In this document: piece by piece, positions 1 through 64,000 of the stretch | Layout: the number at the start of each line of letters is the position of its first letter | Position numbering within the stretch: the stretch's first letter is position 1 | NCBI RefSeq assembly: GCF_000235405.2 | Contig: NC_017095.1 | Span: 372,001 to 436,000, forward strand | Direction of reading: 5' to 3' | From: Fervidobacterium pennivorans DSM 9078 | Lineage (GTDB): Bacteria > Thermotogota > Thermotogae > Thermotogales > Fervidobacteriaceae | Length of the DNA: 64,000 nucleotides | The notes under the pieces: model-generated | Told to the model about the DNA's origin: nothing | The model's input: the letters and a program-made list of their open reading frames with translations, nothing else | Databases searched by the model: none | Position numbers and translations under genes: made by a program

Positions 1-1173
1 ACATTGGGCATAGAAGTTTTGGACACAATAATTCAACGTAGAGAGAAACCTGACCCAGCAACTTACGTTGGTAGTGGGAAACTTGAGAAGATAAAGAACT
101 TCTGTGAAGAAAACCGAATTGATGTGGTAATTTTTGATGATGAAATCACACCAATTCAACAACGAAACATAGAAAATATTTTGAAAGTTCCCATCCTTGA
201 TAGAACTCAGGTAATCCTTGAAATTTTTTCTAGGCATGCAACAACTCACGAAGGAAAGTTACAAGTGGAAATGGCAAAACTTGTTTATGAATTGCCTCGA
301 CTGAGAGGGAAGGGTTTGTATTTATCGAATCCTGGTGCAGGTATAGGTACAAGAGGTCCAGGAGAAACCGCGCTTGAGCTTGACAAAAGAAAGGTAAAAC
401 AAAGAATTTCGACGCTACGAAAAGAACTGGCAAAGTTAAAACTCAACAGAGAAAATGCAAGGAAGTCTAGATTGGAAAGCGGATACTATCTTGTTTCAAT
501 TGTTGGTTATACGAACGCTGGGAAAAGTACGTTGTTAAGTTCGATTTCAGGTGAAAAAGATATAATTGTTTCAGATAAACTCTTTTCCACATTAAATCCA
601 ACTATCCGAAAGGTTAAATTACCAAGTGGTCGAAGCTGTCTTGTTGGTGATACAGTAGGGTTCATAAGTAAGTTGCCTCATACACTTGTTGAGGCTTTCC
701 ACTCAACACTGGAAGAGATACTCTATTCGGACCTTTTGTTGCTTGTTGTTGACATTTCGGATCCATTTTACAAAGACAAAATCAGCGCCTCATACAGCGT
801 GTTAGAAGAAATCGGAGCTCACGAAAAGCCAACAATTCTTGTTTTTAATAAAATTGATGTTCTACCATATGATAAACTTGAGATTATAAAATACGAATAC
901 CCTCACGGGGTTTTCATATCCGCAAAACAAAGAAAGGGTTTAGATGATTTGTTCTCGAAGATGGAAGATTATTTTAAATCTTTCGATGTTCGCATGAATC
1001 TTAGAATAAACCATTCAGATTATGGGCTAATCTCTAAGTATTTTGAATACGTGACTATAGAAAAGCTAAGCTCTTCAGGTGAGTTTGATTTCGTCCAAAT
1101 AAGTGGACCTGAGAATATAGTGCTCAAGATAGAACATATTTTGAATTCAAAGGTTCCGAATTCTTATCTGTAA
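1..1173 (+). CDS. hflX: GTPase HflX (5' end outside window)
   Basis: HflX is a ribosome-associated GTPase that splits stalled or heat-damaged 70S ribosomes. The reading frame is open from base 1, and the sequence starts in the middle of the HflX N-terminal domain (PDPATYVGSGKLEKIK), so the true start lies upstream; the TTG at 4 is unlikely to be used. Visible parts are the glycine-rich GPGETALELDKR linker, a coiled region of about 30 residues, and the G domain with the P-loop GYTNAGKST (about residue 167 of the visible part), the G3 motif DTVGF and the G4 motif NKID. The M23 peptidase gene follows after 12 bases, suggesting co-transcription. Family assignment is firm; only the 5' boundary is missing. 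Confidence 0.95.
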   Translation, partial: TLGIEVLDTIIQRREKPDPATYVGSGKLEKIKNFCEENRIDVVIFDDEITPIQQRNIENILKVPILDRTQVILEIFSRHATTHEGKLQVEMAKLVYELPRLRGKGLYLSNPGAGIGTRGPGETALELDKRKVKQRISTLRKELAKLKLNRENARKSRLESGYYLVSIVGYTNAGKSTLLSSISGEKDIIVSDKLFSTLNPTIRKVKLPSGRSCLVGDTVGFISKLPHTLVEAFHSTLEEILYSDLLLLVVDISDPFYKDKISASYSVLEEIGAHEKPTILVFNKIDVLPYDKLEIIKYEYPHGVFISAKQRKGLDDLFSKMEDYFKSFDVRMNLRINHSDYGLISKYFEYVTIEKLSSSGEFDFVQISGPENIVLKIEHILNSKVPNSYL

Positions 1174-1185
1174 GGAGAGGTGAAC

Positions 1186-2199
1186 ATGGAGGTATTAGAA
1201 GTTAGACAATTCTTATACCGCTTTAAGTTCGTTTTGTTTGTTAGTTTCTTATTCATAGCTTTTGTACCATCTTTGTTGGTTGCGTTATATCAACTACCCG
1301 TCGATAGCTCGTATATTACAGCTACATTCATGGAGTTTCGTTCCACCGGAAAGGTTCCGCACTTCCATTCGGGAATAGACTTTAGTACTTTTCTTAAAGA
1401 AGGAGTTCCAATCAAAGCAGTTGCTAACGGTTTTGTGAGAAGGTTGGAGATAGACTTGGATAACATATATGGTAACACCATAGTTTTAGAGCACCTAGAT
1501 GGTTATAGAACGCTGTATGCTCATCTTTCACAATTTGCAGAGAAATATGAAAAATTGGCAAATATGTTGAGGGAAGAATTTGGAGCTAAAAGGATTGTTG
1601 TTGAGTTTTTATCCGATGATTGGAAAGTTTCTGCAGGTGAGGTAATAGGTTATTCTGGAAAGACTGGTGAAGCTGCACAACCACATTGTCATTTCGAGGT
1701 TCGAGATAAAGAGGAAAAGAACATCTATGACCCTATGGACTTTATTGACAAAAGTTTGTTGAAACCGGTACAAATGGAGATTATTTTGAAAAGTTTGATA
1801 ATAGATGGTAAAGAATACTCATATTCGGAAAATGCTACATACGAGTTTTCCGGAACGTACCCAAAAATAGCTGTTGAAACGTACACAGAATTAGCAAAAA
1901 ATTTACTTGGAGTTAAAGAAATAAAACTGTACTTTTCGGGTGATTTGGTGTATCATATAATACTTGACAGGTTGCCTATGGAATATTGGGAAAAACCCTA
2001 CTCTCTGTATGACGAACGCACTGTAATGACCGCACTTATTTATAGAGGATATTACAAGTTATATAGTGATGAGTCGCTCCCTTACATCAAGGTAAACAGA
2101 GTGAAAGATTATAACATGAGTTCCTACAAAGTAGTGCTCGAAATAAGTGATGCTTTTGGAAACGTAGGGAAGTTTTCTTTCAACGTTCAAAGAAGGTGA
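1186..2199 (+). CDS. M23-family (LytM-type) peptidase
   Basis: Predicted zinc metallopeptidase that cuts peptidoglycan cross-links, acting outside the cytoplasmic membrane. An N-terminal hydrophobic segment (about residues 15-35) is a membrane anchor or signal peptide. The M23 core follows: HSGID supplies the first zinc ligands and HCHFEV the last, with GNTIVLEHLDGYRTLYAHL between them, so the active-site residues look intact. About 140 residues after the core resemble no family I recognise. The start is placed at the ATG at 1186 because GGAGAGG at 1174-1180 lies 5 bases before it; a GTG at 1180 overlaps that site. The stop overlaps the ribosome binding region of the next gene, so the two are probably co-transcribed. 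Confidence 0.85.
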   Translation: MEVLEVRQFLYRFKFVLFVSFLFIAFVPSLLVALYQLPVDSSYITATFMEFRSTGKVPHFHSGIDFSTFLKEGVPIKAVANGFVRRLEIDLDNIYGNTIVLEHLDGYRTLYAHLSQFAEKYEKLANMLREEFGAKRIVVEFLSDDWKVSAGEVIGYSGKTGEAAQPHCHFEVRDKEEKNIYDPMDFIDKSLLKPVQMEIILKSLIIDGKEYSYSENATYEFSGTYPKIAVETYTELAKNLLGVKEIKLYFSGDLVYHIILDRLPMEYWEKPYSLYDERTVMTALIYRGYYKLYSDESLPYIKVNRVKDYNMSSYKVVLEISDAFGNVGKFSFNVQRR

Positions 2200-2204
2200 T
2201 TGAT

Positions 2205-2534
2205 ATGTTTTTCTTCAAAAAGAGAGAGAAAACAGAAGCAGATTTGGAAAGGAACCCGTTTTATAAGGAATCCAACGCTTTAGTTGTATATATCAAGTGT
2301 AATAAATGTGGCGAGGTATTCAGAAGCCATCTGCGTATAGGTTATGACTTTATAATAGATTACGATAACAGGTCAGCGCCTTTCAAAATTGAAAAGATTT
2401 ATGTAGGTTCAAAATGTCCCAATAAGATTGAACTAAGGGCAAAGTTCACTGGCTCTTACAAGCCAGTGAGCATCGAAATAGAAGGTGGGAAGTTCATATC
2501 AAAAGAAACTTACGAAAGGGAGGCAGAGAGATGA
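2205..2534 (+). CDS. Conserved small protein with a zinc-ribbon-like cysteine pair
   Basis: Unrecognised 109-residue soluble protein. It contains CNKCGEVF near residue 33, a typical half zinc knuckle, and one further cysteine (SKCPNK) about 40 residues later, so a full four-cysteine site is not complete. No signal peptide or membrane segment. The ATG at 2205 has GAAGGTGAT at 2192-2200 as ribosome binding site; a GTG at 2196 is possible but overlaps it. The stop overlaps the metK start as ATGA, so translational coupling to S-adenosylmethionine synthase is likely. Function unknown; a nucleic-acid or protein contact role is only a guess from the cysteine pair. Confidence 0.7.
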
Positions 2535-3721
2535 GAAGGTTGTTCACGAGCGAAAGTGTTACGGAAGGACACCCAGATAAGATGGCGGACCAGATTAGCG
2601 ATGCCATCTTAGACGCGATTATCGCAGAGGACCCAAAGGCACGTGTTGCTGTTGAAACGTTGCTCACCACAGGTGTTGCTGTTGTTGCAGGTGAAGTGAC
2701 GACAAGGGCATATGTTGACGTCCAAGATATTGTAAGGAAGACCGTTCTTGAAATTGGTTACACAAGGGCGAAGTATGGTTTTGACGGTGAAACTTGTGCA
2801 GTTCTTTCATCTATACACAGCCAATCACCAGATATCGCACTTGGTGTTGACGAAGCAGCAGAGTACAAAGAAGGTCAAAAAGCAGAAGATGAGTTTGAAA
2901 AAATCGGAGCTGGTGACCAAGGAATGATGTTTGGATACGCAACAAACGAAACAGAAGAACTTATGCCCCTTCCAATAATGCTTGCACATAAACTTGCTAT
3001 GAAACTTGCGGAAGTTAGGAAGAACGGAACGGTGCCTTTCTTGAGACCAGATGGTAAAACGCAAGTTACCATCGAATACGACGAAAATGACAAACCGATA
3101 AGAGTTGATACAGTGTTGATTTCTACACAGCACGAACCAGATGTCACTATTCCAGAAATTAAGGAAGCACTTATAAAATATGTAATTGACCCTGTTATTC
3201 CTGAAAACTTAAGAGATGATAAGATGAGAATTCTGGTAAACACAACGGGTCGCTTTGTTCTTGGTGGTCCTTCTGCAGATACTGGACTTACAGGAAGAAA
3301 AATTATAGTTGATACATATGGTGGAGCTATACCTCATGGCGGTGGTGCGTTCAGCGGTAAAGACCCAACAAAAGTCGATAGGTCAGCACATTACTTTGCA
3401 AGGTATGTTGCTAAAAATGTTGTAGCAGCCGGTTTGGCAGACAGATTTATGATTCAGGTTGCTTATGCTATCGGTGTTGCAAGACCAGTATCGATAATGA
3501 TAAATACATTTGGTACGGCAAAAGTGGATGAAGAAAAACTGTTGAAAGTAATAACAGAGCTCTTCGACTTCAGACCTGGGGCTATTATCAAAAAGCTTGA
3601 TTTACTTAGGCCCATTTACAAAAAGACAGCGGCATACGGTCACTTTGGTAGGAACGACCCTGATTTCACATGGGAAAAGACCGACATGGTTAAAGAATTA
3701 AGAGCAGCGTTCAATTTGTAA
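2531..3721 (+). CDS. metK: S-adenosylmethionine synthase
   Basis: Makes S-adenosylmethionine from methionine and ATP in the cytoplasm. At 396 residues it has the normal bacterial length. Signatures seen: [20 protein letters not shown] at the N-terminus, [12 protein letters not shown] (ATP site) and [16 protein letters not shown] (phosphate-binding loop). The ATG overlaps the stop of the preceding small gene by four bases. It feeds the methyl cycle to which ahcY, elsewhere in this window (14672-15895), also belongs, and supplies the radical SAM enzymes encoded at 45701 and 58460. A stable hairpin lies 30 bases after the stop. Confidence 0.97.
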
Positions 3722-3751
3722 TTTTTCGCTAGAACGACGGAAAGTGGAAGT

Positions 3752-3767
3752 CCCATCTACGGATGGG
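3752..3767 (+). promoter_or_regulatory. UNCG-tetraloop hairpin between metK and rpsT
   Basis: CCCATC (3752-3757) pairs with GATGGG (3762-3767) around the loop TACG. In RNA this is c(UACG)g, one of the exceptionally stable UNCG tetraloops. No U-run follows, so it is not a standard intrinsic terminator. It may protect the metK mRNA end or form part of the rpsT leader, which starts translation 48 bases later. Confidence 0.6.
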
Positions 3768-3814
3768 GAATCGATTAGGAAGAAAAAACGAAAGAGTAGG
3801 AGGGATTTGTTCGT

Positions 3815-4105
3815 ATGCCTAACACAAAGTCAGCGGCAAAGCGCGTAAGAGTATCCGAGAAAAGGAGGATACTCAACAAAGCTTACAAAACAAGTATGAA
3901 AAACAAGATTAAAGCTGTTCTCAAAGCTATAGCTGAAGGCAAGCCTGTAGAAGAAGTACAACAACTATTCAGAGTAGCTCAAAGTGCTATCGATAAGGCA
4001 GCAAGAAGAAGAGGTGCGATCCACAAGAACCAAGCAAGCAGGAGGAAATCAAGATTAGCAGCAAAGGTTAAGGCTTACGTTGCTGCTAAAGAGCAAGGGG
4101 TGTAA
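3815..4105 (+). CDS. rpsT: 30S ribosomal protein S20
   Basis: Small basic protein that binds 16S rRNA early in 30S assembly. The 96 residues start [18 protein letters not shown], the standard S20 opening, and continue as lysine/arginine-rich helices, ending with the alanine-rich [16 protein letters not shown]. The ATG at 3815 has GGAGGG a few bases upstream. The next gene begins two bases after the stop. The 93-base leader contains a UNCG hairpin; S20 is autoregulated in other bacteria, but nothing here proves that for this leader. Confidence 0.96.
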
Positions 4106-4107
4106 GA

Positions 4108-4515
4108 ATGTCGTTCTACTACGTTATGGAACTTACCGTGAGTGAACAACGAGCAGATTACGCACTGAAAAATGAAGAACTTAAAAGATTAGTTGAAGAA
4201 AAGAGATGCGAAGTGAAATTCGAAAATGGCTCTCTTATTATCAAGTTTCCAGAGAACGAAGACTTGGATGAGGAAGTTATGCAAACCGTTCTTGAAGTGT
4301 TAAAGACCCCAGTGAATGCGAAAGAGTATATCTATGAGAACGGAGAAAAGATAGAGATATTCTCGGGAAAGTTGGACCCTGCTCACCCGCTTGGACAAGC
4401 AAAAGAGGAAATAAAGGAAAGAACTATAGAGAGTCTTGAAGAAGAGGAAGAAGAAGAATTGAAACCGCATTACGAAGAACTCCTTGATGAAATCGATGAG
4501 GAAGAAGAAGAGTAA
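4108..4515 (+). CDS. Conserved acidic protein of unknown function
   Basis: A 135-residue soluble protein with no recognised domain. The first 90 residues alternate charged and hydrophobic positions in a compact alpha/beta-like pattern (LIIKFPENEDLDEEVMQTVLEVL). The last 40 are extremely acidic, with runs EEEEEEEL and DEEEEE, resembling a disordered tail that could touch basic partners such as ribosomal proteins. It starts two bases after the rpsT stop with AAGGGGTG as binding site, so it is very likely co-transcribed and perhaps coupled with rpsT. An IS3-type element begins about 70 bases downstream. Confidence 0.7.
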   Translation: MSFYYVMELTVSEQRADYALKNEELKRLVEEKRCEVKFENGSLIIKFPENEDLDEEVMQTVLEVLKTPVNAKEYIYENGEKIEIFSGKLDPAHPLGQAKEEIKERTIESLEEEEEEELKPHYEELLDEIDEEEEE

Positions 4516-4587
4516 ATGTTAAAGTGAGTAAAACACAAAATCGCTCGCCGTAAATTGCACTGAACCCCAATGATGAAACAAAATGAA

Positions 4588-4635
4588 AAAAACACCCCCG
4601 AAGTGGTAAAATAAAACCATCAAGGGGGTGTTTTT
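4588..4635 (+). promoter_or_regulatory. Long hairpin at IS end covering the orfA start region
   Basis: AAAAACACCCCC (4588-4599) is a perfect 12-base inverted match of GGGGGTGTTTTT (4624-4635). The right arm includes the GGGGGTG that would be the orfA ribosome binding site, and ends in a U-run just before the TTG start at 4638. Read-through RNA entering from outside would fold this stem, hiding the binding site or ending transcription, whereas a transcript starting inside would not. That outcome is inferred from the sequence and from known insertion-sequence control. Confidence 0.6.
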
Positions 4636-4637
4636 CT

Positions 4638-4946
4638 TTGGCGAAGAAAGGACAAAAATTCAAAAAGTATCCTTCTGAACTAAAGCAAGAAGTCATAAGA
4701 CTCTATTTTATTGAACATCTTCCAAAAAAGACAATTGCTTCTCTTTTAGGTATTGATGAACGTAGAGTAAAGTTGTGGATAAAGAACTATATTACTCACG
4801 GAAAGGTAGAATTAAAAAAGGGAAAACCAAAGAAAGAAACACTTGAAGAAGAGATGGAAAGATTAAGGGCAGAGAATGCATATTTGAAATTAATGATGGA
4901 AAAAATGCTTGAAGAAAAAGATAAAAAAAAACAAAGATTGAAGTAA
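4638..4946 (+). CDS. IS3-family transposase OrfA (helix-turn-helix)
   Basis: DNA-binding part of an IS3-type transposase. Residues 10-60 form a helix-turn-helix (YPSELKQEVIRLYF ... KKTIASLLGIDERRVKLWI), followed by a leucine-zipper-like coiled coil (LEEEMERLRAENAYLKLMMEKMLEE) typical of OrfA multimerisation. The start is a TTG at 4638, with GGGGGTG upstream inside a hairpin. The end KDKKKQRLK runs through nine consecutive A bases, where ribosomes can slip back one base into the orfB frame. Length (102 aa) is normal for the family. Confidence 0.85.
   Translation: MAKKGQKFKKYPSELKQEVIRLYFIEHLPKKTIASLLGIDERRVKLWIKNYITHGKVELKKGKPKKETLEEEMERLRAENAYLKLMMEKMLEEKDKKKQRLK
4923..4931 (+). other. Probable programmed -1 frameshift site (A9)
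   Basis: Nine consecutive A bases are read as three lysine codons in the orfA frame. The orfB frame lies at -1 and stays open from 4925 onward, just after a TAA at 4922-4924. Slipping back here joins the coiled coil to KIEVIKQLSRDFSIKLLCEIANISRSTYY without a gap, giving a fused OrfAB transposase as in other IS3-family elements. Confidence 0.75.
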
Positions 4947-4981
4947 TCAAACAACTAAGCAGAGACTTCAGTATTAAGTTA

Positions 4982-5770
4982 TTGTGTGAAATAGCAAATA
5001 TATCAAGAAGTACATATTACCGAACGATAAATAAGGAAGATAAAGATAAGGAATTGAAAGAAAATATAAAGGAGATATATTTTAAATACAACGGTATTTA
5101 CGGATACAGAAGAATAACAATAGTATTGAAAAGAGAAGGAAAGAAAGTAAATCACAAAAAGGTATACAGATTAATGAAAGAGATGGGTATATATGCGAGG
5201 ATAAGAAGGAAAAATTACATAAGAAAAGCGACAAAAGAAACACAGTATGTAAGTGATAACAAGCTTAAAAGAAACTTTAAAAGTAAAAGTAAGTATGAGA
5301 AATTTGTAAGTGATATAACAGAAATAAAAACAACAGAAGGGAAATTGTACTTAATGATAATTCAAGATTTATACAACAATGAAATAGTAAGCTATGGAGT
5401 AAGCAAAAGTAATGATATGGAATTAGCACATAAGGTGATAGATGAATGGCTGCAAAGTGGAAAATATAAAGAAGGAAGTATATTTCATACAGATAGAGGA
5501 TTTCAATTTACACATATATTGACAGTAAAGAAACTAAATGAAAAAGGAATAATCCAAAGTATGTCAAGGAAAGGATTACCACAAGATAATGGACCAGCAG
5601 AAAGCTTTTTTAGTCATTTTAAAGAAGAGTTAGTAAAAATACATGGAGAAAAGACAGAAGAAGAATACAAGAAATTGATAGAAGAATATATAAGATTTTA
5701 CAACGAAGAAAGATATCAGATTAGATTAAAAGGCATGACCTCAGTAGAGTACCGAAGTCATGCCATCTGA
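4982..5770 (+). CDS. IS3-family transposase OrfB (DDE integrase core)
   Basis: Catalytic part of the transposase. It opens with the HTH_21-like segment (YGYRRITIVLKREGKKVNHKKVYRLMKEMG), then the retroviral-integrase-type core: first Asp in VSDITEIKTTEGKLYLMIIQDLYN, second Asp in IFHTDRGFQF, Glu in NGPAESFFSHFKEE, so the DDE triad is complete. There is no good ribosome binding site at the TTG at 4982, and the frame is open upstream to 4925, so it is most likely made only as an OrfAB fusion by frameshifting. Ends with the usual SVEYR motif. Confidence 0.87.
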   Translation: MCEIANISRSTYYRTINKEDKDKELKENIKEIYFKYNGIYGYRRITIVLKREGKKVNHKKVYRLMKEMGIYARIRRKNYIRKATKETQYVSDNKLKRNFKSKSKYEKFVSDITEIKTTEGKLYLMIIQDLYNNEIVSYGVSKSNDMELAHKVIDEWLQSGKYKEGSIFHTDRGFQFTHILTVKKLNEKGIIQSMSRKGLPQDNGPAESFFSHFKEELVKIHGEKTEEEYKKLIEEYIRFYNEERYQIRLKGMTSVEYRSHAI

Positions 5771-5859
5771 AAAGTTAATAATATACTTTTTTTATCTGTC
5801 CCACTTTCGGGGGTAAGTCCATAAAGTGCGGGGGATTTTTAACGGTGATTTTCCAAATT

Positions 5860-7848
5860 TCAAACCTTAAATTTTTTCACATACTCGTTCAAATTACTTA
5901 CTGCTTTTGCAAGTTCATCTGAATAGTTCTTAACCTCGTTAACTTGTTCTGCTTGGTTTGCAATTTGGGCTGCCATTTCCTCGATATCATGTTCCACTTC
6001 TTGGATGTTCTTTGTAATTTTATCCATTGCTGCACTGACCTCTTCTGTTGCACCGCTCTGTTCTTCAGCTGTTGCTGCCAAGTCAGCTGTCATCTTCGAA
6101 ACTTCTTCTATCTTTTCAATCAGCATTTTCAGACTTTCTCCAGCTTCTTTAACTGTTGCAACATAACCATCTACTTTTTGACTTACTCCTGTCGTCACTT
6201 TTTCAACCCTTTTCGCTTGCTCACCTATCTTACCAAGTATCTCTGCTATCTTTTTGGTTGCCTGTCTACTCTCTTCAGCAAGTTTTCTTATTTCATCCGC
6301 AACGACTGCAAAACCTCTACCTGCTTCACCTGCACGGGCGGCCTCTATTGCTGCGTTCAGTGCCAGCAGGTTTGTTTGCTCTGCTATGCTTGAAATGGTA
6401 TCGACTATCTCGCCTATCTGATTCGAGAATTTTGTTAATTCAACTATAGCGTTTAATGATTCTCCCATACCAGTTCTGATTTCACCTACGGATGTCTCAA
6501 CTTCTGACATTCTATGGGAAACAGTTGTGACATTTTCTTTCATCAGTTCTGCGCTCTGAGATAGTTTCTCAGAATATTTTGCTATGTTTTGAGCACCTGC
6601 GGCAATCTCTTCCATACCGCTGTTTGCTTCTTGTGTTGCTGCTGCGATATCTTGAACCTCAAGCGTAGTTTTTTGGACGGTTTCCTTGGATGCTAGTGCT
6701 GCTTCGGCTGAATTCTTTGCAAGGTCATCAAGCATTAAGGAAACGGATGAAACCTGTGCCCCAAGTTTCACAACTTCACCAACAGTTTGTTTGAAGCTAT
6801 CTATAAGTATCTTGAACGCTCGACCAAGTTCGGCAATCTCATCTTTACCAATTTGGTCTTCCGAAATTTCAGCCGTCAGGTCGTTGTTTGCAACTTTCTG
6901 AGCAACTTCAACAACATGGTTTATACGCTTAGTTATACTGTCCGTTATAAACACTGCAATCAGAGCTGCACCAAGAGCGATAATTATTCCTGCAAAAACC
7001 CCAGACACGATAATCTTTTTGGCAGCACTTGTAATTTCGGTGTATGGAATCATACCGATAGCTGTCAAATTGTAACTTCCTATCCTTTCAAATGCGGCGA
7101 ATTTTTTCCCGTTGAAGTTGTAAACAACTGTTCCTTTGGTTTTTGAAATTATAGCTTGTGCAAGTTCTTTAGTTCCCTCTTCTTTAGCTAGGTCAAATTT
7201 TCCAACATACTCTGCTTTTGGATGAGCAACTGTTAATGTTCCATAAACGAGTGCCAAATAACCGGATTTTCCTATTTTTACTTTGGAAACCATCTTTTGT
7301 AAATCCTCTAAAGGATACAATCCAGCCAAAACTCCAATAACGTTTTCTCCAAAGTCTCTTACAGCGGCCACGATCAGAATAAGTTGCTTACCATCGTATT
7401 CATATGGCATGTAGATATCGTATTCTTTCTTTTTCGTTAAAATGTTCTCAATTACATCACTTGGAAATTTAATGTCCACAAGCCCGTCTTTAGAAACCAC
7501 TCGCTTATCTGGCAGAATTACAAAGACGTCTACATAACCTCTCTGATTTAATGCACTGTAGGCATTTCTAACTCCCCAGCCGAGTTGTGAAATTCCCAAT
7601 TCATCGGTTGTATTCATCATATACGGCGATATAGCACCACTGGCTGAATATTCATGCAACGGTTTGACAATATTATTTATGTAGATTTCTACGTCCTTTT
7701 TGACGGAACTTAAAACAAGAGTTTGAATTTGAGCTGCAGCATCCCTAACTACGGAAGTAGATACGAGCACCGAAACAAAGACACTTACAACGGACGCAAC
7801 AACGCCAACCAAAACTAAAGACAAGATAAGTTTTGCCCGCAAACTCAT
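5860..7848 (-). CDS. Methyl-accepting chemotaxis protein, Cache-type sensor
   Basis: Transmembrane chemoreceptor of 662 residues. Order: short cytoplasmic start, TM1 (about 7-29), an extracytoplasmic region of about 250 residues with the alpha/beta pattern of a double-Cache sensor ([37 protein letters not shown]), TM2 (about 283-305), a HAMP domain, and the signalling domain with the conserved hairpin tip ([27 protein letters not shown]). The ATG at 7848 is preceded by GGAGGTG and overlaps the hutH stop as ATGA, so it is the last gene of the cobalamin adenosyltransferase-hutH-receptor operon. This context suggests, without proving, a ligand related to amino acid metabolism. Confidence 0.9.
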
Positions 7849-9350
7849 GAAAACACCTCCTTAAGAATCACTTCTTTAACTTTCTCAAAATTCTCACCAA
7901 AATATCTATCTTCTGATAATTTTAAATTAATTTTACCATAAAAATCTTCAATTTTACAAGAACTCTTTAAGGGTCTTCGCGAATCTAAGGCAACAGAAAC
8001 GAGCATTGCTTCAATGCTAACCAGTGAGACAATATTTTCAAAGATTTTCCTGAGCTTTCTAACCGCATTAGCACCCATGCTGACGTGATCTTCTTGATAA
8101 GCTGAAGTCGGTATAGAATCAGCACTTGCTGGATGAGAAAGGACCTTGTTTTCGTTACATATGGCAGCAGCCGTGTATTGCCAAATCATATAACCGCTGT
8201 TTAGACCTTCTTCGCCACCAGCAAGGAACGGTGGTAGACCTTCGTTGACCTTGGGATTAAGTAATCTATCTATCCGCCTTTCTATCATATTTCCCATCGA
8301 GGTTAATGCGATCGACAAGTAATCTGCACAAAGAGCTAAAGGTTCCCCATGGAAATTACCACCACTGATGACTTCATCTTCGAAAATCAGAGGATTGTCA
8401 GTGGCAGAGTTAATCTCACGTTGGACAACTTCTTTAACCCACTGGATAATATCCAAGACCGCCCCGTAAACTTGAGGTATCGTTCTTAAGGTATAAGCAT
8501 CCTGCACCTTACCACAGTTTTTATGGCTCTCTCTGATTTGACTTCCGTCGAGGAATTCCCTGAGCATCTGCGCAATTTTTATCTGACCGGGATGTGGTCT
8601 TGCGAGTTGTATCCTTTCATCGAATGCTGCAGGGGTCCCAAGAAGTACGTCAACACTTGAAGCGGCAACTAAGGTGGCTATCTCCATAAGTTTTTCTAAG
8701 TCACGAACGATCAAAGACAAGTGGGCAGCCATGAACTGAGTTCCGTTTATCAAACTTAAACCTTCTTTTTCTTCCAAATGTATCGGCTGAAAATTATAAT
8801 CTGAGGGACTGAAGACAACAGCTTTTCCATCTCTGACGACTTTTCCTTCTCCAATTAATACCATTGCAATGTGCGATAAGGGAGCTAAATCACCACTTGC
8901 GCCAACTGAACCTATTTCCGGAACAGCAGGCGTTATTTTTTTGTTCAAGAGCTCCACGAGTTTTTCCACAACTATCGGTCTAACACCACTGAGTCCTTTA
9001 GCTAATGCGTTGGCTCTTATTAATATCATTGCTCTCACGAAGTCTTCAGGAAGATAATTACCTACACCTGCAGAGTGTGAGAGAATTATGTTTTTTTGTA
9101 GCTCTTTGAGTTTTTCCTTTGATATTCGAATATTTGCAAGTGCGCCAAATCCCGTGTTGACACCGTATATGGGTTTGCCCACGTCAAGAAACCTTTGAAC
9201 AATTTCTCTACTTTTTTTTACTTTTTCGTAAGCTTCTAAAGATATCGCAACTTGGGCATGCTCCCGACTTACAAGATGAACATCTTCCAAAGTTAGATGT
9301 TCACCGTCTATTGTAACATGGGGAGCGTTTACAGTACTTGACATTTTCAT
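7845..9350 (-). CDS. hutH: Histidine ammonia-lyase
   Basis: Removes ammonia from L-histidine to give urocanate, the first step of histidine breakdown. The 501 residues have the normal HAL length. The MIO cofactor motif [14 protein letters not shown] (ASG makes the cofactor) is intact, as are GVNTGFG near the start and [14 protein letters not shown] near the end. The ATG at 9350 overlaps the preceding stop by four bases, and the gene's own stop overlaps the chemoreceptor start, so the three genes form a tight operon. The rest of a histidine pathway (hutU, hutI) is not in the window. A related MIO enzyme with another substrate cannot be wholly excluded. Confidence 0.92.
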
Positions 9351-9871
9351 AATTCACTTCCCCTTATCTTTGTTAAGTGTTTACCTTCTACGAAACGAGC
9401 CATTATGTAAAGCAAATCAGAGAGACGATTCAGATACTTTATAATTTCTGGTCTTACTTGTTCTTGTTCTGAAAGACGTACGACGAGCCGTTCTGCTCGC
9501 CTTGCAATTGTTCTGCATACATCTAAATAAGCGCTTGGAATAGTTTCGCCCGGTAGGACGAAAGAATCAAGTTTTACAGTTTCCTCATAGGTGTGAACAT
9601 ATTTCGTAAGCGTTTCAACGTCTTCGTCATTTATCAACCTGACAAATTTTTCTCCTTTTGCCAGTTCGGCTGCCAGTCTAAAAAGGTCCCTTTGGACCTG
9701 TTCTACGATTTCCCTTTCGTAATCGGGTAAGAAATGCTTGACCAGCCCCAAAAATGAGTTCAATTCGTCAACAGTACCATAGCTTTCAACCCTAAGATGT
9801 GCTTTTGATATGCGTTCTCCGTTTGCAAGACTTGTTTCTCCCATATCGCCAGTTTTCGTCGTAATTGACAT
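9347..9871 (-). CDS. ATP:cob(I)alamin adenosyltransferase (PduO-type)
   Basis: Transfers the 5'-deoxyadenosyl group of ATP to cob(I)alamin to make coenzyme B12. Family marks: TKTGDMGETSLANGERISK (ATP-binding N-terminal stretch), VESYGTVDELNSFLGL, and RRAERLVVRLSEQ with YLNRLSDLLYIMAR near the C-terminus. The start is set at the ATG at 9871 because GGAGGGG (9878-9884) is 6 bases upstream; the TTG at 9886 overlaps that site. It is the first gene of an operon with hutH and a chemoreceptor; a strong promoter lies 50 bases upstream. Histidine ammonia-lyase does not need B12, so the pairing is unexpected. Confidence 0.92.
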   Translation of the reverse strand: MSITTKTGDMGETSLANGERISKAHLRVESYGTVDELNSFLGLVKHFLPDYEREIVEQVQRDLFRLAAELAKGEKFVRLINDEDVETLTKYVHTYEETVKLDSFVLPGETIPSAYLDVCRTIARRAERLVVRLSEQEQVRPEIIKYLNRLSDLLYIMARFVEGKHLTKIRGSEL

Positions 9872-9920
9872 AATTGTCCCCTCCAAATTTTTTAGAATAA
9901 GGCTGTCTCGTCTAAAACTT

Positions 9921-9949
9921 ATTATACTAGGTTATGTAGTTTTTCACAA
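9921..9949 (-). promoter_or_regulatory. Promoter of the adenosyltransferase-hutH-receptor operon
   Basis: On the minus strand, TTGTGA (9944-9949) and TATAAT (9921-9926) are separated by 17 bases, close to the sigma-A consensus. It lies about 50 bases upstream of the adenosyltransferase start and in the gap after the GNAT gene. Confidence 0.7.
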
Positions 9950-9984
9950 ACTCAAGAAATACAGTCTATTACTTTTGTAATGCG

Positions 9985-10563
9985 TTATCTTTGAAAGTTC
10001 TGTTCCATGCACCTTTGTTCATTTAAAATCTTTCCGTAAATGACCACGTTCTCGTAAGTATAAGGGTTCTTAAGATAACAGCTTTTTTTACCCTCTAGTT
10101 GGAAACCATATTTTTCTAATATTTTTCGCATGGGTATGTTCTTTTCCAAGGTTTCTGCTTCAATTCTGATAGCGCCGTTATTTTTTGCCCAATCAATAGC
10201 CAATTCCGTAAATTTGGAACCAAGTCCTTTACCCCTGTGTTCTAGTATAATCTCCATCCCAAGTTCGGCAACATGCGCTGTTTTCTTTTTGTTATCCAAA
10301 AACCACACCCACAATTGACCAACGATGTCATGAGCGTATTCAGCAACTAAAAACAACCTGTTGTCCATTGATAGCCAGTTCTTTATCCAATTTGTCATTC
10401 CTTCCATAGTTATCTCGTCAGGTTCGGAAAGTATCGTATCGCTTTCTGCAGCAACTTTCTTGCGCATCAAGTATGCCTTTTCGAAATCATCTAACGAAAC
10501 AGACCGTAGAATGTAATCTTTGAATTGAATAGGTAAGTTCAATCCTTGGAAATCAACCCCCAT
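9985..10563 (-). CDS. GNAT-family N-acetyltransferase
   Basis: Acetyl-CoA-dependent acetyltransferase of unknown substrate. Residues about 15-175 form a GNAT fold: YILRSVSLDDFEKAYLMRKKVAAES opening, GQLWVWFLDN on strand 4, and the acetyl-CoA pyrophosphate loop in LEHRGKGLGSKFTELAIDWAK, followed by IRIEAETLEKNIPMRKILEKYGFQLEG, typical of the RimJ/RimL-like branch. Length 192 is usual. The ATG at 10563 has GGGAGGG five bases upstream. It stands between the terminator of the DtxR-like/small-protein pair and the promoter of the hutH operon, so it is probably its own transcription unit. Confidence 0.85.
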   Translation of the reverse strand: MGVDFQGLNLPIQFKDYILRSVSLDDFEKAYLMRKKVAAESDTILSEPDEITMEGMTNWIKNWLSMDNRLFLVAEYAHDIVGQLWVWFLDNKKKTAHVAELGMEIILEHRGKGLGSKFTELAIDWAKNNGAIRIEAETLEKNIPMRKILEKYGFQLEGKKSCYLKNPYTYENVVIYGKILNEQRCMEQNFQR

Positions 10564-10604
10564 ACTATCCCTCCCGAAGCATAATAAACTTGTGCAGTAT
10601 TAAC

Positions 10605-10644
10605 AAAAAAACAACCCCAACCACAGAAAAAACGTGTTGGGGTT
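10605..10644 (-). terminator. Intrinsic terminator after the DtxR-like/small-protein pair
   Basis: AACCCCAAC (10613-10621) pairs with GTTGGGGTT (10636-10644). On the minus strand the stem is followed by a run of seven T (10605-10611), the standard intrinsic terminator form, 20 bases after the stop at 10664. Confidence 0.82.
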
Positions 10645-10663
10645 CTTATCATTCTCAGAAGTA

Positions 10664-10927
10664 TTATCCAGCACTTCCGGTATTCGGTTTTAATGCTACG
10701 ATTTCCAAATCGACCAAATTCCTTACGTTTTCAAGAAGTCTGATTGCGTCAATTACCGTATCTTTTGTGGCAATGACTTTGAGATATTCACCTTCGAAGC
10801 TCCTTATGTTCATAACATTATCTTCAGCTTCAAGCAAATAGTTTAGGATGTGAACGTCTTCTTTTTTTATTTTTACTAAAATATCGTATTCAACGGGTTC
10901 CTGAACGTTTAACTTATCATCCTTCAT
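10664..10927 (-). CDS. Small conserved protein (DUF4911-like)
   Basis: An 87-residue soluble protein with a beta-alpha-beta-beta-alpha-beta pattern: YDILVKIKKEDVHILNYLLEAEDNVMNIRSFEG, then LKVIATKDTVIDAIRLLENVRNLVDLEIVAL. This looks like a single ACT-like or DUF4911 domain; that name is from memory of the family and unconfirmed. The ATG at 10927 shares a base with the stop of the upstream DtxR-like gene (TGATG), with GAGGAAG as binding site; a GTG at 10930 is the alternative. A terminator follows, so this pair ends a transcription unit. A role as partner or ligand-sensing helper of the regulator is possible but only inferred from the coupling. Confidence 0.6.
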   Translation of the reverse strand: MKDDKLNVQEPVEYDILVKIKKEDVHILNYLLEAEDNVMNIRSFEGEYLKVIATKDTVIDAIRLLENVRNLVDLEIVALKPNTGSAG

Positions 10928-11445
10928 CACTTTTCTGCTTCCTCCTTAGTTCGCTCTTGGGTATTTTCAACACCAGAGATATGCATTGTTAATGGACAGG
11001 GAGCTAACTTTTTGCGTGGCTGTGATAAGAATTTCCTGAACTTTTCGACAATTTCTTTTCCTTCGTCTTCAAAAAAGAATCTCGCAAAATCCGAGAATTT
11101 ATTTACCGTGTTTTCACTTAGGTTGAAATATATGTTCCATGCTGCTTCATCTGCTTCTTCTGGCGAAAGTTGTAAAATCTCACAAAAGAATATCTTTACG
11201 GCGTTAAACCGTGCGTTTTCTGCAACAGCAATTCTTTTTCCTTCAGGCGTTAGAGAAATACCCCCTCTGTGTTCATAATAAAGTAAACCTGCATCTGCCA
11301 ATCTTTCCAGAAATTGCTTTGCTGAAGGCATCTTGACCTTTAAAAAGTTTGATATCTTTTTCAGTCTTGTCCATCCCATTTCGTTCAGTGTTAGGTAGAC
11401 TGCCAGAAGATATTTTCTTTCAGTTGGTCCGAGTTGGTTCTCCAC
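10927..11445 (-). CDS. DtxR/MntR-like metal-dependent regulator
   Basis: Predicted transcription regulator. A winged helix occupies residues 8-70 (RKYLLAVYLTLNEMGWTRLKKISNFLKVKMPSAKQFLERLADAGLLYYEHRGGISLTPEGKRIA), followed by a helical dimerisation/metal domain (FFCEILQLSPEEADEAAWNIYFNLSENTVNKFSDFARFF) as in the iron-dependent repressor family. Usual histidine ligands in that second domain are sparse, so metal dependence is uncertain. There is no C-terminal SH3-like domain. The GTG at 11445 has GAGGTGA five bases upstream; the GTG at 11454 lies inside that site. A second, distinct member is encoded at 23582-24115. Confidence 0.72.
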   Translation of the reverse strand: MENQLGPTERKYLLAVYLTLNEMGWTRLKKISNFLKVKMPSAKQFLERLADAGLLYYEHRGGISLTPEGKRIAVAENARFNAVKIFFCEILQLSPEEADEAAWNIYFNLSENTVNKFSDFARFFFEDEGKEIVEKFRKFLSQPRKKLAPCPLTMHISGVENTQERTKEEAEK

Positions 11446-11484
11446 ATGCTTCACCTCACTATAGTTTCCTTAAAGTTTTTGAAA

Positions 11485-13158
11485 TTAATATCTAAAGGCA
11501 CTCCTACCTATGAATTCTCTTATAATGGATGTTCTGGGAATGTCTTCAATGTTGGTGATAGGCAAGAAGTAATCAAGTATTTTCAATAACCTGTTAGCTT
11601 CCGTTGATTCAGGCACATCATCGGGAACTACTGCCAAGAGAGGTTCTGCAAAGATTTTGAGAACAGATAATTCATAGATAAGTGCGCTGTTGAACATCGC
11701 ATCTGCATTCTCCTGATACGGGAAGATGTTTCTTTCCTCTCCGCGTCTCACACTATCCCACATTCTTAGTGTTGCAAGTGCATCGTGTCCTCTAAACTTG
11801 CTATCCCTCACCATTCTTCTTAGAAGCCTCACATCGGTCGTGTGTAATCTATTGACGTTATCCAAGTTAAGCTGAGCGAGCGCACTTGCGTAGATTTTGA
11901 ATTTTAATTCTTCAGGCACAAGTTCTGTTAGTTTTGGATTGAGTCCATGTATACCCTCAACTATTATTATCTGATCCTTGTCTATTTTCATCTTTGTTCC
12001 CATTGGCTCTCTTTTCCCCATAACGAAATTGAATTTCGGTATTTCAACTTCTTTGCCATTGAAAAGGTCAACTAAGTTTCTGTTGAATAAATCAACATCT
12101 ATCGCTTCAAGTGCTTCAAAATCATAATTACCATTTTCGTCGCGAGGTGTTTTCTCCCTGTCAACAAAGTAGTCGTCTAAGGATATAGTGACGGGCTTAA
12201 AACCACTCGCCTTTAGTTGTACCATCAACCTTTTTGAAAACGTTGTCTTTCCACTTGATGAAGGACCTGCGATAAGCACCAATCTGACGTTACCTTTTTT
12301 CTTAATCTCTTCAGATATCATAGCTATTCTTTTTTCATGGAGTGCTTCTGCAAGTATTATTAAATCAGTTACCGCTCGTTCGCCTTTTGCAATCACTTCA
12401 TTTAGTTCTCCAACGGTGTTTATCTCCATTATTTCGAGCCATCTTGAGTATTCAAGAAAAACGGCAGATAGTTTTGGTAATGGTTTGAACGCAGGCACGG
12501 AAATTTTCCCATCTTTAACCACGGGAAGAAGAAGGACGAATCCTTGCTCGTATTTGACAATGTCGAACCACTTCAGGTACCCTGTGGACGGTGGCATGTA
12601 ACCATAGAAATAATCAAAATGTCCATCCGCCTCGTAAACCTTCACTGTTTTTTTCTTTCTATACTTCAGGAGTTTTACCTTATCTTCCATTTCTGCTGAA
12701 GCAAAAAGTTGAATTGCTTCGCTTTTCTGTAATTCCGTCTTTTTAAATCTTATGTTGGCTTCAACCCATTTTCTCATTTCGCTTGCAAGTTTTTTTACAT
12801 CGTCTTCAGAGAGTTCTACAGGTGTATTTTTATCTCTTATCTCACAGTATATTCCATGACCAATCGTATGTAGCACTTTAAGAGTGTAGGTTTTAAACAA
12901 ACTTCTAACAGCAGCGTGTAAGATGAATAGTAAACCACGTTGATATATCCTCATTCCATCTTGCGACTCAAGTGTGATAAAAGTAACTTCCCCTGAACGA
13001 TATATTGGTCGGAATAGTTCAACAATTGAGTTATTTAACCTTGCTCCGAGCACCATCTTTCCGGTTTTTTTCTCATACTCTTTGGCAATTTGTTCTAAAG
13101 TTGTACCCTGAGCTATTTCATAGGTTTCTCCGTCGACATAGATTTTAAGCATCTCCAT
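11485..13158 (-). CDS. TGS-domain nucleoside (uridine-type) kinase
   Basis: A 557-residue fusion. Residues 1-65 form a TGS domain (KIYVDGETYEIAQGTTLEQIAKEY). Residues 70-230 resemble the second additional domain of threonyl/alanyl-tRNA synthetases (ILHAAVRSLFKTYTLKVLHTIGHGIYCEI). The remainder is a phosphoribulokinase/uridine kinase-type domain with the P-loop GPSSSGKTTFSKRL near residue 300, SLDDYFVDREKTP and VEGIHGLN. This architecture is common in Thermotogae, Firmicutes and protists; it probably phosphorylates a nucleoside or related sugar. AGGAGGG lies 8 bases before the ATG at 13158. A promoter with extended -10 sits 60 bases upstream. Confidence 0.85.
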   Translation of the reverse strand: MEMLKIYVDGETYEIAQGTTLEQIAKEYEKKTGKMVLGARLNNSIVELFRPIYRSGEVTFITLESQDGMRIYQRGLLFILHAAVRSLFKTYTLKVLHTIGHGIYCEIRDKNTPVELSEDDVKKLASEMRKWVEANIRFKKTELQKSEAIQLFASAEMEDKVKLLKYRKKKTVKVYEADGHFDYFYGYMPPSTGYLKWFDIVKYEQGFVLLLPVVKDGKISVPAFKPLPKLSAVFLEYSRWLEIMEINTVGELNEVIAKGERAVTDLIILAEALHEKRIAMISEEIKKKGNVRLVLIAGPSSSGKTTFSKRLMVQLKASGFKPVTISLDDYFVDREKTPRDENGNYDFEALEAIDVDLFNRNLVDLFNGKEVEIPKFNFVMGKREPMGTKMKIDKDQIIIVEGIHGLNPKLTELVPEELKFKIYASALAQLNLDNVNRLHTTDVRLLRRMVRDSKFRGHDALATLRMWDSVRRGEERNIFPYQENADAMFNSALIYELSVLKIFAEPLLAVVPDDVPESTEANRLLKILDYFLPITNIEDIPRTSIIREFIGRSAFRY

Positions 13159-13217
13159 ACATCTTTCCCTCCTATTTGTGATTGTTTGGTGGTCTTCTGC
13201 TTTGAATGTAGCTGATA

Positions 13218-13247
13218 ATTATACCATGCTCGAGTTATTTTTTCCAA
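13218..13247 (-). promoter_or_regulatory. Promoter of the TGS-domain kinase gene
   Basis: On the minus strand, TTGGAA (13242-13247), 18 bases, then TATAAT (13218-13223) preceded by TGG, giving an extended -10. It overlaps the very end of the RNase G/E gene and lies 60 bases before the kinase start. Confidence 0.6.
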
Positions 13248-14617
13248 GTTACTTCGAAGTTTGACGGGTTTACATGAGTAAAATGCACATGGACGTTTAC
13301 TTTGGCAATTTTCTTGATTTCTTCCTTGGTAATCTTGTCTTTGAAATGGGGATGTAATTTGATAATAACTTCTGAAACATCCTTAGGCTTCTTTTGGAGT
13401 GTGTTGAAAAGCTGTTGAATAACGAGCTCAGCGCTTGGTATTGTTCCTTTTCCGTTGCATACTGGACATATTGTTGTCAGACGTTCGTCTAACGACTTAC
13501 TTGTTCTTTTCCTGGTCATTTCAAGAAGTCCGAGTTGGGTAAAGCCGTAGATTTCAACCCTGTTTCTATCCTTTAAAACTTCCTTTTTCATGATTTCGAT
13601 GATTTTATTCCTACTTTTTTCACTTCTCATATCTATAAAATCTATTATTATTATACCTCCAAGATTTCTCAATCGTAAAATTCTTGCAATTTCTACAGCG
13701 GCTTCCGCGTTTATTTGTTCCGACAGTTCTTCGTGGTCACTTGTGGTTGTAAAGTGTCCAGAATTGACGTCTATTACGACCATTGCTTCTGTCTTGTCAA
13801 TTACTATTTCGCCACCTGAAGGCAAAGGAATGTGACGGTTTAAAACACGTTTGAGCTCCTCGTTTATCCCCAGCTCTTCGAATGCATCTCCATCGATTAC
13901 TCTTATCCGAATATTTTTAGAGTAGTTCCTTATCAACTCTTTATACGTCGGTGAGTTAGTAACTACTTCGTCGACCCCTTGTTTTAAGAACTCTCTAAGC
14001 AAGAATTCATCAGAGTCTGACTCTTTGTAAAGTAGCTTGACTTTTTTAGCCTTCTTAAATTCTTTTACTAACTCGCTCCACTTGGCTATCAGTAATTCAC
14101 TTTCTTCGTAAATATGCTGTTCTGTAGCTTCTGCTGCAGCAGTTCTTATTATGAACCCGCAAGAGTACTTTTCACGTAATTTGAGTCCTAATTCTTTTAG
14201 CCTATTTCTATCCTCTGAGTCTTGAATCTTTCTTGACACACCTATACTGCGCGAAAACGGCATTAATACGACATATCTACCTGGTAGACTTATATTTGTA
14301 GTTACCTGTGGCCCTTTTGTTTGTCCGCCTTCCTTTTTTATCTGGACAAGTACTTTTTGGCCTTCTTGGAGTTTCTTTAAGCCGAACGATTCCAAATATT
14401 CTGGTCTTATGTCTTTCAATCTCAGAAAACCATTCTCGTTGTTTGATAGCGTGACAAAAGCAGCCTCAAGCGCAGGTACAAACTTCTCTATTCTACCAAC
14501 GAATATACTCCCAGCAACGCTTTCTTCATCATCTGGGAAGTATATTTCAATTAGTTTTCCATTCTCAAGAAGTGCTGCGTGGGTTTTGTCATTCTTTTTG
14601 TTTATAACCAATGTCAC
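13235..14617 (-). CDS. rng: Ribonuclease G/E family protein
   Basis: Endoribonuclease that trims rRNA precursors and decays mRNA. The 460 residues match RNase G length and lack a long RNase E-type C-terminal scaffold. An S1-like region at residues 35-110 (SIFVGRIEKFVPALEAAFVTLSNNENGFLRLKDI) precedes the catalytic domain (MVVIDVNSGHFTTTSDHEE and IIIIDFIDMRSEKSRNKI carry the magnesium-binding aspartates). The zinc-link CPVCNGKGTI near residue 388 holds the two cysteines that bridge subunits. The start is a GTG at 14617 with GAGGTG six bases upstream. It lies between ahcY and the TGS kinase on the same strand. Confidence 0.92.
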   Translation of the reverse strand: MTLVINKKNDKTHAALLENGKLIEIYFPDDEESVAGSIFVGRIEKFVPALEAAFVTLSNNENGFLRLKDIRPEYLESFGLKKLQEGQKVLVQIKKEGGQTKGPQVTTNISLPGRYVVLMPFSRSIGVSRKIQDSEDRNRLKELGLKLREKYSCGFIIRTAAAEATEQHIYEESELLIAKWSELVKEFKKAKKVKLLYKESDSDEFLLREFLKQGVDEVVTNSPTYKELIRNYSKNIRIRVIDGDAFEELGINEELKRVLNRHIPLPSGGEIVIDKTEAMVVIDVNSGHFTTTSDHEELSEQINAEAAVEIARILRLRNLGGIIIIDFIDMRSEKSRNKIIEIMKKEVLKDRNRVEIYGFTQLGLLEMTRKRTSKSLDERLTTICPVCNGKGTIPSAELVIQQLFNTLQKKPKDVSEVIIKLHPHFKDKITKEEIKKIAKVNVHVHFTHVNPSNFEVTWKK

Positions 14618-14671
14618 ATACTACACCTCTTCGCACTGCTTGTAGAAAATTTATGGAAAGCCGTTACCAGG

Positions 14672-15895
14672 TTAAAAACTTTCGAGGTACTTCCGCTGTT
14701 CATTGGTTAGACTATCAATCTCTATTCCTACAGCCTTTAATTTTAACATTGCAACTTGCCTATCAAGTTCTTCAGGATAATCGTAAACTTTGTTTTCTAA
14801 ATCTTTGTAGTGCTGCGACAGGTAGAGCAAAGATAAGGCTTGAAGCGCGAACGATATATCCATAATTTCTACCGGGTGCCCATCGGCAGCAGCCAAGTTA
14901 ACTAACCTTCCTTGTCCAATAACAAAAATATCTTTTCCATTAATTTCATAGCATGTTACGTTCTTTCTTATCTCGTATTTTTTCGTTGCCAACTTTTCTA
15001 ATTTTTCCATAGGTATCTCAACATTAAAGTGTCCAGCGTTTGCCAAAATGACTCCATTTTTCAATTTAAGAATCGTTTCTTCGTTTAAAACATCACAAAC
15101 GCCTGTTGCAGTGATTATTATGTCTGCTTGTGGAGCAAGTTCATCAATTTTTCCAACATCGAATCCATCCATAAGCGCTTCAACGGCCTTAATAGGATCG
15201 ACTTCACTGACCATTACTCTGGCACCTAAACCGTGTGCACGTAACGCGATGCCTCTTCCGCACCAACCATAACCGGCTACGAGAACTCTTTTACCAGCTA
15301 CAAGAAGGTTTGTGTTTCTCATTATCGAATCCCATGTTGACTGTCCGGTTCCGTATCTATTGTCAAACATAAACTTCATTTTTGCATTGTTAACTGCTAT
15401 TACTGGAACTTTCAACATACCTTGGGCTTGTAAGTTCTTTAATCTCCTCACACCTGTTGTTGTTTCCTCAGACACACCTTTTAGATTATCCAAAACTTCT
15501 TTTCTTTCCGTGTGTGCAAGCACTGTTAAATCAGCACCATCATCGAGTATTAAATCAGGTTTGTAGTCGAGGATTTTGTGTAGAAAAGAAAAATATTCTC
15601 TTTCATCTTCCGTTCGCTTGGCATGAACAACTATTCCGTAGTCTTTGAGTGCTTCTGCAACATCGTCTTGAGTTGACAGAGGGTTGCAACCTGTTACAAA
15701 GACATCGGCGCCAAGTTTTTTTAGGGTTATCGCAAGGTAGGCTGTTTTGGCCTCAAGATGGATTGACATTCCTATCTTCAGACCCTTCAATGAGTAATTC
15801 ATTGTGTGGATAGAATTTAATAATTTCATATGTTTGGACACCCAGTTTATCTTTTGATGTCCCGAGCTTTCTAATTTTCTCTCTTGAGTTTCCAT
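14672..15895 (-). CDS. ahcY: Adenosylhomocysteinase
   Basis: NAD-dependent hydrolase that splits S-adenosylhomocysteine into adenosine and homocysteine, clearing the product of methyl transfer. The 407 residues are slightly short, as in archaeal and Thermotoga enzymes. Seen: SIHLEAKTAYLAITLKKLGADVFVTGCNPLSTQDDVAEAL near the start, DDGADLT, VPVIAVNNAKMKFMFDNRYGTGQSTWD with the conserved lysine, and the NAD loop VLVAGYGWCGRGIALRAHGLGA. AAAGGAGG precedes the ATG at 15895. Together with metK (2531-3721) it covers both sides of the methyl cycle. Confidence 0.96.
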   Translation of the reverse strand: METQERKLESSGHQKINWVSKHMKLLNSIHTMNYSLKGLKIGMSIHLEAKTAYLAITLKKLGADVFVTGCNPLSTQDDVAEALKDYGIVVHAKRTEDEREYFSFLHKILDYKPDLILDDGADLTVLAHTERKEVLDNLKGVSEETTTGVRRLKNLQAQGMLKVPVIAVNNAKMKFMFDNRYGTGQSTWDSIMRNTNLLVAGKRVLVAGYGWCGRGIALRAHGLGARVMVSEVDPIKAVEALMDGFDVGKIDELAPQADIIITATGVCDVLNEETILKLKNGVILANAGHFNVEIPMEKLEKLATKKYEIRKNVTCYEINGKDIFVIGQGRLVNLAAADGHPVEIMDISFALQALSLLYLSQHYKDLENKVYDYPEELDRQVAMLKLKAVGIEIDSLTNEQRKYLESF

Positions 15896-15930
15896 AGTAA
15901 TCCTCCTTTATGCTTCAATGCCATGCTATT

Positions 15931-17097
15931 TTATTTTGCTACCGCTAGCGGTATCTTTTTCTCAATTTTTGAATTCCCAGAAACAAAGGTAATTATCAGA
16001 TCGTAAACTCCGGGTTCAGTAAACGAAAGCCTTTCTAACTTACTTACGAAAGAACGACCGAAAGGAATGCAGTAGACTCTCCTGTTATTAATTTCAAAGT
16101 TGTAACCTATCTTTGCAATGCTGAATTGTATCTTATCAATCTTCAGGAAGCGTTCTTTGTTTATTTTATTCACTAAATAAATCTTGATTACGGGGTTCTT
16201 GCCAACGAGGACGGGTTCTTCACTCTCAATGTTAAAATCGATATCTTTTGGAGAAGATTCTGGATTTTTTGTTATTGGTATTACGGATTTAAATTCTTTT
16301 ATACTGCCATCTTGAAAGTAAAGTTTTGCGTTTATTTCCTCGAGTCCTTCTGTTTCGGCTTTGAACTTCGTAGTTGATTTAAATGCATATGATTCGCCGG
16401 GGTAAAGCCTTACACTTTCATTTACGTATTCTTGAAATTCATTGCCCTTATAGCCCCATATTATCTTTGCAAGTGTTATATCTGTCGGTTGGGTTGTCCT
16501 GTTGATAACATATACTGATGGCTGGAATTCTTCACCAACCAGGTAGTAAGGCTCTGAGAGGATGCCATAGAATATTTCCTCTTTATATATGAATTTTCGT
16601 GAAATTTCGGCAGTTTTTCCATTAATTTTGCATCTTGCGTAGATTGTATACGTTCCGCCAGGCAAGTTTGCCAGAAAGACGTTCTCTTCCAAATTAAAGA
16701 CTAGCCGTCGACCTTGAGCTTGAACAGATCCTTGGACTGCGTTTGGATATGAAAATTCATAAATTGTTTTTAAATCGTTGTAAACCTTAAAGTAAAAATC
16801 GGAAATAACGAAACTTTTCTCTGTTCGTTTTGTATTTACAATATAAACCCGTGCGCCAATCTTTTCTGGGGCAGTATACTCAAGTTTCGGGATTTCGATA
16901 GTCAGCTGGAATGTGTCCACAATGTTAGAATATGTCTGTGGAGAAACGTTCCTAACAAAGAAAAGAAACGAAAAAACAGCCAATACTATTAAAACATTAA
17001 GGAAGAGAAATTTGAAGCTTCTCTTCCTCATGGCATTGTAAGTAGCAGTTATTTCACGCTCTTTTTCTTTTCTGAATTTCTCGGGATCAAAGCCCAA
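15931..17097 (-). CDS. Membrane-anchored extracytoplasmic protein, unknown function
   Basis: Unrecognised 388-residue protein. A basic cytoplasmic stretch of about 27 residues (EKEREITATYNAMRKRS) is followed by one membrane segment (FLFLNVLIVLAVFSFLFFV) and about 340 extracytoplasmic residues with repeated beta-rich modules of roughly 100 residues (GARVYIVNTKRTEKSFVISDF; QPSVYVINRTTQPTDITLAKI; NPVIKIYLVNKINKERFLKI). Each resembles a BsuPI/Ig-like fold. The start is a TTG at 17097 with AAGGGGGAG six bases upstream. It sits directly downstream of the GspE/PilB ATPase gene, so a part in the type IV pilus or envelope machinery is plausible but unproven. Confidence 0.65.
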   Translation of the reverse strand: MGFDPEKFRKEKEREITATYNAMRKRSFKFLFLNVLIVLAVFSFLFFVRNVSPQTYSNIVDTFQLTIEIPKLEYTAPEKIGARVYIVNTKRTEKSFVISDFYFKVYNDLKTIYEFSYPNAVQGSVQAQGRRLVFNLEENVFLANLPGGTYTIYARCKINGKTAEISRKFIYKEEIFYGILSEPYYLVGEEFQPSVYVINRTTQPTDITLAKIIWGYKGNEFQEYVNESVRLYPGESYAFKSTTKFKAETEGLEEINAKLYFQDGSIKEFKSVIPITKNPESSPKDIDFNIESEEPVLVGKNPVIKIYLVNKINKERFLKIDKIQFSIAKIGYNFEINNRRVYCIPFGRSFVSKLERLSFTEPGVYDLIITFVSGNSKIEKKIPLAVAK

Positions 17098-17118
17098 AAA
17101 ACACTCCCCCTTCGTGTT

Positions 17119-18822
17119 TCATTGTTCTTCTTCCTCTTCTTCACCCACTACTGCTAGAACTTCTGCAATCGTCGTTTCCCCATTTAGGACCTTGTAAAGC
17201 CCATCTTGAAACATACTAATCATTCCATGTTTTCTTGCAGCCTTGTCCAGTTCGTATGTCGATGCTCCTTTCTGTATGAGCCTTCGTATTTCATCGTTAA
17301 CCATGAGGACCTCAGCTACCGCAGTTCTACCTTTGTAGCCTGTGTTATTACATGCTGAGCACCCTTCACCAACGTATTGAACAGGATTCATCACTGGGAA
17401 CAACTTTCTGGAAAGTTTTACAAACCTTTCTGGTAATTCTCTTTCAGCTTTACACTTGCTGCAAACTTTCCTAACCAACCTTTGCCCGATAACACCTATT
17501 AAAGATGCCGATATAAGTGATGGCTCAATACCCATGTTAACTAATCTATCAATTGCACCAGCTGCAGTATTTGTATGTAGTGTTGACAGAACTAAGTGCC
17601 CCGTTAGCGATGCTTCAACCGCAAGCTGAGCGGTTTCCCTATCCCTGATTTCACCAACCATAATGATGTCTGGGTCTTGTCGTAAAAATGCACGCAAATA
17701 TTTTGCAAACGTGAGGCCTATTTCAGCGTTAACTTGACATTGAGTGATGCCTTCAACTGTGTATTCGACAGGGTCTTCTGCGGTGACGATATTGACATCT
17801 TCAGAGTTCAACGAATTTATTATTGCCACAAGTGTTGTAGATTTACCACTACCAGTTGGACCTGTGACAAGTAGGATACCATAAGGATGTTCTATCAGTT
17901 TTTGGATTCTTTCGTAGTTGTAAGGAGAATATCCAAGTTCTTCAAGTTTTTTCTTCGATGAAGAAACTTTCAGCAAACGCATGACTACCTTTTCCCCATG
18001 AACAGAAGGCATTGTGGAAACACGCAGGTCAAATTGCTCTTCTCCATGCTTAATGAAAAACTTTCCATCCTGTGGTAATCTTTTTTCAACTATATCAAGC
18101 CCAGCGAGGATTTTAATTCTTGAAACAACTGCTGCATGCATATTCCTTGGATATTCTGTAATTTTTCTTAAAACACCGTCAACGCGATATCTGACAACAA
18201 CGTTTCTTCTTTGAGGTTCAATATGGATATCGCTCGCATCTAATTCGATCGCGTGGTCAACAATGTTCGATACTAACCTTACCACTGGGGTTTCTTCTTG
18301 TTCGGAAACAGTTACTTCCTCTTGTTGTTCTTCTGCTTCTTGTTGTGTAATTATTTCATCAATTTCTTGAACCATAAGCCCAGATGTAATGCCATGAAGT
18401 ATGTTATTGTAAAGTGTATCAAAGATGCTTGGCGGCATAAGGCAGAAATCAACATCTTTACCAAGCTTGAACTTCAATCTGCGTTTTATAACAGGAATAT
18501 CGTAAACATTTGAAATGCCTACAATAACCTTACCTTCCTTTTCGTCTATGGGAACGATTTTTAGCTCATTTATCAAATCTTTCGGGAATGATTTTACAAA
18601 CTCATCATTGAGTTTGACTTCTCCTACACAAGCTTGGATTTCGTACTGTTCTGCAAGTGCTTTTACAATATCGTCCCAAGTGCAGTATCCAAGCTGTATA
18701 AGGATTTCTCCAAGAGGTTTATGCAACTCTTTCTGAAGTTCCAAAGCATTTTGTAGTTCGGTTGGTGTTATTATTCCTTTTTCTATTAACACATCACCTA
18801 ACTTCATTATTTTTTTCTCCAC
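17119..18822 (-). CDS. pilB: Type IV pilus / type II secretion assembly ATPase (PilB/GspE)
   Basis: Cytoplasmic hexameric ATPase that powers pilin assembly or type II secretion. Residues 1-150 form the MshEN-type N-terminal domain (MKLGDVLIEKGIITPTELQNALELQKE). The ATPase core has Walker A GPTGSGKSTT near residue 328, an Asp box, Walker B DPDIIMVGEIRD and the His box (LSTLHTNTA). Two CxxC pairs (CSKCKAERELP, CSACNNTGYKGR) form the zinc site typical of GspE/PilB. The C-terminus is a run of glutamates. A GTG at 18822 with GAGGTGA is used here; an ATG at 18807 is also reasonable. It lies just downstream of ftsZ, separated by 50 bases. Confidence 0.92.
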   Translation of the reverse strand: MEKKIMKLGDVLIEKGIITPTELQNALELQKELHKPLGEILIQLGYCTWDDIVKALAEQYEIQACVGEVKLNDEFVKSFPKDLINELKIVPIDEKEGKVIVGISNVYDIPVIKRRLKFKLGKDVDFCLMPPSIFDTLYNNILHGITSGLMVQEIDEIITQQEAEEQQEEVTVSEQEETPVVRLVSNIVDHAIELDASDIHIEPQRRNVVVRYRVDGVLRKITEYPRNMHAAVVSRIKILAGLDIVEKRLPQDGKFFIKHGEEQFDLRVSTMPSVHGEKVVMRLLKVSSSKKKLEELGYSPYNYERIQKLIEHPYGILLVTGPTGSGKSTTLVAIINSLNSEDVNIVTAEDPVEYTVEGITQCQVNAEIGLTFAKYLRAFLRQDPDIIMVGEIRDRETAQLAVEASLTGHLVLSTLHTNTAAGAIDRLVNMGIEPSLISASLIGVIGQRLVRKVCSKCKAERELPERFVKLSRKLFPVMNPVQYVGEGCSACNNTGYKGRTAVAEVLMVNDEIRRLIQKGASTYELDKAARKHGMISMFQDGLYKVLNGETTIAEVLAVVGEEEEEEQ

Positions 18823-18872
18823 TCATAATCACCTCTTATTACAGGGGGGGAGAAATATATCAAAACTGGTCT

Positions 18873-19934
18873 TCAGTCATGCCTACCTTTGTATTCAAGT
18901 CCAAATTTATAAATTGCGGGTATATCTTCCTCCGACTTCCCGAACTTTTCTTCAACGTCGAAGCGAGTGGCTATTACAGTTACTCTCATTTCGTCATCTG
19001 CCAATTCATCGTCGATTACCATACCAAATTTCATATCAGCATCTTCACTGCAGGTTTGTTTTACTATCATTGCTGCTTCCTGCATCTCTTGTAATGTTGC
19101 ATTTCGCGGTGCCGAAATATTCAAAATGATTGACCTTGCGTTCTCAATTGGATAATCTAAGAACTTGCTATCAAGTGCTTTCCTAGCCGCATCAAAGACA
19201 CGTTTTTCGCCTTTTCCGACACCTATTCCAAGCATCGCGTTACCGGCATTTCTCATTACTGACTCAACATCTGCAAAATCAAGGTTGATATAACCGCGCT
19301 TCATTATGAGGTCAGAGATTCCACGAACGGCTTGATGCAAAATTTCATCAGCAGTTGCAAATGCATCAACGATAGTTGTTGAAGGTGATAGTTGTTCAAG
19401 CAGTTTGTTGTTGCTTATTTTAATTAGCGTATCGACTTTGCCTGTGATTCTTTTTACACCTTCCAACGCCACATTCCATCTCGGTGTTCCTTCAAAAAAG
19501 AAAGGCATTGTAATAATTGCAACGGTTAGAATCCCCAGATTCCTGGCTATCTCTGCTATAACAGGTGCGGCTCCAGTTCCCGTTCCTCCACCAAATCCCG
19601 CAGTAATAAATAACATATCAGTCCCATGCAATATTTCCTCAAGCTTTTTCCTGTCTTCCAATGCAGCTTCTTCACCGATTTTTGGATTTCCACCGGCTCC
19701 GAGACCTTTTGTCAACTTTTCTCCAATTTGTACAGTAATATCTGCTTTACTTACATCAAGCACTTGAGCATCTGTATTAACTGCAATCAGTGTCACACCT
19801 TTCAATCCCATCTCTGCCATTCTGTTAATCGCGTTACAACCAGCGCCCCCTACCCCTATCACTTTTAGAACAGGAACACCAGGTATTCTTTCGATATCTC
19901 TTTGCTTACTCTCCTTTTCTATCATAAATGGCAT
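18873..19934 (-). CDS. ftsZ: Cell division protein FtsZ
   Basis: Tubulin-like GTPase that forms the division ring. The nucleotide-binding glycines are at GVGGAGCNAINRM (about residue 27) and the tubulin signature GGGTGTGAAPVIAEIA near residue 115; the T7 loop NLDFADVESVM is intact. The C-terminal tail after the core is short, ending EEDIPAIYKFGLEYKGRHD, which resembles the conserved peptide that binds FtsA. AAGGAGGG lies 7 bases before the ATG at 19934. It is the third gene of an ftsQ-like/ftsA/ftsZ cluster, all minus strand. Confidence 0.97.
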   Translation of the reverse strand: MPFMIEKESKQRDIERIPGVPVLKVIGVGGAGCNAINRMAEMGLKGVTLIAVNTDAQVLDVSKADITVQIGEKLTKGLGAGGNPKIGEEAALEDRKKLEEILHGTDMLFITAGFGGGTGTGAAPVIAEIARNLGILTVAIITMPFFFEGTPRWNVALEGVKRITGKVDTLIKISNNKLLEQLSPSTTIVDAFATADEILHQAVRGISDLIMKRGYINLDFADVESVMRNAGNAMLGIGVGKGEKRVFDAARKALDSKFLDYPIENARSIILNISAPRNATLQEMQEAAMIVKQTCSEDADMKFGMVIDDELADDEMRVTVIATRFDVEEKFGKSEEDIPAIYKFGLEYKGRHD

Positions 19935-19964
19935 ACAATTTCCCTCCTTATCTTCTCATCCAAA

Positions 19965-21245
19965 TCATCCGAATATTTTTCCGAAGGTCTCGGAAAGTTT
20001 TTTGAAAAATCCAGTTCCAGATTGTCGTTTTTTCGTTTTCTCACCTACCATGGGGCTATACATGTTCTGCTCTTTCTGATAAACTATTATATTTCCAAAG
20101 GCTGCTGCATACAAAGGCGTGAACACATTCAGTTCAGCACCTTCGGCTTTAAACATCTCTGTATCTGCTACGGTTCCAATTCTAACAGGACACTTGAAAA
20201 CTTCGCTTGCAAGTGTTTCAATGCGTTGAAGCATGGCCCCGCCACCGGTTAAAACGATTCCACCAGGAATCCCAATATTCCCAAAATCAGGGTATTTCAC
20301 TATGAAGTCTTTGTAAAGTTTCTTTACCCGCATAAATATTTCCCGAAGTCTTGCGTAGATTATTCTCGATAAAAATTCTTTATCGGTTCGCTGGATGGTC
20401 CTACCATCCAAACCTTTGTATTCAATTGGTGTCGGCTCAATATCTAAATACACTGCCACACCGTAGGTTTTTAATAACCTTTCAGCCTCTTGTAAAGATG
20501 TCTTTAGAACAATCGCTATGTCTTTTAAAACGTTTTTCATTGATATCTCTATTCTCTCCATTTCAAGGGGCGTATTCGCATAGTACAGAGTTACCGTTGT
20601 GTAATTATAGCCCAAGTCCACGTGAACAACGCCCCTATCTTTTTCAACATTTGAAAGCACGGCCTCTGCATCTGATACAAACGAGATATAATATTCGGCT
20701 TCTCCAAGGATATCTTTTGTGGCGTATTCAACAACGTTCCTGTACTTTTCCGAACCCATAACAACGGTGTAAATTGCCGCAATTTTTCTGGCTTTCATTC
20801 CGATAGGGTTGACAACTATCTTATTGTCGTCTAGTACGTATTTTTTAACAAAAAGATGCAGAGAGTTTCTCTCGTTGTTGGGGAATAAGTCAGCTAGTAA
20901 GTTATCGGTAAGCTTCATTACGTGTTCTTCAGAAACATGTGCTTCTTCCTTTTCAGTTAATATGAGTTCTTCAGTGATTTCTGTAAGAGTAAAATCACCG
21001 CAACTTGAGGAAACTAATAACTCTCCCTTAAGCTCTTTACCGAGCTGGTCTTCCAAATCTTCGATTATTTGTGTCATTGACTCATTTAAGGCTACAACAT
21101 CTTTAATTTCACCGTTCTCTATGCCTCTTGTTTTCACATTGGAAAATGCCAAGACATTGCCATAACCTTCGCTAAAATCAACAACAATACCTTTGATACT
21201 GTCATTTCCTATGTCCAGAGAAACAACCTCTCGTGATTTAGGCAT
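19965..21245 (-). CDS. ftsA: Cell division protein FtsA
   Basis: Actin-like ATPase that tethers FtsZ to the membrane. The start is placed at the ATG at 21245 (PKSREVVSLDIGNDSIKGIVVDF), which has AAGGGGTGA upstream; the frame is open 25 codons further but without a binding site. Phosphate-1 loop LDIGNDSIKG, the phosphate-2 region VVHVDLGYNYTTV and adenosine loop GIVLTGGGAMLQRI are visible, with the SHS2-like 1C domain between. The last 14 residues (FFKKLSETFGKIFG) form an amphipathic membrane-targeting helix, as expected. The stop of the ftsQ-like gene is 5 bases upstream. Confidence 0.95.
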   Translation of the reverse strand: MPKSREVVSLDIGNDSIKGIVVDFSEGYGNVLAFSNVKTRGIENGEIKDVVALNESMTQIIEDLEDQLGKELKGELLVSSSCGDFTLTEITEELILTEKEEAHVSEEHVMKLTDNLLADLFPNNERNSLHLFVKKYVLDDNKIVVNPIGMKARKIAAIYTVVMGSEKYRNVVEYATKDILGEAEYYISFVSDAEAVLSNVEKDRGVVHVDLGYNYTTVTLYYANTPLEMERIEISMKNVLKDIAIVLKTSLQEAERLLKTYGVAVYLDIEPTPIEYKGLDGRTIQRTDKEFLSRIIYARLREIFMRVKKLYKDFIVKYPDFGNIGIPGGIVLTGGGAMLQRIETLASEVFKCPVRIGTVADTEMFKAEGAELNVFTPLYAAAFGNIIVYQKEQNMYSPMVGEKTKKRQSGTGFFKKLSETFGKIFG

Positions 21246-21250
21246 GATAG

Positions 21251-21736
21251 TCACCCCTTTATTGTATAAATTCTGCCATTCTTGAAGAGATATATTTTCT
21301 TGGAATCCATATAGTACCACATCAAGGTAAGTGCATTAACACAAGGCTGGATATCGCTAATATCCGTTACATAAACCACTGCTGAGTTTTTCGTGACAAT
21401 ATATTTCTCTCTAAGATTGATTTCGAAAACACCTGATGGTATCGTAGATGGTAAGTATTTTAAAAAAGGACTAATAACTCTACCTCTAATGACATCAACG
21501 TCTAAACCTGTTACGAAAGGACCTGCCGTTAAAACTGCTATGTCATCGTTTGGATAGATGTCGTATATACGACCATCTGTATCAACTTTCCAGAATCTTT
21601 TATCGTAGACAATCGAGAACCAATAAGTTGGTGTTGACTTAGTACTCATTTCATTAGTGGTAGGTGGCTTTGAATGATACATAGAAAACGATAACAAAAT
21701 AATGTACAAAATGATAACCGGTAGTTGTCTCGTCAT
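21251..21736 (-). CDS. Short FtsQ/DivIB-like division protein
   Basis: A 161-residue protein in the place where ftsQ normally stands, directly upstream of ftsA and ftsZ. Residues 5-20 form one N-terminal membrane segment (LPVIILYIILLSFSMY); the rest is extracytoplasmic. The stretch FWKVDTDGRIYDIYPNDDIAVLTAGPFVTGLDVDVIRG resembles the FtsQ beta domain (DxxGxxY ... lPxltG), and IPSGVFEINLREKYIVT and YMDSKKIYLFKNGRIYTIKG fit its later strands. The POTRA domain usually found between membrane segment and beta domain seems absent. Position supports FtsQ; similarity is weak, so this is an inference. Confidence 0.55.
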   Translation of the reverse strand: MTRQLPVIILYIILLSFSMYHSKPPTTNEMSTKSTPTYWFSIVYDKRFWKVDTDGRIYDIYPNDDIAVLTAGPFVTGLDVDVIRGRVISPFLKYLPSTIPSGVFEINLREKYIVTKNSAVVYVTDISDIQPCVNALTLMWYYMDSKKIYLFKNGRIYTIKG

Positions 21737-21782
21737 AATGTTGTGGTCCTCACAATCCTACCTTTGAATTTTCGATTTTTTT

Positions 21783-21812
21783 ATTGTAGCATCCAAACAT
21801 ATTTTATCACAA
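21783..21812 (-). promoter_or_regulatory. Promoter of the fts cluster
   Basis: On the minus strand, TTGTGA (21807-21812), 18 bases, TACAAT (21783-21788). It lies 47 bases before the ftsQ-like start and is the only good match in the gap. Confidence 0.55.
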
Positions 21813-21848
21813 ATTCTTATTTAAAGTGAAGAAGTTTTTTCAAAAGTT

Positions 21849-21857
21849 TGATATAAT
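21849..21857 (+). promoter_or_regulatory. Extended -10 promoter pointing into IS copy 1
   Basis: TGATATAAT is a consensus extended -10 on the plus strand; no good -35 is seen. It points rightwards and ends 23 bases before the insertion sequence. If the IS-bounded block is turned back to its inferred older orientation, this promoter lies just upstream of the SUMF/PDZ gene now at 26845-28776. Confidence 0.5.
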
Positions 21858-21872
21858 TTCAATGTAATGCGA

Positions 21873-21880
21873 CATGCAAT
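21873..21880 (+). repeat. Target-site copy CATGCAAT, left of IS copy 1
   Basis: Eight bases directly outside the element. They do not match the right flank of this copy, but are the reverse complement of the left flank of copy 2 (28794-28801). Confidence 0.85.
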
Positions 21881-22939
21881 GATAGTGTTAACTTGTAGTG
21901 ATGAAAGAGTGTAATTGTGAAAGAATGCGATTGATATTGCCATTGTGCGTTTTCCAAAGATTCTTCACTACACAAAATCCTTGAATATATTTCGCTAAGT
22001 TCTTCGTATTCTTCAGCCCTCGCTTGAGTCGGAAAAAGTCTTTCAACAATGAAAACTTAGATTCACATTGATTGTTTTTACCGAGCGGTACCACTACGTG
22101 ATTGATATTTCTGAACAACAGCTTTACTGCACTTTCATATGCACCAAGTCCATCAGTAATAAGTTCAATGTTTCTAGGTTTTGAATTACCAAAGAACTTC
22201 TCGAGCAATACTTTGACTTGTCCCATATCACGATACTTTGAGACATGCCAACAAAGAATTAAGTTAGTTTCGTGATCAACTAATAGCCAAACATAGTACT
22301 TTTGTTCTTTGAACACAAGAACAGTTTCATCAGCATGAACTGAGAAAACATTTTCGATGGTAAATGTTGGAAAAAGTACAGAGAATAAAGTACACAATTT
22401 AATAACCCATTTGTATATGGTGACATGAGATACTTTGATATTAAGAGAATGAGCAAGAGAGCGATAAGACATATTGTGTTTCATATACAAAACAAAAGCC
22501 TTTAAGACGAAAAAGATAGGGAAGCGGAAATATTTAAATTTCTCAGGAATAAGGGTGACTGGTTCGGGGAGGTTAAAAGGTACTCTATCTTTGGTACGAC
22601 AAGCTCTACAACGGAAGACAACGAAAGAGCGACGGACTTTGTAAATTTGCATAGATTTACCACAAGAAGTGCATTTGGGATAAGGGAAAGGGAAGTTTTT
22701 GCGTTTTTGAGAATGGGAGAGTTTGAAAGAATGATGGCAGAGTTTGCAAAGGAATTGTTGGTTACCGTATTTGTCATGACCGTTTTTGTATAAGCTGGTG
22801 GAACCGCATTTTGGACAAGAGAGCGTTGAGTTGTTCATATCGGGATACCTCCTTTGTCGAGAGTTGGTTGGGGGGTGTCCCCTCTTTATAAGGATAATGC
22901 GGTTTTTGGAAAGTTTCAATACTTTTAGTTAACATTATC
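21881..22939 (-). mobile_element. IS6-like insertion sequence, copy 1
   Basis: A 1059-bp element with 13-bp terminal inverted repeats GATARTGTTAACT (one mismatch: G at the left end, A at the right end). It encodes one transposase on the minus strand and appears identical to copy 2 at 28802-29860, in inverse orientation. Flanks are CATGCAAT on the left and CTAAAATG on the right, which do not match each other but match the flanks of copy 2. Family is assigned from the DDE domain, single ORF and 8-bp target duplication. Confidence 0.88.
21888..22838 (-). CDS. IS6-like DDE transposase with zinc ribbons (copy 1)
   Basis: Transposase of 316 residues. The N-terminus has two zinc ribbons: CPKCGSTSLYKNG...CKLCHHSF and CTSCGKSMQ...CRACRTKD. 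A helix-turn-helix follows (SYRSLAHSLNIKVSHVTIYKWV). The DDE residues are in VHADETVLVF, LITDGLGAYES and NNQCESKFSLLKDFFR, all intact. The ATG at 22838 has AAAGGAGGT eight bases upstream; the frame extends 27 codons further without a binding site. Same protein as the gene at 28903-29853. The family name rests on the IS6/IS240-type core (HADET, TDGLGAY); the two zinc ribbons resemble those of IS1-type InsA, so another family label is possible. Confidence 0.87.
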   Translation of the reverse strand: MNNSTLSCPKCGSTSLYKNGHDKYGNQQFLCKLCHHSFKLSHSQKRKNFPFPYPKCTSCGKSMQIYKVRRSFVVFRCRACRTKDRVPFNLPEPVTLIPEKFKYFRFPIFFVLKAFVLYMKHNMSYRSLAHSLNIKVSHVTIYKWVIKLCTLFSVLFPTFTIENVFSVHADETVLVFKEQKYYVWLLVDHETNLILCWHVSKYRDMGQVKVLLEKFFGNSKPRNIELITDGLGAYESAVKLLFRNINHVVVPLGKNNQCESKFSLLKDFFRLKRGLKNTKNLAKYIQGFCVVKNLWKTHNGNINRILSQLHSFITTS

Positions 22940-22947
22940 CTAAAATG
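22940..22947 (+). repeat. Target-site copy CTAAAATG, right of IS copy 1
   Basis: Directly outside the element; the reverse complement (CATTTTAG) is the right flank of copy 2 at 29861-29868. Confidence 0.85.
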
Positions 22948-22963
22948 GGGGAGATAAATAGAG

Positions 22964-23557
22964 ATGAAAAAAGAAGAACTCATGGCAATAATTGAACAAA
23001 GAATACGTGAATGTCAAGCTTGTCCACTATGGCTACAACGAACAAACGTTGTTCCAGGTGAAGGTAACCTACATTCACCAATAATGTTTGTTGGAGAAGG
23101 ACCTGGCGAGGAAGAAGACAAGCAAGGAAGACCGTTTGTTGGAAAAGCAGGACAACTTTTAACGAAAATTCTGGAATCTGTGAATATAAAAAGAGAAGAC
23201 GTCTATATAACAAACGTGGTGAAGTGTAGACCACCAAACAACAGAGTTCCTACACCTTTAGAAATTCAATCTTGCTCTCCTTTCTTAATTGCTCAAATAG
23301 AGGTCATAAATCCCAGGATGATAGTGCCACTTGGTAGTACAGCTGCCTCGTTCTTCCTTGGTAAAGATGAACCTATCACAAAGATAAGAGGAAAGGAGTT
23401 CGTATGGAAAGGTGGAATAATTATCTTTCCAATGTTTCATCCAAGCTATTTGTTAAGAAACCCGTCAAAAGAAAAGGGTAGTCCAAAAGATTTGACCTGG
23501 CAAGACATAAAGAAGGTTCGAAAATATTACGATGAGTTTTTGAAAGGAAATATGTAA
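22964..23557 (+). CDS. Uracil-DNA glycosylase, family 4 (iron-sulfur)
   Basis: Removes uracil from DNA after cytosine deamination, important at high temperature. The 197 residues have the family 4 size. Four cysteines for a 4Fe-4S cluster are at C17, C20, C88 and C104 (CQACPLW; VVKCRPPNN; IQSCSPF). The catalytic motif GEGPGEEEDKQGRPFVGKAGQLL and the HPSYLLRNPS motif are intact. The ATG at 22964 follows GGGGGAG by about 11 bases. It starts a five-gene plus-strand operon. The insertion sequence ends only 24 bases upstream, so its native promoter has been separated; a candidate is at 29978-30007. Confidence 0.94.
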   Translation: MKKEELMAIIEQRIRECQACPLWLQRTNVVPGEGNLHSPIMFVGEGPGEEEDKQGRPFVGKAGQLLTKILESVNIKREDVYITNVVKCRPPNNRVPTPLEIQSCSPFLIAQIEVINPRMIVPLGSTAASFFLGKDEPITKIRGKEFVWKGGIIIFPMFHPSYLLRNPSKEKGSPKDLTWQDIKKVRKYYDEFLKGNM

Positions 23558-23581
23558 TAAAAATACAAAGGAGGAACGAAC

Positions 23582-24115
23582 GTGGGAAATGAATTCAAGG
23601 AACAGAAAGTTGAAAAACATGAGAAGTTAACACCAACTGTTATGAGTTATATATCAACGATATACAACCTTATAGAAAAAGAAGGAGTCGCACGCATAAG
23701 CGATATCGCAAGAGCAAAAGGTGTGTCTTACGCCAGTGCCACAAACGCTGTTAAGAAACTTGTATCTTTGGGGTTAGTTGACCACAAAAGGTACGGGTTT
23801 GCAAAGCTAACTCCCCGTGGTCTCAGAATTGCACAAATGCTTAAATCTGGTGAATCGAGAATTAAATACTTTTTCATGTACGTAGTGGGGATTCCAGAAA
23901 AGAAGGCAGAGCAGATAGCAAGTTTGATGGTTTACGACCTCGATGCCGACACTCGAAGAAAGCTTAGAAAGTTTTATTCTATACTTATCGATTTTACAAA
24001 AGACAAGGCAGAGGAACTTGAACGTTTCATTCAGGAACAAAGGAAAAATACTGAACTCCCTGAAGAAGCATACAGACTGAAAGGAAAAATAAAGGAGGAC
24101 GAAGACTATGAGTAA
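23582..24115 (+). CDS. DtxR/MarR-like winged-helix regulator
   Basis: Predicted DNA-binding regulator, 177 residues. The winged helix covers residues 18-90 (TPTVMSYISTIYNLIEKEGVARISDIARAKGVSYASATNAVKKLVSLGLVDHKRYGFAKLTPRGLRIAQML), organised as in the DtxR/IdeR family. The following helical part (FFMYVVGIPEKKAEQIASLMVYDLDADTRRKLRKFYSIL) matches the position of the DtxR dimerisation domain but has no histidine or cysteine ligands, so metal sensing is doubtful. The GTG at 23582 follows GGAGG at a good distance. Its end overlaps the epimerase start by 8 bases. It may control the operon in which it lies. Confidence 0.72.
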   Translation: MGNEFKEQKVEKHEKLTPTVMSYISTIYNLIEKEGVARISDIARAKGVSYASATNAVKKLVSLGLVDHKRYGFAKLTPRGLRIAQMLKSGESRIKYFFMYVVGIPEKKAEQIASLMVYDLDADTRRKLRKFYSILIDFTKDKAEELERFIQEQRKNTELPEEAYRLKGKIKEDEDYE

Positions 24116-25043
24116 AGTCTTGGTTACAGGTGGAGCTGGGTTTATCGGTTCTCATCTGACAGATAAACTTGTTGAACAGGGACATGAAGTAGTTGTTATT
24201 GACAACTTATCCACAGGAAAGAAAGAAAATGTAAACCCAAAGGCTAAATTTTATGAAATGGATATATACGATGGAGAAGCAATTAACAAATTGTTCGCTG
24301 AAGAAAAGTTCGAGTATGTTTTTCATTTGGCTGCACAAGCAAGTGTCGCTCTTTCAGTTAAAGACCCTGTCAAAGATGCAAATGTGAATATAATTGGAAG
24401 TTTAAATTTGATAAAAGCATCCGTAGAAAGCAGTGTTAAAAAGTTTATCTTCTCTTCAACCGGCGGAGCTATTTACGGAGAGGAAGTGAAAGTGTTTCCA
24501 ACACCCGAGAGTGTATTTCCGCAACCTATGTCACCGTATGGTATAGCAAAGTTCAGCGTTGAGAACTATCTCAGATTCTTCAGCAAAGAGTTCGGATTGA
24601 AATACACGGTGCTTAGATACGGTAATGTCTACGGTCCGAGACAGGACCCGTACGGCGAAGCTGGTGTGGTTGCAATTTTCACCTCCAGAATGCTCAAGGG
24701 AGAAGATTGCATTATATTTGGTGATGGTGAATACGTAAGAGACTACGTGTATGTTGAGGACGTCGTTGATGCTAATATAAAAGCTATGGAAAGAGGAGAC
24801 GGTTTGGTAATAAATATTGGGACAGCCACAGGAACAACAACTAACGAACTCTTCAAAATACTCAAGAAACTGACCGGGTACAAGAAAGACCCAATATACG
24901 GTCCTCACAGAAAAGGAGACATCCGAAAAAGCGTTCTCTGCTATAACAGAGCGTGGATAGAATTGAAATGGGAACCGAAATATACATTGGAAGAGGGGTT
25001 GAGGAAAACTGTTGAATGGTTTAAGCGAAATACTCAGGCCTAA
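24108..25043 (+). CDS. NAD-dependent nucleotide-sugar epimerase/dehydratase (GalE-like)
   Basis: Short-chain dehydrogenase acting on a nucleotide-sugar, most likely UDP-glucose/UDP-galactose 4-epimerisation. The Rossmann motif GGAGFIGSHL is at residue 7, DNLSTGKKENV gives the NAD ribose contact, SSTGGAIYGE holds the catalytic Ser/Thr, and SPYGIAK the Tyr-x-x-x-Lys pair. RYGNVYGPRQDPYGEAGVVAIF and DYVYVEDVV are standard sugar-site motifs. Length 311 is typical of thermophilic GalE. It overlaps both neighbours (8 bases upstream, 32 bases downstream). The exact substrate cannot be told from sequence. Confidence 0.9.
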   Translation: MSKVLVTGGAGFIGSHLTDKLVEQGHEVVVIDNLSTGKKENVNPKAKFYEMDIYDGEAINKLFAEEKFEYVFHLAAQASVALSVKDPVKDANVNIIGSLNLIKASVESSVKKFIFSSTGGAIYGEEVKVFPTPESVFPQPMSPYGIAKFSVENYLRFFSKEFGLKYTVLRYGNVYGPRQDPYGEAGVVAIFTSRMLKGEDCIIFGDGEYVRDYVYVEDVVDANIKAMERGDGLVINIGTATGTTTNELFKILKKLTGYKKDPIYGPHRKGDIRKSVLCYNRAWIELKWEPKYTLEEGLRKTVEWFKRNTQA

Positions 25044-26268
25044 GACTTTTGAAGAATTCATTGGACAAGAGCACCTGCTGGGAAAAGGTGCTCTTTTACG
25101 TATATCTATAGAACAGAATCAACTTTTTTCCGCTATTCTTGCAGGTCCACCTGGGACCGGCAAAAGTTCTGTTTTGCAGTTGATAAAAAGTTACACCGAC
25201 TATGAAATCTACCAGCTGAATGCTGCTTTCACGTCTGTTGAGGAAATAAAAAAGCTTGAACACTACGCATACAATCTTCGGGGAATTAAAAAAGTATTGA
25301 TCTTTATCGACGAAATACACAGGTTTAACCGCAAACAGCAAGACGTGTTTTTGCCTGGTGTGGAAACTGGAGTTTATGTATTGTACGGCACAACAACGGA
25401 AAATCCGGAACATTCAATTAATCCTGCTCTTCTCTCTCGTTGCAGGGTGTTACGGTTTAAGAAACTAAGCAACGAGGACCTTTTAAGAATTCTTGAGAAA
25501 GCCATCAATTATTTGGGGATCAGAGTTAGCGAGTCAACGCAGGCATACCTCATAAACTCGGCAAATGGAGACGCACGGTTCTTACTAAATACGTATGAAC
25601 TCTTATCAAATATTGCGAAAAACCAGGGAAAAGATATTATAGATGACGTTGTTTTGAAAACCTACTTTGGTGAAGAATACACAAAATACAGCGACACTGA
25701 ACACTACAATCTAGCATCTGCTTTTATCAAAAGCATTAGAGGTAGTGACCCCGACGCTGCTCTTTACTACATGATGCGCATGATTGAAGGAGGAGAAGAC
25801 CCGCGTTTCATCGCGCGCAGACTCGTCATCTTAGCAAGTGAAGATGTGGGGTTAGCTGATCCATTTGCGCTTGTACTCGCAGTTGCAACGAGTCAAGCAG
25901 TTGAAAGCGTCGGCTTGCCCGAATGCATAATAAACCTTTCAGAATGCGTGATTTACCTTTCGCTTGCTCCAAAAAGTAATTCCAGTTACGAAGCAGTATC
26001 AAAGGCTCAAGAATTGGCAAAAAAGACTATGAATATACCTGTTCCAAGACATTTATTGAACGTTGAAGATAGTGGATACAAATATCCACACTTATACGGT
26101 GGTTTCGTAAAGCAAACCTACCTTCCCAAACAAATAAATGATAGGATTTACATTCCAAAAAATATAGCTAAAGAAACAAAGTTAGCAGAAGTTTACAAAA
26201 AACTCTGGAAAGAACGCTTCTCTTCGCAGGAATCAAATGTAAAAGATGAGGAAAAGGGGGGAAAGTAA
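25012..26268 (+). CDS. rarA: Replication-associated recombination protein RarA (MgsA)
   Basis: AAA+ ATPase related to clamp loaders, which acts at stalled replication forks with single-strand binding protein. The N-terminus LRPKTFEEFIGQEHLLGKG is diagnostic. Walker A AGPPGTGKSS is near residue 43, Walker B IFIDEIHRFN, sensor 1 GTTTENPEHSINPALLSRC, and the C-terminal MgsA tetramerisation region contains GSDPDAALYYMMRMIEGGEDPRFIARRLVI. The ATG at 25012 overlaps the end of the epimerase gene by 32 bases. Fits with the uracil-DNA glycosylase as a genome-maintenance operon. Confidence 0.94.
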   Translation: MNGLSEILRPKTFEEFIGQEHLLGKGALLRISIEQNQLFSAILAGPPGTGKSSVLQLIKSYTDYEIYQLNAAFTSVEEIKKLEHYAYNLRGIKKVLIFIDEIHRFNRKQQDVFLPGVETGVYVLYGTTTENPEHSINPALLSRCRVLRFKKLSNEDLLRILEKAINYLGIRVSESTQAYLINSANGDARFLLNTYELLSNIAKNQGKDIIDDVVLKTYFGEEYTKYSDTEHYNLASAFIKSIRGSDPDAALYYMMRMIEGGEDPRFIARRLVILASEDVGLADPFALVLAVATSQAVESVGLPECIINLSECVIYLSLAPKSNSSYEAVSKAQELAKKTMNIPVPRHLLNVEDSGYKYPHLYGGFVKQTYLPKQINDRIYIPKNIAKETKLAEVYKKLWKERFSSQESNVKDEEKGGK

Positions 26269-26269
26269 G

Positions 26270-26848
26270 ATGGGGACTTTTGAAACGATAGGTTCTGTAA
26301 AAGTTGGGGATGTTGAAATAAGATTCATCGTTGGAGATATAACAAAATTGGATGTGGACGCGATTGTAAACGCTGCGAATTCTTACTTGCAACACGGTGG
26401 AGGTGTTGCGGGTGCTATATCACGGGCTGGAGGTCCTGAAATCCAAAAAGAGAGTGATGAATACGTAAGGAAAAACGGGCCTGTCCCTCCCGGAGGTGTG
26501 GCTGTCACGGGCGCTGGTAATTTGAAAGCGAAGTACATTATACATACCGTCGGACCAATAGGAGATAAGGAAGGCAACGATGAAATTATGAAAAAGGCTT
26601 TCGAGAACATATTCTCGAAAGCCGATGAATTAGCGATAAATTCTGTTGCAATTCCTTTCGTTGGAACTGGAATCTTTGGTTATCCTCTCGAGAACTTCAT
26701 TAAAGTTTGCGTAGATGAAACATTAAAATTCTTTTCAAACTACAAAGGTCCGATAAAACTAGTTGTTTTTTGTGATATAGATAGTTCCAAAGTTCGGAAG
26801 TTGTTGCATTCCTTTGAAAATAGCTCTGAGCATCTTAAACAACGTTAG
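26270..26848 (+). CDS. Macro-domain protein (ADP-ribose binding/hydrolase)
   Basis: A stand-alone macro domain of 192 residues, expected to bind or hydrolyse ADP-ribose derivatives such as O-acetyl-ADP-ribose. Motifs: GDITKLDVDAIVNAANSYLQHGGGVAGAISRAGG (the NAAN and glycine loop of MacroD-type hydrolases), GGVAVTGAGNLKAKYIIHTVGP and IPFVGTGIFGYPLENF. The ATG at 26270 lies one base after the rarA stop, with AAGGGGGG upstream; an ATG at 26246 lacks a site. It is the last gene of the operon and ends tail-to-tail with the SUMF/PDZ gene, overlapping it by four bases. Confidence 0.92.
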   Translation: MGTFETIGSVKVGDVEIRFIVGDITKLDVDAIVNAANSYLQHGGGVAGAISRAGGPEIQKESDEYVRKNGPVPPGGVAVTGAGNLKAKYIIHTVGPIGDKEGNDEIMKKAFENIFSKADELAINSVAIPFVGTGIFGYPLENFIKVCVDETLKFFSNYKGPIKLVVFCDIDSSKVRKLLHSFENSSEHLKQR

Positions 26849-28776
26849 AATAGCCAAACCCCTAGTCTAACTTTTATTTCTATTGCTTTTCCTCCTCTAT
26901 CAATTGTGAGGGTTGAAATATCACCTTGTCTTTTTCCGGATAATGCTTTTAGTGCATCATCGTATGATTTGATGTTTTTTCCATCGATTTTTACTATAAC
27001 ATCCCCAGTTTTGATGCCTGCGAGTTGCGCAGGTGAACCTGTCTCTACAAAAGCTACGTAAAGACCCTCTGATTTTACGCTGTATTGTTTCTTAACATTC
27101 TCATTTACAACAAACCATGTGATTCCCAGTAGCTTGTTGTTAAGTGGTTTTTTGACTATATTAAACGCTTCTTCGGCGTCCATTACTACTCTAAAGGTTA
27201 CGTCATTTCTTGGTTCCGATGGTGTTAAAGGGATTCTATCTGTAATCCTTCCAGCCAGGACACCTGCTCTCCCAACGACGTATGTTCCAGTAGTGTTCAA
27301 CGGGTTTTCCTTAGGAAGCTTTTTGTAGGCATCTTTCGCATAGTAATCTCTGCACAACTCAATAGGATAACCATAGGTGTTTACAACCCCGTAAGGTGAT
27401 ATATCTACGTTTTCAAATTCATCCACCGGATAATCTTTTCTTCCATCGTTGTACTTAGTTTGGCTCTCGTTACCCCAAGGATATCTTCTCCCATCCGTAC
27501 CTCGAGCCGCCTTCTCCCATTGTGCTTCCGTTGGAAGCTGGTATCCTGCCCAATTACAATATGCTTTTGCTGAAGCGTAATTTATACCAGTTATTGGAAC
27601 GTTCAATAAATTAGCCGGAGCAGAATAACTTGCTCTGACTTTTTGACCCAAGAAATCTATCTCAACGGGGTTTATCTGTTTTCCAGCGATGATGGAAGAA
27701 CCTGTCTGTGAAGCTTTTAGGAAATCAAGATACTGTTTCACAGTAACAGGGTATTTAGATATGTAGAATGCCGAAACATAGACTTCACGTTGTGGTAATT
27801 CATCCTCTTCAACATTTTTCCAAGACGCATCTGCACCCATTTTAAACACCCCACCGGGAACAAGAACAAAAGTTATTCCTGTTCTTGGGTCAACAATCTC
27901 TTTAGGGTAGATGTTTATCTTTCTCACTTCTTTGCCTTCTACTTTTACAGGAACATCTGTGACAATTGTTGCTACACCGTCTTTATCGTATATAGCTTTT
28001 TCTAGTTGAATATACTGAACAATTTCAGAAGACTGTTCTTTCGCTTCTTTGTAAGTGGAAAAAACAATATTGTTTTCATTGACAATAACTTTCCCCCAGT
28101 GCCCAGAAATTTCGTACTGCGTATCTGAAATTTTCTTAACTACGCCGTAGAGTTTTCGTCCAGTATCAAGAACAACCATGTCATAACCTTTAGCTTGTTT
28201 GTAGGGGATATAAATGTATTCCAGTGCACCTTTTAGTATGAAGAACGTATTCTTGTAACTATCTACTACAGTAATATAGTCATCACTTGTGTTCAATTCA
28301 CCTCCAACAATCATTTCTCCATTAATTAGAGAGCATATATAATAATCGTTGAGTACTAATTCAACCTGGAAGAAAGGTTCTGACGTAACGCTAGGTAATT
28401 CCACTTTCTCAAAGCCCAGGTAGTCCACACTATCCGATTTCAAGTTTAGCTTAATCTTCCCGAACCATGTTGTAACTACCGCATAGTCTTTGGATAGTTC
28501 GATTACATAACCGCGGTATCTTTTACCGTTGAGTGAAAATTCTTGACCGCTCTGCGGTATCATTCCATCTTTAAAAACAATGCTTTGGATATCAGACACT
28601 GGGATCTGTATCTTGCCAAGTGTACTGTTTACGACTACGTAGCTACTGTTCGAATCTTCTATAGTCCCTTCAAGAGTCGAACCGTCTCTGTAAACTACAA
28701 TGACAGCAAAACCCTTTGATAATAATATCAATAGTACCACAAGAAAAATTGATAAAACGCTTATCCGAGTTCTCAT
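26845..28776 (-). CDS. Secreted SUMF1/FGE-domain protein with C-terminal PDZ
   Basis: A 643-residue exported protein. Signal peptide or anchor at residues 5-25 (SVLSIFLVVLLILLSKGFAVI); residues 30-290 contain repeated short beta modules (VYRDGSTLEGTIEDSNSSYVVVNSTLGKIQIPVSDIQSIVF; YRGYVIELSKDYAVVTTWFGKIKL). The formylglycine-generating-enzyme fold follows (FVLVPGGVFKMGAD; YPVTVKQYLDF; LPTEAQWEKAARG; RYPWGN; FRVV) and then a PDZ domain (GLYVAFVETGSPAQLAGIKTGDVIVKIDGK). The cysteine pair of catalytic FGE is not found near the GRAGVLAGR stretch, so it is probably a binding or structural member. ATG at 28776 with AGGGAGGT seven bases upstream. IS copy 2 begins 26 bases before the start. Confidence 0.8.
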   Translation of the reverse strand: MRTRISVLSIFLVVLLILLSKGFAVIVVYRDGSTLEGTIEDSNSSYVVVNSTLGKIQIPVSDIQSIVFKDGMIPQSGQEFSLNGKRYRGYVIELSKDYAVVTTWFGKIKLNLKSDSVDYLGFEKVELPSVTSEPFFQVELVLNDYYICSLINGEMIVGGELNTSDDYITVVDSYKNTFFILKGALEYIYIPYKQAKGYDMVVLDTGRKLYGVVKKISDTQYEISGHWGKVIVNENNIVFSTYKEAKEQSSEIVQYIQLEKAIYDKDGVATIVTDVPVKVEGKEVRKINIYPKEIVDPRTGITFVLVPGGVFKMGADASWKNVEEDELPQREVYVSAFYISKYPVTVKQYLDFLKASQTGSSIIAGKQINPVEIDFLGQKVRASYSAPANLLNVPITGINYASAKAYCNWAGYQLPTEAQWEKAARGTDGRRYPWGNESQTKYNDGRKDYPVDEFENVDISPYGVVNTYGYPIELCRDYYAKDAYKKLPKENPLNTTGTYVVGRAGVLAGRITDRIPLTPSEPRNDVTFRVVMDAEEAFNIVKKPLNNKLLGITWFVVNENVKKQYSVKSEGLYVAFVETGSPAQLAGIKTGDVIVKIDGKNIKSYDDALKALSGKRQGDISTLTIDRGGKAIEIKVRLGVWLF

Positions 28777-28793
28777 AACTTCTACCTCCCTCA

Positions 28794-28801
28794 ATTGCAT
28801 G
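28794..28801 (+). repeat. Target-site copy ATTGCATG, left of IS copy 2
   Basis: Reverse complement of the left flank of copy 1 (21873-21880). It does not match this copy's right flank. Confidence 0.85.
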
Positions 28802-29860
28802 GATAATGTTAACTAAAAGTATTGAAACTTTCCAAAAACCGCATTATCCTTATAAAGAGGGGACACCCCCCAACCAACTCTCGACAAAGGAGGTATCCCG
28901 ATATGAACAACTCAACGCTCTCTTGTCCAAAATGCGGTTCCACCAGCTTATACAAAAACGGTCATGACAAATACGGTAACCAACAATTCCTTTGCAAACT
29001 CTGCCATCATTCTTTCAAACTCTCCCATTCTCAAAAACGCAAAAACTTCCCTTTCCCTTATCCCAAATGCACTTCTTGTGGTAAATCTATGCAAATTTAC
29101 AAAGTCCGTCGCTCTTTCGTTGTCTTCCGTTGTAGAGCTTGTCGTACCAAAGATAGAGTACCTTTTAACCTCCCCGAACCAGTCACCCTTATTCCTGAGA
29201 AATTTAAATATTTCCGCTTCCCTATCTTTTTCGTCTTAAAGGCTTTTGTTTTGTATATGAAACACAATATGTCTTATCGCTCTCTTGCTCATTCTCTTAA
29301 TATCAAAGTATCTCATGTCACCATATACAAATGGGTTATTAAATTGTGTACTTTATTCTCTGTACTTTTTCCAACATTTACCATCGAAAATGTTTTCTCA
29401 GTTCATGCTGATGAAACTGTTCTTGTGTTCAAAGAACAAAAGTACTATGTTTGGCTATTAGTTGATCACGAAACTAACTTAATTCTTTGTTGGCATGTCT
29501 CAAAGTATCGTGATATGGGACAAGTCAAAGTATTGCTCGAGAAGTTCTTTGGTAATTCAAAACCTAGAAACATTGAACTTATTACTGATGGACTTGGTGC
29601 ATATGAAAGTGCAGTAAAGCTGTTGTTCAGAAATATCAATCACGTAGTGGTACCGCTCGGTAAAAACAATCAATGTGAATCTAAGTTTTCATTGTTGAAA
29701 GACTTTTTCCGACTCAAGCGAGGGCTGAAGAATACGAAGAACTTAGCGAAATATATTCAAGGATTTTGTGTAGTGAAGAATCTTTGGAAAACGCACAATG
29801 GCAATATCAATCGCATTCTTTCACAATTACACTCTTTCATCACTACAAGTTAACACTATC
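28802..29860 (+). mobile_element. IS6-like insertion sequence, copy 2
   Basis: Second 1059-bp copy, inverted relative to copy 1, with the same GATARTGTTAACT ends and transposase. The left flank is ATTGCATG and the right flank CATTTTAG, each the reverse complement of a flank of copy 1. The perfect identity suggests a recent event. Confidence 0.88.
28903..29853 (+). CDS. IS6-like DDE transposase with zinc ribbons (copy 2)
   Basis: Same 316-residue protein as the gene at 21888-22838, with intact zinc ribbons and DDE residues. The ATG at 28903 follows AAAGGAGGT by eight bases. The first 100 bases of the element contain an ATTATCC repeat at the tip and again about 45 bases inside (near 28843-28849), perhaps a transposase binding site. 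Both copies look functional. Confidence 0.88.
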   Translation: MNNSTLSCPKCGSTSLYKNGHDKYGNQQFLCKLCHHSFKLSHSQKRKNFPFPYPKCTSCGKSMQIYKVRRSFVVFRCRACRTKDRVPFNLPEPVTLIPEKFKYFRFPIFFVLKAFVLYMKHNMSYRSLAHSLNIKVSHVTIYKWVIKLCTLFSVLFPTFTIENVFSVHADETVLVFKEQKYYVWLLVDHETNLILCWHVSKYRDMGQVKVLLEKFFGNSKPRNIELITDGLGAYESAVKLLFRNINHVVVPLGKNNQCESKFSLLKDFFRLKRGLKNTKNLAKYIQGFCVVKNLWKTHNGNINRILSQLHSFITTS

Positions 29861-29868
29861 CATTTTAG
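29861..29868 (+). repeat. Target-site copy CATTTTAG, right of IS copy 2
   Basis: Reverse complement of the right flank of copy 1 (22940-22947). Confidence 0.85.
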
Positions 29869-29977
29869 TTTGAGTTATATTTGAAAAACAGGGCAAAAAC
29901 ATGTCGGTTTCTCAAAATTTCTAATATGAGTTTTGGAAGAAATTGATGGCAAAAAACAAAGTTTGACTAACAATTTT

Positions 29978-30007
29978 ATTATATCACAAAATAAACATCA
30001 AAATCAA
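29978..30007 (-). promoter_or_regulatory. Strong promoter pointing into IS copy 2
   Basis: On the minus strand: TTGATT (30002-30007), 18 bases, then TGA-TATAAT (29978-29983), an extended -10. No gene starts before IS copy 2 in this direction. In the inferred pre-inversion order it would lie about 135 bases upstream of the uracil-DNA glycosylase start. The rest of the 29869-30048 gap is AT-rich with nothing else recognisable. Confidence 0.6.
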
Positions 30008-30048
30008 TACTTAAGAAAGGATTTTTTGTTTGCTTTTACATGGCTAAT

Positions 30049-30080
30049 AAAAAACGCCACCGCTTCAGAGCGGTAGCGTT
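30049..30080 (-). terminator. Intrinsic terminator of the ABC exporter operon
   Basis: Twelve-base arms 30053-30064 and 30069-30080 pair with one A-C mismatch around the loop TCAG; on the minus strand the stem runs into TTTTTTATT. It lies 57 bases past the exporter stop. Confidence 0.85.
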
Positions 30081-30136
30081 GATGCCTATCTTTCACTCAG
30101 AAAAAGAAAGTTAGTTTTTAAAAATCGTTTTGAATA

Positions 30137-32053
30137 TTAAACTGTTTCAACCATGGCGCCAAGGAACTGACTTCTATAAAGTTCGGCGTAGAACCCATTC
30201 TTTTTGAGAAGTTCTTCGTGCTTCCCTATTTCGATAATCCTACCTTCATTCATAACTAATATAACGTCTGCATTCTTGATGGTTGAAAGCCTATGTGCTA
30301 CGACGAAAGATGTTCTACCTTTCATAATGTCTTTCATAGCCCTTTGAATATAAACCTCTGTGAGTGTATCAACGTTACTCGTTGCTTCGTCGAGAATCAG
30401 TATGTCAGGGTTAGCTAAGAATGCCCTTGCAATAGTAATAAGTTGTTTTTCACCTTGAGAAATGTTAGAGCTATCTTCTCCTATCACTGTGTCATAACCA
30501 TCAGGTAGAGCCATTATGAAATGGTGAACATGCGCCATCTTAGCAGCCTTAATTATCTCTTCTTCTGTTGCTCCATCTTTACCATATGCTATATTTTCCC
30601 TGATTGTTCCACTGAATAGCCAGGTATCTTGCAAGACCATGCCAAAGTGTTTTCTCAAATTGTATTTTTTGATGTCCCTGATGTCTATCCCGTCGACTTT
30701 TATGCTACCTCCCTGGATTTCGTAAAACCTCATGAGAAGATTAATGAGTGTTGTCTTACCTGCACCTGTTGGACCGACGATTGCAACCATTTGTCCGCTT
30801 TTAACATCTATATTTAAGTTCTCAATGAGTGGCTTTTCTGGAACATAGCTGAACTTGACATTTTCGAATTTGATATCACCTTTCACTCTTTCTAATTCGA
30901 TAGCATCTGGCTTATCAGGTTCCTCTTCTTCCTCTTCAAGTATCTGAAAAACTCTTTCGGCAGCGGCCAGTGTGGACTGAATCATATTCACGATATTAGC
31001 GATTTGAACAATCGGTTGATTGAATTGCCTTGAATACTGGATAAATGCCTGAACATCACCAACTGTTATAGCCTTCTTTGTAACAAGAACGCCACCACCA
31101 ACAGCTACTATGATATAACCTAAGTTTCCTATAAAGTTCATCACGGGCATTATTATACCTGTAATAAATTGGGCTTTTCTGCTCTCTTTGTATAGTTTTT
31201 CGTTTATTTCCCTAAATCTTTGAATTTCATCTTTCTCCCTTCCGTAAGTCTTAACTGCTAAAAAGCCGCCGTATACCTCTTCGGCTCTACCAGTTAACTC
31301 ACCGAGGTATCTTTGTTGTGCAGCAAAATATTTTTGTGATTTTTTGGCAATGAATACAGTTACGAAAGCACTCATCGGCAGTGTTATGAGTGTTAGTAGT
31401 GTTAAATTAAGATTAATTGTAATCATCATATAAGTTATGCCGATGATAGTAACGATACCTGAGATGAATTGTGTTAAACTTTGCTGCAATGTATTACTTA
31501 TCAAGTCTACATCGTTTGTCACACGGCTTATTACATCTCCATGTGAATGCCCATCATAGAATTTCAAGGGAAGTCGCTCGAGCTTATTATTAATATCCTC
31601 TCTCATCTTCCTCACAACATTTTGTGTGATTCCTGACATTAGATATCCTTGCAAGAAATTCAAAAGTGCGGCAACTGAATATAGAATGCCAACATTTAGT
31701 AGGATTCCAAAGATTTTTTCAAAGTCCATTTTTGTTTTTAAGAACCCGGCCAATGGGGTATTCCTTAGCATAACTACTCTAAAAATTTCTGTTGTGGCCT
31801 GTCCAAGGATTTTTGGAGCCTTTATCGTCAGTATTGTAGCAACAATCGTCAATGCAAAAACAATAACGATTCCAATTATGTGGGGTTTAAGGTATTTCAG
31901 CAGTTTTCGAGTGGTATTTTTCAAATCTTTTGGTTTTTCACCGCCACGTGCAAATGCAGGACCTCCGAATCCTCCACCTCTTCCAGGTCTTACTGTTTTT
32001 TTATCGCTTGCAGCAGGTCTTGTTTGTTGTTCTGTTCTTCTTTCTTCGCTCAT
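30137..32053 (-). CDS. Heterodimeric ABC exporter, catalytic-site subunit (TM288-like)
   Basis: Half-transporter of 638 residues: a Gly/Arg/Pro-rich cytoplasmic N-terminal extension of about 40 residues, a six-helix type IV exporter domain, and an ATPase domain. Walker A GPTGAGKTT, Q-loop VLQDTW, Walker B ILILDEATSNVD with the catalytic glutamate, and H-loop VVAHRLS are intact, but the signature is SNISQGEKQL instead of LSGGQ. With the upstream subunit this gives one working and one degenerate ATP site, as in TM287/288. It probably exports drugs or lipids. The ATG at 32053 has GAGGTG upstream; the GTG at 32062 is within that site. It starts 22 bases after its partner's stop. Confidence 0.92.
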   Translation of the reverse strand: MSEERRTEQQTRPAASDKKTVRPGRGGGFGGPAFARGGEKPKDLKNTTRKLLKYLKPHIIGIVIVFALTIVATILTIKAPKILGQATTEIFRVVMLRNTPLAGFLKTKMDFEKIFGILLNVGILYSVAALLNFLQGYLMSGITQNVVRKMREDINNKLERLPLKFYDGHSHGDVISRVTNDVDLISNTLQQSLTQFISGIVTIIGITYMMITINLNLTLLTLITLPMSAFVTVFIAKKSQKYFAAQQRYLGELTGRAEEVYGGFLAVKTYGREKDEIQRFREINEKLYKESRKAQFITGIIMPVMNFIGNLGYIIVAVGGGVLVTKKAITVGDVQAFIQYSRQFNQPIVQIANIVNMIQSTLAAAERVFQILEEEEEEPDKPDAIELERVKGDIKFENVKFSYVPEKPLIENLNIDVKSGQMVAIVGPTGAGKTTLINLLMRFYEIQGGSIKVDGIDIRDIKKYNLRKHFGMVLQDTWLFSGTIRENIAYGKDGATEEEIIKAAKMAHVHHFIMALPDGYDTVIGEDSSNISQGEKQLITIARAFLANPDILILDEATSNVDTLTEVYIQRAMKDIMKGRTSFVVAHRLSTIKNADVILVMNEGRIIEIGKHEELLKKNGFYAELYRSQFLGAMVETV

Positions 32054-32075
32054 CTTTCTCACCTCTTATTCTTTA

Positions 32076-33827
32076 TCAAATGGCTTCTTCTTTTGAAAGT
32101 TGGGAGTAAACTATCTCACGGTAAATTTCGTTTGTCTTCATCAGTTCTGAGTGAGTACCTATGCCGACAACCTTTCCGTCTTGTAGAACAATTATTTGAT
32201 CTGCGTTCATTATTGTTGCAACTCTTTGAGCTACGACAATCACAGTGGCATCTTTTGCTTCTTTGAATAATCTCAACCTTATCTTTGCATCTGTTTTGAA
32301 ATCGAGTGCACTGAACGTGTCGTCAAAGAGATATATTCTGGGCATCCCTGCTATCGCTCTTGCTAAAGAAATCCTTTGTTTTTGACCACCAGATAAATTT
32401 AAACCAGCTTGTTCTATATGGTAATCGAGCCCCTCTGGGTATTTTGATGCAAATTCAAGAACCTGAGCGATATCGGCTGCTCTTTCTACCATTTCATCTG
32501 TTACCCAATCTCGCCCAAATTTGATGTTTTCTCTAATAGATCCTGTGAAAATTACAGGTTTTTGCGTGGCGTAACCTATAATCCTTCTGAGAACATCGAA
32601 CGGAATTTCCCGGACATCTATTCCGTCTATCTTGACGCTCCCAAGTGTAACATCGTAGAACCGGGGAATTAGATTAAGAAGTGTTGTCTTACCAGAACCT
32701 GTGGAACCTATTATTGCCGTTATCTTCCCAGGCTCTGCTTTAAACGAAATCTCGCTTAAGACAGGTTCCTTTGCCCCAGGATAAGCGAACGTTACATTTT
32801 CAAATTCGACAATGCCTTTGATATCTGTAGGCTCCGAACTTTCAAACCATGTGATTTGTTTCCCTAAAGCTTTTGGGTTTATCACCTTCGGTTCGACACT
32901 TAAGACTTCGGTTATCCTCTTTGCAGATACACTTGCCCTCGGCAGGAAGATAAAGATGACGGATATCATAATGAACGAAAACATTATCTGGAGAACGTAT
33001 TGCATTACTGCCATCATTTGACCAACTTGCAAATTTCCGGCATCAATTTGCTTAGCACCAAACCATATTATGGCAAGTGTGGTAAAATTCATCACAACCA
33101 TCATATAAGGAAATAGTATGGAAGCCATCCTGTTAACCCACAGGGCAGTTCTTGTTAAATCCATGTTGGCATCTGAGAATCTCTTTTTTTCGTGGCCTTC
33201 CTTATTGAAAGCCCTTATAACCCGAATGCCTGTAACCCTTTCGCGAACAACGAGGTTTAACTTATCTATTTTCTTTTGCATACTTTTGAAAAGTGGTGCT
33301 ACGATGGCAGCAATTAAACCCAAACCACCGAGCATCACAGGCAAAGATATAGCAAGTATACCTGTCAGTTTGGCATCTTTATTCACTGCCATTATTATTC
33401 CACCAACAGCCATAACAGGTGCCATTACTACCATTCTAAGTATCATTACCGTTGCTTGCTGTATCTGGACTACATCGTTCGTTGTTCGTGTTATCAAGGA
33501 GGAAGTACTGAATTTGTTCATTTCCTCGAGGGAAAAGGAAGAAACTTTTTCAAAAACAGAATTTCTCAAATCTCTTCCAAGTCCCATACTCACAATCGAA
33601 GATGTGTAACTTGCAATAACAGATGCTATTACACCAATCAATGAAACAAGCAACATTTTACTACCAATACTCCAAATATAATCTACGTCTCCTCGTGTGA
33701 TACCTTTATCGACAATCTTTGACATCAGGTCTGGCAAGTATAGTGAAATAATGGCCTGAACAGCTACCAGTGTAACGGTAGTTATTATTAGAAGCCAATA
33801 CTTTTTGAAAGCCATCTTTATTACCAT
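32076..33827 (-). CDS. Heterodimeric ABC exporter, degenerate-site subunit (TM287-like)
   Basis: Partner half-transporter, 583 residues: six-helix exporter domain (residues 15-310) and ATPase domain. Walker A is GSTGSGKTT and the signature LNLSGGQKQR is canonical, but Walker B reads IYLFDDTFSALD, with Asp replacing the catalytic Glu, and the H-loop position reads VVAQRVA, with Gln replacing His. So this subunit supplies the degenerate nucleotide site and the good signature for its partner. Start ATG at 33827 with GGAGG inside the end of marR. The marR gene ends only four bases before, so repressor and pump are one operon. Confidence 0.93.
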   Translation of the reverse strand: MVIKMAFKKYWLLIITTVTLVAVQAIISLYLPDLMSKIVDKGITRGDVDYIWSIGSKMLLVSLIGVIASVIASYTSSIVSMGLGRDLRNSVFEKVSSFSLEEMNKFSTSSLITRTTNDVVQIQQATVMILRMVVMAPVMAVGGIIMAVNKDAKLTGILAISLPVMLGGLGLIAAIVAPLFKSMQKKIDKLNLVVRERVTGIRVIRAFNKEGHEKKRFSDANMDLTRTALWVNRMASILFPYMMVVMNFTTLAIIWFGAKQIDAGNLQVGQMMAVMQYVLQIMFSFIMISVIFIFLPRASVSAKRITEVLSVEPKVINPKALGKQITWFESSEPTDIKGIVEFENVTFAYPGAKEPVLSEISFKAEPGKITAIIGSTGSGKTTLLNLIPRFYDVTLGSVKIDGIDVREIPFDVLRRIIGYATQKPVIFTGSIRENIKFGRDWVTDEMVERAADIAQVLEFASKYPEGLDYHIEQAGLNLSGGQKQRISLARAIAGMPRIYLFDDTFSALDFKTDAKIRLRLFKEAKDATVIVVAQRVATIMNADQIIVLQDGKVVGIGTHSELMKTNEIYREIVYSQLSKEEAI

Positions 33828-33830
33828 TGT

Positions 33831-34295
33831 TTATGCCTCCTTCGAACAATATTCTCCAACTTTTTGTTTAAGGTCTTCTTGGATTTTTTTCAACAACCCT
33901 TCAAGCTCTTGTTTTTCCTTGTCTGATAGGCTACTTAACAAAAGTTCCTCTGCTTCTTTTAACACTGCTGAAAGGTTTTTGAGTAAGTTCTCCGATTTTT
34001 CTGTAAGGTACACACGCGTAACTCTTTTGTCTGACTCGTCTTGTATTCTTCTTATCAGACCATTTTTCTCCATCCTTCGAAGCATAATAGCAACAGTTCC
34101 TTGCTCTACACCAATTCGTTTTGCAATTTCCTTTTGGCTTAGTCCCTGATGTTTCTTGAGAACAAACAGGATAGGTATCTGGCCTGGATGAATGTTGAAC
34201 TCTCTTAGTGTTCTTTCGTGAATGAATTTGAAAACGGATCTTTGGATGGAATTCAGAAGTGCCAAAATACCAGCGTTTTCAACCAATTCCTTCAA
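33831..34295 (-). CDS. MarR-family repressor of the exporter operon
   Basis: Winged-helix regulator of about 154 residues. The recognition helix region is SQKEIAKRIGVEQGTVAIMLRRMEKNGLIRRIQDESDKRVTRVYLT, with the DxR wing typical of MarR; flanking helices form the dimer. The start is a TTG at 34295, six bases after GGAGGTG (34302-34308). The frame continues upstream to 34406, but that stretch contains the promoter and the palindromic operator, so it cannot be coding. The protein likely binds that operator and represses itself and both exporter genes. Confidence 0.88.
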   Translation of the reverse strand: MKELVENAGILALLNSIQRSVFKFIHERTLREFNIHPGQIPILFVLKKHQGLSQKEIAKRIGVEQGTVAIMLRRMEKNGLIRRIQDESDKRVTRVYLTEKSENLLKNLSAVLKEAEELLLSSLSDKEKQELEGLLKKIQEDLKQKVGEYCSKEA

Positions 34296-34349
34296 AAAAC
34301 TCACCTCCAAAAAGGCTGTAAATTTAGCAAGTTGGTTGTGGTTAATAGT

Positions 34350-34374
34350 TATACGTCTAATATTTAGACGTATA
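34350..34374. promoter_or_regulatory. MarR operator, perfect 25-bp palindrome
   Basis: Arms TATACGTCTAA (34350-34360) and TTAGACGTATA (34364-34374) are perfect inverted repeats around TAT. It covers the expected transcription start of the marR-exporter operon, 42 bases before the GGAGGTG site, a classic position for autorepression. Confidence 0.8.
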
Positions 34375-34377
34375 AGT

Positions 34378-34406
34378 ATATTAACTCTCAGCTTTGGAAA
34401 TGTCAA
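34378..34406 (-). promoter_or_regulatory. Promoter of the marR-exporter operon
   Basis: On the minus strand: TTGACA (34401-34406), 17 bases, TAATAT (34378-34383). The consensus -35 and the palindromic operator just downstream make this convincing. Confidence 0.7.
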
Positions 34407-34450
34407 TACTTATTTTTGAAAAGACTTTTTGGCGGTGTTCATCTTTGGGG

Positions 34451-34479
34451 TTTAAAATCATAGTTAATCGTGTTATAAT
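34451..34479 (+). promoter_or_regulatory. Candidate promoter of the ruvB gene run
   Basis: TTTAAA (34451-34456), 17 bases, TATAAT (34474-34479) on the plus strand, 62 bases before the first gene of the 34542-47107 run. The -35 is weak. Confidence 0.45.
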
Positions 34480-34541
34480 ATCACCAGGATAAATACGTTT
34501 TGTGACTTAAAAATACCACACAGGGGGTATATAGTATAACA

Positions 34542-35012
34542 GTGGATAAAAAGCGCTTAATATTTTACATTTTCTTTTTCTCCCTTACCTTGCTTGCCCT
34601 TGTTTTGCTTGATATGTCTGTGAGAAGTCTAAAAGTTGCTTTCAAAAAACTGGAAAGCACGAAAGTTCTTTTCAAAATCCTGAGCTGTGAGCAGAAAGGA
34701 ATTTCTTTACTTTGTGATGCATCTTTAATCGTTGAAACGCCCGGGGTAAAAAATGAAATTGAGATAGTTCAACTCCGAGTATTTACGGAAGATGGCAAAT
34801 ATATAGGAAGCTGGAACAGTGACAAGATTAGAAACCAAAACTTCAGCTTCTTAATATCTAACGCAGAACTTTTTGGAAAAATTCAAAGCGGGTCCATAAA
34901 AGTAAGCGGTTTTACTAAGGTCAGGATAGATATAGGAAAGTATGGACTAAAGATGAACCTGCCGATAGAGGAAGAGGTGAAAATCAGTGAAGGAAGACAA
35001 GGTACTCAATGA
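34542..35012 (+). CDS. Membrane-anchored protein of unknown function
   Basis: A 156-residue protein with one N-terminal membrane segment (residues 5-25, [21 protein letters not shown]) and an extracytoplasmic beta-rich domain ([23 protein letters not shown] ... [17 protein letters not shown]) that resembles LEA/WHy or LptC-like beta-sandwiches in general pattern; no family is recognised. The GTG at 34542 is 14 bases after GGGGG, an unusually long gap, so expression may be weak or the start different. It overlaps ruvB by 26 bases and heads the long gene run that includes the LptF/OstA fusion, so an envelope role is conceivable. Confidence 0.6.
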
Positions 35013-36045
35013 AAATAACATAGCAAAGGAAAGCTTAGAAGCTCAAAGAATATTTTCACCTGAAAGAAATGCTTATGATACATACTCTTTAAGGCCTAAG
35101 TTTTTGTCTGAGTATATAGGTCAAGATAACATCAAAGAGCGTTTAAAACTTGCGATATCTGCTTCAAAAATGCGTGGTGAACAACTTGACCATATACTTT
35201 TAGCTGGTCCTCCAGGACTTGGAAAAACAACACTTGCCGTTGTTATAGCTAACGAGCTCAATGCTAACATCCATATTACAAGTGGTCCCGTTCTTGAAAA
35301 GCAGGGAGACCTCGCAGCGATATTAACGAATCTAGAGCGTGGAGATGTTCTATTTATAGATGAAATTCACAGAATGAACAGGAGTGTTGAAGAGATACTT
35401 TATTCTGCTATGGAAGATTTTCAGATTGATATAATGATTGGAAAGGGACCTGCTGCAAGGTCTATTAGGGTGGATTTGCAACCGTTTACACTTATTGGCG
35501 CAACAACGCGAAGTGGATTGCTTACTTCCCCTCTGAGGAACAGATTTGGTATGATATTTGAGATGAGTTTCTACGCGGAGGAAGAGCTTGGTTTAATAAT
35601 AACTCGAGCTGCTCAGGTAATGGGTGTCACGATAGAACCAGAAGCGGCTTTGTTGATTGCACGACGTTCGCGTGGAACACCAAGAATTGCAATTAGGTTA
35701 TTAAAACGTGTTCGAGATTTGAGTACTGTAAAAGGTTCGCAAATCATAGATACGGGAACTGTTAACGAAGTTATGAATTTGCTAGGAATCGATGAGTACG
35801 GATTGGATGAGATGGATAGAAAGCTTTTGAAAGTCATTATCGAGGTTTATAAAGGCGGACCCGTAGGATTGAAAGCGCTTGCTGCTTCGTTAGGAATTAC
35901 AGAAGACACGATTGCAGAAGTATACGAACCATTTCTTGTGCAAAGTGGTTTTTTGGCAAGAACAGCTCGGGGAAGAATGGTAACCGAAAAAACTTACAAA
36001 TACTTTGGAATAAACACATTGGGGGGGCTCTTCGGTGATTACTGA
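34987..36045 (+). CDS. ruvB: Holliday junction branch-migration helicase RuvB
   Basis: AAA+ motor that, with RuvA, drives branch migration of Holliday junctions. N-terminal [25 protein letters not shown], Walker [10 protein letters not shown] near residue 75, Walker [11 protein letters not shown], sensor [18 protein letters not shown], and the C-terminal winged helix ([33 protein letters not shown]) are all intact. The GTG at 34987 has GAAGAGGTGA upstream. Its stop overlaps the start of the YggS gene by 11 bases. ruvA and ruvC are not in the window. Confidence 0.97.
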
Positions 36046-36733
36046 AGAAGAACTCAGGAAAAATTATGAGACTGTTTTGAATAACATAAGGATTCACGCC
36101 GAGAAAGTTGGTCGTAATTGCGATGAAATAAAGCTTGTTGCAGTTACGAAGACACAACCTATAGAAGTGCTGAATCTTGCACTAAATGTTGGGATAAAAG
36201 TATTTGGGGAAAACTATGCCCAGGAATTAAGAGACAAAGCCAAAGTTCTTCAGAACTTAGGCATAGAGTGGCATTTTATAGGAAGAATTCAAACAAACAA
36301 AGTTAAATACATAGTTCCTGTTGCAAAGTTGATTCACTCAGTTTACAGGCTTGAAGAACTGGAAGAGATTGATAAAGTGGCAAAAAAACTTGATAAGACG
36401 CAACTTGTGTTGCTCGAAGTAAACGTCTCTGGTGAAGAAACAAAAGCAGGTTTGCAACCAGAACAGGTAAGGAATTTCCTAATAGAAGCAAGTAAATATA
36501 CCAACGTTAAAATAGTCGGATTGATGACTATGGCACCATACATTGAACCAGAAATGACAAGAGTGTATTTTAAAAAGTTAAGAGCTCTGAGAGACGAACT
36601 GAAAAGCGATTTTCCAGATATTGTTGAACTTTCGATGGGAATGACAAATGATTATACTGTTGCTGTTGAGGAAGGTAGCACTATTGTAAGGATTGGCACA
36701 GCTTTATTTGGCGAAAGAAAATCTAAGAGATAA
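36035..36733 (+). CDS. YggS-family pyridoxal-phosphate homeostasis protein
   Basis: Single-domain alanine-racemase-fold protein that binds pyridoxal phosphate and helps keep B6 levels balanced; no enzyme activity is established. [15 protein letters not shown] carries the PLP lysine; [32 protein letters not shown] and LSMGMTNDY are family hallmarks. 232 residues, normal. The start is a GTG at 36035 after GGGGGGG, overlapping ruvB. yggT follows, the usual neighbour in many bacteria. Confidence 0.95.
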
Positions 36734-36752
36734 CAAAAAAAGGGGTGAGTTT

Positions 36753-37049
36753 ATGTTTATTATAGGCAACTTTTTTTACGCAATCGGCATAGTTCTTCGG
36801 ATAATTATTAATTTTGAAACAGCCGTGATAATAATCGCTGCGATACTCAGTTGGATACCACAAGCTTATTCTTTCCGGCTTTACCACATTTTGCGCGAGC
36901 TTGCAGATATTGTTGAAAGGCCTATTAGAAAGGTAATTCCACCAATTGGTTATATAGATATAACGCCACTTATAGCGATTTTACTTCTTGTCTTTTTGGA
37001 TAGGTTCCTTGCCCAGTCGTTAATTGACTTGGGGTGGAGATTACGGTGA
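36753..37049 (+). CDS. YggT-family membrane protein
   Basis: A 98-residue integral membrane protein with two or three hydrophobic segments (NFFYAIGIVLRIIINFETAVIIIAAILSWI; YIDITPLIAILLLVFLDRFL) and the family motif LADIVERPIRKVIPP between them. YggT proteins occur next to yggS and cell-division genes and have been linked to osmotic and envelope functions. ATG at 36753 after AGGGGTGA; the frame is open further upstream but inside yggS. Overlaps the NAD kinase start by four bases. Confidence 0.9.
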   Translation: MFIIGNFFYAIGIVLRIIINFETAVIIIAAILSWIPQAYSFRLYHILRELADIVERPIRKVIPPIGYIDITPLIAILLLVFLDRFLAQSLIDLGWRLR

Positions 37050-37849
37050 GGACTGGAATTTTCTACAGGACGGACTACGTAGTCTCAGCAAAGGAAGTGT
37101 ACGAAAAGCTGAAAAGTCATTTTGATATTTTGTTTTTCAAAGACTCGTCAGAAAACTTTCCAGAAAGTGTAGAAGATAAAACATTTGAACCACAAGTTGT
37201 CATCTCCGTTGGTGGGGATGGCACGGTTCTTCGTGTTTTGAAAAAGGTCAAATGTCCAGTGATAGGAGTTAAAGCTGGAAGACTGGGATTTTTCTCCGGA
37301 TACCTACTTTCAGAAATCGACAAACTCATTGAAGACTTAAAAAATTGGAATTTCATAGAAGATAAAAGGTGGATGCTTAGGGTTGAAAGCCACTCAGGGG
37401 TTTTTTTCGCCATAAATGACGCTGTTTTGCAAAAAGATGTCTCTCAGAAAATCGTTGATTTTACAGTAGAAATGACAGATGGAACTTTTTACTACCATGC
37501 TGATGGTTTAGTAGTGAGCACCCCTACAGGTTCTTCCGCATACGCGTTGGCTCTTGGCGGACCTATAATCCTTCCAAACGTTGAAGCATTTGAAATCACC
37601 CCCATGGCACCGCAGTTTTTGGCTACACGTAGTTTGGTTATACCAAGTACAGAGAAGATAAAAATTACTGTGAACGATCCGGTTAATCTTGTGGTTGATG
37701 GAGATGTTGTAGGAAAAGTTAAAGAAGTGCATGTCAGAAAATGTTCTAAGGTAATAACGCTGCTGCGTCCGAAGTCTTATGACTTTTCAACCTCGATTAA
37801 AGAAAAAATCGGATACGGTAAGATGTTTCTTAAGAATGGTTCTGAGTGA
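37046..37849 (+). CDS. nadK: NAD kinase
   Basis: Phosphorylates NAD to NADP using ATP or polyphosphate. The GGDGTVLR motif at residue 56, with Asp as catalytic base, the NDAVLQKD region and the glycine-rich HADGLVVSTPTGSSAYALALGGPI stretch are all present. 267 residues. The GTG at 37046 lies six bases after GGGGTGGAG and overlaps the yggT stop; a GTG at 37034 falls within that site. Cytoplasmic. Confidence 0.95.
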   Translation: MRTGIFYRTDYVVSAKEVYEKLKSHFDILFFKDSSENFPESVEDKTFEPQVVISVGGDGTVLRVLKKVKCPVIGVKAGRLGFFSGYLLSEIDKLIEDLKNWNFIEDKRWMLRVESHSGVFFAINDAVLQKDVSQKIVDFTVEMTDGTFYYHADGLVVSTPTGSSAYALALGGPIILPNVEAFEITPMAPQFLATRSLVIPSTEKIKITVNDPVNLVVDGDVVGKVKEVHVRKCSKVITLLRPKSYDFSTSIKEKIGYGKMFLKNGSE

Positions 37850-37895
37850 TAATTAGCGCTTTTCGAAATCATAGTTAGGATGCAAGGTGATTGAT

Positions 37896-38603
37896 GTGAA
37901 ATGGATAATAAAAGAAAAGCTCGAAGAATTAAAGAAGTATGTTGTGAAAGAAGGATGGTATGTAGAAGATATATTCCAGAATTGTTCCGTAGCATTTAGG
38001 GAACGAAACGATGTTATTGCAAAAGAAGTTAACAACAATTACTGGGACGTTTACAATGAGTATCTTATGATTCTTGAGTTTTCCCAACAACTCTTTGGTA
38101 TGTTCACACCAGACAAACGCGACCTACGATTTATATCTGGTTCTGTCATTATTGCTAAGATTCTACTTGATATAGCTGCCAGGTTGCGAGACATAGCTTC
38201 TGACATTATGGATTTAGTTAAGGAGCCAGATATAAACCAGAGCATTTCAATTCCGGATATGTTTAGATTTTCGCAAAGGATGTTGAGAAAATCACTGAGA
38301 GTGTATGTGGACCAGAACCTCGAAGGTGCTGCTGCAATTTGTGCTCAGGATGCACAAATTGATGAGTCTTACTCAAAATTCAACGAAGAAATAGTTCGAC
38401 TGATTCAAGATAATCCAAGAGTTGTTAAACGTGCGTTGATATTGATGGACATCTCAAAAGGGTTGGAGGAGATATCAGATTATTCGGTTCAGATAATCGA
38501 AGTTACCCACTTCATTATTACGGGCAAATACTATACATGCTACAAAGACTCACTTAAAGAGTTTTCCTTGGAACTCTTCAAAGACTTGTCTCAGCAAAGC
38601 TGA
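37896..38603 (+). CDS. PhoU-like helical-bundle protein
   Basis: A 235-residue all-helical protein built of two three-helix PhoU-like repeats: WDVYNEYLMILEFSQQLFGMFTPDKRDLRFISGSVIIAKILLDIAARLRDIASDI and the second ending RVVKRALILMDISKGLEEISDYSVQIIEVTHFIITGKYY. The acidic (E/D)xxxD metal-contact pattern is partly kept (LRDIASDI, LEEISDYS). PhoU proteins damp phosphate uptake, but no pst genes are near, so the partner is unknown. The GTG at 37896 follows AAGGTG by six bases; a GTG at 37887 overlaps it. Lies between nadK and the LptF/OstA fusion. Confidence 0.75.
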   Translation: MKWIIKEKLEELKKYVVKEGWYVEDIFQNCSVAFRERNDVIAKEVNNNYWDVYNEYLMILEFSQQLFGMFTPDKRDLRFISGSVIIAKILLDIAARLRDIASDIMDLVKEPDINQSISIPDMFRFSQRMLRKSLRVYVDQNLEGAAAICAQDAQIDESYSKFNEEIVRLIQDNPRVVKRALILMDISKGLEEISDYSVQIIEVTHFIITGKYYTCYKDSLKEFSLELFKDLSQQS

Positions 38604-38675
38604 AAAGTGTTACGTGTGTAGGTTCTGACCTTAAGGTCTATTCCACCAAACAATTTTCTTCAGGAGGGATATACC

Positions 38676-41600
38676 CTGAAAACTCTCACAAAATACGTAC
38701 TCAAACAATCACTTAAGCCTTTTTTCATGGGGCTCGCTGGGTTCATTGTCTTTGTAAGTGTCGAATGGTTATACCAAATCTCTGATTACATAATAAGAAA
38801 CAGGGTAGGAGTTTCAAAGCTCTTATTGTTTGTCGCGTACAACATTCCTTACTTCACGGTTCTTGGTATACCGGTAGGTGTGCTTTTTGCGATATTTTGG
38901 GTGATTAGCGAAATGTCGACAAATAGGGAAATTACAGCAATATTGGTCCATGGAATCTCGTCAAAAAGGCTAGTGACCCCGTTTTTGATTCTTTCAATAT
39001 TATTGGGATTTTTTTCTTGGCTTCTGAATGATTACATCGTTCCTAACGCAAATTACAAATCGTCTCAGGTATTGAATCTGTACATCCTTCAATCTCCGGA
39101 AACTGTTATCAAAACAAATATGCTTGTAGAGCTTGAAAAAGATGTCTACTTTTACGTAAAGCAATATGACAAGCAAAAAGGAGAACTATACGATGTCGTT
39201 CTTTTCAGAAACGAAGAAGGAAACGAACAGATTTTAACATCAAAGAAAGTCATAAAGAAAGAAGACGGCTGGTATTTGCTTGACGGTAACATGTATATTG
39301 TTGAGCTGGAGACTGGGTTTCTAAAACTGGATATGCAATTTAGGGAAATGAAGTTAGATGTCGCAGGCGAAATTGAACAGATGCTTAGAGCCTATAAAAC
39401 AACTCGTGATAAGACTTCAAAGGAACTTCGCGAACAGCTCGAGACTTACAAAAAACTGGGCATAAACACTGCTTCTCTAACTGTAGAATTGCATCAGCGT
39501 TACGCAACAGCCCTTGGCTCTTTAGTTATAGTACTCATAGGCTTGCCTGTATCGTTACTCTTTGGTTTTTCAAGCAAATCCTGGAGTGTAATTTTGACGT
39601 TCGTACTCGTTGTGCTTTATCAGGGTTCTGGAGCATGGCTTTCTGGGATGGGAAAGGAAGGACTTATGGATCCAGTATTGGCTACCTGGTTACCAAACAT
39701 AATGTTTGCAGTGGTCGGGCTCATACTCTACTTGCTTATGGATACGCCGATAGCTTACAAAGCAAGAGAAATTCTCAGTAAATTCTTTGTAGCATTTTTA
39801 ATCTTTGTTTCCTTTTCTTTACTTCTCTCATCAACGGGGTTTGCTGGTGATCTGAAAGTTACTGCAAGTATTGCGAACTTTTCGGAAACTTCTGTTTTTT
39901 TAAAAGACAAAATTACAGTAGTATGGGATAAATACAGACTTGAATGTGATGAGGCCACTGCTACACTGGAGAATGGTAAGGTAAAAACAGTATTTGCTTC
40001 CGGAAATGTCTCATTCTACGATGGTGATAGGAAATACGTTGCAAAATCGCTTACTTACCACTTTGAAACAAGTAGAGTGCTCGTAGTTAACGCAAAGACC
40101 ATCTATAATTACAATTACAAAGGTAAGAACGTTCCCATATACGTGTATGGTTCAGAGATAGAGGTCGAAAACATAAACGACGAGAGAATAATGCAAGTAG
40201 AAATACGTAATCCTTCAATAACTACTTGTAGCTATGAAGAACCTCACTATTTAATACTCTCAGAAGAAGTTTATGTTTTGGAAAATAAATACATCATTGC
40301 CACAAACTCGTTCCTTGTAGTTCTTGGAGTTCCCATTTTCCCATACCCAGTTTTTGTGACAGCACTCCAAGGTGAACCACCGTATTCTCTGACTTTTACT
40401 TTAGGTAATACATTTGGAGTTTCTCAAACCTTTGCTTTCAATGTTAACAACTGGAATACGAAGTTGGTTTTGGGAACAGACAACATAACGTTTCAAGCCA
40501 ACGATAACATCACCAAGCTGAATAAAGTATCATACGACCTGAAAGCGGACAGATTTGAGTTTACGCTCTTTCCCCTAACTTATAGGTATTCCAACAAAAC
40601 GGTATATTATAAATACGACGGCATGGTTTACCTTGAAGGTAACTATCTCTCAGATTCTAACTATTACCAGAGAATAGGGCTTTCATTACAAGATGAAAAG
40701 GCACAACTTTACTTTAAGCCTTACATAATGTACGACGCTCGTTTGACAGATACGATAATTCATATTAACGGTGGTGTTAAAAATGTGTCCTTTGTCATCT
40801 TAGATGCTAATATCCTCAGCCTTAGCTTCGATAATAACTTAAACCTAAGAACTGATGGATATTTAGCATCGTTACAAAGAGATTGGATGCCAACGTACCG
40901 AGGTACATATAATTTGAATATCGCCAATAATGTCATTAAGTATACTCTCAACCTGTCTGGCGTATTGTCCGAAAGCGATCAAAACACAACTTTTCTTTAC
41001 ACCTACCAATTTCCCTGGACTTTTAAATGGGACTCATTCACCACCAATTTCAACTACACTTTCAATATCAAGGCAGTTTCAAACATATCTGCAACAAAAA
41101 CAGAATCACTTGGCATGTTTGACAGATACCTTTTAGATTTGAGTTATAGTATAGGTCCGTTCCGATTGACAGGTAGTTGGGAACAATCTTTTGCATTTTT
41201 AGATGAGCCAAAGACAACCAACAAAAATATTTTTAAACTTACATTTAACTTAAACTCTGACAAGCTAAGGGCAAGTGTTAGTAGAGGTATCGACTTTCTT
41301 AATAGCAAACAATTACCAGACACATTTACTATAAGATATTCGGAACAATTTGGTTCAGTTAATGCAAGCGGTTTAATCTCAGGAACATACGACAATAATA
41401 ACGCAAAGCTTGGTGTTCAGAACATCAATTTTGGAATTGGTTTCAAAGATATTCAGGCAAATTACTCTCTACAATTTTCAGTAATTCCTGGAAATCCAAT
41501 AGCAGTGTTTGTCCACACTCTAAAATATTCCAACCTCAGTGCAACGATTTATCAAAAACCTGATTATATAGAGAGAGCCACTGTGTCCGGTTCGTTTAAC

Positions 41601-42020
41601 TTGTTTGATTACAATAGTAAGATAAGCGGAACTTACCACGTGCGAACAGCAGGGGCAGAACCAAATTGGAGCTTGTCTTACAGCATGGAAAAGAAAGATG
41701 AGAAATATGTAATATCGTACAACATAGATAATACAAAAAGGTATCTTCTTGAATTGAGCACAAAAAAGATAGATCCAAACATTTATATAAAGATTAGGTA
41801 CGACCCATCAAGAAATGTTATTGATAGCATGAATTTATCAATTGATAAGTCCTTGCACTGTTGGAGGCTTCTTATAGGTGCAGACTTATCATACAAAAGC
41901 ACTGGTAACTGGTTAGATTTCTTGGACAGGCTTACTCTTAAATTATATCTTACGGACATATCTGACATTTTCTTCCTTTTGGATCCAAAGACAGGTCAAT
42001 TCCAATTCAGTGGGATGTGA
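38676..42020 (+). CDS. Fusion: LptF/LptG-type permease + OstA/LptD-like beta-rich protein
   Basis: A 1114-residue protein. Residues 1-365 form an LptF/LptG (YjgP/YjgQ) permease: six membrane segments with a large extracytoplasmic loop (about 126-285), opening KTLTKYVLKQSLKPFFMGLAGF as usual for the family. A hydrophobic stretch (370-387) ending STGFAGDL looks like a retained signal peptide. Residues 392-540 resemble an OstA/LptA domain (DKYRLECDEATATLENGKVKTVFASGNVSFYDG), and 540-1114 are Asn/Tyr/Ser-rich alternating strands like an LptD barrel. The start is set at CTG 38676: GGAGGG (38663-38668) is seven bases before it, while the ATG at 38727 has none and would cut off 17 conserved residues. 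The last bases overlap tilS if its GTG is used. Confidence 0.82.
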   Translation: MKTLTKYVLKQSLKPFFMGLAGFIVFVSVEWLYQISDYIIRNRVGVSKLLLFVAYNIPYFTVLGIPVGVLFAIFWVISEMSTNREITAILVHGISSKRLVTPFLILSILLGFFSWLLNDYIVPNANYKSSQVLNLYILQSPETVIKTNMLVELEKDVYFYVKQYDKQKGELYDVVLFRNEEGNEQILTSKKVIKKEDGWYLLDGNMYIVELETGFLKLDMQFREMKLDVAGEIEQMLRAYKTTRDKTSKELREQLETYKKLGINTASLTVELHQRYATALGSLVIVLIGLPVSLLFGFSSKSWSVILTFVLVVLYQGSGAWLSGMGKEGLMDPVLATWLPNIMFAVVGLILYLLMDTPIAYKAREILSKFFVAFLIFVSFSLLLSSTGFAGDLKVTASIANFSETSVFLKDKITVVWDKYRLECDEATATLENGKVKTVFASGNVSFYDGDRKYVAKSLTYHFETSRVLVVNAKTIYNYNYKGKNVPIYVYGSEIEVENINDERIMQVEIRNPSITTCSYEEPHYLILSEEVYVLENKYIIATNSFLVVLGVPIFPYPVFVTALQGEPPYSLTFTLGNTFGVSQTFAFNVNNWNTKLVLGTDNITFQANDNITKLNKVSYDLKADRFEFTLFPLTYRYSNKTVYYKYDGMVYLEGNYLSDSNYYQRIGLSLQDEKAQLYFKPYIMYDARLTDTIIHINGGVKNVSFVILDANILSLSFDNNLNLRTDGYLASLQRDWMPTYRGTYNLNIANNVIKYTLNLSGVLSESDQNTTFLYTYQFPWTFKWDSFTTNFNYTFNIKAVSNISATKTESLGMFDRYLLDLSYSIGPFRLTGSWEQSFAFLDEPKTTNKNIFKLTFNLNSDKLRASVSRGIDFLNSKQLPDTFTIRYSEQFGSVNASGLISGTYDNNNAKLGVQNINFGIGFKDIQANYSLQFSVIPGNPIAVFVHTLKYSNLSATIYQKPDYIERATVSGSFNLFDYNSKISGTYHVRTAGAEPNWSLSYSMEKKDEKYVISYNIDNTKRYLLELSTKKIDPNIYIKIRYDPSRNVIDSMNLSIDKSLHCWRLLIGADLSYKSTGNWLDFLDRLTLKLYLTDISDIFFLLDPKTGQFQFSGM

Positions 42021-42030
42021 TAAGAAAAAT

Positions 42031-43386
42031 ATGACATATTTGACAGATTTTAGCTCTCGGGAGTTTGAAAAGCTCGACCTTTATGAGAAGTTCAAAAGGA
42101 TAATAGATGAATACGCCTCAGGAGTAAATTCGTTTCTTCTTGCTGTTTCCGGTGGAATCGACTCGATAACTATGCTTGATTTGTTTTACAGACTAAAAAA
42201 GGAAAGGCAAAACTTACGAATAGGTGTTGCAACGTTCAACCATAAACTTCGCCCAGAAGCTGACGAAGAAGTTGAGTTTGTAAGAGCCGAGTCAGAGCGA
42301 ATGGGATTTACATTCTACACAGATTCTGCCGATGTCAGAAGTTATTCTCGGCAGAATAAGATGTCGATAGAGGAGGCTGCAAGAAATCTTAGATACAGGT
42401 TTCTCGAACAGGTTATGAAAGAGCACCATTACGAATTGACAGCAACTGCCCACAATGCTAATGACTTACTTGAAACAATGATAATGCGATTCACAAAGGG
42501 AACAGGCCCTTTTGGACTGGCTGGACTGAAGATAATTTCGAACAATTATTTCAGACCCATGTTATTTTTTACCAGGCAGGAGATAGAACTTTATGCAAAG
42601 AATAGGAATTTGGATTATGTAGTTGATATGTCAAACTACGATGAACACTATCAGAGAAATTATATAAGACACAGCATAGTGCCACTTCTCAAGAAAATCA
42701 ACCACAAACTTGAAAATGCAGCAATTTCGTTAGCACTTAGTATTTGGGAAATGGATGAATATGTTGAACGTGTGATAGAAAAAACGGAAAAGTATATCTT
42801 GGATAACAGATTAATTTTTAAACTACATAGCGACCCATTTTTACAAATCGAACAACTACGTAGGTTCTCACTCCGATTCTTTGGTAAACCATTGGATAGG
42901 GAAAAGATTGAGCGTTTTTCAAAAAATGTGATTAAATCTAAATCATTCAAGGTCTCATTTTGGGGTGAACTTGGGGCTGAAGTATCCCATGGATGGGTAA
43001 TGCTTGGAAATATCAAACGTTTTGAACCTTTTAAATTTGTTATTGAACTATCGGATGACGACGAAGATTATACAAGGAAACTCATGAGAGGTATAGAAGT
43101 TAACGGATACTTTATTAATTTAGTAGTTCGTGGTATAATTAAATCTGATATCCCTAAAATTTCCTTGATTGTGAGAAATTGGAATGAAGGTGACAGAACT
43201 TTTGAAGGGAGAAAGTTGAAAGAAATATTCAATGAAAAGAAAGTCCCAACTTTTGTGAGGAGGTTGATACCGATAGCTGTGTTAAACGAACGGGTAGTTT
43301 ACGTACCAGAATATTACAAATCAAAAATCCTTGATGAAATGGGATTGGAGATTGTTTCGAAAGGAGGTATAAATTTTGAATCGTAA
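42031..43386 (+). CDS. tilS: tRNA(Ile)-lysidine synthase
   Basis: Changes the wobble cytidine of the AUA-reading tRNA-Ile to lysidine. The PP-loop motif SGGIDS stands near residue 41 (LLAVSGGIDSITMLDLF), followed by NHKLRPEADEEVEFV and ATAHNANDLLETMIMRF; the C-terminal substrate-binding domain (SLIVRNWNEGDRTFEGRKLKEIFNEKKVPTFVRR) is complete. The start is uncertain: ATG 42031, or GTG 42010 overlapping the fusion gene; neither has a clear binding site. It overlaps ftsH by 11 bases; tilS next to ftsH is a common bacterial arrangement. Confidence 0.92.
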   Translation: MTYLTDFSSREFEKLDLYEKFKRIIDEYASGVNSFLLAVSGGIDSITMLDLFYRLKKERQNLRIGVATFNHKLRPEADEEVEFVRAESERMGFTFYTDSADVRSYSRQNKMSIEEAARNLRYRFLEQVMKEHHYELTATAHNANDLLETMIMRFTKGTGPFGLAGLKIISNNYFRPMLFFTRQEIELYAKNRNLDYVVDMSNYDEHYQRNYIRHSIVPLLKKINHKLENAAISLALSIWEMDEYVERVIEKTEKYILDNRLIFKLHSDPFLQIEQLRRFSLRFFGKPLDREKIERFSKNVIKSKSFKVSFWGELGAEVSHGWVMLGNIKRFEPFKFVIELSDDDEDYTRKLMRGIEVNGYFINLVVRGIIKSDIPKISLIVRNWNEGDRTFEGRKLKEIFNEKKVPTFVRRLIPIAVLNERVVYVPEYYKSKILDEMGLEIVSKGGINFES

Positions 43387-45226
43387 CCTGAGTTCTATTA
43401 TTTTTTTCATACTCACAGCTCTCTTTCTCTTCTGGGTTTACCAAGGATTGGTAAATTCGAAAGGTGTTGTAGAAATAAATATGAGTTACAGTGATTTTGT
43501 CAATCGCTTGGGTAACGGAGAAACTGACATAGCAAAGGTAATTATCAAAGACGATGGAAATATTTCAGTCGAAACAAAGAACGGGAAGTTGTATTCAGTT
43601 TATGCTCCTTGGTTTAGATACGACGTCGAGAAAATCAATAAACTCGTCGAATATGGGATTATTGTCGAAGGCGAACGAAGTGTTGATAGTTCATTTTGGA
43701 TAAATGTAATAGGAAACATAGCGATGTTTATAATAACACTGCTACTTTTTGCCTTTATAATCCGCGGACTTGGGAGAGGGAACAACCAAGCCTTTAATTT
43801 TACAAAAAGCAGAGCAGAAAAAGTAGGACCCAATAAAATTAAAGTAACGTTCAAAGATGTGGCTGGCGTTGATGAAGCAGTTGAGGAACTTAGGGAAACC
43901 GTTGATTTTCTAAAGAACCCCGGAAAGTACGCGAAAATTGGTGCACGAATGCCTAAGGGGATACTGCTTGTAGGACCTCCAGGTACTGGAAAAACGCTAC
44001 TTGCACGTGCGGTTGCTGGTGAAGCTAATGTTCCATTCTTCCACATAAGTGGTTCTGATTTCGTTGAGCTGTTTGTTGGTGTTGGTGCTGCGAGAGTTAG
44101 AGACCTTTTTGAACAAGCAAAAGCAAACGCACCGTGTATAGTTTTCATAGACGAAATCGATGCCGTTGGTAGGCATAGAGGGGCTGGCCTTGGTGGAGGA
44201 CACGATGAGAGAGAACAAACATTGAACCAGTTGCTTGTGGAAATGGACGGATTCGATGTTAATCAGGGAATCGTAGTTATGGCTGCGACAAACAGGCCAG
44301 ATATACTTGACCCTGCGCTTTTAAGACCCGGCAGGTTTGACAAGAAAATCGTTGTGGATCCACCAGATGTAAAGGGACGTGAAGCAATATTGAGAGTCCA
44401 TTTAAGAAACAAACCAATAGACAAAGATGTAGATGTTTCTCTACTAGCTAAAAGGACTACGGGATTTGTGGGTGCAGATTTAGAAAACTTGGTCAATGAA
44501 GCTGCTCTTTTGGCGGCAAGAGCAGGGAGAAACGTTATTAAGATGGAGGACTTTGAAGAAGCGATAGACAGAGTAATAGCTGGACCTGCAAGAAAATCAA
44601 GGATGATATCTGAAAAGCAAAAGCGCATAGTTGCCTATCACGAAGTAGGCCACGCTATTATAAGTTCTTCCTTACCAAATGCGGATCCTGTGCACAGAAT
44701 TTCTATTATCCCACGTGGTTATGCAGCTCTGGGTTATACCTTACATCTTCCAGCGGAAGATAAATACCTTGTAAGCAAAAGTGAACTCCTTGATAACATA
44801 ACGACACTACTCGGTGGAAGGGCTGCTGAAGAGCTCGTTTTTGGTGATTTTACAAGTGGTGCAGCAAACGATATAGAACGTGCAACGGAAATCGCAAGGA
44901 AGATGGTATGTGAGTACGGAATGAGTGATAGCTTTGGTCCACTTGCATGGGGAAAAACGGAACAGGAAGTCTTTCTCGGTAAAGAACTCACCAGAATTCG
45001 TAACTACAGTGAAGATGTCGCAAAACTTATTGACCATGAAATTCAAAAAATAGTGATGAGCTGTTATGAACGAGCAAAACAGATACTTGAAAAGAACCGC
45101 ACTAAAATGGACCAGATAGTTGCGGTATTACTTGAAAAAGAAATTATGAGTGGCGAAGAACTGAGGGCTATGTTAAATGGTAACGAGGAAAGCGGGAAGC
45201 CTGAAGATGAAGTAGCGGCAAATTAA
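43376..45226 (+). CDS. ftsH: ATP-dependent zinc metalloprotease FtsH
   Basis: Membrane-bound AAA+ protease that removes misfolded membrane and short-lived cytoplasmic proteins. Two N-terminal membrane segments (about 5-25 and 105-125) flank an extracytoplasmic domain. The AAA module has Walker [19 protein letters not shown] near residue 203, Walker [12 protein letters not shown], the pore loop FVELFVG and the SRH. The zinc motif HEVGH is near residue 422, with the third ligand in AANDIERAT. 616 residues. The start is a TTG at 43376 after AAAGGAGGT. An acidic tail follows the protease. Confidence 0.97.
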
Positions 45227-45261
45227 CGTCTTTAGTGAACAATCTACAAGGGGGAATGGGA

Positions 45262-45660
45262 ATGGAACGTTTTGAAAGCCTTTTAGGATTAAATAAATCT
45301 TTTGAAATTGCAACCGATGAATCAATGGTTTGGGACGAAGATAACGAGCTTTCCTATCTTCATCTGGTCTCTACATCGTCTCTTTTTAAAGAAATAAGTG
45401 CCACTTCCTTTGAGTTGTTGAACAATTATTTGACCGAAGATGAAACCTCGGTTGTTACAAAGGTTGAAATTGAACACATGGCACCTGTTGTTGTTGGAGA
45501 GCGCCTTGTAGCTGGCCTAAGGATAACAGATGTCTCTAAAAACCACGTTACATTCAAAGCACTTATTTTGAGAGAATCTCAGAAAATTGCGGAGATTAAC
45601 CTGACACGCGTCGTTGTTTCCAAGAATTACTTAAGAAGAAAAGCATTTGAACATTCATGA
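45262..45660 (+). CDS. Hotdog-fold thioesterase-like protein
   Basis: A 132-residue protein with a single hotdog fold, similar in pattern to fluoroacetyl-CoA thioesterase (FlK)-type and related acyl-CoA thioesterases: LSTSSLFKEISATSFELLNNYL-like helix followed by VTKVEIEHMAPVVVGERLVAGLRITDVSKNHVTFKALILRESQKIAEINLTRVVV. The Glu/His/Thr residues of the family may lie in the HMAP and early helix region. The ATG at 45262 is placed seven bases after AAGGGGG; an ATG at 45256 is too close. Substrate unknown. Lies between ftsH and a radical SAM gene. Confidence 0.75.
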   Translation: MERFESLLGLNKSFEIATDESMVWDEDNELSYLHLVSTSSLFKEISATSFELLNNYLTEDETSVVTKVEIEHMAPVVVGERLVAGLRITDVSKNHVTFKALILRESQKIAEINLTRVVVSKNYLRRKAFEHS

Positions 45661-45700
45661 TTAAAAAACAAAAAGACAAGAAAGGTGAATAACTTAAAAG

Positions 45701-47107
45701 ATGAGAAGACCGCGTAGTTCGGAAGCTTTTAAAGAGTATAGCTATGTTTTAAAATTTAGAAACTCTGAAAAGATTGTTAGAAAAATAGAGGGCAACCTTG
45801 GTAGGGTTGCCCTCATTTTCCCAAATTCCTATGCAATTGCGAGTGGTTCGTTGGCTTGGAGTTGGGTGCAAACTCTACTGACAGAACGTGGATTAAATGT
45901 TCAAAGATTTTTCTACGAAAGTTGGTTTGCACGCTTTTATTCTATGGAGGACCAGATTCCTTTAGACGAGTTCCCGGTATGGTTATTCACGTTACAGTTT
46001 GAAAATGATTTGATAAATGTAGCGGATATACTTGTTAAAAAAGGCATCCCTTTGTCAGTATTTGAACGACAACCCTACCATCCGATAATTATATTTGGTG
46101 GACCTGTAATGCTTTTCAATCATGAATTAGTAGACGAAATAGCTGATTTTGTATTCGTTGGAGATTTAGAATGCAGTATTGATGAATTCTCAGAAGCGTT
46201 GCGATTTGATGAGAAAGATGATATAATCAGACATCTGTTGAACATCAATCAAATCTGTTCCAGAAAGTACGGAAAATTGAAATTTTCAAATTGCATTGGC
46301 AACTTAAGCCCTGTGCCAGTAGCCCACTTCATAACCCCCTTTTCACCATATAAAAATAAATTACTTGTTGAAATAGGACGAGGGTGCATTCGTAGATGTG
46401 CGTTTTGTGTAACCGGTTATACGAAGAAGCCTGTGAAATTCGCAAGCCTTGATGAAGTCATAAACGTTTTTGAAAAGCACAAAGGTTACGAGTACGGATT
46501 GATAAGTGCAACAATAACGGATTATCCTTATCTTGAAGGATTATTAGATTACCTCGAGGCTCAAAATATAAAGTTTTCAGTCTCCTCAATGCGAGCAGAT
46601 AAAATTAACAAACGACTCTTGATGTTGTTAAAAAGCACAGACCATCATTCTTTCACGATAGCACCTGAAGGTATATCACAAAAGATGAGAGATATCATGC
46701 TTAAGGATTTAACAACAGAACAGATTGTCAAAACCCTTAAGTTAGGAAGAGAGGTCGGCTTCAAACATGTTAAGTTTTACTATATTATAGGACTTGAAGA
46801 AGAGGACGAGAGTGATTATGCAGAGTTTTTCGACTTTCTAGAAACTGTAGTTGATATGGGCTATCAGGAAGTCGTGATAAGTGTCAATCCACTTGTGCCA
46901 AAACCGTTCACACCTTTTGCCGATAGAAAAATGGTAGAGAAACGAGAGTATGAGGAAAAAACGAAGTTCATAAGAAGAAATCTTCCGAAAAAAGTCAAAG
47001 CAGACTTTGAAAGTTACAAGCTAAGTAGAATACAATACGAGCTCTCAAACTTAAAAGGTCCTCAGACAGTAGTTTATCTGAGACAAATCATTAAGACAGA
47101 AAAATAA
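45701..47107 (+). CDS. Radical SAM protein with B12-binding-like N-terminus
   Basis: A 468-residue radical SAM enzyme. The N-terminal 190 residues have a Rossmann-like layout related to the B12-binding domain (GRVALIFPNSYAIASGSLAWSWVQTLLTERGLNVQRFFYE; HPIIIFGGPVMLFNHELVDEIADFVFVGDLE) but no DxHxxG cobalamin motif. The 4Fe-4S motif CIRRCAFC is near residue 230 (GRGCIRRCAFCVTGY), then a TIM-barrel with FTIAPEGISQKMRDIM and YYIIGLEEEDESDYAEF, as in TIGR03960/YgiQ-like relatives. AAAGGTGA lies 12 bases before the ATG, a loose spacing. Its original terminator was split by the downstream insertion sequence. Confidence 0.85.
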   Translation: MRRPRSSEAFKEYSYVLKFRNSEKIVRKIEGNLGRVALIFPNSYAIASGSLAWSWVQTLLTERGLNVQRFFYESWFARFYSMEDQIPLDEFPVWLFTLQFENDLINVADILVKKGIPLSVFERQPYHPIIIFGGPVMLFNHELVDEIADFVFVGDLECSIDEFSEALRFDEKDDIIRHLLNINQICSRKYGKLKFSNCIGNLSPVPVAHFITPFSPYKNKLLVEIGRGCIRRCAFCVTGYTKKPVKFASLDEVINVFEKHKGYEYGLISATITDYPYLEGLLDYLEAQNIKFSVSSMRADKINKRLLMLLKSTDHHSFTIAPEGISQKMRDIMLKDLTTEQIVKTLKLGREVGFKHVKFYYIIGLEEEDESDYAEFFDFLETVVDMGYQEVVISVNPLVPKPFTPFADRKMVEKREYEEKTKFIRRNLPKKVKADFESYKLSRIQYELSNLKGPQTVVYLRQIIKTEK

Positions 47108-47110
47108 AAA

Positions 47111-47132
47111 ACGCGGAACTTAAGTTCCGCGT
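47111..47132. repeat. Palindromic terminator stem, left copy (22 bp)
   Basis: A perfect 22-bp palindrome with half-site ACGCGGAACTT, repeated exactly at 48710-48731 on the other side of the insertion sequence. An A-run on the left gives a terminator for leftward transcripts, but the T-run expected to the right is replaced by the element, so it no longer ends the radical SAM mRNA properly. Confidence 0.85.
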
Positions 47133-47139
47133 CAGACTG

Positions 47140-47169
47140 TTGACAAAGTATAACTTGTTCAAGTATAAT
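47140..47169 (+). promoter_or_regulatory. Transposase promoter with -35 in the end repeat
   Basis: TTGACA (47140-47145), 18 bases, TATAAT (47164-47169): both hexamers are full consensus. The -35 lies within the terminal inverted repeat. The expected RNA start, around 47176, coincides with the first base of a terminator stem. Confidence 0.75.
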
Positions 47170-47175
47170 CTCTTC

Positions 47176-47213
47176 AAAAGAGGATCCTTTCCAAACAGGA
47201 TCCTCTTTTTTTT
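47176..47213 (+). terminator. Intrinsic terminator ahead of the IS1182 transposase
   Basis: AAAAGAGGATCC (47176-47187) pairs with GGATCCTCTTTT (47198-47209), followed by four more T, 24 bases before the transposase ATG. It would stop both read-through from the radical SAM gene and most RNA from the element's own promoter. Confidence 0.85.
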
Positions 47214-48661
47214 ACACAAATAGTAGGAGGAATATACATGCTGACCATCAACAAAGATAAATCACGCAGAGAACAAATCGAATCCGTCTCCATCGAGCAA
47301 CTCGTCCCTCATGACCACCTCGTCAGAAAAATCGAATCCGCCATCAATTTCGATTTCATCTACGACCTTGTCAAAGACAAGTACTGCCTCAATAATGGCA
47401 GACCTAGTATTGACCCCGTTGTGTTAATTAAAATTACCATTATCCAATATATGTTCGGCATAAAATCCATGCGTCAAACCATAAAGGAAATACAAACAAA
47501 CGTCGCATACAGATGGTTTCTCGGATTCGGGTTTTCTGATACCATCCCTCATTTCAGCACGTTCAGTAAAAACTACGAACGTAGGTTCAAAGGAACCGAT
47601 TTGTTTGAGCAAATCTTCAACAAAATACTGCAGCAAGCAATCGAGCATGGCTTGGTAAATATGGATGCCGTGTTCATGGATTCAACACACATCAAAGCAA
47701 GTGCGAACAAGAAAAAGTACGAGAAGGTATTTGTAGAGGAGCAAACCAAGACATACAAACAAGCTTTAGAAGAAGAAATAAACAAAGATAGGCAAAAACA
47801 CGGATTGAAGCCTTTGGATTTCACACATGAGAAAGTAAAACTGAAGGAAATAAAAATAAGCACGACAGACCCAGATAGCGGGATGATAAACAAAAATGAA
47901 AAAGAACACCAGTTCGGATATTCTGCACACATAGCATGCGATAAGAACGGGATAATACTAAGCTGTATAACAACACCAGCAAATGTCCACGACAGCATGG
48001 TGTTTGAGAACTTATTCAATAAAACAAAAAGAACGCTGGCAAATCGAAAAGGGCAGCTTTGGATGCAGGATACAAGACTCCACCGATATGTAAGCTATTG
48101 ATGGACGAAGGTATAGTCCCGTGCATGCCATACACACGTGCACAACACAAAGAAGGGTATTTCAAAAAAAGACAATTCGTATACGATGAATATTACGATT
48201 GCTACATATGTCCACAAGGGCAGATATTAGAATACTCAACAACAAACAGAAAAGGGTACAAAGAATACAAATCGGATCCGAAGGTATGTGAGAAATGTGA
48301 AGATTTAGGTAGATGTACAAGCAGTAAGAATCACACGAAGATAATCACCCGACATGTATGGGAAGAATACATGGAAGAAGTAGAGTATTTAAGGCACACG
48401 AAAGAATGTAAAGAGTTGTACAAAGAAAGAAGCAAGACGATAGAGAGGGTATTTGCGGACTTGAAGGAGAAGCACGGTATGAGGGTGACGATGCTGAGGG
48501 GGATAGAAAAGGTGCACATGCAAGTGTTATTGACTTGCACATGTTTTAACATGAAAAAATTAGCGAATTGGATATGGAAAAAGGGGAAGGGAGGTCCAGG
48601 GAAGGGCAAAAATTTGGAAGTTTTATTAGAATTTTTCTCAAAAGTTGTATTGGCGATAATA

Positions 48662-48697
48662 AAACCCCACCTTTCGTTTATCGAAAAGTGGGGGTTT
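48662..48697 (+). other. Subterminal hairpin of the IS1182 element
   Basis: AAACCCCAC (48662-48670) with the next six bases pairs imperfectly with the segment ending GTGGGGGTTT (48688-48697); one bulge and one mismatch. No T-run follows, so its role (RNA fold or transposase site) is unclear. Confidence 0.4.
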
Positions 48698-48709
48698 GTC
48701 AACAATCTG

Positions 48710-48731
48710 ACGCGGAACTTAAGTTCCGCGT
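48710..48731 (+). terminator. Palindromic terminator stem, right copy (22 bp)
   Basis: Exact copy of 47111-47132, here followed by a run of T to 48738, so it ends rightward transcripts leaving the element. The undisturbed original, with an A-run on one side and a T-run on the other, would have ended both the radical SAM mRNA and the opposing ABC transporter mRNA. Confidence 0.85.
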
Positions 48732-48749
48732 TTTTTTTACTCTGAAATT

Positions 48750-48980
48750 TTACGATTTCTTATCTTTTTTCTTTTTTTCTTCTATTTCTTGCTCTTCGAG
48801 TTCCTTTTGCTTTTTTTCCTTGGTTATAACAAAAATCAGAACAGTAGTCGTAAATACCATGAGTGCCAGGTTTAGATAAAACTCGAATGGTTTAGGTCCC
48901 TTACCTAAATAGTATGTTAGTACTAAAAGTTCAAGCACGAAAGCCCAAGCAAATATAGTTAAAACAGCGCGTGTAAACAT
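48750..48980 (-). CDS. Small two-helix membrane protein
   Basis: A 76-residue protein with two membrane segments (about 5-25 LTIFAWAFVLELLVLTYYLG and 35-52 FYLNLALMVFTTTVLIFVIT) joined by a short loop, and a highly charged C-terminal tail of alternating Lys and Glu (KEKKQKELEEQEIEEKKKKDKK). No family recognised. It is nine bases downstream of the OppF-like gene and the last gene of the transporter run; the ribosome binding site (GAAGGG, overlapping the oppF end) is distant. It could be a minor part of the transporter operon. Confidence 0.6.
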   Translation of the reverse strand: MFTRAVLTIFAWAFVLELLVLTYYLGKGPKPFEFYLNLALMVFTTTVLIFVITKEKKQKELEEQEIEEKKKKDKKS

Positions 48981-48989
48981 ATTTGAACA

Positions 48990-49796
48990 TCACAACCCTT
49001 CAAGTTTTCTGTATAATTTTGGAACACTTTCGACAAGTAGTTTTGTGTACTCATGAGATGGTTGCAAAACGACCTTGTCAGGATGTCCGCTTTCGACTAC
49101 TTCACCATCCTTCATTACAAGTATTTTGTCGGAAACGTAATAAGCAAGACCTAAGTCGTGTGTGATAAAGATGATAGAGGTTCCCTGCTCTTCCCTCAGC
49201 TCTTCAAGCAATTTAATTATACCTCCACGACTTGATGCATCAATCATAGAAGTTGGTTCATCTGCAACTATTAGTAGAGGTCTCAAAATCCAGCATCTTG
49301 CAATCATTATTCTCTGCTTTTGACCACCGGAAATCTGGTGTGGATATTTTCCAAGAACATCCTTTGGGTCTATTCCAACTTTGAAAAGTGACTCTTTTAT
49401 TATCTCCAGACCTTCTTTTTTACTTTCGGGTTTCTTCTCCAGTAAATTCACAGCTTGCCAAAGTGTCCTTTCAACAGGATAAAACGGATTGTAGCTTGCG
49501 AATGGATCCTGGAAGACTGCGTGAACTTTCCTTCTTAGCCATTTCAAATCTTCCTGTTTTCTAATGTCTTTCCATATATCCTTACCTTCAAATAATATTC
49601 TTCCACTTGTAGGTGGAAAAAGTCTTAGAATCATTTTTGCAGTTGTTGTTTTTCCGGAACCACTTTCGCCAACTAGTGATAAGATTTCTCTTTCTTTCAC
49701 CTCAAAAGAAACATTTTTTACAGCATGTATATATCTTTTTGAAAGGAATCCTATTGAAAAAGTTTTTGTTAGATTCTCTACGACTAGTCTACTCAT
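48990..49796 (-). CDS. Oligopeptide/oligosaccharide ABC transporter ATPase (OppF-type)
   Basis: ATPase subunit that powers uptake through the OppB/OppC-like pore. Walker A GESGSGKTTTA, Q-loop AVFQDPF, signature ISGGQKQRIMIARC, Walker B LLIVADEPTSMID and H-loop FITHD are intact. It has no C-terminal oligopeptide-binding extension with cysteines, unlike its partner. The ATG at 49796 follows GGGGGCG; the frame is open 10 codons further but inside the partner gene, with which it overlaps by four bases. Confidence 0.92.
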   Translation of the reverse strand: MSRLVVENLTKTFSIGFLSKRYIHAVKNVSFEVKEREILSLVGESGSGKTTTAKMILRLFPPTSGRILFEGKDIWKDIRKQEDLKWLRRKVHAVFQDPFASYNPFYPVERTLWQAVNLLEKKPESKKEGLEIIKESLFKVGIDPKDVLGKYPHQISGGQKQRIMIARCWILRPLLIVADEPTSMIDASSRGGIIKLLEELREEQGTSIIFITHDLGLAYYVSDKILVMKDGEVVESGHPDKVVLQPSHEYTKLLVESVPKLYRKLEGL

Positions 49797-50788
49797 AATT
49801 CTTTCGCCCCCTGGTGGAGAAAACATGCGACCCTTCTACCAGTTTCAACCTCGATTAGTTCAGGTTCTTTTTCTTTACATATATCCATTGCATAAGGGCA
49901 CCTTGGATGGAATCTGCAACCTGATGGTGGATTTATAAGATTTGCAGGTGCACCCGGTATTACACTGATACCTCTTGTCCTTATCTCTGGTTCAGGTGTT
50001 AAAACAGAATTCAACAAACCCGTTGTATATGGATGAAGAGGTTTTTCCAATATCTTTTCCATATCAGAAAATTCCACAATCTTTCCTGCGTACATAATTA
50101 TCATTCTATCGGCTATTTGTCTGATAGTCGCAATATCGTGCGTTATAAAGACTATACTTTTGACAATTCCTGCTCTTTTCAACTGCATCAGAACTTGCAA
50201 TAGCACCTTTTGGTTGACAACATCCAAAGCAGAGGTTGGTTCATCAGCCACAAGCAATTTAGGATTTAGAAGCGTTGCAATAGCGATAACCGCTCTCTGC
50301 CTCATTCCACCACTCAATTCAAATGGATATCTGTTCAACCACAAGGGATTGAGACCAACTTCTTTGAACCTTTCTTCAGCTTTCCTTAGAAGTTCCGATG
50401 GTTCAATACCATGCGATTCTGCCAAATGTTCAACATATTTCGACATTTTGAGAGTGGGCATGAGTGCGTTCATCGCACTTTGAGGAATAATGGTTATATC
50501 CCTACCCCAAAATCTGCGTTTCACTTCTTCCCTGGACATTGCAGAAATTTCTTCAAATCTCCCTTCTACTTTTAAAAAGATTTTTCCATCTACCAACGTC
50601 AGTGGTTTGAGCATATTCATGAATATAAGGTTGGAAAGAGTAGTTTTCCCAGACCCTGATTCACCTACTATACCGATAACTTCACCCTCGTATATTTCAA
50701 AGGATACGTTGTCGACAGCCTTAACTGTGGCCTTTTCTAATTTATAATACGCCTTAGCATTCTCAACTTTTAATAGTACTTCCTTCAC
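49793..50788 (-). CDS. Oligopeptide/oligosaccharide ABC transporter ATPase (OppD-type)
   Basis: First ATPase subunit, 331 residues. Walker A GESGSGKTTLS, signature LSGGMRQRAVIAIA, Walker B LLVADEPTSALD, H-loop FITHD. The C-terminal oligopeptide_HPY-type extension (HPYTTGLLNSVLTPEP ... CRFHPRCPYAMDICKEKEPELI ... RRVACFLH) holds four cysteines that bind an iron-sulfur cluster in characterised members. The start is a GTG at 50788, seven bases after GGAGG. In Thermotogae this family mostly imports beta- or alpha-linked oligosaccharides, so the Opp name does not fix the substrate. Confidence 0.93.
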   Translation of the reverse strand: MKEVLLKVENAKAYYKLEKATVKAVDNVSFEIYEGEVIGIVGESGSGKTTLSNLIFMNMLKPLTLVDGKIFLKVEGRFEEISAMSREEVKRRFWGRDITIIPQSAMNALMPTLKMSKYVEHLAESHGIEPSELLRKAEERFKEVGLNPLWLNRYPFELSGGMRQRAVIAIATLLNPKLLVADEPTSALDVVNQKVLLQVLMQLKRAGIVKSIVFITHDIATIRQIADRMIIMYAGKIVEFSDMEKILEKPLHPYTTGLLNSVLTPEPEIRTRGISVIPGAPANLINPPSGCRFHPRCPYAMDICKEKEPELIEVETGRRVACFLHQGAKEL

Positions 50789-50790
50789 TT

Positions 50791-51633
50791 TTATTCCTCC
50801 CTCAAACGTGGATTGAAAACTTCATCCATCGTGGTGCTTATAACCATCAAAGAAGCAGTTACAGCAACGATTGCTATTCCAGGTGGGACGAACCACCACC
50901 AGAGTCCTCTCCTTATACCGTCCATTAGCACCGACCACTGAAGCATCAGTCCTAATGATATTCCTTGGGTAGGTCCAAGACCTATCAAACTCAAGCCTGC
51001 TTCACCCATTATTCCACCGTTGATGAACAAAACGAAGGACATAAATGCGTATGTTGCTATAGTTGGTAAAAGGTCCTCAACAACCAACCTCAAGTCAGAA
51101 TATCCCGCCATCTTTGAGAGGTAAACATATTCGCGAGACATAACACTCATTAACTGAGCTCTTATGGCTCTCGCATACCACGGCCACTGGAAAAGACCAA
51201 GAATAACTGCAACGACTTCTAAGCTCCTAACACGAAGGTAACTTGCAATCAAGATAGCAATTAATATGGAAGGCGTTGTCAAAACAATGTTTGTTATCGC
51301 CATCAAAATGTCGTCGATGATTCCTCTTTTAACAGCTGCCAAACTGCCTATAATGGAACCTATCACTAGTGAGATTATTGCTGCAAGAAAGCCTACATAC
51401 AGAGAAGAACGAATACCATGAAGTAGCTGTGCTAAAATATCACGTCCGTATGTATCTGTTCCAAGCGGGTGGTTAGCAGATGGTGATTGTTCAAAATCCC
51501 AACTCATTTGCGTTGGATCGACTTTGTAAAAATATGGACCTAAGAGCCCACTCAAAAGAAAGAAAAGGAATATTGTTATTCCAATTATGAATTTTTTGTT
51601 CTTAAAAAGCGGTTTTATCATTGTTAGCAGCAT
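50791..51633 (-). CDS. ABC transporter permease (OppC/DppC-type)
   Basis: Inner-membrane pore subunit, 280 residues with six predicted helices. The N-terminal OppC_N segment (LFKNKKFIIGITIFLFFLLSGLLGPYFY) is followed by HPLGTDTYGRDILAQLLHGIRSSLYVGFLAAIISLVIGSIIG; the EAA loop that docks the ATPase is ELAKMAGYSD-like here (REYVYLSKMAGYSDLRLVVEDLLP). The ATG at 51633 lies seven bases after AGGAGG; an ATG at 51639 is too close. Overlaps the oppB-like gene's end region and is closely followed by oppD. Confidence 0.92.
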   Translation of the reverse strand: MLLTMIKPLFKNKKFIIGITIFLFFLLSGLLGPYFYKVDPTQMSWDFEQSPSANHPLGTDTYGRDILAQLLHGIRSSLYVGFLAAIISLVIGSIIGSLAAVKRGIIDDILMAITNIVLTTPSILIAILIASYLRVRSLEVVAVILGLFQWPWYARAIRAQLMSVMSREYVYLSKMAGYSDLRLVVEDLLPTIATYAFMSFVLFINGGIMGEAGLSLIGLGPTQGISLGLMLQWSVLMDGIRRGLWWWFVPPGIAIVAVTASLMVISTTMDEVFNPRLREE

Positions 51634-51635
51634 AT

Positions 51636-52652
51636 TCATTCCTCCTGACCAAGTCTTATCCTTGGATCAATTAAAGCATATACAAAATCAACAACAAAGT
51701 TTGCAAGGTAGATTGAAGCGATAAGGATAACGAATATTCCTTGAATCATCGGATAATCAAGGGTTGTGAGACCCTTGAAAAGCAGGTAACCTGTTCCAGG
51801 ATAGTTAAAAACTATTTCCGTTATTAATGCTCCACCCAGTGCTCCACCTAAGCTTAATGCGAGTCCCGTGATTTGTGGTAACAGAGAATTCCTATAAGCA
51901 TACTTGAATATTCTTTTATCTTCCATTCCAAGGTATTCTGAAAATAGAGCGTAATCGCTACCAAGTTCATAGACTATCATAACCCTCATTCCTATTGCCC
52001 ATCCGCCCATCGCAGAGAGAACAATCGATGCAAACGGCATTATGTAATGTTTTAAAACATCGATAATGAAACTCAAGCTAAAGCTTGGAATTGTCCCTTG
52101 GGAATAGGCACCTTGGACTGGTAACCAGCCCAACTTCACACCGAATAGATAAATGAAAATCATCCCAAGCCAGTAGTAAGGAATCTGCGAAAGAATCATG
52201 GAAGATGTCAAGACCCATTTATCTATCCACGTGTTTCTCTTATAGCCTGCTACTGCTCCAAGTCTGTTACCGAGCCACCAGGCAGTTAATGTTGCTGGAA
52301 GTAGCAGAACAAGTGTCCATGGAATAACAGGTACAATTAAGTCCGTTACTTTTCTCGGATAGTATGTTATTGAAACTCCCAAATCTCCTCGAAGAGCTTT
52401 TGATATGAAGTTGACGTACTGAAATATTACCGGTTTATCTATTCCGAATTCCTCAAGCAAAACTCTTTCGGCTGCTCTAATAGATTCAGGATTTGCTTGA
52501 GCAACACGGGACAAATTTGATAGAAGTTGAGAAAGAGGATTACCGGGAATTGCGCGTGGTAGTATGAAAACTATAGTGGTAGCAACTATATATGTTAGTA
52601 GAAGAAATAAAAACCGTCTTCCAATAAACTTGAACAAAGGCTTAAATTTCAT
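51636..52652 (-). CDS. ABC transporter permease (OppB/DppB-type)
   Basis: Second pore subunit, 338 residues, with the usual first helix (FLFLLLTYIVATTIVFILPRAIPGNPL), a periplasmic segment with GIDKPVIFQYVNFISKALRGDLGVSITYYPRKVTDLI, and five further helices; EAA-like loop EYLGMEDKRIFKYAYRNSLLPQITGLALSLG. The ATG at 52652 is 11 bases after GAGGAG; a GTG at 52664 touches that site. It is separated from the binding-protein gene by a hairpin-containing gap of 106 bases. Confidence 0.92.
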   Translation of the reverse strand: MKFKPLFKFIGRRFLFLLLTYIVATTIVFILPRAIPGNPLSQLLSNLSRVAQANPESIRAAERVLLEEFGIDKPVIFQYVNFISKALRGDLGVSITYYPRKVTDLIVPVIPWTLVLLLPATLTAWWLGNRLGAVAGYKRNTWIDKWVLTSSMILSQIPYYWLGMIFIYLFGVKLGWLPVQGAYSQGTIPSFSLSFIIDVLKHYIMPFASIVLSAMGGWAIGMRVMIVYELGSDYALFSEYLGMEDKRIFKYAYRNSLLPQITGLALSLGGALGGALITEIVFNYPGTGYLLFKGLTTLDYPMIQGIFVILIASIYLANFVVDFVYALIDPRIRLGQEE

Positions 52653-52714
52653 CTTGTCTATCACTCCTCGGTTTTTATTTTACTAATGGTTTCAGAAACT
52701 TGTAGCTTAATAAA

Positions 52715-52736
52715 CCGGTCCCCTGAGAGGGACCGG
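52715..52736 (-). promoter_or_regulatory. Hairpin between binding-protein and permease genes
   Basis: CCGGTCCC (52715-52722) pairs perfectly with GGGACCGG (52729-52736) around six bases. On the minus strand it is followed only by TTTATT, so it is at most a partial terminator. Such stems after binding-protein genes usually stabilise that mRNA portion and lower expression of the permease genes. Confidence 0.65.
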
Positions 52737-52758
52737 GATAGTTTGTAAATTTTGTAAA

Positions 52759-54573
52759 TTATTTCTTTGCCAACTGTAAGTCTTTGAAGATTTTTGATGT
52801 TGGTATACCAAGTCCACCTTTATCTGTTGTTTCAAGCCATTTTGGAATTGGTTGAGGGTTCTTTGCAGAGGAAATTCCAAACAGAACTGGCCATGTATCA
52901 GCGTGCCATGGGGCTGGTCTGAACCAGTAGGGGGTGTCTTGGTTCGGCCAGTTGACCCAGTATTTTGTTGAGTATTCATACCAGTGGGCTGTGTAGAATG
53001 CGGGTATTGACGGCATATCTTTTGCTATTATCTCCTGAATTCTAAAGTATGCGTTCTTTCTCACTGTTGGATCAAGTGTGGATACTGCTGTGTCAAGAAG
53101 TTTCACTATTTCGTCGTTATCGTAACGTTGCCAGTCTCCTGCCCAGGTGACTTCTCCTACAGGAGCAGAGAGTCTTTTATCGAGAACGAATCTGTAAATG
53201 TTGAATGGATGATCAAAGCTTGGTCCAACGCTCCAAGAGATAATCATGTCGAATGTTCCTTTTGTCATCCTGTCAGCCCAAACGGTGAAGTCTGGGAATT
53301 CAGTTATTACCTCGATGCCTATTTGCTTCAAACTTTTTGCTATCAATTCGCACATCATCATCCAATCTGTCCAACCGTATGGAACAGAAATTGTGTAAGA
53401 AAGCTTCTTCCCATCAGGTCCGACCCTTATACCATCTTTACCAACTTTGTATCCTGCGTCGTCAAGAATCTTCTTTGCTTTGTCAAGGTTATAATCTGGC
53501 CTTCCATCAGCTGTTCCGAAGGTTTTCTTCCATAGCTCGTAGTTGATATACTGTTTGTTTGGCTCGAAAAGGTCGATGACAAATGACGGATGAGCTTGAC
53601 TTCCATATCCGAAGTATGCTTTTTCTAACATATCATCGTACGGGATAGCATGTGCAATAGCTTTCCTTACTCGCGGATCAGAGAGTCCTGGTTTTGTGTT
53701 GTTTAGGTATACAAATCCAACACCATCAGGTAAGAAGTATGGTTTGGATTTGTACCATGTTCCAACTGGTAAATTCTTCTTTTGCCACATTTCCCAAACA
53801 CTGGGGATGAACAATCCTGCCCAGTCTACGTCGCCTTTCTCAATAGCCAGTGTCGCTGTTGGGTTGTCCTTGTAAATGACATGTGCAATGTACCTTGGTC
53901 TTGGTAATCCAAAAATGGACTTGCCCCACCAGTTATCAATTCTTTGATAGACAACAATGTCTGGGGTGTAGAAGTAGAGTTTGTAAGGTCCAGAAACAAC
54001 TTGTTCTGATGGTTTGTCGTTAATCCAATCGCCTATGTTAATTTTCTTTGCTTTTAAACCTTCGTAGACATGTTTTGGCATTGGTTGTGCACCGAGAGCA
54101 TATGAAAGGAATTGGAAATAGTTAAGAGGTTTAGTCTTTGCTTTGAATTCAACTACTTTGGCTCCAATGCGGTTTATAGATTCAATGTAGTTGTCCCAAC
54201 CCGCTCCAGGACCTATACCGAGTTCTTTCGTAAGTTGGAATGTGTACATGAAATCTTCTGAGGTTATCTCTCTTCCGTCGCTCCACTTTGCTTCTTTACG
54301 GATGTAAATTCTTACAGTAGTACTGTTTACAAACTCGTACTTTTCAGCAATAACTGGAATCCAAGCGTCTCTTCCAAGGTCATACTGGAATGCTGGTAGA
54401 TACAAAAACTGATCAGTTCCCCATGTTGACTGTGCTGCATAAAGATTCCAGGTAGTTGCTGGTCCCCAAAGTGCTCCTGCAATATAAACTGTTTCTTCTC
54501 GTGGCAATGTTACCGCCGCCAAGGTTAACGAGAGAACCAAAAGCAAGAGTAAAAACGTGCCAAATCGCCTCAT
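52759..54573 (-). CDS. Extracellular solute-binding protein, family 5
   Basis: Binding protein that captures the substrate outside the membrane and delivers it to the OppB/C-like pore. Signal peptide at residues 1-20 (RRFGTFLLLLLVLSLTLAA), without a lipobox cysteine. The SBP_bac_5 fold spans the rest: KWSDGREITSEDFMYTFQL, FLPDGVGFVYLNNTKPGLSDPRVRKAIAHAIPYDDMLEKA and the later ADRMTKGTFDMIISWS. It is tryptophan-rich, as in Thermotoga sugar-binding members of this family, so an oligosaccharide is the more likely ligand. The ATG at 54573 follows AAGGAGGTG. The ROK regulator gene ends 36 bases upstream. Confidence 0.92.
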   Translation of the reverse strand: MRRFGTFLLLLLVLSLTLAAVTLPREETVYIAGALWGPATTWNLYAAQSTWGTDQFLYLPAFQYDLGRDAWIPVIAEKYEFVNSTTVRIYIRKEAKWSDGREITSEDFMYTFQLTKELGIGPGAGWDNYIESINRIGAKVVEFKAKTKPLNYFQFLSYALGAQPMPKHVYEGLKAKKINIGDWINDKPSEQVVSGPYKLYFYTPDIVVYQRIDNWWGKSIFGLPRPRYIAHVIYKDNPTATLAIEKGDVDWAGLFIPSVWEMWQKKNLPVGTWYKSKPYFLPDGVGFVYLNNTKPGLSDPRVRKAIAHAIPYDDMLEKAYFGYGSQAHPSFVIDLFEPNKQYINYELWKKTFGTADGRPDYNLDKAKKILDDAGYKVGKDGIRVGPDGKKLSYTISVPYGWTDWMMMCELIAKSLKQIGIEVITEFPDFTVWADRMTKGTFDMIISWSVGPSFDHPFNIYRFVLDKRLSAPVGEVTWAGDWQRYDNDEIVKLLDTAVSTLDPTVRKNAYFRIQEIIAKDMPSIPAFYTAHWYEYSTKYWVNWPNQDTPYWFRPAPWHADTWPVLFGISSAKNPQPIPKWLETTDKGGLGIPTSKIFKDLQLAKK

Positions 54574-54609
54574 ACAAACACCTCCTTAAAAGTGTGATGG
54601 AAAAAAACT

Positions 54610-55752
54610 TTATAAAATCCGCAAAAAATGTTCAAGAACAAGCACGTTGGCACCAACTAAAGATGGTGGAACATCTTCAAAAATTGTGTCTCTAATAACG
54701 GTGTTAAACAAAGTCTTGTCCAGAACTCTGTATAGTTCTTCTTCGATAAGATTGCCAAATGTCTCATGCATATCGTTAATCAAACCCCCGAGAATAATAA
54801 CATCGGGGTTGATAAAATAGATAATGTTTTTGAGAGTAATAGCCAAATGTTTGATATAGCTTTCTAAAGCTTTTTTTGTTTCTTCATTACCTTCACTCCA
54901 GAGTGATTTCAGATAATGAAACTTTTCTTGAAGAGTGTTGTTTTTCGCACCACTTTTGTCTATCGCGTTTTCGGAAGTTTCTAGCAATCTCATGAGTGAA
55001 AGATACCTTTCAAGTTCTTCTTCGCAGAATGAGACGTGTCCAATCTCACCTGCTGCAGAATTCCGACCGCGAACGATATTGCCGTTTACCAAAAGTGCCC
55101 CGCCAATTCCTTCACCGAAGTAAAGAAAAAATGCTACTTTTGAATTTTTCACATCCGGTGAAAAGAAGCGTTCAGCAAGCATCGAGAGATTTGCATCGTT
55201 TTCTATGAATATTTCTATCCCAAGCTCCATAAATTCTTTTCCAAAGTCTATGTTCCTCCAGTTTAAATTAGGGGCACATATAAGTGTTTTGTTCTCGTAG
55301 TTCACAATTCCAGGAAGTGAAAATACAACCTTTGATATGTGATTTCGTGTTGGGTATTCTTTTGTGATTTTTTCAAAAGAGTTGATTACCATATTTCTGA
55401 ACTTTTCGAAATCTTTTTGAGTATCAAAACTATCCACGATTTCCCATGAACCATCGAGATATCCAACACCAACAAGTGTTTCAGCAATCTCTACGTTGAA
55501 TATAATAGATGTTACAAATGACTTGGTTGGACCGTATATCACCGAACTTCTCCCAATATGTGTAGATATACCAACAACTTCTAGCAATCCATTATCTTCT
55601 AATTCACCTATCAATCTCCAAACGGCACTTTGGGCAAGTCCCGTTTCTTTAGAAAGCTCAGCACGACTCGCTTTTCCTTTTTCCATGAGATATCGAAGGA
55701 TGATTCTTTTATTCTCTTTTTTCATAGACACTGGGTTAAGCTTTTTCGCCAT
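54610..55752 (-). CDS. ROK-family transcriptional regulator
   Basis: Sugar-responsive repressor of the NagC/XylR type, 380 residues. N-terminal winged helix (NKRIILRYLMEKGKASRAELSKETGLAQSAVWRLIGELEDNGLLEVVG), then the ROK sugar-kinase-like domain (VVFSLPGIVNYENKTLICAPNLNWRNIDF; IENDANLSMLAERFF; LYFGEGIGGALLVNGNIVRGRNSAAGEIGHV). After GEIGHVSFC the CxCGxxGCxE zinc motif of most ROK proteins is missing. The ATG at 55752 lies after GGAGG; the frame is open 14 codons further without a site. It heads the transporter run and probably represses it until its sugar is present. Confidence 0.88.
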   Translation of the reverse strand: MAKKLNPVSMKKENKRIILRYLMEKGKASRAELSKETGLAQSAVWRLIGELEDNGLLEVVGISTHIGRSSVIYGPTKSFVTSIIFNVEIAETLVGVGYLDGSWEIVDSFDTQKDFEKFRNMVINSFEKITKEYPTRNHISKVVFSLPGIVNYENKTLICAPNLNWRNIDFGKEFMELGIEIFIENDANLSMLAERFFSPDVKNSKVAFFLYFGEGIGGALLVNGNIVRGRNSAAGEIGHVSFCEEELERYLSLMRLLETSENAIDKSGAKNNTLQEKFHYLKSLWSEGNEETKKALESYIKHLAITLKNIIYFINPDVIILGGLINDMHETFGNLIEEELYRVLDKTLFNTVIRDTIFEDVPPSLVGANVLVLEHFLRIL

Positions 55753-55849
55753 ATCTTTTTCCTCCAAAATTGTGTGCTTATGTGAAGGTTTCATACCCCT
55801 GAGTTTATTGGAATCGTTATTTTTTCTTTCTCAGAAATAATCATTGTAG

Positions 55850-55877
55850 ATTATACATGGAATACACAAAAATCCAA
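55850..55877 (-). promoter_or_regulatory. Promoter of the ROK-transporter run
   Basis: On the minus strand: TTGGAT (55872-55877), 16 bases, TATAAT (55850-55855), about 98 bases upstream of the ROK start. No clear palindrome for ROK binding is seen between them. Confidence 0.6.
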
Positions 55878-56092
55878 AGAGAAGCAAAGTAGAGAAAAGG
55901 TGGGTTAAGTCTTTACCACAAACATTTATGCAAACAATATACAACGTGTCAAAGATATTTGGTGGATTTACATCATTTCCAAGGAGGGAATTGAAATAAT
56001 TTACACAGCATCTTTGGATAAATTTGCTATTTGACTCATGAGGTGAGAAAACTTGGGAGTTGGCTCTGAAATTAAGACAAGCTTACTACAAG
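55878..56092. other. Intergenic stretch without a recognisable gene
   Basis: Between the ROK promoter and the end of rsmE. It holds AAGGAGGG at about 55981, which leads only to TTGAAATAA, and GAGGTGA at about 56040 followed by a TTG at 56053 opening 21 codons that run into the rsmE end. Neither is convincing as a gene. No stable terminator for rsmE was found here. Confidence 0.5.
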
Positions 56093-56770
56093 TTATATTT
56101 TCCCCAACTTCATACTGAAAACACCTGTTGCGAGTATTATAGCGGTTTCAAATCTCAAAATCTTTTTTCCAAGGCAGATGCTTCTGAATCGTTTCTTCAG
56201 CAATAAAAGCTCTTTTTGGCTGAATCCACCTTCAGGGCCTGCTATTATACCAACGTTTTTTGATATCCTTTTTGGTATTTTTCTTCCTTTAAAATCAAGT
56301 ATGTATGTGCTTTCCGGTGCCAAAGAGAAAATGTCTAAAAATTCTATAGGTTTTATTACAGGAAAGTTGTATCTAACACATTGCTTAGCAGCTTCTCTAA
56401 CAACAAGTTCAAGCTTCTCTTGTTTGTCTTCGTAGTGTCTTGAAGCACGCTCGTTATTGAAAACATAAATTTCATCAACGCCTAATTCGACTGCTTTTTC
56501 AATTGTCCACCTTAGTCGTTCCCAGCGACCAGACGGTGCGAAAAGCACAAGCCTTCCTTCAGGACTTTCAACGAACTCGTAGCTTATCACACTACCAACT
56601 GCTGAATATTTATCTATTTTTTTAACCACAACTTTGTATTTCCCACCATTTCCGTCGGTGGCTTCTATGATTTCTCCTTCTTTCAGTCTCATCACTTTCA
56701 TGTGAGTTACCTCATGCTCATCGAAATAAACAGCATCATCTTTTGGAATGCAAAAATACAAATTCGGCAA
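56093..56770 (-). CDS. rsmE: 16S rRNA (uracil-1498-N3) methyltransferase RsmE
   Basis: Methylates U1498 of 16S rRNA using S-adenosylmethionine; a SPOUT-class enzyme with a knotted SAM site. N-terminal PUA-like part (HEVTHMKVMRLKEGEIIEATDGNGGKYKVVVKKI), then ERLRWTIEKAVELGVDEIYVFNNERAS, AAKQCVRYNFPVIKP and the knot motifs IIAGPEGGFSQKELLLLK and CLGKKILRFETAIILATGVF, all standard. The start is a TTG at 56770, five bases after GGGGGGAG (56776-56783); an ATG at 56785 lies upstream of that site and has none of its own. 225 residues. Confidence 0.93.
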   Translation of the reverse strand: MPNLYFCIPKDDAVYFDEHEVTHMKVMRLKEGEIIEATDGNGGKYKVVVKKIDKYSAVGSVISYEFVESPEGRLVLFAPSGRWERLRWTIEKAVELGVDEIYVFNNERASRHYEDKQEKLELVVREAAKQCVRYNFPVIKPIEFLDIFSLAPESTYILDFKGRKIPKRISKNVGIIAGPEGGFSQKELLLLKKRFRSICLGKKILRFETAIILATGVFSMKLGKI

Positions 56771-56804
56771 AGTAACTCCCCCCATTTAGAATATTTTAGA
56801 ATAT

Positions 56805-56825
56805 GCCGCCCGAAAAACGGGCGGC
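56805..56825 (-). terminator. GC-rich hairpin after the MalK/UgpC-type gene
   Basis: GCCGCCCG (56805-56812) and CGGGCGGC (56818-56825) pair perfectly around AAAAA, 51 bases after the ATPase stop. The stem is very stable, but no T-run follows, so it may be a terminator of weak form or an mRNA end protector. Confidence 0.6.
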
Positions 56826-56875
56826 TATTACAATTTAATATGTTTCAAACGGGACTCATCCGAGGGTTTACGTTT

Positions 56876-57985
56876 TTACCAGTGCAATATTTCTTTTTCG
56901 GTTTCTTTGTCAAACACATGCATAGTGCTCATGTCGAAAACTAAGTCTATTTTCTGTCCTTCCTTTGCCTGCGTTTTGGCATTAACTCTTGCAACAAGTC
57001 TGTCTTCGCCAGCGATCACGTGCAAGAGTGTTTCACTTCCAAGTGGTTCGACAACATCTACCGTAACTTCGGCGGTGTTTTCCGGTTTTGGAGCGATTGC
57101 GAACATTTTATCGTAAATGTTCTCTGGTCTGATACCGAAAATGATATCTTTGTCGATGTATTTTGAAAGCTTGTCTTCGTATTCCGTTGGAACTTTAAGT
57201 TTCAGTCCGCTTGTCTTGACCCAAAGACCACCTTCACCGCGGATGATTTTTCCAGGTATAAAGTTCATCGATGGGCTGCCGATGAAACCAGCAACAAATA
57301 TGTTTGCAGGTCTGTTGTAAACTTCGTATGGTGAACCTATTTGTTGAATTACTCCATCTTTCATTATGACGATTTTATCCGCCATCGTCATAGCTTCAAC
57401 TTGGTCGTGTGTAACGTAAACTATAGTGGCTTCAAGTCGCATGTGGAGTTTTTTCAATTCTGACCTCATTTGAACACGCAGCTTTGCGTCGAGGTTTGAT
57501 AGAGGTTCGTCAAACAAGAAAACCTTAGGATTCCTAACTATTGCCCTACCAACAGCAACCCTCTGCCTCTGACCACCGGAAAGCTGTCTTGGTTTCCTAT
57601 CGAGCAGATGTTCAATTTCAAGAATCCTTGCTGCCTCTCTAACACGTCTTTCAATCTCATCTTTTGGCACTTTTCTAAGTTTCAGACCGAATGCCATGTT
57701 TTCGTAGACCGTCATATGGGGATAGAGTGCGTAGTTTTGGAACACAAAAGCGATGTCTCTGTCTTTTGGTTCAACGTCGTTAACAACTCTTCCATCGATT
57801 TTGATAATACCTTTTGTAATTTCCTCAAGACCGGCTATCATTCTTAGAGTTGTTGTCTTTCCACAACCCGATGGTCCAAGAAGTACAACGAATTCTTTGT
57901 CCTCTACGGTGAATGTTGCGTCTTTAACTGCCTCCACTTTTCCTTCGTAAATCTTCCACACGTGTTCAAGGTCAACCTGTGCCAT
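56876..57985 (-). CDS. Sugar ABC transporter ATPase (MalK/UgpC/MsmK-type)
   Basis: ATPase of the CUT1 carbohydrate-importer class, 369 residues. Walker A GPSGCGKTTTLRMIAGLE, Q-loop FVFQNYALYPHMTVYENMAFGLKLRK, signature LSGGQRQRVAVGRAIVRNP, Walker B VFLFDEPLSNLDAKLR and H-loop YVTHDQ are intact; residues 240-369 form the regulatory TOBE/OB domain (FGIRPENIYD; VDVVEPLGSETLLHV). No permease or binding-protein gene is adjacent, so it may serve several sugar importers, as known for MsmK/UgpC in other bacteria. GAGGAGGT precedes the ATG. The Phd-like gene ends five bases upstream. Confidence 0.93.
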   Translation of the reverse strand: MAQVDLEHVWKIYEGKVEAVKDATFTVEDKEFVVLLGPSGCGKTTTLRMIAGLEEITKGIIKIDGRVVNDVEPKDRDIAFVFQNYALYPHMTVYENMAFGLKLRKVPKDEIERRVREAARILEIEHLLDRKPRQLSGGQRQRVAVGRAIVRNPKVFLFDEPLSNLDAKLRVQMRSELKKLHMRLEATIVYVTHDQVEAMTMADKIVIMKDGVIQQIGSPYEVYNRPANIFVAGFIGSPSMNFIPGKIIRGEGGLWVKTSGLKLKVPTEYEDKLSKYIDKDIIFGIRPENIYDKMFAIAPKPENTAEVTVDVVEPLGSETLLHVIAGEDRLVARVNAKTQAKEGQKIDLVFDMSTMHVFDKETEKEILHW

Positions 57986-57990
57986 ACGTT

Positions 57991-58284
57991 TTATACCTCC
58001 TCTTCTTTTTGATGTCTTTCGGTATCTTCTATTTCTTCAATTTCGAAGATTTCTTCCAATTTCAGTTCTTTAAACACTGAAAGGTCACCGAGGTCAAGCA
58101 AGTACAGCTCCCAGACTTTGTCAACAAAGTCCATTATCTTTGTGTACTTATCGTAAGATACAACTACAACCGCCGGTTTCCCATTCCTGGTGATTATTAT
58201 ATCCTTTGAAAGAGCATCATCAACCACTTTTGAAAACTTCGCTTTTGCCTCTGCTAGTGAGTAAAAATCCTGTTTCACTCTCAT
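57991..58284 (-). CDS. Phd/YefM-family antitoxin-like protein
   Basis: A 97-residue protein with the Phd/YefM N-terminal fold (SLAEAKAKFSKVVDDALSKDIIITRNGKPAVVVVSYDKYTKIMDF), which binds DNA, followed by an acidic C-terminal region (ELKLEEIFEIEEIEDTERHQKEEE) that in true antitoxins wraps the toxin. No toxin gene (Doc, YoeB, RelE or PIN type) is adjacent on either side; the next gene is the sugar ABC ATPase, five bases away. The ATG at 58284 follows AAGGAGGT; a longer frame to 58326 runs through the palindromic operator. It may be an orphan or a repurposed regulator of the ATPase gene. Confidence 0.8.
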   Translation of the reverse strand: MRVKQDFYSLAEAKAKFSKVVDDALSKDIIITRNGKPAVVVVSYDKYTKIMDFVDKVWELYLLDLGDLSVFKELKLEEIFEIEEIEDTERHQKEEEV

Positions 58285-58296
58285 ATATTGACCTCC

Positions 58297-58316
58297 TTGA
58301 CTATAATTATAGTCAA
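58297..58316. promoter_or_regulatory. Perfect 20-bp palindrome upstream of the antitoxin gene
   Basis: Half-site TTGACTATAA is repeated in inverted form without a spacer. It contains a TATAAT in minus-strand reading and touches the AAGGAGG ribosome binding site. This is a typical spot for autoregulation by Phd/YefM proteins. A good -35 is not seen. Confidence 0.65.
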
Positions 58317-58408
58317 TTTTTTTCAAAACATGTTACGGGTTGCAAAGCGTTACTAAATTGAAACAAAAAAGAAATATTAATTCTGAGGGATAGGGTGTAA
58401 AATTTGAC

Positions 58409-58418
58409 TGACCGGTCA
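58409..58418. promoter_or_regulatory. TetR-type operator before the radical SAM gene
   Basis: TGACCGGTCA is a perfect palindrome, wider imperfect symmetry reaching TTGAC on the left and CAATAA on the right. The ACCGGT centre is common among TetR-family operators. It lies 41 bases before the radical SAM start, and a TetR gene is next in the operon. Core promoter hexamers could not be fixed; the remainder of 58327-58459 holds nothing else clear. Confidence 0.6.
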
Positions 58419-58459
58419 ATAAAATATCGCTGTATATATTAAGAAGGAGGGGTAAGTTT

Positions 58460-59908
58460 ATGCCAGTTGGTGGTTTGAAAGGTATGGTTTATCATCAAGC
58501 CGGTAAGTTAGTAGCCAGTGTTGTAAGAAAAGCGGATACTCAAACGTTTGCCAAGCTTTTGTTCACGGTGTCGGCATTTAGTAAAGAGCCAGCAAAGAGT
58601 GGTTTGAAGAAACTTGGATTGATGGCTCAAGAGGAACACCCAATGATTAAAAAGTGGATTGAGATTTTCCAGAAATCTTCTCCTAAGGCTGTTGAAAAAA
58701 TTATAAATAACCTTATCATCAATGAATTTGCTATTGGTGAACCTCTCAGGCAAAAACTCATGCACGAACACAAAGTCGTTCTTCCAAAACTCGGAGTTAT
58801 AAGCCCAACCTATGCATGTAACCTTAACTGTGTAGGATGTTACGCTGGATTGTACGGAAGAAAGTATGAGCTTACAAAAGATGAAGTTCGAAGTGTTTTA
58901 AAACAAGGAGAAGAACTCGGAATTTACTTCTGGGTTATTACCGGTGGAGAACCTTTCTACTGGCCACATCTCATGGAGATATTGGAGGAATTTAGCGAGC
59001 ACTACTTCATGATTTACTCCAATGGAATTTTGATAACAGAAGAGAAAGCTAAAAAACTTGCAGAACTTGGAAACGCGACAATATCTATATCCGTGGAAGG
59101 GTTCGAAAATGAAACGGATTGGAGAAGAGGGCACGGAGTTTTCAGAGCAATTCTTAATACATGGGATAGATTGAGAAGATACGGAGTTCCATTTGGAGCA
59201 AGTGTTACGGCCACACGAATGAACCACGATATCATTATGAAAGATGAATTCTGGGACTTTCTTGAAGAAAACGGTGTGGAATATGTGTGGATTTATCAAT
59301 TCATGCCTGTTGGTCAAGACCCTGTTATGGACCTTGTTCCAACCCCGCAGCAAAGGTATGAAAGGTTCTTTAAGACTGAACAAATGAGGCTGAGCGGAAG
59401 GTTCGCATTTGTTGCAGACTTCTGGAACCACGGATTCTTAACACACGGTTGTCTCTCAGCAGGTGCAAAGTATTTCCACGTGAACGCAAAAGGATATGTT
59501 GAACCATGTGTATTCCAACAGTTTGCAGTGGACAGCATTAGGGAAAAGACATTGCTTGAGATATTTAAGTCACCGTTCTTTGAAGCTTATAAGAGGGCAA
59601 TTCCATTCTCCAACAATCTTTTCAGACCATGTCCAATTATCGATAATCCAAAGGTTTTCAGAGCGATGGTTAAGAATTTCAACGCAATTCCACAGCACGA
59701 AGGTTCTGAAAAGACAATTACAGAGCTTGCTCCGGAGCTTGATAAACTCGCAGAAGAATGGAAAAAGTATGCTGATAAGCTCTGGTACGAATACGGATAC
59801 GTGGAAAGATACCCAGTTAACAGGGGTATTTACAACTACGAAACGAGGATGAAGAGATACGCCAACAAAGAAGAAGCGCTGAAAGTTGATAAGAAGATGG
59901 CTTTATAA
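58460..59908 (+). CDS. Radical SAM protein with SPASM-like C-terminus
   Basis: A 482-residue radical SAM enzyme of unknown substrate. After about 110 helical residues comes the 4Fe-4S motif CNLNCVGCY near residue 120 (ISPTYACNLNCVGCYAGLYGRKYELT), then GGEPFYW, YSNGILITEEKAKKLAELGNATISISVEGF and the barrel end. C-terminal cysteines (HGCLSAGAKYFHVNAKGYVEPCVFQQF ... LFRPCPIIDNP) suggest a reduced auxiliary-cluster (SPASM/twitch-type) domain. The ATG at 58460 follows GGAGGGG by seven bases. It is the first gene of an operon with a TetR regulator and an MFS transporter, so its product may be exported or it modifies an envelope component. Confidence 0.88.
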   Translation: MPVGGLKGMVYHQAGKLVASVVRKADTQTFAKLLFTVSAFSKEPAKSGLKKLGLMAQEEHPMIKKWIEIFQKSSPKAVEKIINNLIINEFAIGEPLRQKLMHEHKVVLPKLGVISPTYACNLNCVGCYAGLYGRKYELTKDEVRSVLKQGEELGIYFWVITGGEPFYWPHLMEILEEFSEHYFMIYSNGILITEEKAKKLAELGNATISISVEGFENETDWRRGHGVFRAILNTWDRLRRYGVPFGASVTATRMNHDIIMKDEFWDFLEENGVEYVWIYQFMPVGQDPVMDLVPTPQQRYERFFKTEQMRLSGRFAFVADFWNHGFLTHGCLSAGAKYFHVNAKGYVEPCVFQQFAVDSIREKTLLEIFKSPFFEAYKRAIPFSNNLFRPCPIIDNPKVFRAMVKNFNAIPQHEGSEKTITELAPELDKLAEEWKKYADKLWYEYGYVERYPVNRGIYNYETRMKRYANKEEALKVDKKMAL

Positions 59909-59966
59909 AGTCTGTGAAATTTAAAACTTATATCACTTTAATATGACCAACTCGGGGGCGCTTAAA

Positions 59967-60533
59967 TTGAGTAGTCGTTCGCAGGAAACTAGAAAGAAAA
60001 TCTTAGAAGCTGCAAGGAAATTGTTTGCTGAAAAAGGATACGATGGTGTTAGTATGGAGGACATTGCGCAGGCCTCTGGCGTGCGCAAGTCCCTTATTTA
60101 TTATTACTTTGAGAGCAAAGAAGTTTTGTTTGAAGAGGTTTGGATAGGAGTTATTGAGGAACTTGAGAAAGAATTGTTCCCCGAAGTTGAAAATGAAAAA
60201 AGTATAGCCGGAGCAATAAAGAAACTAATCAAGAAATACGTTGAGTTTACGCTAAATAAATCGGAGCTGAGTAAGTTAATTGCACGCGAACGAATGAATA
60301 TTCTGGAAAACGGGGAAAGTTTATCAAGAGCAAAGGGTAAATATGTCAGTTTACTTAATAAATTAGAGAAGATTTTTGAAAAAGGTAAGCAAGAGGATGT
60401 CTTGAACGATATTGAACCTTCCACAGCAACTGAGATTATCTCAACGGTTGATTCTATTCCTCGTAAAAGCCTTATTAAAAGTGTTGAAGAATTTCTGCTG
60501 AAAGTTATTCTCAAAGAAAAGGTAGAGCACTAA
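59967..60533 (+). CDS. TetR-family transcriptional regulator
   Basis: A 188-residue repressor. The N-terminal helix-turn-helix is textbook TetR (RKKILEAARKLFAEKGYDGVSMEDIAQASGVRKSLIYYYFESKEVLFEEVW); the rest is a helical ligand-binding and dimer domain that gives no hint of ligand. The start is a TTG at 59967, eight bases after GGGGG at 59954-59958; an ATG at 59943 would have no site. It probably binds the palindrome at 58409-58418 and controls its own operon. Confidence 0.88.
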   Translation: MSSRSQETRKKILEAARKLFAEKGYDGVSMEDIAQASGVRKSLIYYYFESKEVLFEEVWIGVIEELEKELFPEVENEKSIAGAIKKLIKKYVEFTLNKSELSKLIARERMNILENGESLSRAKGKYVSLLNKLEKIFEKGKQEDVLNDIEPSTATEIISTVDSIPRKSLIKSVEEFLLKVILKEKVEH

Positions 60534-60563
60534 GTTCCAGTAATGGGTGAGGTGAATTTAAAC

Positions 60564-61766
60564 ATGGATAACGAACTTCCTCAAAAAAGGAAAGCCCTTT
60601 ACTTTGTAATTTTGATGGGATTAGTAAGTTTATTTAGCGATATTACTTACGAAGGCGCAAGGAGTTTGGTAGGTCCTTATCTTGGCTTGCTCGGAGCGTC
60701 CGCCGTTGTTGTGAGTAGTATTGCAGGATTTGGTGAACTTTTAGGGTATACTCTAAGGTTTTTAACTGGAAGATTAGTTGATAAGACACGTAAGTACTGG
60801 TTTTTTGCAATACTAGGTTATTCAATGAACTTGTTTGTAATTCCAGCATTAGCTTTGACAAAGCATTGGTATGCAGCTGCCGTTTTAATTATTTTAGAAC
60901 GCGTAGGAAAGGCTTTGAGAAAACCTGCAAAAGATACTATTACATCTTTTGCAGGAAGCCAACTTGGTTATGGAACAACCTTCGCTATAGAAGAATTCAT
61001 GGACCAAATCGGTGCGACCATTGGTCCATTAATTATGAGTGTAACAATTGCACAGAACATAAAACTTCAAACTGTAGATGCTTATCGTAAAGCCTTTGGT
61101 TTTCTGTTATTTCCAGCTTTGATAACTATAGGAATTATTACGGTGGCAAGGATTCTGGTACCTGAACCGGATAAAATGGAAAAAAACCAGTCCAAGGCAA
61201 GGAATGTCAAGTTTGACAAAGCTTTTTATTTATACCTTATCTCAATTTCTCTCATCGCTTTTGGTTTCGCCGATTTTGCGCTAATTGGCTACCATGTTCA
61301 GAGCAACAAAATATTATCTCCCGTGCTAATTCCTGTAGCGTACATGATTGCCATGATTGTAGATGCTTTCGCAAGTTTAATATTTGGTAGACTTTTTGAT
61401 AAATTTGGAATAGTAATCATGGCTTTTGCATCGTTTATTACCTCATTTTACGCGTTTTTCTCGTTTGGAATGTCAAAAGAAGCGGTATTTTTAGGTTCCG
61501 TGCTTTGGGGTATTGGCATGGGAGCAAATGAATCAATAATGAAAGCTACAGTAGCTAAGCTTGTGAGTTCGGAAATTAGAGGAACGGCATACGGGTTCTT
61601 CAACGCTATTTTTGGCGTAGCCTGGTTTATAGGAAGTGCTGTGCTTGGGATTTTATACGCCATCAACAGGTTTTATCTTATATATCTTGCCCTCTTTACA
61701 CAGTTGCTCGCAGCTGTTTTGCTATTATATTTGTCGATTATGATTAAAAAACAGACCACAGTATAG
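60564..61766 (+). CDS. Major facilitator superfamily transporter
   Basis: A 400-residue, 12-helix transporter. Helix 1 follows RKALYFVILMGLVSLFSDITYEGARSLVGPYLGLLGASAVVVS; the loop 2-3 motif is relaxed (RFLTGRLVDKTRKYW), and helix 7-8 has the matching RLFDKFG. It resembles drug or metabolite exporters of the YfcJ/YfkF-like branch, but the substrate is unknown. The ATG at 60564 follows GAGGTGA by eight bases; an ATG at 60543 is upstream of that site. Last gene of the radical SAM-TetR-MFS operon; a terminator is 46 bases on. Confidence 0.9.
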   Translation: MDNELPQKRKALYFVILMGLVSLFSDITYEGARSLVGPYLGLLGASAVVVSSIAGFGELLGYTLRFLTGRLVDKTRKYWFFAILGYSMNLFVIPALALTKHWYAAAVLIILERVGKALRKPAKDTITSFAGSQLGYGTTFAIEEFMDQIGATIGPLIMSVTIAQNIKLQTVDAYRKAFGFLLFPALITIGIITVARILVPEPDKMEKNQSKARNVKFDKAFYLYLISISLIAFGFADFALIGYHVQSNKILSPVLIPVAYMIAMIVDAFASLIFGRLFDKFGIVIMAFASFITSFYAFFSFGMSKEAVFLGSVLWGIGMGANESIMKATVAKLVSSEIRGTAYGFFNAIFGVAWFIGSAVLGILYAINRFYLIYLALFTQLLAAVLLLYLSIMIKKQTTV

Positions 61767-61811
61767 AACCTTCAGATTTTAGACATACGAACGCAAAAGT
61801 TAGTCATAAAC

Positions 61812-61837
61812 AAAGGGGTGCACATTGCACCCCTTTT
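61812..61837. terminator. Bidirectional terminator between MFS and S1-domain genes
   Basis: AAAGGGGTGCA (61812-61822) and TGCACCCCTTT (61826-61836) pair perfectly around CAT. T-runs occur in both directions (TTTTATT on plus, TTTGTTTATG on minus), fitting two convergent transcription units. Confidence 0.88.
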
Positions 61838-61866
61838 ATTAGTTGTTATCTATGAACCTTCTTGCT

Positions 61867-62229
61867 TTATCTTCTCTTCGTTACGCCCTGTTTTTTGTCA
61901 AGTCTCTTTTTGTATTCCGAGTAAGTCTTTTGGCTGTCTTTTAAGAACTTTTGGAGTTTCTTTTCAAACTCTTCTTTCTTCAGTTCAGCGTCACTCATCT
62001 TTGTTGTTTCTTCTTTGAGTGATAGTTCCCACTTGCCGTCCTTACCCTTTCCTATTATCTTTGCTTCAATCTCCTGACCAACTTTGAGAAAATCTTCGAC
62101 TTTCTGTACATACTGGTTAGAAATCTTTGAAATATGGATGAACCCCTTTTCTCCGTTTTCTAGTTCAACGTTTGCTCCGAATTTGAGTACCTCTGTTACT
62201 TTGCCTTTTACAACTTGGCCAACTTCCAT
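61867..62229 (-). CDS. S1-domain RNA-binding protein (YugI/GSP13-like)
   Basis: A 120-residue protein: one S1 domain at residues 1-72 (EVGQVVKGKVTEVLKFGANVELENGEKGFIHISKISNQYVQKVEDFLKVGQEIEAKIIGKGKDGKWELSLKE), then a Lys/Glu-rich helical tail. Similar small S1 proteins (general stress protein 13, YugI) bind ribosomes or RNA. AGGAGGG lies 8 bases before the ATG at 62229. It is downstream of rpmE on the same strand with 48 bases between, so both are probably co-transcribed from the promoter at 62539-62567. Confidence 0.9.
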   Translation of the reverse strand: MEVGQVVKGKVTEVLKFGANVELENGEKGFIHISKISNQYVQKVEDFLKVGQEIEAKIIGKGKDGKWELSLKEETTKMSDAELKKEEFEKKLQKFLKDSQKTYSEYKKRLDKKQGVTKRR

Positions 62230-62277
62230 AAAATGTAACCCTCCTGAAAGATTAGATTGGAGAAAAATATCAAACTA

Positions 62278-62490
62278 TCAATACTTGCCTTCGTACTTTT
62301 TCTTGAATTTCTGAACACGACCTTCAGTGTCGACTATTAATCCAACACCTCCACTTCCTTTGTATAGTGGATGGCAATTTGAACATACGTCAACTTTGAG
62401 TTGTTCTTTTGTTGTCCAAATCTTGTGCTCCGCACCACATGCACACTTAACTGTTAATAGCCTCATCTCTGGGTGGATACCCTTTCTCAA
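62278..62490 (-). CDS. rpmE: 50S ribosomal protein L31 (zinc-binding type)
   Basis: Ribosomal protein of the large subunit, 70 residues. Four zinc-type cysteine positions are represented by CACG and CSNC ([26 protein letters not shown]), with the standard end [18 protein letters not shown]. The start is a TTG at 62490 ([15 protein letters not shown]), six bases after GGGAGAGGTG; a TTG at 62508 lies upstream of that site. The zinc-binding form suggests the cell has not switched to a zinc-free paralogue, at least in this locus. Confidence 0.94.
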
Positions 62491-62538
62491 CTCACTCACC
62501 TCTCCCAAGTGATTTTTGACTGTATAAATTCACGTTAT

Positions 62539-62567
62539 ATATTACCACTTTCTTTTAAATTTTGCAA
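62539..62567 (-). promoter_or_regulatory. Promoter of rpmE and the S1-domain gene
   Basis: On the minus strand: TTGCAA (62562-62567), 17 bases, TAATAT (62539-62544), 49 bases before the rpmE start and just after the chemoreceptor stop. Confidence 0.55.
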
Positions 62568-62570
62568 GTC

Positions 62571-64000
62571 TTATATTTTTATGTCTTTGAAATTATCTTG
62601 TATCATGTTTAAAAGATTGATGGTCTGTTTCACATTTGCAAAGACATTGTTTATTTCATCTAGGAACCGCTGAATCGATGCACTGATTTCTTCGGCAGTA
62701 GCTGAACTTTCTTCCGAAATAGCAAGTAGATTTTGGATACTTGTTGTTATGCTTTCGAGTTTCTCAGTTTCTGAGTTTAGAGTTGATACCAAAGAATTGA
62801 GTTGTTGCGTAATTTGTGAGATGATGTTACTGGACTCCTTGCTTTCAGTAGCACTTTGGGCAAGTATTTGCGATTGTGCTTTCAATTCTTCGTATCCTTT
62901 GATTATACTCTGACTGAGTCTATCAATTCCATTGGAAACCGAGGACAAAAATTGAGAGATTTTCACAGCGGAAGCTTTACTTTCCTCAGCAAGTTTCCTT
63001 ATTTCGTCTGCGACTACAGCAAAGCCTCTTCCTGCTTCTCCACTTCTTGCTGCTTCTATCGCGGCGTTCAGAGCTAGTAAGTTTGTCTGTTCGGCGATAC
63101 TCATAACAGTGCTTGCGATTTCCATAATTGCGCTTGCTTGATTTCTTAGTTGCTCGCTTTCACTTGCTATAGTTTCAAAATCACTGCTCATAGTCTTCAT
63201 ACCATTTGCTGAGTGTTCTACACTCTTTGCAGCGTTAATTATTTTCTCAACAGCTAAGTTTAAATCGTGAATAATTTGATTTTGCTCGTTTATCGTTCGT
63301 GTAATTGTATCAACGTTTGACGCCACGGTTTCCGAAATTCTTTCAGCATCGTTACTAATTTGAACGGCAGTATCAGCAACTTGTTTTGATAGTTCCTTCA
63401 TGGTATCGATTTGTTCAAGTACCGTTTCCGAAGATTCTAAGGTTTTCTTGGAGAAGTTCATAAGTTCTTCTGTGTCTCCCTGGATGCCTACTAAGAATTC
63501 TCTAAGCTCATTGATGGCCTCTGAATTAATTTTAGAGACTTCTTCGAAGTTTCTTTCACCTTTTATTTGTACCAGAGTATTAAAATCTTTTTGTTTGTAA
63601 ACTTTGCTAATCTCTTTTAGTCCATCAAGACCTTTTCTGAAATCTTTCAATCCAAACATAACGCCAATGAGTGCAAGTATCGAAGTTAAAGTTGCTCCAA
63701 TAAGTGGTCCGAAGAATTTGGTCAAAAGGAAAGTGGCGACGAATGTAAATACAGGGAATATTATTGTATAGGTTGTAATGAAGTCTTTTAAAGTCCACAA
63801 ACTCAAAGCTCGGTAGCTTTTCAAGCTTATAGTCTTACCGTACGGTTTCGTTGAGCGGACCTTTACTTCGACGAAGCTTCCCGAAGATGAAGAACCCTGG
63901 TCAAGTATTTCTATTTCAATCGGGTCATTGAAAAACTCAGATGCACCTTTGAGCAGTCCCAAAAAGTAATATCTGAAATCTCTGTGGGATTGATATCTAA
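62571..64000 (-). CDS. H-NOX-linked methyl-accepting chemotaxis protein (5' end outside window)
   Basis: The frame is open to the window edge, so the TTG at 63962 is not the start. The first visible codons read [37 protein letters not shown] (63981-63995) fits the YxSxR haem-propionate motif of H-NOX domains, and the following segment matches the end of the H-NOX fold in the Thermoanaerobacter Tar4H receptor. Then come two hydrophobic segments ([21 protein letters not shown] and [19 protein letters not shown]), a linker, and a chemoreceptor signalling domain with the conserved tip ([41 protein letters not shown]). The receptor probably senses NO or O2 inside the cell and signals to CheA. The haem-ligand histidine lies outside the window. 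Confidence 0.85.

Follow-up and report, generated by a model that had tools for sequence, protein, structure and literature searches.

In the genome of Fervidobacterium pennivorans DSM 9078, a single open reading frame joins an LptF/LptG-type permease to a large region resembling LptD, which raises the question of whether its product works as one continuous chain or as two separate proteins. The window analysed here, whose numbering is used for all positions below unless another locus is named, is a 64,000-nucleotide stretch of contig NC_017095.1. An earlier note on this DNA had suggested that the fusion could act as a single-chain conduit across the envelope. In our view the product is likely a polyprotein belonging to the Lpt machinery for lipid export, which signal peptidase I cuts into a permease and an LptD. 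The host belongs to the Thermotogota, heat-loving bacteria with an outer membrane (the toga). Descriptions of the phylum often state that LPS and most genes for outer-membrane assembly are absent (PMC8871954, PMC5007114).

The gene and the sequence in front of it are placed as follows.

38662 to 38668, forward strand: Shine-Dalgarno sequence AGGAGGG, read from the sequence and conserved in the two closest relatives.
38676 to 42020, forward strand: whole gene for LptF/G permease, predicted signal peptide and LptD, 1,114 aa, from CTG to TGA, with uninterrupted homologues.

The homologues start with CTG, TTG, GTG or ATG at the position aligned with 38676, and because they begin there, this start is right; the limits given in the earlier note thus stand. 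The CTG at 38676-38678 is common to loci L048 and L068, with a strong Shine-Dalgarno sequence in front. A start at the first ATG, at 38727, was rejected, as the 17 residues that it would remove are conserved and set in at the same point in the homologues.

The occurrence of the joined frame was profiled in 103 Thermotogota genomes. PF03739 was present in 100 of them, and nearly all of the phylum has one LptF/G gene per genome. In 86 of the 100 PF03739-positive genomes the match belonged to one open frame of 1,050 aa or more; most of those checked among the remaining 14 were contig ends or broken frames, and two were genuine splits. The earlier note had allowed for a frameshift artefact, and broken homologous frames do exist (G041 and G093). 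However, the joined frame is whole in 86 genomes, single-contig assemblies among them, and the idea that an assembly, annotation or sequencing error joined two genes was rejected, its probability being practically negligible. In Marinitoga lauensis several frameshifts break the homologous gene (L126:5989-9443), probably through sequencing error. The Kosmotogaceae/Mesotoga-type versions (L033, L035, L061 and L062) are longer, at 1,430-1,490 aa, the surplus of about 300 residues being distributed over the barrel part. Upstream, 26-32 of 40 loci retain ruvB, yggS, nadK and a PhoU-like gene. As far as sequence comparison can tell, the permease-LptD fusion is ancestral in Thermotogota.

The N-terminal part carries the following features.

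38691 to 39731, forward strand: LptF/LptG permease, residues 6-352, with six transmembrane helices (PF03739, 2.6e-73; full-length model).
38928 to 38930, forward strand: Glu85, the coupling-helix glutamate, invariant and aligned with E. coli LptF E84 and LptG E88.
39120 to 39356, forward strand: periplasmic beta-jellyroll of the permease, residues 149-227, six strands between TM3 and TM4 in the model.

The PF03739 (LptF_LptG) match to residues 6-352 scored 247.5 bits against a curated cut-off of 27.9 and covered profile positions 1-351 of 353. The same residues matched solved LptF chains, and the LptF/G fold matches of the full-length model had TMt values of 0.59-0.73. The six-helix permease that the earlier note had read from the letters is therefore confirmed by both profile and model. 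Equivalog-level identity as LptF or LptG was not reached (133.8 versus 230 bits and 129.9 versus 240 bits), so that the permease is neither one specifically. This is the sole LptF/G gene in the 2.17-Mb F. pennivorans genome, and with no second one there, it is probably a homodimer of this permease that pairs with LptB.

The C-terminal part is far more divergent, with a sequence identity of only about 15-20% across Thermotogota. Its features are listed below.

39846 to 40370, forward strand: OstA/LptD_N beta-taco region, residues 391 to about 565, from the TTC...PHY...VPxFYxP signature, profiles and the model.
40227 to 40229, forward strand: Cys518, conserved in 40 of 40 homologues and aligned with E. 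coli LptD Cys173.
40371 to 42017, forward strand: predicted LptD-type beta-barrel region, residues about 566-1114, from the all-beta model and PDB fold matches.
41859 to 41861, forward strand: Cys1062 in the LHCW motif, conserved in 34 of 40 homologues and placed on E. coli LptD Cys725 in a weak alignment (E 0.068).

Searched as a single sequence, the C-terminal 744 residues gave no meaningful Pfam or NCBIfam match; a hit to HopA1 (0.05) was dismissed as chance, and at E<=0.1 LptD_N went undetected in this sequence by itself. The relationship emerged from a family alignment of the tail built from 40 homologues, which contains OstA strands, an invariant Cys within the TTC...PHY block, a VPxFYxP motif and the C-terminal LHCW. 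LptD_N (PF03968) matched 20 of the 40 members (best 2.4e-8), while the Pfam LptD barrel models matched none of the 40 at E<=0.1. The family profile matched the Neisseria LptD (7omm) at 5e-9 over profile positions 37-314 and a second solved LptD (8h1r) at 3.3e-7, and LptA chains were also matched. When the family was aligned with E. coli LptD by hhalign (1.5e-6), Cys518 was placed on Cys173. In loci L045, L047, L066 and L067 (genera g3 and g4) the second motif reads LHHW; the LHCW cysteine is lost and the TTC cysteine kept, and an interdomain disulfide, if there is one, is therefore not shared by all members.

The barrel identity rests on the predicted fold. AlphaFold2 modelled residues 390-1114 as an all-beta chain (mean pLDDT 87, pTM 0.55), and the best 16 of 739 PDB matches to this model were all LptD, the top one at 7e-18. 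The TM-scores to solved LptD were low (0.26-0.40), and given these and the pTM, the exact barrel geometry is only tentative. A single full-length model matched both LptD (2.7e-20) and LptF/G (4e-14, TMt 0.65). We considered whether the tail could instead be an unrelated large outer-membrane barrel, of a porin- or autotransporter-like kind, behind an OstA domain. The low identity across the phylum, the low TM-scores and a Pfam Porin_4 match in 2 of the 40 members would fit such a barrel; on the other hand, the TTC...VPxFYxP block behind the OstA region aligns with LptD, both LptD cysteine positions recur, LptD provides all 16 leading fold matches and the gene is shared with its Lpt permease. 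We regard an unrelated barrel as very unlikely, and by family profiles and predicted fold, residues 391-1114 are a divergent LptD.

The profile searches and full-length structure prediction that the earlier note had proposed thus mostly favoured its reading of the domains: the OstA/LptD-like region does lie in the same frame as the permease, the full-length prediction recovers both folds, and PF03739 covers residues 6-352, with the OstA/LptD similarity visible to the family profile and not in the single sequence. Its limits (1-365, 392-540 and 540-1114) were close to those now placed at 1-354 for the permease, about 391-565 for OstA and about 566-1114 for the barrel. What it overlooked is the stretch between permease and OstA region, which looks like an internal signal peptide with a signal peptidase I-like site.

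39762 to 39845, forward strand: putative internal signal peptide, residues 363-390, AREILSK followed by FFVAFLIFVSFSLLLSSTGFA, with predicted cleavage after Ala390 (between GFA and GDL).

In the established orientation of LptB2FG, the end of LptF/G that follows helix six lies in the cytoplasm. In the window protein, AREILSK precedes 21 uncharged residues that end with GFA at the proposed site, before GDL. Across the 40 homologues, the 13 residues preceding the hydrophobic run have a mean net charge of +2.1, and the uncharged run up to the proposed site is typically 15-21 residues long. The proposed -1 position is A, S or G in 36 of the 40 (T, T, C and P in the other four) and the -2 position is F, Y or W in 33. 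For reference we used 29 signal peptides of Thermotogota substrate-binding proteins, whose cleavage sites were assigned by eye; these have A/S/G at -1 in all 29 and F/L/Y at -2 in 28. The lowest-confidence run of the full-length model is residues 381-391 (below 50). In loci L046 and L056 (genus g19) the putative signal peptide is followed by about 40 residues of spacer rich in Pro, Thr and Ala, and L046 has the Cys at -1.

The same residues could be read differently, with 370-390 as a seventh transmembrane anchor and the chain staying intact as a covalent conduit from inner to outer membrane. Of the roughly 1,100 positions scored in the window protein with a matrix built from the reference signal peptides, the site after Ala390 ranked highest. 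Across 31 members, however, the homologous site came first in only 5, with a median rank of 10 of about 1,100, and that the matrix does not put the site first in every member speaks for an anchor; the competing sites, among those inspected, fell mainly in permease helices or the same hydrophobic run. In the full-length model, moreover, only a few residues separate the hydrophobic run from the first OstA strands, which would let the OstA region sit directly on the permease in the manner of LptC, and the fusion is ancestral and retained almost everywhere. Against this, the -1 column is 90% A/S/G, following the cleavage grammar of the phylum, and an uncharged run of 15-21 residues is short for a plain anchor.

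Further evidence came from the two natural splits of the fusion. In Thermotogae UR.bin268 (L114), the permease ends with KRLLG, just before the hydrophobic run, and an ATG four bases past its stop codon opens a free LptD that begins with MHLRYKSFSPVLFIISLFFIILSGTKVFS, followed by ATAY; this split is seen on one MAG contig (genome G054), and the sister G055 is truncated by the edge of its contig. The second case, G005, has two tandem stand-alone permeases of 394 and 376 aa, and the family profile located a free LptD of 849 aa on another contig, with an N-terminal signal peptide that begins MKERRMVIKKFKKNQIFHILILIILLIPLMAFT. Its loci (L050:7410-9740, L167:4753-7302 and L082:7294-9105) hold an unfused and duplicated Lpt set, comprising the two tandem LptF/G permeases, the free LptD and a 603-aa multi-OstA protein. 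The last was rejected as the LptD of this genome, as it is without a barrel region. The permeases of G005 join the fused members of its family in the tree, on long branches. Since the free LptDs of both split lineages nest among fused relatives in the LptD tree, fission looks secondary and seems to have happened twice. With free LptDs in two lineages, the covalent permease-LptD linkage is, by this comparison, dispensable. The junction signal peptide is homologous to the N-terminal signal peptides of the split LptDs, and the linker is thus predicted to behave as a signal peptide once freed.

The partner genes also bear on the question. As the earlier note had remarked, LptB is not in the window; its gene lies elsewhere in the same genome (G000:C1:346295-347077; TIGR04406 at 2.2e-91, over the cut-off, with the Walker and signature motifs present), where it follows an OmpH/Skp gene. 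At L083:7857-9078, lptB comes immediately after an ompH/skp gene, which couples two genes of envelope assembly. A single separate OstA protein was seen, of 222 aa (G000:C1:819321-819989), which matches LptD_N and LptC. BamA and signal peptidase I are both encoded.

The signal-peptide junction, the free LptDs and the separate OstA protein together make two cleaved products likelier than an intact chain from inner to outer membrane. The single-chain conduit of the earlier note is therefore not supported: the signal peptidase I-like site at the junction is conserved, the genome encodes signal peptidase I and an OstA bridge protein apart from the fusion, and two lineages release LptD behind a normal signal peptide; one OstA region would, moreover, span only a thin periplasm. 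We judge it unlikely that the chain stays intact with residues 370-390 as an anchor, and it is improbable that, with the chain uncut or not fully cut, living cells of a phylum without LPS would hold an ATP-driven covalent lipid conduit of permease, OstA and barrel. Processing may also be partial, with most chains cut to free LptD and some left intact as an LptC-like permease adaptor. Signal-peptide strength differs among members, and with one separate OstA protein, LptA or LptC must be absent unless a single protein fills both roles, which would suit such an adaptor. The intact form is impossible in the split lineages, however, and so not essential there, and we hold partial processing to be quite unlikely.

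In the polyprotein reading that we prefer, residues 1-354 would form the LptF/G permease, with the chain back in the cytoplasm after the sixth helix. Residues 363-390, which combine positive charge and a hydrophobic run with a small-Phe-Ala motif, would then direct the remainder of the chain to the periplasm, for cleavage by signal peptidase I after Ala390. The freed product of 724 residues would be LptD, consisting of the OstA/beta-taco region and the barrel, and BamA, with help from Skp, may put it into the outer membrane (toga). The result would be a reduced Lpt bridge of permease, LptB, a separate OstA protein (LptA/C) and LptD, with a single mRNA yielding permease and barrel at 1:1.

LpxC was found in none of the 103 Thermotogota genomes, and the same search detected it in four control genomes, which supports the LPS-independent role that the earlier note had suggested. 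With LpxC missing across the phylum, lipid A is an improbable cargo, and some other amphiphile, for example a glycolipid of the outer leaflet, is the likelier one. An Lpt set (LptB, LptF/G, OstA and LptD) that extends through the phylum without lipid A makes the supply of lipid to the outer leaflet of the toga testable, and offers a deep-branching LptD for questions on the origin of the outer membrane. If true, joining permease and barrel in one polyprotein around an internal signal peptide would make for an unusual co-production of both ends of an envelope machine. A search of the open literature found no description of the fusion or its internal signal peptide. Lpt orthologues in Thermotoga maritima, by contrast, have been noted, with credit to Putker 2015, in a paper that also cites T. 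maritima glycolipids (PMC10353723). The orthologues were thus already known, and the fusion and internal signal peptide are apparently undescribed in the open literature.

Among known systems, Borrelia burgdorferi is likewise an LPS-free diderm with an Lpt machine, for which glycolipids are the proposed cargo, a precedent in favour of glycolipid export in the absence of LPS; all components are separate genes there, and the part of that paper drawn on here mentions no fusion (PMC10353723). The Lpt cluster of Negativicutes and Halanaerobiales, which make LPS, similarly has a single LptF/G homologue plus OstA proteins, but no LptD was found there, whereas here LptD is present and joined (PMC5007114). 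The window permease shares with E. coli LptB2FG the full-length PF03739 match, the TM/jellyroll/TM layout and the coupling-helix glutamate at E85, and differs in being a single gene, below the LptF and LptG cut-offs, with a C-terminal extension. The tail resembles the LptD of E. coli, Neisseria and Pseudomonas in its OstA region, TTC/VPxFYxP block, large predicted barrel and Cys173 and Cys725 positions; unlike them it is without the Cys31/Cys724 pair and a Pfam barrel match, and it is translated as the tail of a permease. In the cytochrome b/c1 polyprotein FbcH of Bradyrhizobium, a polytopic membrane protein leads through an internal signal peptide into an exported domain, and the chain is cut in two. 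FbcH serves a respiratory complex and is without an outer-membrane barrel, but its arrangement within one chain is the same as the one proposed here.

Follow-up and report, generated by a model that had tools for sequence, protein, structure and literature searches.

A putative O2-type H-NOX chemoreceptor in Fervidobacterium pennivorans and its Thermotogota relatives

Fusions of an H-NOX domain to a chemoreceptor (MCP) have already been published from strict anaerobes, and such a fusion is the setting of the O2-binding H-NOX group (PMC12329717, PMC8738867). Three residues, Trp9, Asn74 and Tyr140, are conserved in the H-NOX proteins of anaerobes, whereas the H-NOX domains of facultative organisms and of vertebrate guanylate cyclases do not have them (PMC1435932). 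Tyr140 stabilises the oxy complex; sensing of O2 in vivo is unproven even for the protein of T. tengcongensis (Caldanaerobacter) (PMC9814294). Here we describe a receptor from Fervidobacterium pennivorans that, judging by its residues, is an O2-type member of this kind in another phylum. The open literature yielded no description of an H-NOX receptor in Thermotogota among the matches listed, some of which were represented by title and abstract.

Gene, domains and neighbours

The window, by which we mean the whole stretch of 64,000 nucleotides that was analysed, spans bases 372001-436000 of the single-contig genome of F. pennivorans DSM 9078 (2,166,381 bases). The receptor frame has its stop end at 62571, and its other end is open at the window edge, where the initial annotation had seen it run off. 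The full genome completes it to a protein of 604 amino acids, with a start codon 385 bases past the edge (full gene C1:434571-436385; locus L002:8571-10385, minus strand). The protein begins at an ATG (MKSFVMNIW..., MKSFVMNIWINTWKK) just downstream of a purine-rich AAGGAGG. All features are collected in Table 1.

Table 1. Position of the receptor gene, its domains and the upstream gene (window positions unless a locus is named)
Feature	Position	Strand	Details
H-NOX chemoreceptor gene, part in the window	62571..63998	-	Residues 130-604 and stop
H-NOX chemoreceptor gene, part outside the window	up to window position 64385	-	Residues 1-129
H-NOX domain, C-terminal part	63843..63998	-	Residues 130-181; YQSHR (131-135) and Tyr140
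Two transmembrane segments, hairpin	63639..63782	-	About residues 202-249; Kyte-Doolittle hydropathy
MCP signalling domain, conserved hairpin tip	62727..63188	-	Pfam MCPsignal, residues 400-553
Membrane diguanylate cyclase (GGDEF) gene	L002:10469-12043; window position 64469 onward (outside window)	-	83 bp upstream of receptor

The Pfam family HNOB (PF07700) matches residues 2-159 with an E-value of 3.3e-41 and 141.3 bits, against a curated cut-off of 25.5, and covers positions 1-162 of the 163 in the profile. A search of the PDB with the receptor found only T. tengcongensis-type H-NOX entries as solved relatives of this domain. Its best alignment, to 1U4H (T. tengcongensis H-NOX), is gapless over residues 1-181 (5e-36), so the two proteins share one residue numbering, and the likeness to Thermoanaerobacter Tar4H that had been proposed from the end of the domain extends to all of it. 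A chance resemblance to H-NOX is excluded, and the sequence alone makes the fold certain. The YxSxR haem-propionate motif is present as YQSHR, as had been proposed, and the newly covered upstream sequence has both H-NOX similarity and the haem-binding histidine on which the initial annotation had staked its reading: the proximal His102 lies 29 residues before Tyr131, where a distance of about 30 had been predicted.

Hydropathy places two hydrophobic segments at residues ~202-221 and 224-249, in agreement with the two membrane segments read from the window. Because hardly any periplasmic loop lies between them, the H-NOX domain and the signalling domain are both predicted to be cytoplasmic. The chemoreceptor signalling domain was likewise recovered as proposed (MCPsignal, E 1.4e-31) and carries the canonical hairpin tip; Pfam reported no HAMP domain in the receptor. 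The nearest PDB match of this half is 2ch7 (E 5e-22), a chemoreceptor signalling domain from Thermotoga maritima. The H-NOX domain is thus joined through membrane segments to an MCP output within one protein, the arrangement of O2-type H-NOX-MCP receptors.

The downstream neighbours are ordinary: a gene that reads as ribosomal protein L31-like and an S1-domain gene. The diguanylate cyclase gene upstream has an intact GGDEF motif, and such a gene adjoins the receptor at several loci of the same family (L002, L013, L020, L026/L058, L030 and L032), while none was found next to the receptor at L012, L016 and L018. As the adjacency holds in only some of the same-family relatives, we rejected the cyclase as a conserved H-NOX partner.

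Haem pocket, ligand and conservation

Besides the residues expected to hold the haem (His102, Tyr131, Ser133 and Arg135), the receptor has Trp9, Asn74, Phe78, Pro115 and Tyr140, all numbered as in the T. tengcongensis H-NOX; position 5 is Val, against Ile5 there. The distal O2-type triad of Trp9, Asn74 and Tyr140 is therefore complete, and a pocket of this kind predicts that the receptor binds O2 and is not selective for NO. In selective NO sensors the distal Tyr is missing, and the operon supplies a partner, a kinase or cyclic-di-GMP enzyme; here Tyr140 is in place and the protein carries its own MCP output, despite the GGDEF gene nearby.

To see how widely these features are kept, one can look across the phylum. 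HNOB matches occur in 46 of 103 Thermotogota genomes, representing 18 of 38 genera, and nearly all of the frames are about 600 residues long. The triad is kept in 47 of 48 aligned sequences, a set that takes in the F. pennivorans receptor and L058. An alignment of the 44 full-length receptors has 21 invariant columns within the first 182 positions. These invariant columns include 9 of 11 named pocket positions (hypergeometric p ~3e-8, only indicative because the sequences share ancestry and the list of positions is that of the T. tengcongensis protein). The haem pocket is under strong constraint. A tree of the H-NOX domain, with the T. tengcongensis domain as its sole outgroup, clusters mostly by GTDB family; a few rows are misplaced (L042, L044), and the two genomes of family f3 cluster with f2. 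One genome (G046) encodes two H-NOX chemoreceptors (L048 and L006), of which one sits on a long branch and has an extra residue near Tyr140.

The single exception to the triad (L014:1462-1983, genome G004) is a stand-alone H-NOX-like protein of 173 amino acids with Leu9 and Phe140 and no MCP. It is strongly diverged; it may be an H-NOX of the NO type within a Thermotogota bin, or may come from a foreign contig.

A rival possibility is that the physiological ligand is NO and that the cells are steered by it. NO also binds to H-NOX proteins that have the O2 triad (PMC9814294), and in facultative anaerobes H-NOX proteins serve as NO sensors (PMC8738867). However, all MCP-fused copies keep the distal network of Trp9, Asn74 and Tyr140, the distal Tyr is missing from selective NO sensors (PMC12329717), and the sole divergent Thermotogota homologue, with Leu9 and Phe140, is the one without an MCP fusion. 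We therefore consider an NO receptor unlikely. The initial annotation had proposed aerotaxis or NO taxis; because the triad is complete, the O2 half of this proposal is the better supported and the NO half less so. Its reading of the gene as an H-NOX chemoreceptor was largely right.

The receptor co-occurs with CheA, which is encoded in 45 of the 46 receptor-carrying genomes, the exception being a genome that is 60% complete. Conversely, 23 of 24 genomes without CheA also have no receptor (Fisher p 3e-6, uncorrected for kinship), which indicates that the receptor goes with chemotaxis and is lost when chemotaxis is lost. The same pattern weighs heavily against a relic or non-functional receptor of a non-motile lineage. 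Such a relic could be suspected from the absence of haem synthesis (below) and of reported motility in fervidobacteria, but the frame is intact in 44 full-length genes, and the pocket and hairpin tip are invariant; we regard it as hardly credible. The F. pennivorans genome itself has both a CheA gene and a flagellin gene.

We consider it likely that the protein is a chemoreceptor anchored in the membrane by its transmembrane hairpin, with the N-terminal H-NOX domain and the MCP domain both in the cytoplasm, and that it carries a scavenged, O2-binding haem. In this receptor, ferrous haem would be held via His102 and the Tyr, Ser and Arg at 131, 133 and 135. The haem would take up O2, held by the hydrogen-bond network of Trp9, Asn74 and Tyr140. 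The altered haem and domain shape would act through the transmembrane hairpin on the signalling tip and change CheA activity. The most likely outcome would be that a strict anaerobe is steered away from O2.

Haem supply

The conserved pocket is set against a missing pathway. Profile searches found no ferrochelatase in any of the 103 Thermotogota genomes, and the same search matches 8 of 14 control genomes. HemB and HemC were each found in the same 4 of 103 genomes. The receptor occurs in three of the four (G078-G080), and all four are without ferrochelatase. The profiles detected neither HemB nor HemC in 43 of the 46 receptor carriers, including F. pennivorans, and to our knowledge every known route to haem goes through these two enzymes. 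As far as the profiles see, these 43 carriers thus have no known route by which to synthesise haem de novo. Matches to the UroD family in other genomes were not accepted as haem synthesis, because this family includes methyltransferases. The unusual point is therefore that the haem pocket is invariant while the haem pathway is absent.

In the F. pennivorans genome, profile searches found no HemB, HemC, UroD or ferrochelatase, so a holo receptor is not assured. With no known route to haem of its own, F. pennivorans probably scavenges the haem of the receptor from outside, for instance from lysed cells or organic matter. The haem chaperone HemW is encoded (214.3 bits against a curated cut-off of 205.4) and would perhaps help in delivery. 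We identified no dedicated haem importer in this genome; its sole FecCD permease above cut-off lies behind a cobalamin riboswitch and is thus probably a corrinoid importer. A related F. pennivorans strain requires yeast extract (PMC9861569). Yeast extract supplies many factors, which may include haem, so this requirement is only compatible with haem from outside.

Elsewhere in the phylum, four genomes of genus g20 in family f8 (G008-G011) encode cytochrome bd subunit I without ferrochelatase, HemB or HemC. A cytochrome bd without haem genes is a hint, and a second sign, of outside haem in members of Thermotogota.

The missing pathway could also mean that the receptor senses the supply of haem, or of another scavenged cofactor, rather than a gas, being apo by default and signalling when haem is available. 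The 43 of 46 carriers without HemB and HemC, and the lack of ferrochelatase in all of them, would suit such a sensor. An O2-stabilising triad would be superfluous in a pure haem sensor, yet the triad is invariant, and we judge this explanation very improbable.

For the O2 receptor that we prefer, we tentatively suggest a broader possibility: a branch of Thermotogota may keep an intact haem-based O2 chemoreceptor without making any tetrapyrrole. The receptor would then work only with outside haem, O2 and the supply of haem would together govern taxis, and Thermotogota would have an uncharacterised route of haem import that feeds a sensor and not respiration. The contrast between the invariant pocket and the missing pathway raises a testable question, namely whether these bacteria import haem, by which route, and whether they use it mainly for oxygen sensing.

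Comparison with known H-NOX proteins

The output half of the receptor resembles the 2ch7 chemoreceptor, and the likeness is limited to this cytoplasmic signalling part; no H-NOX match was found in the T. maritima control genome. The H-NOX proteins of Vibrio and Shewanella (facultative anaerobes) and soluble guanylate cyclase beta1 share with the receptor the HNOB family, the proximal His and YxSxR. They differ in lacking the distal Tyr and excluding O2, and the kinases or cyclic-di-GMP enzymes on which they act are separate proteins (PMC12329717, PMC8738867).

The closest counterpart is the T. tengcongensis receptor (Tar4H/1U4H), for which our comparison covers the H-NOX domain. Over residues 1-181, His102, Pro115, Tyr131/Ser133/Arg135, Trp9, Asn74 and Tyr140 have identical numbering, and both proteins belong to strictly anaerobic thermophiles and have an MCP fused to the domain. 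The two differ in phylum (Bacillota there, Thermotogota here), in Ile5, which is replaced by Val, and in overall sequence, with 18 of 54 residues identical in the ungapped stretch 128-181. The receptors described here carry the O2 type of H-NOX chemoreceptor widely into the Thermotogota and offer several thermophile orthologues for structural work.
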